From: Candidatus Thorarchaeota archaeon
GTDB taxonomy: Archaea > Asgardarchaeota > Thorarchaeia > Thorarchaeales > Thorarchaeaceae
Assembly: GCA_011365025.1 (NCBI GenBank)
Contig: RDOF01000071.1
Location: forward strand, 1 to 9,404
DNA: 9,404 bases
Direction of reading: 5' to 3'
How positions within the stretch are numbered: position 1 is the stretch's first letter; the number at the start of each line of letters is the position of its first letter. The position numbers and the translations under genes were made by a program. Below, piece after piece: positions 1 through 9,404 of this stretch. The notes below the pieces were generated by a model, which made no database searches, was not told the DNA's origin, and saw nothing but the letters and a program-made list of their open reading frames with translations.

Positions 1-816
1 TACCCTCTAAGAATTCGTGACTCAGATGGAATTAGAGGTGCATGGGATTATCGTCAGTCATATGAGGCAGTTTCAAGCCTTACTGCAGATGATTTCGACT
101 ACTGGATTTCAACGGCCACTGTGGAATCCATGTCATTCGATATCAGCTTCAACGTTGATATGGTCGAGTATGATGCCGCTGATCCAACAAAGTGGAACCA
201 CGCCGTTGCCTTCAAAGTGGACCAAATCTTTGGTCATTGGACTCTAAACGAGTTTGATAGCTCGGTTCTTGAGAACCGGAGTCTGGCTGTGAACTTCTTT
301 GGAATATTGGGAACTGCGACTAGAACTCAATACTCCGCGGATGGAGCTCCTGTGGGTGATACAAACGCTAACAGCGTTGAGGCGGACTATTACGAGTTCG
401 GAGCTGCCAATCAGCCCTTTGCCAATGTTACCATGGGTGGATTACCCTATTACTATGCAGGTGATGGGTTCACAGAAGAGCACATCTCGGGCTCATCTAC
501 AGCTCCGCTGGGTGCATTCAGCGTAATGTATCAATCTGCTTCTGGAATAACCGTTACCGATTGGCAAGTCGATGCGGCGATGCTCTTCATGACTGCCGGA
601 TATGAATACTGGAGTGGCGAAGAAGTTCGCTGTGATCCCGTGTTTGTTTCCTACAGCAGCGCATTCCAGAGACCAAGTGCGACAAACACCACCACAACCA
701 CCACAACAACCACAACCACAACAACCGGTGATGGTCAGACTGCTCTTTATATCCTCATTGGATCAGCTGTCGGAATCACGGTCTTGGTTCTGGTGCTTGC
801 TAGGCGACGAAACTAG
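1..816 (+). CDS. Surface protein with poly-Thr linker and C-terminal membrane anchor (5' partial)
   Basis: The frame is open from the first base, so the start lies upstream; the last 271 residues and a TAG stop are present. An internal GTG at 121 is in frame but is not a convincing start, because coding-like sequence continues before it. The visible ectodomain is rich in aromatic, Asp, Ser and Thr residues and contains several Asn-X-Ser/Thr sequons, which is typical of exported archaeal proteins. It is followed by 13 consecutive Thr codons (688-726), a short Gly/Asp spacer, a hydrophobic segment of about 20 residues (ALYILIGSAVGITVLVLVLA) and the basic end RRRN. This order of ectodomain, O-glycosylatable stalk, transmembrane helix and cytoplasmic arginines indicates a cell-surface protein anchored at its C-terminus. 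I do not recognise the ectodomain family. The convergent neighbour ends 70 bases downstream. Confidence 0.85.
   Translation, partial: YPLRIRDSDGIRGAWDYRQSYEAVSSLTADDFDYWISTATVESMSFDISFNVDMVEYDAADPTKWNHAVAFKVDQIFGHWTLNEFDSSVLENRSLAVNFFGILGTATRTQYSADGAPVGDTNANSVEADYYEFGAANQPFANVTMGGLPYYYAGDGFTEEHISGSSTAPLGAFSVMYQSASGITVTDWQVDAAMLFMTAGYEYWSGEEVRCDPVFVSYSSAFQRPSATNTTTTTTTTTTTTTGDGQTALYILIGSAVGITVLVLVLARRRN
688..726 (+). repeat. ACC/ACA codon repeat encoding 13 threonines
   Basis: Thirteen Thr codons, mixed ACC and ACA only, form a low-complexity tract just before the membrane anchor of the surface protein. The mixture argues against a pure slippage artefact. It is likely a stalk or O-glycosylation linker. 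Confidence 0.9.
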
Positions 817-827
817 TCGAGTGGAAT

Positions 828-878
828 CTCGGGCCGAGCTTGATTACTCTGGTCCGAGAACTCCCTCTTTTTCTTTCC
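828..878 (+). terminator. Probable transcription terminator of the surface-protein gene
   Basis: After the stop codon at 814-816 there is an inverted repeat CTCGG-G-CCGAG (828-838), then a pyrimidine tract with five consecutive T residues (about 866-878, TCTTTTTCTTTCC). Archaeal RNA polymerase terminates at T-rich tracts on the coding strand. The tract is purine-rich on the minus strand, so it would serve only the plus-strand gene and not the converging operon. Confidence 0.4.
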
Positions 879-886
879 ACAGCGAT

Positions 887-1558
887 CTACGGTGAATCCA
901 GCGCATCAAGGATTTCCTTAGGAAGCATGTCTCTGACGGTAGAGGGCTGGGTCAGATAGCTGTTGTCATGTGATGACACACGAACCCACCCATCCCTAGA
1001 GTACTCGTATGCGGCACAGGAGGCATAACCCATTGAAAGCCAGGTGTCAACCTCCGGTGCTCCTCCCATTACAAGCGTGTCAATTAGAACCGCTATCATC
1101 GGGTGCGTGACAATCGCTATACCCACATTTTTGTGCCTTCCAACTAGCCGACTCATGTAGGATGAGATTCTCTCTCTCGCAATCATTAGGGACTCCCCAT
1201 TATCAGGCACCCATTCCGGATCACGCCAAAGAGATGGAAGTATCTTCGTCATGTCTTCCGTTGAAGGTTCTCTCTTGCCCAGTTTAACGTTGACTAGGTC
1301 TTCAATTGATTCAAGGCTAACTTCGAATTCGATTTCGAGCTCCTTTCCGGTTGCTATGGCGGCATCCGCCGGCGATGAGCAAATTGAAAAAACCCCGCTG
1401 GCAACACGAGAATGAGCGAGTTCGAAGGCTTGAGTTTTCCCATTCTCTGTAAGCCTACCCTTATCTTCATAGCTACTTTCTGCATGTGTCATGACATATA
1501 CCATGGTTCTTGGTGATAGTTTTCTGTCAATGTCGCGTTCCTGAACCAAGTCAAACAT
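887..1558 (-). CDS. Histidine phosphatase superfamily protein lacking both phosphate-pocket arginines
   Basis: This is a 223-residue phosphoglycerate-mutase-like (histidine phosphatase superfamily) protein. Family landmarks appear in order: VYVMTHAES (residues 18-26, normally xRHGE), LTENGKTQA (about 36-44), SICSSPADAA (about 58-67, normally SSPxxRA), GES (121-123) with a downstream Arg128, and VTHP with the second His152. His25, the expected phospho-accepting His, Glu122 (candidate acid/base) and His152 are kept. The Arg before the catalytic His is Thr24 and the Arg of SSPxxRA is Ala66, so the phosphate pocket is disrupted. It may therefore be a pseudo-phosphatase or act on a different group. 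The ATG at 1558 is preferred; an in-frame GTG at 1567 would add three residues. No signal peptide is visible, so it is probably cytoplasmic. It is the last gene of the minus-strand cluster, with a 79-base gap to the gene before it. Confidence 0.82.
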   Translation of the reverse strand: MFDLVQERDIDRKLSPRTMVYVMTHAESSYEDKGRLTENGKTQAFELAHSRVASGVFSICSSPADAAIATGKELEIEFEVSLESIEDLVNVKLGKREPSTEDMTKILPSLWRDPEWVPDNGESLMIARERISSYMSRLVGRHKNVGIAIVTHPMIAVLIDTLVMGGAPEVDTWLSMGYASCAAYEYSRDGWVRVSSHDNSYLTQPSTVRDMLPKEILDALDSP

Positions 1559-1592
1559 GCTTACCACTTGCTCACGTATTTCCCGTATACCT

Positions 1593-1600
1593 TGTTAAAA
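1593..1600 (-). promoter_or_regulatory. Possible internal TATA box for the phosphatase-like gene
   Basis: On the minus strand the gap between the two genes contains TTTTAACA, about 35-42 bases upstream of the ATG at 1558. That would place transcription initiation near 1570 and give a very short leader. No strong ribosome-binding site is seen (only GTGAG 12 bases before the ATG), which fits a near-leaderless transcript. The assignment is weak, and read-through from the upstream genes is equally possible. Confidence 0.22.
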
Positions 1601-1637
1601 GTCACTATTACACACCGAAGAGCTGTATTCCCATCAT

Positions 1638-2600
1638 CTAGTCTAGTCTTCGAAGCGTTTCGTAGGAGCCATACCCACCTTTTCTACCATTCAGTTCGAA
1701 TTCACCAAATGATTGAACGAGTGCAGACTTCCTCCCCTTTTCGTCGATGAAAGGCACCGGAACTATTCGCCCTGGCTTGGCAATTAGCTCATAGATTCTA
1801 TCCTCTGCATCCAGAATTTCCAATTTGGTTTTAGAGGGATAAATGCCATCGGCTCTTAGCTCATGACTTCTGAGCTGAATGTCCATGATTGGGATGTTTG
1901 CCCCATCACGAAATATGAATCCCCCAGGACCAATCCTTCCTCTATTGTCAAATACCGCAGCCGGATTTATTGCGAGTTGCTGGTCAAACCAAACCACGAA
2001 ATAGAACCAGTTGTCGATTGCCGTCCATTCTCGAATGCCGTGTGTATGATCTCGCTGACCCATTGCATTCCTGATATCGTACTCCAAATCACCCAGACGG
2101 ACATTCCCATTAATCACCGCAATTTGCTCCCAATGCATGTCCCCAGTCTTCTTGCCAAGTTCAAGAGCCTCAGGAGTCATGTGTTCGCTGTATTCGTACG
2201 TGTTGCTTATTTGGTGAAATTCTAGGTTCATTGATCCATCGACTAGGTCTTCTATTAGTCCAGGATTCGTTCTCACCTCTGGCAGGACTTCTGGATCCCT
2301 CACCACAACCACCGGTCCTTCGAACTGATACCTCCAATTTCCATCAGCTATGCATTGATGCTGAACGCCTTGGACTCTCAGATTCCTTGGATATTCTTGA
2401 CCGTTATCCGTAGCATGAAAGGCGGCAGCTCTGCCATCAGGTAAGAAGATGAAAAGAAAGGTCATCCCTTCAGGCTTGTTTGGCTTGAATCCAACCCTAT
2501 TCATTAATCCAAAGTTCTGATTCTTGTCAAAGAAGACAAAGTAATATGATTCATTCCACTCCAGGTTGCTTGACCTGGGTTTGTGTGTCAAAGGTTCCAT
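1638..2600 (-). CDS. DUF7065/DUF7064-type (lipocalin-like, AttH/CrtC-related) protein
   Basis: This 320-residue soluble protein resembles the DUF7065-DUF7064 family by motif. WNESYYFVFFD (15-25), followed by an RVGFKPNKPEG segment (35-45) and an FLPDGR strand (52-57), matches the N-terminal domain. HWEQ (156-159), GQRDHTHGIREW (181-192, usually RDHSWGxRDW) and a C-terminal GGYGSYE (308-314) match the second domain. These families are thought to be beta-barrels related to AttH and hydroxyneurosporene synthase; no member's reaction can be assigned here. There is no signal peptide or transmembrane segment. Its ATG lies 6 bases after the stop of the phosphotransferase gene, and its ribosome-binding site GGGGAGG (2612-2618) lies inside the last codons of that gene, so the two are transcribed and translated together. 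This suggests it binds or modifies the same small molecule. The family call rests on remembered motifs, not a search. Confidence 0.72.
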   Translation of the reverse strand: MEPLTHKPRSSNLEWNESYYFVFFDKNQNFGLMNRVGFKPNKPEGMTFLFIFLPDGRAAAFHATDNGQEYPRNLRVQGVQHQCIADGNWRYQFEGPVVVVRDPEVLPEVRTNPGLIEDLVDGSMNLEFHQISNTYEYSEHMTPEALELGKKTGDMHWEQIAVINGNVRLGDLEYDIRNAMGQRDHTHGIREWTAIDNWFYFVVWFDQQLAINPAAVFDNRGRIGPGGFIFRDGANIPIMDIQLRSHELRADGIYPSKTKLEILDAEDRIYELIAKPGRIVPVPFIDEKGRKSALVQSFGEFELNGRKGGYGSYETLRRLD

Positions 2601-2606
2601 TCGATA

Positions 2607-5321
2607 TTATGCCTCCCCGTGATGAAAACGGACAGTCCCTTCTGACCCATTTATAGTGACATAGTCGCCCGTCTTGAGGGTTTGGCATACATTTCTTATG
2701 TTCGTCACTGCAGGTATTCCATACTCCCTTGAAACCACAGCACCATGTGAAAGAACGCCTCCAGTCTCGGTTATGAGTCCGCCAATCTTGGAAAACACTG
2801 GAGTCCATCCGGGGTCTGTTCTGGGAACAACAATAATCTCTCCGGATTTCACGTACGGAATCTCATGGATACTGGCAAGAACACGCACATTCCCACTTGC
2901 TTCTCCTTGGCTAGCTGGAATTCCCTTTAGTATCCCATCTTGGTCTGACACCGGCAATGGGTCATTGTACTCCCTCTCCCCCTGAATGAATTTTGGAGGT
3001 ACGGTATCCTCATATTTCTTGAACTCCATATAACGCTCCTCTGTGAGCTTCTTGTACAGCTCTCGGCCGGATTCATCAAAGTGGCCTTCCGCAATTCTTA
3101 GGATTTCTTTTCTATGAAGAAAGAAAACCCGTGAAGGGTCACTTAGAACATTCCTCTCTGTTAGTATTGCTCCAACTTTCAAGAAGAGCGCTCGATTTCT
3201 TGTAATCCATCTATCCAAATTGAATCTCTGATCTTCTCTAAAACAGAGGTATTTTCTGCTCATCCCCAATATGGCGGAAAGCAACCCCCATTTAATGAAA
3301 CCAAGGCTTTGCTTTGCAATCTTCGATTTCACCTCAAGTTCAGTTTTCTGCTGCAATTCTTGAACCTCATTAAATGTGGGAATAGAAGACCTCGACGCCT
3401 CCATCAAGGGCTTTAGAATGTCAAACACAAGACTTGGCTTCTCGCCCCAACGTGGATAATAGGGTTCGCGAGTATAGCCCCTTACTCCGTATTCCGCAGA
3501 AAACTTCTCAAACTCGGTAAGAAACTCGTTGGCTTCTGCTGTTCCAGCTTTCTTCATCGCTTCTAGCATTTGATTCGAATCTGTTTTTTCGATTATTCCC
3601 TTTACAACAGGCGATGCTCGCGCAAGGCTGGCCAGCGAATTAATCGCATCATTTGTTTCGGTCGTCTTGTGCCTTAGTCCAGAAATAAGAAGTGGAAAAC
3701 ACTGCGAGGCCTCTTGTTCGCTGAGAAATGTCTGAAGAAGGTAGTTTGTAATGAGGCTCATGCCGAGATTATGCACAGGAATTCCGTACCTAACCATTCT
3801 GAAATGTCGCATCATGACCTTGTCAAGTTCCTTCGCAAGCCTCAACAATTCGTTCAAGTCGCTTGATTCATCTAAGCTTTTGAGTTTGGAATCAAACTCC
3901 TGTAGGTAGGGTACGAAGACGTCGTCGGTCCACTCACGATATCTCTTGTCAGTATTTGTCATGCTTCCGTCGGAGTCGAAGAGCATGACACGAATCTCCG
4001 CCATAATTCGATTCTTTATTGCAAAGGGCAGGTTCCTCATTGTTTCTTTTCCATAGGGTCCATGTCCTTCAGGGAAGATGTTGAGAAGGTCCTCGGAGCG
4101 AATGAAAGTTGGCATCTCATTGACTACTTTGTTTTTTATGACCTCGAGGTTGAAGTAGACATGAGCCTGAAAGAGTTTCAGGAGTTCTTTTGGCATACCC
4201 TTGTAGCCCATGATATCGTTCAGTTCGATATTTACAATGTACGTAATTTGGTCACCAAGGAGGTCGTAGAAAAGGGGGGTTACATTGTCACACCAATAAT
4301 CATCAGCGTATCCTCTTGACCAGAGTATCTCTTTGCTGTCATCCTTCTTTTTTGCGGCAAGCGTTGTTATTGGTCTTGATTGGAGAATATGAATTGTCCC
4401 GCTCTGGTCTACTGCCCATTCTACATCCTGGGGTGACAAAAAAATCCCCTCTATTTCCCCACCTATTCTCGCCAGTTCAATGACCTCCTTGTCACTTAAT
4501 GAAGAGGCTTCAACCAGATCGGCAGAAACCTGTTTAACTACGACTCCGGAGGTCTTTCCAGCTGCATCAATCACGAGGTTCTTGGTCCCAATTTCCTTGC
4601 TTACTAATTCGTAGTTGCCTTTCGTCCCTTTGCGAACAACAAATCGGTCTGGGACTGCAGATCCGTTCACAACGGATTCACCAAGTCCGAAATTCGACTC
4701 TATCATGAGTTCTTCACCGGCGGGCGAGGTAGGGCTGCTAGTAAACATGACCCCTGCACTTCTGGCTGGAACCATTGATTGAACAAGAACCGCAAGATGC
4801 ACCTTCTCATGCGGAATGCTATTCGCATTGCGGTAAGCAATTGCCCGGTCAGTCCAAAGGGAGCTATAACACTTTTTGACCGATTCAAGAACGTCATCGG
4901 TTCCCTTCACATTGAGGAATGTTTCATATTGTCCTGCAAATGACGCCTCTGGCAAATCTTCAGCAGTACCCGATGAACGAACAGCAACAGGACCTGCCAT
5001 GCTGCCCTCATAGGTTTCTCTAAGCTCCTCCACGACCTTCCCAGGCAGTTTCATTCTTTCGAAAAGCGCTCTTATTCTCCGAGACGCCTCCTCTATAGAA
5101 ACTGGTTTGCTATAGTCGATTGATTCTAGAGCCAAACTAATTTTGCTGGAGATGGATTCGAACACAGAATCTCGATATGCATCGGTAGTAAGAACGAAAC
5201 CCTGTGGTACTCGAATTCCTTTTTCAATTAGCGTAGTTAGATTTCCGGCTTTTCCACCAACGGATGAAATGGCACCCTTATCAATTATCGATAGCTTCCT
5301 TATGTACGAGGACTGGCTCAT
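2607..5321 (-). CDS. Rifampicin-phosphotransferase-like PEP/pyruvate-utilising dikinase
   Basis: This 904-residue protein has the three-part plan of rifampicin phosphotransferase (Rph). Residues 1-325 form an ATP-grasp PPDK_N domain with GGKAGNL (Lys24), VAVRSSGTAEDLPEASFAGQ (Arg115), DVEW (Glu301) and LQSRP (Gln314, Arg316). Residues about 330-780 form a large, mostly helical central domain that begins WSRGYADDYWCDNVTPL. Residues about 798-904 are the swivelling phosphohistidine domain with TETGGVLSHGAVVSREYGIPAV, where His859 is the expected phospho-carrier. The PEP/pyruvate-binding TIM barrel of true PEP synthase and PPDK is absent. Rph enzymes split ATP to AMP and Pi and transfer the beta-phosphate through this His to a small molecule held by the central domain; the substrate here is unknown. 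The ATG at 5321 is chosen because GGGTG precedes it by 9 bases; a GTG at 5333 would add four residues. It is the first gene of the cluster and probably cytoplasmic. Confidence 0.88.
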   Translation of the reverse strand: MSQSSYIRKLSIIDKGAISSVGGKAGNLTTLIEKGIRVPQGFVLTTDAYRDSVFESISSKISLALESIDYSKPVSIEEASRRIRALFERMKLPGKVVEELRETYEGSMAGPVAVRSSGTAEDLPEASFAGQYETFLNVKGTDDVLESVKKCYSSLWTDRAIAYRNANSIPHEKVHLAVLVQSMVPARSAGVMFTSSPTSPAGEELMIESNFGLGESVVNGSAVPDRFVVRKGTKGNYELVSKEIGTKNLVIDAAGKTSGVVVKQVSADLVEASSLSDKEVIELARIGGEIEGIFLSPQDVEWAVDQSGTIHILQSRPITTLAAKKKDDSKEILWSRGYADDYWCDNVTPLFYDLLGDQITYIVNIELNDIMGYKGMPKELLKLFQAHVYFNLEVIKNKVVNEMPTFIRSEDLLNIFPEGHGPYGKETMRNLPFAIKNRIMAEIRVMLFDSDGSMTNTDKRYREWTDDVFVPYLQEFDSKLKSLDESSDLNELLRLAKELDKVMMRHFRMVRYGIPVHNLGMSLITNYLLQTFLSEQEASQCFPLLISGLRHKTTETNDAINSLASLARASPVVKGIIEKTDSNQMLEAMKKAGTAEANEFLTEFEKFSAEYGVRGYTREPYYPRWGEKPSLVFDILKPLMEASRSSIPTFNEVQELQQKTELEVKSKIAKQSLGFIKWGLLSAILGMSRKYLCFREDQRFNLDRWITRNRALFLKVGAILTERNVLSDPSRVFFLHRKEILRIAEGHFDESGRELYKKLTEERYMEFKKYEDTVPPKFIQGEREYNDPLPVSDQDGILKGIPASQGEASGNVRVLASIHEIPYVKSGEIIVVPRTDPGWTPVFSKIGGLITETGGVLSHGAVVSREYGIPAVTNIRNVCQTLKTGDYVTINGSEGTVRFHHGEA
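2612..2618 (-). promoter_or_regulatory. Ribosome-binding site embedded in the end of the upstream gene
   Basis: GGGGAGG on the minus strand overlaps the last codons (Gly-Glu-Ala) of the phosphotransferase and lies 11 bases before the ATG at 2600. It supports translational coupling and fixes the start of the DUF7065/7064-type gene. Confidence 0.6.
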
Positions 5322-5383
5322 GGATTTTCGCACCCAACCCTTCTTGAGTCCATATTGCTCTCCTACCGGAATTTCGACAGCTA

Positions 5384-5390
5384 CTTAAAT
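5384..5390 (-). promoter_or_regulatory. Candidate TATA box of the minus-strand operon
   Basis: On the minus strand, ATTTAAG lies about 63-69 bases upstream of the ATG at 5321. Initiation about 25 bases downstream would fall near 5360 and give a leader of roughly 40 bases that includes GGGTG before the ATG. No strong BRE precedes it. Confidence 0.35.
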
Positions 5391-5413
5391 CTAGTTCGAC
5401 ATCTTCCACTCTG

Positions 5414-5470
5414 CGGGTGAAACCCGAATCCATAGGAAGGGTGCGGCTTTGCTTTACCCTTCTGCGAAGC
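5414..5470. other. Cluster of inverted repeats in the divergent intergenic region
   Basis: Three pairings are visible. CGGGT (5414-5418) pairs with ACCCG (5422-5426) across a GAA loop. GAAGGGT (5436-5442) pairs with ACCCTTC (5456-5462). GCTTTGC (5446-5452) pairs with GCGAAGC (5464-5470), with one G-U in RNA. The last two are interleaved, so they either exclude each other or would form a strained pseudoknot. The cluster lies between the two divergent TATA-like elements, so it may be a DNA operator for both promoters or a separate small transcript. Confidence 0.4.
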
Positions 5471-5478
5471 ATTTTAAG
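5471..5478 (+). promoter_or_regulatory. Candidate TATA box of the zinc-finger gene
   Basis: ATTTTAAG preceded by GCGAAGC (BRE-like) lies 36 bases before the GTG at 5514, the same spacing as the TATA element of the PRC-barrel gene. Initiation near 5500 would leave the earlier GTG at 5478 outside the transcript. Confidence 0.4.
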
Positions 5479-5513
5479 TGAAGTTAGCTAATCCCTCCTT
5501 GAGGCCAACTAGA

Positions 5514-6203
5514 GTGCGAATACCAGTTTCCAAAATATCCCAGTTTGACGGAAAGACCTGCTTCATTTGCGGAAAATACCTGCTAAACAACACTGCTGAC
5601 GATCTTGCGTATCAGCATTTGCCCAATGGAAAATCCATTAAGGCCATGCCAGACAAGTACTACCTTTTCTCTTGTCCAAATTGCGGAAAGGTTGCGCACA
5701 AACGCTGCTGGTATGATATTGGAGAGCAAAAACAGAAGAAGGGGTGGTTCGGAAAGAAAGAATGGAAGCTCATTTGCCCCGGATGCAAACAACAGCTCTC
5801 ATCTACGCGATCTGAAAGATCAGATTGGAAAAAGGGCTACCAGATTCCCAGTCATCCTGATGACGAGCTATTGGAGTTGCATGTGCCTGACGTAATGGCC
5901 TGGAAGGCAGGTTCGATTTTTGGGAAGATTGGCAAGGCAATTGACAACTTCTTTCAAGCTGTTGGACTTGGTTCCTTGAGTGAATCTGAAACAAGTGCAA
6001 TATCAGTGGCCGCTGCGAAGATTGGAAAGACATTGAGAGATATCGCACAAAAGGTCTTTCGACTTGAAATACCTCCCGAGAGAAGGAAAGAGATCAAGGA
6101 ACTGAGATGTCAGAATTGCGGAGCGCCTTTGCCAATGCCTGAGCCGTATGTTGAAGCTGTCATCTGTGCCCATTGCAATACGGCTCACTTGCTTCCAACT
6201 TAG
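5514..6203 (+). CDS. C4HC3 zinc-finger plus C-terminal zinc-ribbon protein
   Basis: This is a 229-residue protein with two metal-binding regions. Near the N-terminus are CFIC (Cys16, Cys19), CPNC (Cys54, Cys57), His62, Cys65 and CPGC (Cys88, Cys91). The pattern C-x2-C, C-x2-C-x4-H-x2-C, C-x2-C is the C4HC3 order of PHD and RING-variant fingers. The C-terminus has CQNC (199-202) and CAHC (218-221), a classic zinc ribbon. Between them is an Ala/Ile/Lys-rich segment that is probably helical. The function is unknown; such fingers mediate protein or nucleic-acid binding, and RING-type ones can act as ubiquitin ligases, but no ubiquitin-system gene is in the window. The GTG at 5514 is chosen because GAGG (5501-5504) precedes it by 9 bases and a TATA-like element fits; an upstream GTG at 5478 would add 12 residues. 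The stop codon sits in an inverted repeat. Confidence 0.8.
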   Translation: MRIPVSKISQFDGKTCFICGKYLLNNTADDLAYQHLPNGKSIKAMPDKYYLFSCPNCGKVAHKRCWYDIGEQKQKKGWFGKKEWKLICPGCKQQLSSTRSERSDWKKGYQIPSHPDDELLELHVPDVMAWKAGSIFGKIGKAIDNFFQAVGLGSLSESETSAISVAAAKIGKTLRDIAQKVFRLEIPPERRKEIKELRCQNCGAPLPMPEPYVEAVICAHCNTAHLLPT

Positions 6204-6215
6204 CATGCCATGCTA
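6201..6215 (+). terminator. Inverted repeat overlapping the stop codon of the zinc-finger gene
   Basis: TAGCATGCCATGCTA is a perfect 7-base inverted repeat around a central C, and it begins with the TAG stop codon. As RNA it can form a stem of five pairs with a five-base loop. No T-run follows, so its role as a terminator is uncertain. Confidence 0.3.
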
Positions 6216-6245
6216 GCTGGAGTCCTCTGAAAAGACCCAAACAAT

Positions 6246-6254
6246 GTATATATG
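6246..6254 (+). promoter_or_regulatory. TATA box of the 100-residue protein gene
   Basis: GTATATATG, preceded by the A-rich CAAACAAT, is the strongest TATA-like element in the window. Initiation about 25 bases downstream would be near 6275. That favours the ATG at 6305, preceded by GGAGG at 6288-6292, over an in-frame TTG at 6269. Confidence 0.6.
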
Positions 6255-6304
6255 GTAAATGAACAAGGTTGAGCAAAACTCCCATCTGGAGGCTAAGAAT
6301 TCAA

Positions 6305-6607
6305 ATGCCATGGTATCTAGAGTTCAATGAGAAGGACTCACAATTTCACGAAACCACTAGAACCTCAAGCGATGACTCAATTCTGCTGGCTATCGATGAG
6401 GCTCAAAGGAAGTTGTTGATGACAGTTCCAACAAATGTTGGAATGATTGCAAGGAGAGCCGCCGAGCGGCAGGCTCGTGGGATCACTAAAACGGGTTTCC
6501 TAATGAGTGACGGCGGGCGATACGGAAGGGACCATGAGTTGGAAGTATTGGGCGAGGGCGGTCAGCTTCCCGAAAGGCTTCGCCAGAGTCCTCGTGAAGT
6601 CTACTAG
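6305..6607 (+). CDS. Small basic protein of unknown function (100 aa)
   Basis: This is a 100-residue protein with no signal peptide, membrane segment or cysteine. The N-terminal third is acidic and Ser/Thr-rich. The centre has the core KLLMTVPTNVGMI (36-48), running into a strongly basic, probably helical segment RRAAERQARGITKTG (50-64), then GGRYGRDHELEVL (70-82) and a short Arg-rich tail. The alternating Arg/Ala/Gln pattern suggests a nucleic-acid- or protein-binding helix, which is inference only. I do not recognise a named family. The start is set by GGAGG 12 bases upstream and by the TATA box; a TTG at 6269 would add 12 residues but lies before the expected transcription start. It has its own promoter and a strong hairpin after its stop, so it is probably transcribed alone. 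Confidence 0.7.
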   Translation: MPWYLEFNEKDSQFHETTRTSSDDSILLAIDEAQRKLLMTVPTNVGMIARRAAERQARGITKTGFLMSDGGRYGRDHELEVLGEGGQLPERLRQSPREVY

Positions 6608-6628
6608 TTGCATTTTGCATAGATGCAG

Positions 6629-6654
6629 GAGCCCCTCGGGGCTCTGGCAATTTT
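6629..6654 (+). terminator. GC-rich hairpin terminator
   Basis: GAGCCCC (6629-6635) pairs with GGGGCTC (6638-6644) around TC, followed within a few bases by TTTT (6651-6654) and further T-rich sequence. It starts 22 bases after the stop of the 100-residue gene. A shorter inverted repeat, TGCAT-AG-ATGCA (6616-6627), directly precedes it. Confidence 0.6.
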
Positions 6655-6744
6655 AATTTCAAACTAGGTTTTGATTTCTGCCAATTAATGCAAAACCTTT
6701 TCTACTACTGTCTGGTTGACGGACTAATTCTCTTGAGAGAAATA

Positions 6745-6752
6745 CTTATTAA
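6745..6752 (+). promoter_or_regulatory. Candidate TATA box of the PRC-barrel gene
   Basis: CTTATTAA preceded by GAGAGAAATA (purine-rich, BRE-like) lies 36 bases before the ATG at 6788. The expected transcription start near 6773-6777 leaves a leader of about 12 bases holding the AGGTG ribosome-binding site. Confidence 0.5.
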
Positions 6753-6774
6753 CTATTAACAATCGTTAACAATT
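6749..6774 (+). repeat. TTAAC/TTAACAAT direct repeats at the PRC-barrel promoter
   Basis: TTAAC occurs at 6749-6753, 6756-6760 and 6766-6770; the last two extend to an exact TTAACAAT (6756-6763 and 6766-6773). The 10-base spacing puts them on one face of the helix, between the TATA element and the expected transcription start. This is a typical position for a repressor-binding site. Confidence 0.45.
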
Positions 6775-6776
6775 GT

Positions 6777-6781
6777 AGGTG
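6777..6781 (+). promoter_or_regulatory. Ribosome-binding site deciding the PRC-barrel start
   Basis: AGGTG lies 6 bases before the ATG at 6788. An in-frame GTG at 6779 is part of this site, so it is unlikely to be the true start. Confidence 0.6.
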
Positions 6782-6787
6782 TCGTCT

Positions 6788-7465
6788 ATGTTCAAATGCT
6801 GCAATATGAAATACAGCGATGTCAAGAACAAAGATGTCGTTGACGCTCATGGAACCAAAATCGGTAATGTGTCGGATTTCATCTTTCACTTGGAAGGGAA
6901 TAGACTTGTCCCGAAGTCAATTGTTCTTGCTGGAGGAAGAATAGAGGAATTTCTTGAATCAATCGGAGCACGACCTGATAATGACCCTGTCTTCACAACT
7001 GATGTAATGGATGTGGTTGAGGATGACAGGATCGTCCTTTGTGCAGACAAAGAGAAGCTAAAGACAACCCTTGACCCCGATGTCATGGTAGAGGGCGACA
7101 TTAAGCTCTCGAAATTATCAAAGATGAAAGTCATTGATACAGACGGCTTTAAGGTGGGCAACGTCATTGATGTTTGGTTTGATACTAGCAATGAGATCTA
7201 TTTGGTCTTGGGCGGTGGATTCTTCGAGGAGGCACTGGAACGCCTTCATGCGCAACCCAATATCGATTTGCTTGCGTCCTTCAAAGACATTGAGTCAATC
7301 ACAGATAGTGGGATTAAACTAAAGTGGACCAAATTCCAATTGGAATCTAACTGTGAAAAGGAGTACGACCGGCTCAAACGCGAACTCTCATCTATAGACA
7401 AGCCTGGCGACTATAGATACCCACAACTTCGTCTTGGAAAAGGACCAAGTCGAGGAATGGCTTAG
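6788..7465 (+). CDS. Tandem PRC-barrel domain protein
   Basis: This 225-residue soluble protein is made of two PRC-barrel-like modules. The first (about 9-92) has DVVDAHGTKIGNVSDFIF and the second (about 107-185) has MKVIDTDGFKVGNVIDVWF, both matching the G-x-x-V-G-x-V-x-D core of PRC barrels. The similarity extends past the core: LAGGRIEEFLESIGARPDND in the first aligns with LGGGFFEEALERLHAQPNID in the second, so the whole module was duplicated. The C-terminal 40 residues are charged (EKEYDRLKREL) and end in a basic, Gly/Arg-rich tail. PRC barrels occur in RNA processing (RimM), photosynthetic reaction centres and archaeal division proteins (CdvA, CdpB); the role here is unknown. An MFKCCN N-terminus with two adjacent Cys precedes the first module. 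The gene has its own promoter, repeats and hairpin. Confidence 0.85.
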   Translation: MFKCCNMKYSDVKNKDVVDAHGTKIGNVSDFIFHLEGNRLVPKSIVLAGGRIEEFLESIGARPDNDPVFTTDVMDVVEDDRIVLCADKEKLKTTLDPDVMVEGDIKLSKLSKMKVIDTDGFKVGNVIDVWFDTSNEIYLVLGGGFFEEALERLHAQPNIDLLASFKDIESITDSGIKLKWTKFQLESNCEKEYDRLKRELSSIDKPGDYRYPQLRLGKGPSRGMA

Positions 7466-7479
7466 TCAAGGAATTGACT
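7464..7479 (+). terminator. Hairpin overlapping the stop codon of the PRC-barrel gene
   Basis: AGTCAA (7464-7469) pairs perfectly with TTGACT (7474-7479) across GGAA and begins inside the TAG stop (7463-7465). The following sequence is pyrimidine-rich (CTCATCATCATTTCATTCC) but lacks a long T-run. Confidence 0.3.
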
Positions 7480-7489
7480 GGTCTCTCAT

Positions 7490-7584
7490 CATCATTTCAT
7501 TCCTGCATTTGTGAGCGGAGCTGTCAGCGGTATCCTTCGGTTGCTTAGCTCCACGATACCTGCACCATTCATTCCTGAATTGTG
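7490..7584 (+). repeat. Imperfect direct repeat flanking a hairpin
   Basis: Two copies of a roughly 22-24-base element share an exact 10-mer TTCATTCCTG (7496-7505 and 7568-7577), with similar flanks (CATCAT before and CATTTGTG after, versus CACCAT before and AATTGTG after). They are 72 bases apart and bracket the GGAGCT/AGCTCC hairpin. Confidence 0.45.
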
Positions 7585-7602
7585 TCTCCAGCCTCAGACA
7601 CA
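7581..7602. other. Perfect 7-bp inverted repeat
   Basis: TGTGTCT (7581-7587) and AGACACA (7596-7602) pair across an eight-base loop. No T-run follows on either strand. It may be an operator or part of a small RNA. Confidence 0.35.
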
Positions 7603-7781
7603 GCTATGCCTCCCAACTTGCTGCATCCGTATCCGGCTTGTCGATTCAGATCCTGGAAAAGCTGCTTGCATGAATGCTTGAGTTGCATCTTGGATTTTCG
7701 GGGCAAAGATTATCTTCTTAGAAGCTAGGGGAAACACAGGCAAAAGTGAATGGTCTAAATTCCCAATGCCCGCATATTCGT

Positions 7782-7786
7782 GGAGG
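7782..7786 (+). promoter_or_regulatory. Ribosome-binding site of the NosD-like gene
   Basis: GGAGG lies 10 bases before a TTG (7797) and 13 bases before a GTG (7800), both directly in front of the basic n-region of the signal peptide. The two starts differ by one residue. Confidence 0.45.
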
Positions 7787-7799
7787 AGACTACCAATTG

Positions 7800-9404
7800 G
7801 TGCAAAAAAGGACTTTGACCTTACTCGTTCTATTCGTGCTAATCTCAATGGCTTCTATCCGAATTATTGGTCTTGGAGCTTCACTGGAAGCAACTCCATT
7901 GAGCGCCCTAAATGAACCAACTTTGGCATACGAAAGCCATGATCCCATTGACATCTACGGAGATAGTGGACTCTCGGCGCAGGCTGATGATGAGGACTGG
8001 CTCGGCGATGGCACAAGTGGAAATCCCTTCCTCATCCAGGGTTATAGCATCATTTCTGCTGCCACGTGCATCAGCATATTCTCAACTACTCTACACTTTG
8101 TCATTCAGGATTGCTACCTCTCCCCCACCGAGGAATGGTTCGACTCACTCCAACTAATCGGGGTAAGTAATGGGCGGGTAAATTCATGCCACATAGTTGA
8201 TGAGAATTATGCAGTTACAATTGGAGGCTGCACCTCGGTCACAATGGAGAACACACTTGTCGAAGGTGCAATAAATGCCCTGTCGCTTTTCGATTCCTAT
8301 TCTTGCACCTTTGTTAACAATACTTTTCAGGATGGTGGTCTCATGATGTGGACTCTGGATGAGGCTGAAACGGATAATGTGTTTGTTGACAATACTGCAA
8401 GGGGAAAGCCACTTGGATACTTTAAGTCTCAATCAAGCATGGTTATTAACGGAAGCCTGTATGGGCAGGTGGTTCTTGCCTCTTGTGAAGACATAACCGT
8501 AAGCAATGCGAATATCTTTGGTGTTCCAACTGGATTCTTCACATCTTATTGCACAAACTGCATGCTCGTGGATTCAATTGTTGATGGTTGCCAATTTGGT
8601 GCGCACATCATGTTTTCGGATGAAACCAAGTTGATGAACAACATCATCAGAAACAGCCTGCACATGGGAATCCTAGTAAACACCTCAGATTTTGTGGAAA
8701 TTAGCGATAATGAGATTTACAGCAATTGGATTGGCATCGAGATATCTGAATATGACATGTTCGCCATCACCAACAATACCGTCAGAGGCGGATGGTGTGG
8801 CATGTCCATCTACATGGGTATGGCGGGTGATGTCATCTACAACAGAGTCTTTGATAACACGGGATATGGAATCTGCCTTGGCTACGGGTGCTGGAACGCT
8901 TCTCTATATGGCAATTATCTGGGTTGGAACGACATCGCGAATGGGTATGATGGCGAGGTCGGAAATATGTGGGACGATATAGCAAGCCATGGGAATTACT
9001 GGGATGATTATATTGGGTCGGGTACCTACTTGGTTCCAGGTCCTGCAGGAGCTGTCGACCATTTCCCCGAGATTCTTTTCGACTATACTCCGCCAATTGT
9101 CACATCTCCCGGTGATTTGGTCATTGAATCAGGGTCAACTGGAAGTATCCTAAATTGGCAGGCGCATGACTACTTCCCGTCTGTGTACGGAGTGGTGAGG
9201 AATGATGTACCCTATGCAGGCGGCTTCTGGAATTCCTCAGCAGAGGTCGTAAGTATAAACCTTGATGAATTAGAGGTGGGTGTGCATAACTTCACTGTCA
9301 TCTTCATGGATATGAGCTTCCTGTCGGCCACAGACACGGTATTTGTGACGGTACTTCCTGATGAGTCTCCTCCAATTATCTCCTCTCCAAATGACATCAT
9401 CTAT
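7800..9404 (+). CDS. Secreted NosD-like parallel beta-helix protein with Ig/cadherin-like repeats (3' partial)
   Basis: The frame is open from GTG 7800 (or TTG 7797) to the window edge, giving 535 residues without a stop. Residues 2-30 form a signal peptide (QKR n-region, TLTLLVLFVLISMASI core). DWLGDGTSGNPFLIQGY (66-82) is the entry motif of NosD-family helices. About 85-395 consists of coils of roughly 22-25 residues rich in N-N-x-I/V patterns (for example FVNNTF, NNIIRN, ITNNTV). The helix closes with GNYWDDYIGSGTY (398-410) and GAVDHFP, which is characteristic of archaeal NosD-like proteins. An Ig/cadherin-like domain follows (about 431-521, PPIVTSPGDLVIESGSTG to TVFVTVLP), and a second begins at 524 (PPIISSPNDIIY). 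It is probably a cell-surface protein binding glycans or other ligands; copper-related NosD function is not implied. Twelve cysteines lie in the helix region, which is unusual. A membrane anchor is expected beyond the edge. Confidence 0.88.
   Translation, partial: MQKRTLTLLVLFVLISMASIRIIGLGASLEATPLSALNEPTLAYESHDPIDIYGDSGLSAQADDEDWLGDGTSGNPFLIQGYSIISAATCISIFSTTLHFVIQDCYLSPTEEWFDSLQLIGVSNGRVNSCHIVDENYAVTIGGCTSVTMENTLVEGAINALSLFDSYSCTFVNNTFQDGGLMMWTLDEAETDNVFVDNTARGKPLGYFKSQSSMVINGSLYGQVVLASCEDITVSNANIFGVPTGFFTSYCTNCMLVDSIVDGCQFGAHIMFSDETKLMNNIIRNSLHMGILVNTSDFVEISDNEIYSNWIGIEISEYDMFAITNNTVRGGWCGMSIYMGMAGDVIYNRVFDNTGYGICLGYGCWNASLYGNYLGWNDIANGYDGEVGNMWDDIASHGNYWDDYIGSGTYLVPGPAGAVDHFPEILFDYTPPIVTSPGDLVIESGSTGSILNWQAHDYFPSVYGVVRNDVPYAGGFWNSSAEVVSINLDELEVGVHNFTVIFMDMSFLSATDTVFVTVLPDESPPIISSPNDIIY

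Follow-up and report, generated by a model that had tools for sequence, protein, structure and literature searches.

Described systems related to the locus

Among the systems closest to the locus studied here is the 25-hydroxysteroid kinase/25-phosphosteroid lyase couple of Sterolibacterium denitrificans, in which an alcohol is phosphorylated and a lyase then eliminates the phosphate, as we propose for our locus (for the kinase, PMC8449060). That report, dated 2021, names only one other system for ATP-dependent dehydration. The steroid kinase belongs to the phosphotransferase family and its gene is stated to have no lyase candidate nearby (PMC8449060), whereas in our locus the phosphate donor would be an Rph-like dikinase whose gene is coupled to that of a barrel protein.

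Rifampin phosphotransferase (RPH) arranges its ATP-grasp, middle and C-terminal swivel domains in the order seen in this dikinase, with which it also shares the His and Arg-Glu residues (PMC4844700); its bacterial and archaeal homologues have been described as small-molecule dikinases that form one family and whose substrates are largely unexplored (PMC4844700). The two-component dikinases HpeHI, CreHI and PpsAB phosphorylate small phenolic molecules (PMC12167813). The Rv3168-Rv3169 operon encodes a putative APH-type kinase alongside the namesake of the Rv3169 family (PMC5340868, PMC3691515); the fold of this kinase differs from that of our dikinase, and our barrel falls under the cut-off of the Rv3169 family.

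Layout of the locus

The window, that is, the whole stretch of 9,404 nucleotides analysed (contig RDOF01000071.1 of a Candidatus Thorarchaeota archaeon), carries three minus-strand open reading frames in a row, and both their coordinates and their families, as given in the initial annotation, were confirmed by the ORF list and by Pfam (Table 1). The translational coupling described there is also present in the sequence: 6 bases separate the dikinase stop codon (2607-2609) from the barrel ATG (2598-2600), and the GGGGAGG motif (2612-2618), within the upstream gene, lies 11 bases ahead of this ATG. The histidine-phosphatase-like gene is coupled less tightly; its conserved Met, at 1558, is located 79 bases past the barrel stop codon. 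We propose that the dikinase-barrel unit acts on one small molecule, which it most likely both phosphorylates and processes, and that it probably does so as an ATP-dependent dehydratase tandem.

Table 1. Features of the dikinase-barrel locus in window coordinates.
Feature	Coordinates	Strand	Remarks
Rph-like small-molecule dikinase ORF	2607..5333	-	908 aa; PPDK_N and PEP-utilizers
ATP-grasp domain	4326..5267	-	dikinase residues 23-336
Middle domain	2949..4316	-	dikinase residues 340-795; presumed acceptor-substrate domain
Arg699-Glu700	3234..3239	-	counterpart of RPH-Lm Arg666-Glu667; invariant 27/27
C-terminal swivel (phosphohistidine) domain	2637..2849	-	Pfam PEP-utilizers match
His863	2745..2747	-	counterpart of RPH-Lm His825; invariant 27/27
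GGGGAGG	2612..2618	-	likely ribosome-binding site within the 3' end of the dikinase gene
DUF7065/7064 barrel ORF	1638..2600	-	320 aa; proposed phosphate-eliminating C-O lyase
Family signature RDHTHGIR	2031..2054	-	barrel residues 183-190
Degenerate branch-1 histidine-phosphatase-like ORF	887..1567	-	226 aa; conserved Met at 1558

The dikinase

The dikinase matched the Pfam families PPDK_N (E 2.5e-94) and PEP-utilizers (E 1.1e-23), and its ATP-grasp, middle and C-terminal swivel domains form a single chain, which is the layout of RPH-type enzymes. In the ATP-grasp domain K28, R119, E305, Q318 and R320, which we chose as the presumable active-site residues of a dikinase, were kept in 27/27 aligned dikinase sequences, R119 being aligned with RPH-Lm Arg117. 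The same held for the RPH-type residues H863, R699 and E700, whose counterparts were taken from PMC4844700. The middle domain gave no match in a Pfam search up to E 1, and from residue 563 onward it could be aligned to the corresponding region of RPH. Unlike RPH, the window enzyme carries Arg703 at the counterpart of Lys670, is paired with a lyase-type barrel, and scores far below the cut-off of the rifamycin-inactivating phosphotransferase equivalog NF041857 (413.7 vs 999 bits).

Phosphoenolpyruvate synthase is the name borne by the two top NCBIfam models of the dikinase and, as PDB molecule name, by its best solved relatives, chains of 5hv2, 5hv1 and 5fbs (E 3e-96 to 5e-96). That it should be such an enzyme of central metabolism, incidentally paired with a barrel, is nevertheless extremely improbable. 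None of the 25 NCBIfam rows listed reached its cut-off (405.8 vs 739.75 bits for the PEP_synth equivalog TIGR01418), the swivel domain is C-terminal instead of central, and the Pfam search found no pyruvate-binding C-terminal domain. RPH homologues are, moreover, often misannotated in this way (PMC4844700). PMC12167813 refers to both 5FBT and 5HV1 as RPH. An average of 4.7 PPDK_N matches per genome was counted in 43 genomes, and therefore other dikinases are present.

The barrel protein

Pfam lists the barrel family as of unknown function, and the names DUF7064 and DUF7065 occur in no paper of the literature searched, a result that speaks for that set alone. The window protein exceeded the Pfam cut-offs of both DUF7064 (46.7 vs 24.7 bits) and DUF7065 (32.1 vs 27 bits), and stayed below the curated cut-off of the Rv3169 family NF053593 (24.9 vs 150 bits). 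The signature RD-x-[ST]-x-G-x-R was found in 78 of the 79 Asgard barrels tested, and R183, D184, G188 and R190 did not vary across an alignment of 25 rows whose mean column identity was 27%.

The barrel shares its fold and its R-D motif with 25-phosphosteroid lyase (PDB 9fzn, 9g2i and 9g4c), which we take to be the S. denitrificans protein, the titles naming no organism. This lyase was the only solved relative reached by the barrel family profile (A4, E 2.3e-16); the Thor-type profile A1 by itself matched it at E 0.1 only. As single sequences, the window barrel found nothing in the PDB up to E 10, and neither a plasmid barrel nor a split-type barrel found the lyase up to E 1. D184 is aligned with an Asp that reads Asn in 9g4c. 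H156 and E158, invariant in Thor-type barrels, correspond to Arg and Ala in the lyase, as read from the printed alignment. Likeness to the lyase does not imply a steroid substrate for the window pair. The fold alone cannot name the reaction, because the putative AttH 2ich ties on Z (25.8, 9% identity) and both pericyclases and kievitone hydratase share this fold.

The initial annotation had viewed the barrel as a putative ligand-binding protein; on this reading it would be a non-catalytic binder or carrier of the hydrophobic substrate or product of the dikinase. Hydrophobic ligands are known from several proteins that share this fold, ligand complexes are named in the titles of same-fold structures, and the gene pairing would suit a carrier no less than an enzyme. 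We nevertheless consider this view unlikely, given the near-universal signature, its four invariant residues and a lyase as the sole solved relative by family profile; a phosphate-eliminating lyase is the better reading of fold and family profile. Hydration, cyclisation or cycloaddition of the phosphorylated product is quite unlikely, as the family profile reached no enzyme of these kinds up to E 1 and a phosphate leaving group would best account for a phosphotransferase partner.

The dikinase-barrel pair across Asgard genomes

Out of 148 genomes drawn evenly, once, from the Asgard phylum, the same 33 gave strong matches to the dikinase middle domain (>400 bits) and to the barrel (>100 bits), a coincidence uncorrected for shared ancestry and obtained with two profiles built from loci first found via the barrel. 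Weaker matches were left uncounted (9 further genomes for the middle domain, 19 for the barrel), and one barrel, that of G093, is a contig-end fragment. The dikinase gene was directly upstream of the barrel gene in 26 of the 32 fetched loci. In the Thorarchaeota the two were adjacent in 6/6 loci, with identities of 50-54% for the dikinase and 54-57% for the barrel. The pairing is thus beyond chance, because of both this adjacency and the shared set of 33 genomes. Dikinase and barrel lie on separate contigs in G066; in locus L084 of G056, a weak-match genome, the genes for an 808-aa dikinase and a divergent barrel share 4 bases, an approximate figure, like other small gaps and overlaps, as gene starts were set at the first possible start codon. 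Five of 57 DUF7064 loci lacked a dikinase part in the fetched stretch (L042, L050, L068, L073 and L077); L042 and L068 are on contigs shorter than 5 kb, the C2 gene adjoins the barrel in L042, L050 and L073, and L077 has neither a dikinase part nor C2.

In some genomes the fused pair adjoins exosome, SBDS and L37ae genes, and in others the gene labelled ZN. Neighbouring genes were also considered as a guide to the substrate, and no pathway emerged around the fused pair.

The histidine-phosphatase-like gene

The third protein matched His_Phos_1 with 54.3 bits (Pfam cut-off 21.7). All 12 of 12 aligned rows have the Met at 1558, and in 8 of 11 relatives the gene is called from it. The RHG motif is lost: its Arg is missing from all 12 rows and its His is kept in only three, that of the window among them.

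According to the initial annotation the three genes would serve one pathway; this protein would then act as a phosphate-ester hydrolase or regulator. The three genes are indeed adjacent and co-oriented in the window, as they also are in 10 of the 32 pair genomes searched (out of 33), so that a complete lack of such adjacency does not apply. However, matches above 200 bits were present in only 14 of these 32 genomes (next to the barrel gene in 10 of them), two others gave weak matches only, and 18 had none above 200 bits. Furthermore, the gene lies beside the NTERM gene in 12/12 loci with a long enough contig, whether the pair is present or not, and it stays with NTERM where the pair sits elsewhere. 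This patchy occurrence, the NTERM linkage and the lost catalytic residues make a three-gene pathway very improbable; we rejected it and judge the protein to be outside the dikinase-barrel module. What holds of the joint pathway is the conserved two-gene unit.

A putative dehydration route and other phosphate donors

In the dehydratase tandem that we favour, the ATP-grasp domain would move a phosphate from ATP onto His863 of the swivel, which would ferry it as far as the middle domain; there, Arg699 and Glu700 may assist its transfer to the hydroxyl of a small molecule. The barrel, with catalysis likely to rest on D184, would then eliminate the phosphate from the phosphoester to leave an alkene. 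A hydrophobic molecule, perhaps an isoprenoid, that bears a tertiary alcohol is the probable acceptor; with both anhydrides of ATP consumed (yielding AMP and phosphate), the phosphorylation of such an alcohol would become effectively irreversible. This proposal, drawn from the gene pairing, the conserved catalytic positions and the fold and family of the barrel, offers a testable function for a barrel family without one in Pfam and for dikinases lacking a known substrate, and would tie both to a rare chemistry.

Barrels of the same family are also accompanied by a four-gene split dikinase, found in 21 of 24 loci among the matches listed, these loci having been picked via short ATP-grasp matches in genomes with a known DUF7064 match. 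The exceptions are a fused gene present only as a contig-end piece (L109), a locus at a contig end (L118) and an ATP-grasp gene without the other parts of the module (L119). As in HpeHI, CreHI and PpsAB, the ATP-grasp protein is separate (PMC12167813); unlike HpeHI, which joins swivel and substrate domains in one protein (PMC12167813), the Asgard split form has a free swivel of about 120 aa, and thus departs from the HpeHI/PpsAB type. No profile similarity was detectable between C2 and the fused middle domain.

In bacterial plasmids an APH-type kinase was encoded within 7 kb of 9/9 barrel genes (0.5 expected), a limit chosen post hoc from observed distances of 0.6-7.0 kb. The count covers 7 of 10 plasmid records, with the second Pseudonocardia, the second Cupriavidus and the Mycobacterium avium records left out, and includes one DUF7064 match below the family cut-off. 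The recurrence of a single barrel family beside three donor types, namely a fused dikinase, a split dikinase and an APH kinase, would make the reaction readable from genomes.

It is conceivable, although we hold it only tentatively, that dikinase-driven dehydration is a general chemistry of Asgard archaea with fused and dispersed forms, the latter a phosphorelay. In the dispersed form the ATP-grasp protein would charge the free phosphohistidine carrier, which is about 120 residues long, the carrier would pass the phosphate to the separate, highly conserved acceptor protein C2, and the lyase barrel would finally expel it. If true, this scheme would amount to a phosphorelay that is driven by ATP, uses a free carrier and serves dehydration, in a layout like that of the sugar phosphotransferase system.

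Among 47 loci with divergent barrels or C2, genes for 4Fe-4S proteins were nearby in 19-20 and 2-hydroxyglutaryl-CoA-dehydratase-type genes in 5; as clues to the substrate, these neighbours are suggestive only.

Conservation of the dikinase-barrel pair

DUF7064 was found in 43 of 148 Asgard genomes; the stretches around these matches were fetched and compared with the proteins of the window, whose 320-aa barrel protein matches DUF7065 and DUF7064 in Pfam. In 26 of the 32 loci carrying a window-type barrel, the Rph-like dikinase lies directly upstream of it, on the same strand and within 130 bases, and in 23 of these the genes overlap or are at most 20 bases apart. Four loci (L066, L070, L072 and L074) have the two genes separated by 1.2-3.6 kb, L053 is the only one with the order reversed, and the contig of L068 stops too early to show a dikinase. 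When the phylum was searched independently with a profile of the dikinase middle domain and with one of the barrel, both were strong in an identical set of 33 of the 148 genomes (hypergeometric figure 1e-33, shared ancestry ignored). The surroundings of the pair vary by group, one having a zinc-protein gene (ZN) and another genes for the exosome, SBDS and L37ae, which argues against simple inherited synteny. The initial annotation was right in spirit about a phosphotransfer unit, and the dikinase and the barrel form a real unit. Six longer dikinases (832-974 aa; L120-L125) from genomes of this survey had no barrel within the fetched stretch. A CAAX-protease-like (Rce1) gene adjoins the barrel in L068, L070 and L074, and sits between dikinase and barrel in the latter two.

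The histidine-phosphatase-like gene and the window locus

The closest barrel relatives in the genome collection were six loci, all from Thorarchaeota, and all six keep the order dikinase, barrel, histidine-phosphatase-like gene (HISP) and divergent ZN, with a PRC-barrel gene further out. ZN is 57-66% identical in the relatives where it was found, and a Pfam scan of it gave no match above cut-off. A surface-type gene (NTERM), which encodes up to about 1200 aa in relatives, is visible in five of the six, as L003 ends short of it.

The 226-aa HISP product matches His_Phos_1 in Pfam, but the RHG arginine has been lost from all 12 aligned rows and the RHG histidine from nine, the window protein retaining the histidine. 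HISP exceeds 200 bits in 14 of 32 genomes with the pair that were searched, and two more gave weak matches. Ten of these 14 have it next to the barrel, and in L051 it is found beyond ZN; in the other three, HISP and the pair are on different contigs. NTERM and ZN flank HISP in L126 and L128, and on the short contig L127 it is beside NTERM. HISP adjoins NTERM in all 12 loci with a long enough contig (L003 and L044 end too early). As HISP stays with NTERM and exceeds 200 bits in fewer than half of the pair genomes searched, we rejected it as a third member, and the three-gene unit first proposed is reduced to two genes.

Features of the window and of related loci
Feature	Position	Strand	Description
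NTERM	window 1-816		C-terminal part of surface-type protein, Thr run and hydrophobic end; constant neighbour of HISP
HISP	window 887-1567	-	histidine-phosphatase-like
Barrel	window 1638-2600	-	DUF7065/7064 protein
Dikinase	window 2607-5333	-	Rph-like
ZN	window 5478-6203		zinc-binding protein, several Cys pairs; divergent from dikinase
PRC-barrel gene	window 6779-7465		two PRC-barrel matches (Pfam)
NosD-like gene	window 7746-9404		beta-helix protein (Pfam), continues past window edge
Split module	L101:6475-10111		example
C2	L101:8028-9185		example, ~385 aa
Two C2 genes by one ATP-grasp gene	L038:2890-6564
Two C2 genes by one ATP-grasp gene	L045:1078-4326

Active-site residues and proposed chemistry

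The 908-aa dikinase comprises PPDK_N (ATP-grasp) and a C-terminal swivel PEP-utilizers domain, its middle part having no Pfam assignment; it fell below every NCBIfam cut-off among the 25 matches listed. Among solved structures, it matched the RPH-type chains 5hv2, 5hv1 and 5fbs best. K28, R119, E305, Q318, R320, R699, E700, R703 and H863 are kept in 27 of 27 aligned sequences. R699, E700 and H863 align with Arg666, Glu667 and His825 of the rifampin phosphotransferase RPH-Lm; PMC4844700 reports that Arg666 and Glu667 are critical for passing phosphate to the acceptor and that His825 is the phosphate carrier.

The barrel, whose fold and family are established, is best read as a putative phosphate-eliminating lyase. 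In Sterolibacterium, according to PMC8449060 and PMC7411048, a kinase phosphorylates a tertiary C25 alcohol and phosphate elimination then yields an alkene. That kinase works near equilibrium (Keq 0.34), since the tertiary phosphoester it makes holds about as much energy as ATP. A dikinase consumes both ATP anhydrides, and therefore, on our own energetic argument, its pairing with a lyase would pull dehydration forward. We read the pair as a kinase-lyase dehydration system that resembles the known one in its putative lyase and differs from it in having an Rph-like dikinase in place of the kinase, the activity and substrate being putative.

Association of the barrel with other phosphate donors

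The association of the barrel with phosphate donors is general. Within the fetched stretches, 52 of the 57 DUF7064 loci drawn first came with some part of a dikinase; for ATP-grasp matches alone, about 0.02 are expected per 14 kb. In seven bacterial plasmid records, found by barrel similarity alone, an APH-type kinase match lay within 7 kb of nine of nine DUF7064 matches (0.5 expected; the limit was chosen after the distances were seen). Neighbours in the three annotated records include acyl-CoA dehydrogenases (3/3) and AMP-binding proteins (2/3). The Rv3168-Rv3169 operon, described in PMC5340868 and PMC3691515, joins a putative APH kinase to the namesake of the barrel family and fits this pattern.

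Twenty-four stretches were also fetched around short, previously unseen ATP-grasp genes, taken from the PPDK_N matches listed for the 43 genomes with DUF7064. In 21 of them (L096-L108 and L110-L117) we found a four-gene split module, in which an ATP-grasp gene and a free swivel of ~120 aa are divergent from C2 and a divergent DUF7064-type barrel; the exceptions were L109, L118 and L119. The His of the free swivel is invariant in 33 of 33 sequences. C2 is 71-100% identical to the query among the 120 relatives listed of 312 found; the two proteins scanned had no Pfam match, there was no NCBIfam match either, and a fold search gave no confident fold. In both L038 and L045 two C2 genes accompany a single ATP-grasp gene, as though the same donor supplied a pair of acceptors, and L038 also has two free swivel genes. 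Genes of the 2-hydroxyglutaryl-CoA-dehydratase D type adjoin the split module in L038, L039, L040, L052 and L062. Among the 47 loci with divergent barrels or C2, a histone-deacetylase-family gene recurs by the module in 13 and 4Fe-4S proteins in 19-20, L080, L087 and L102 being among these loci.
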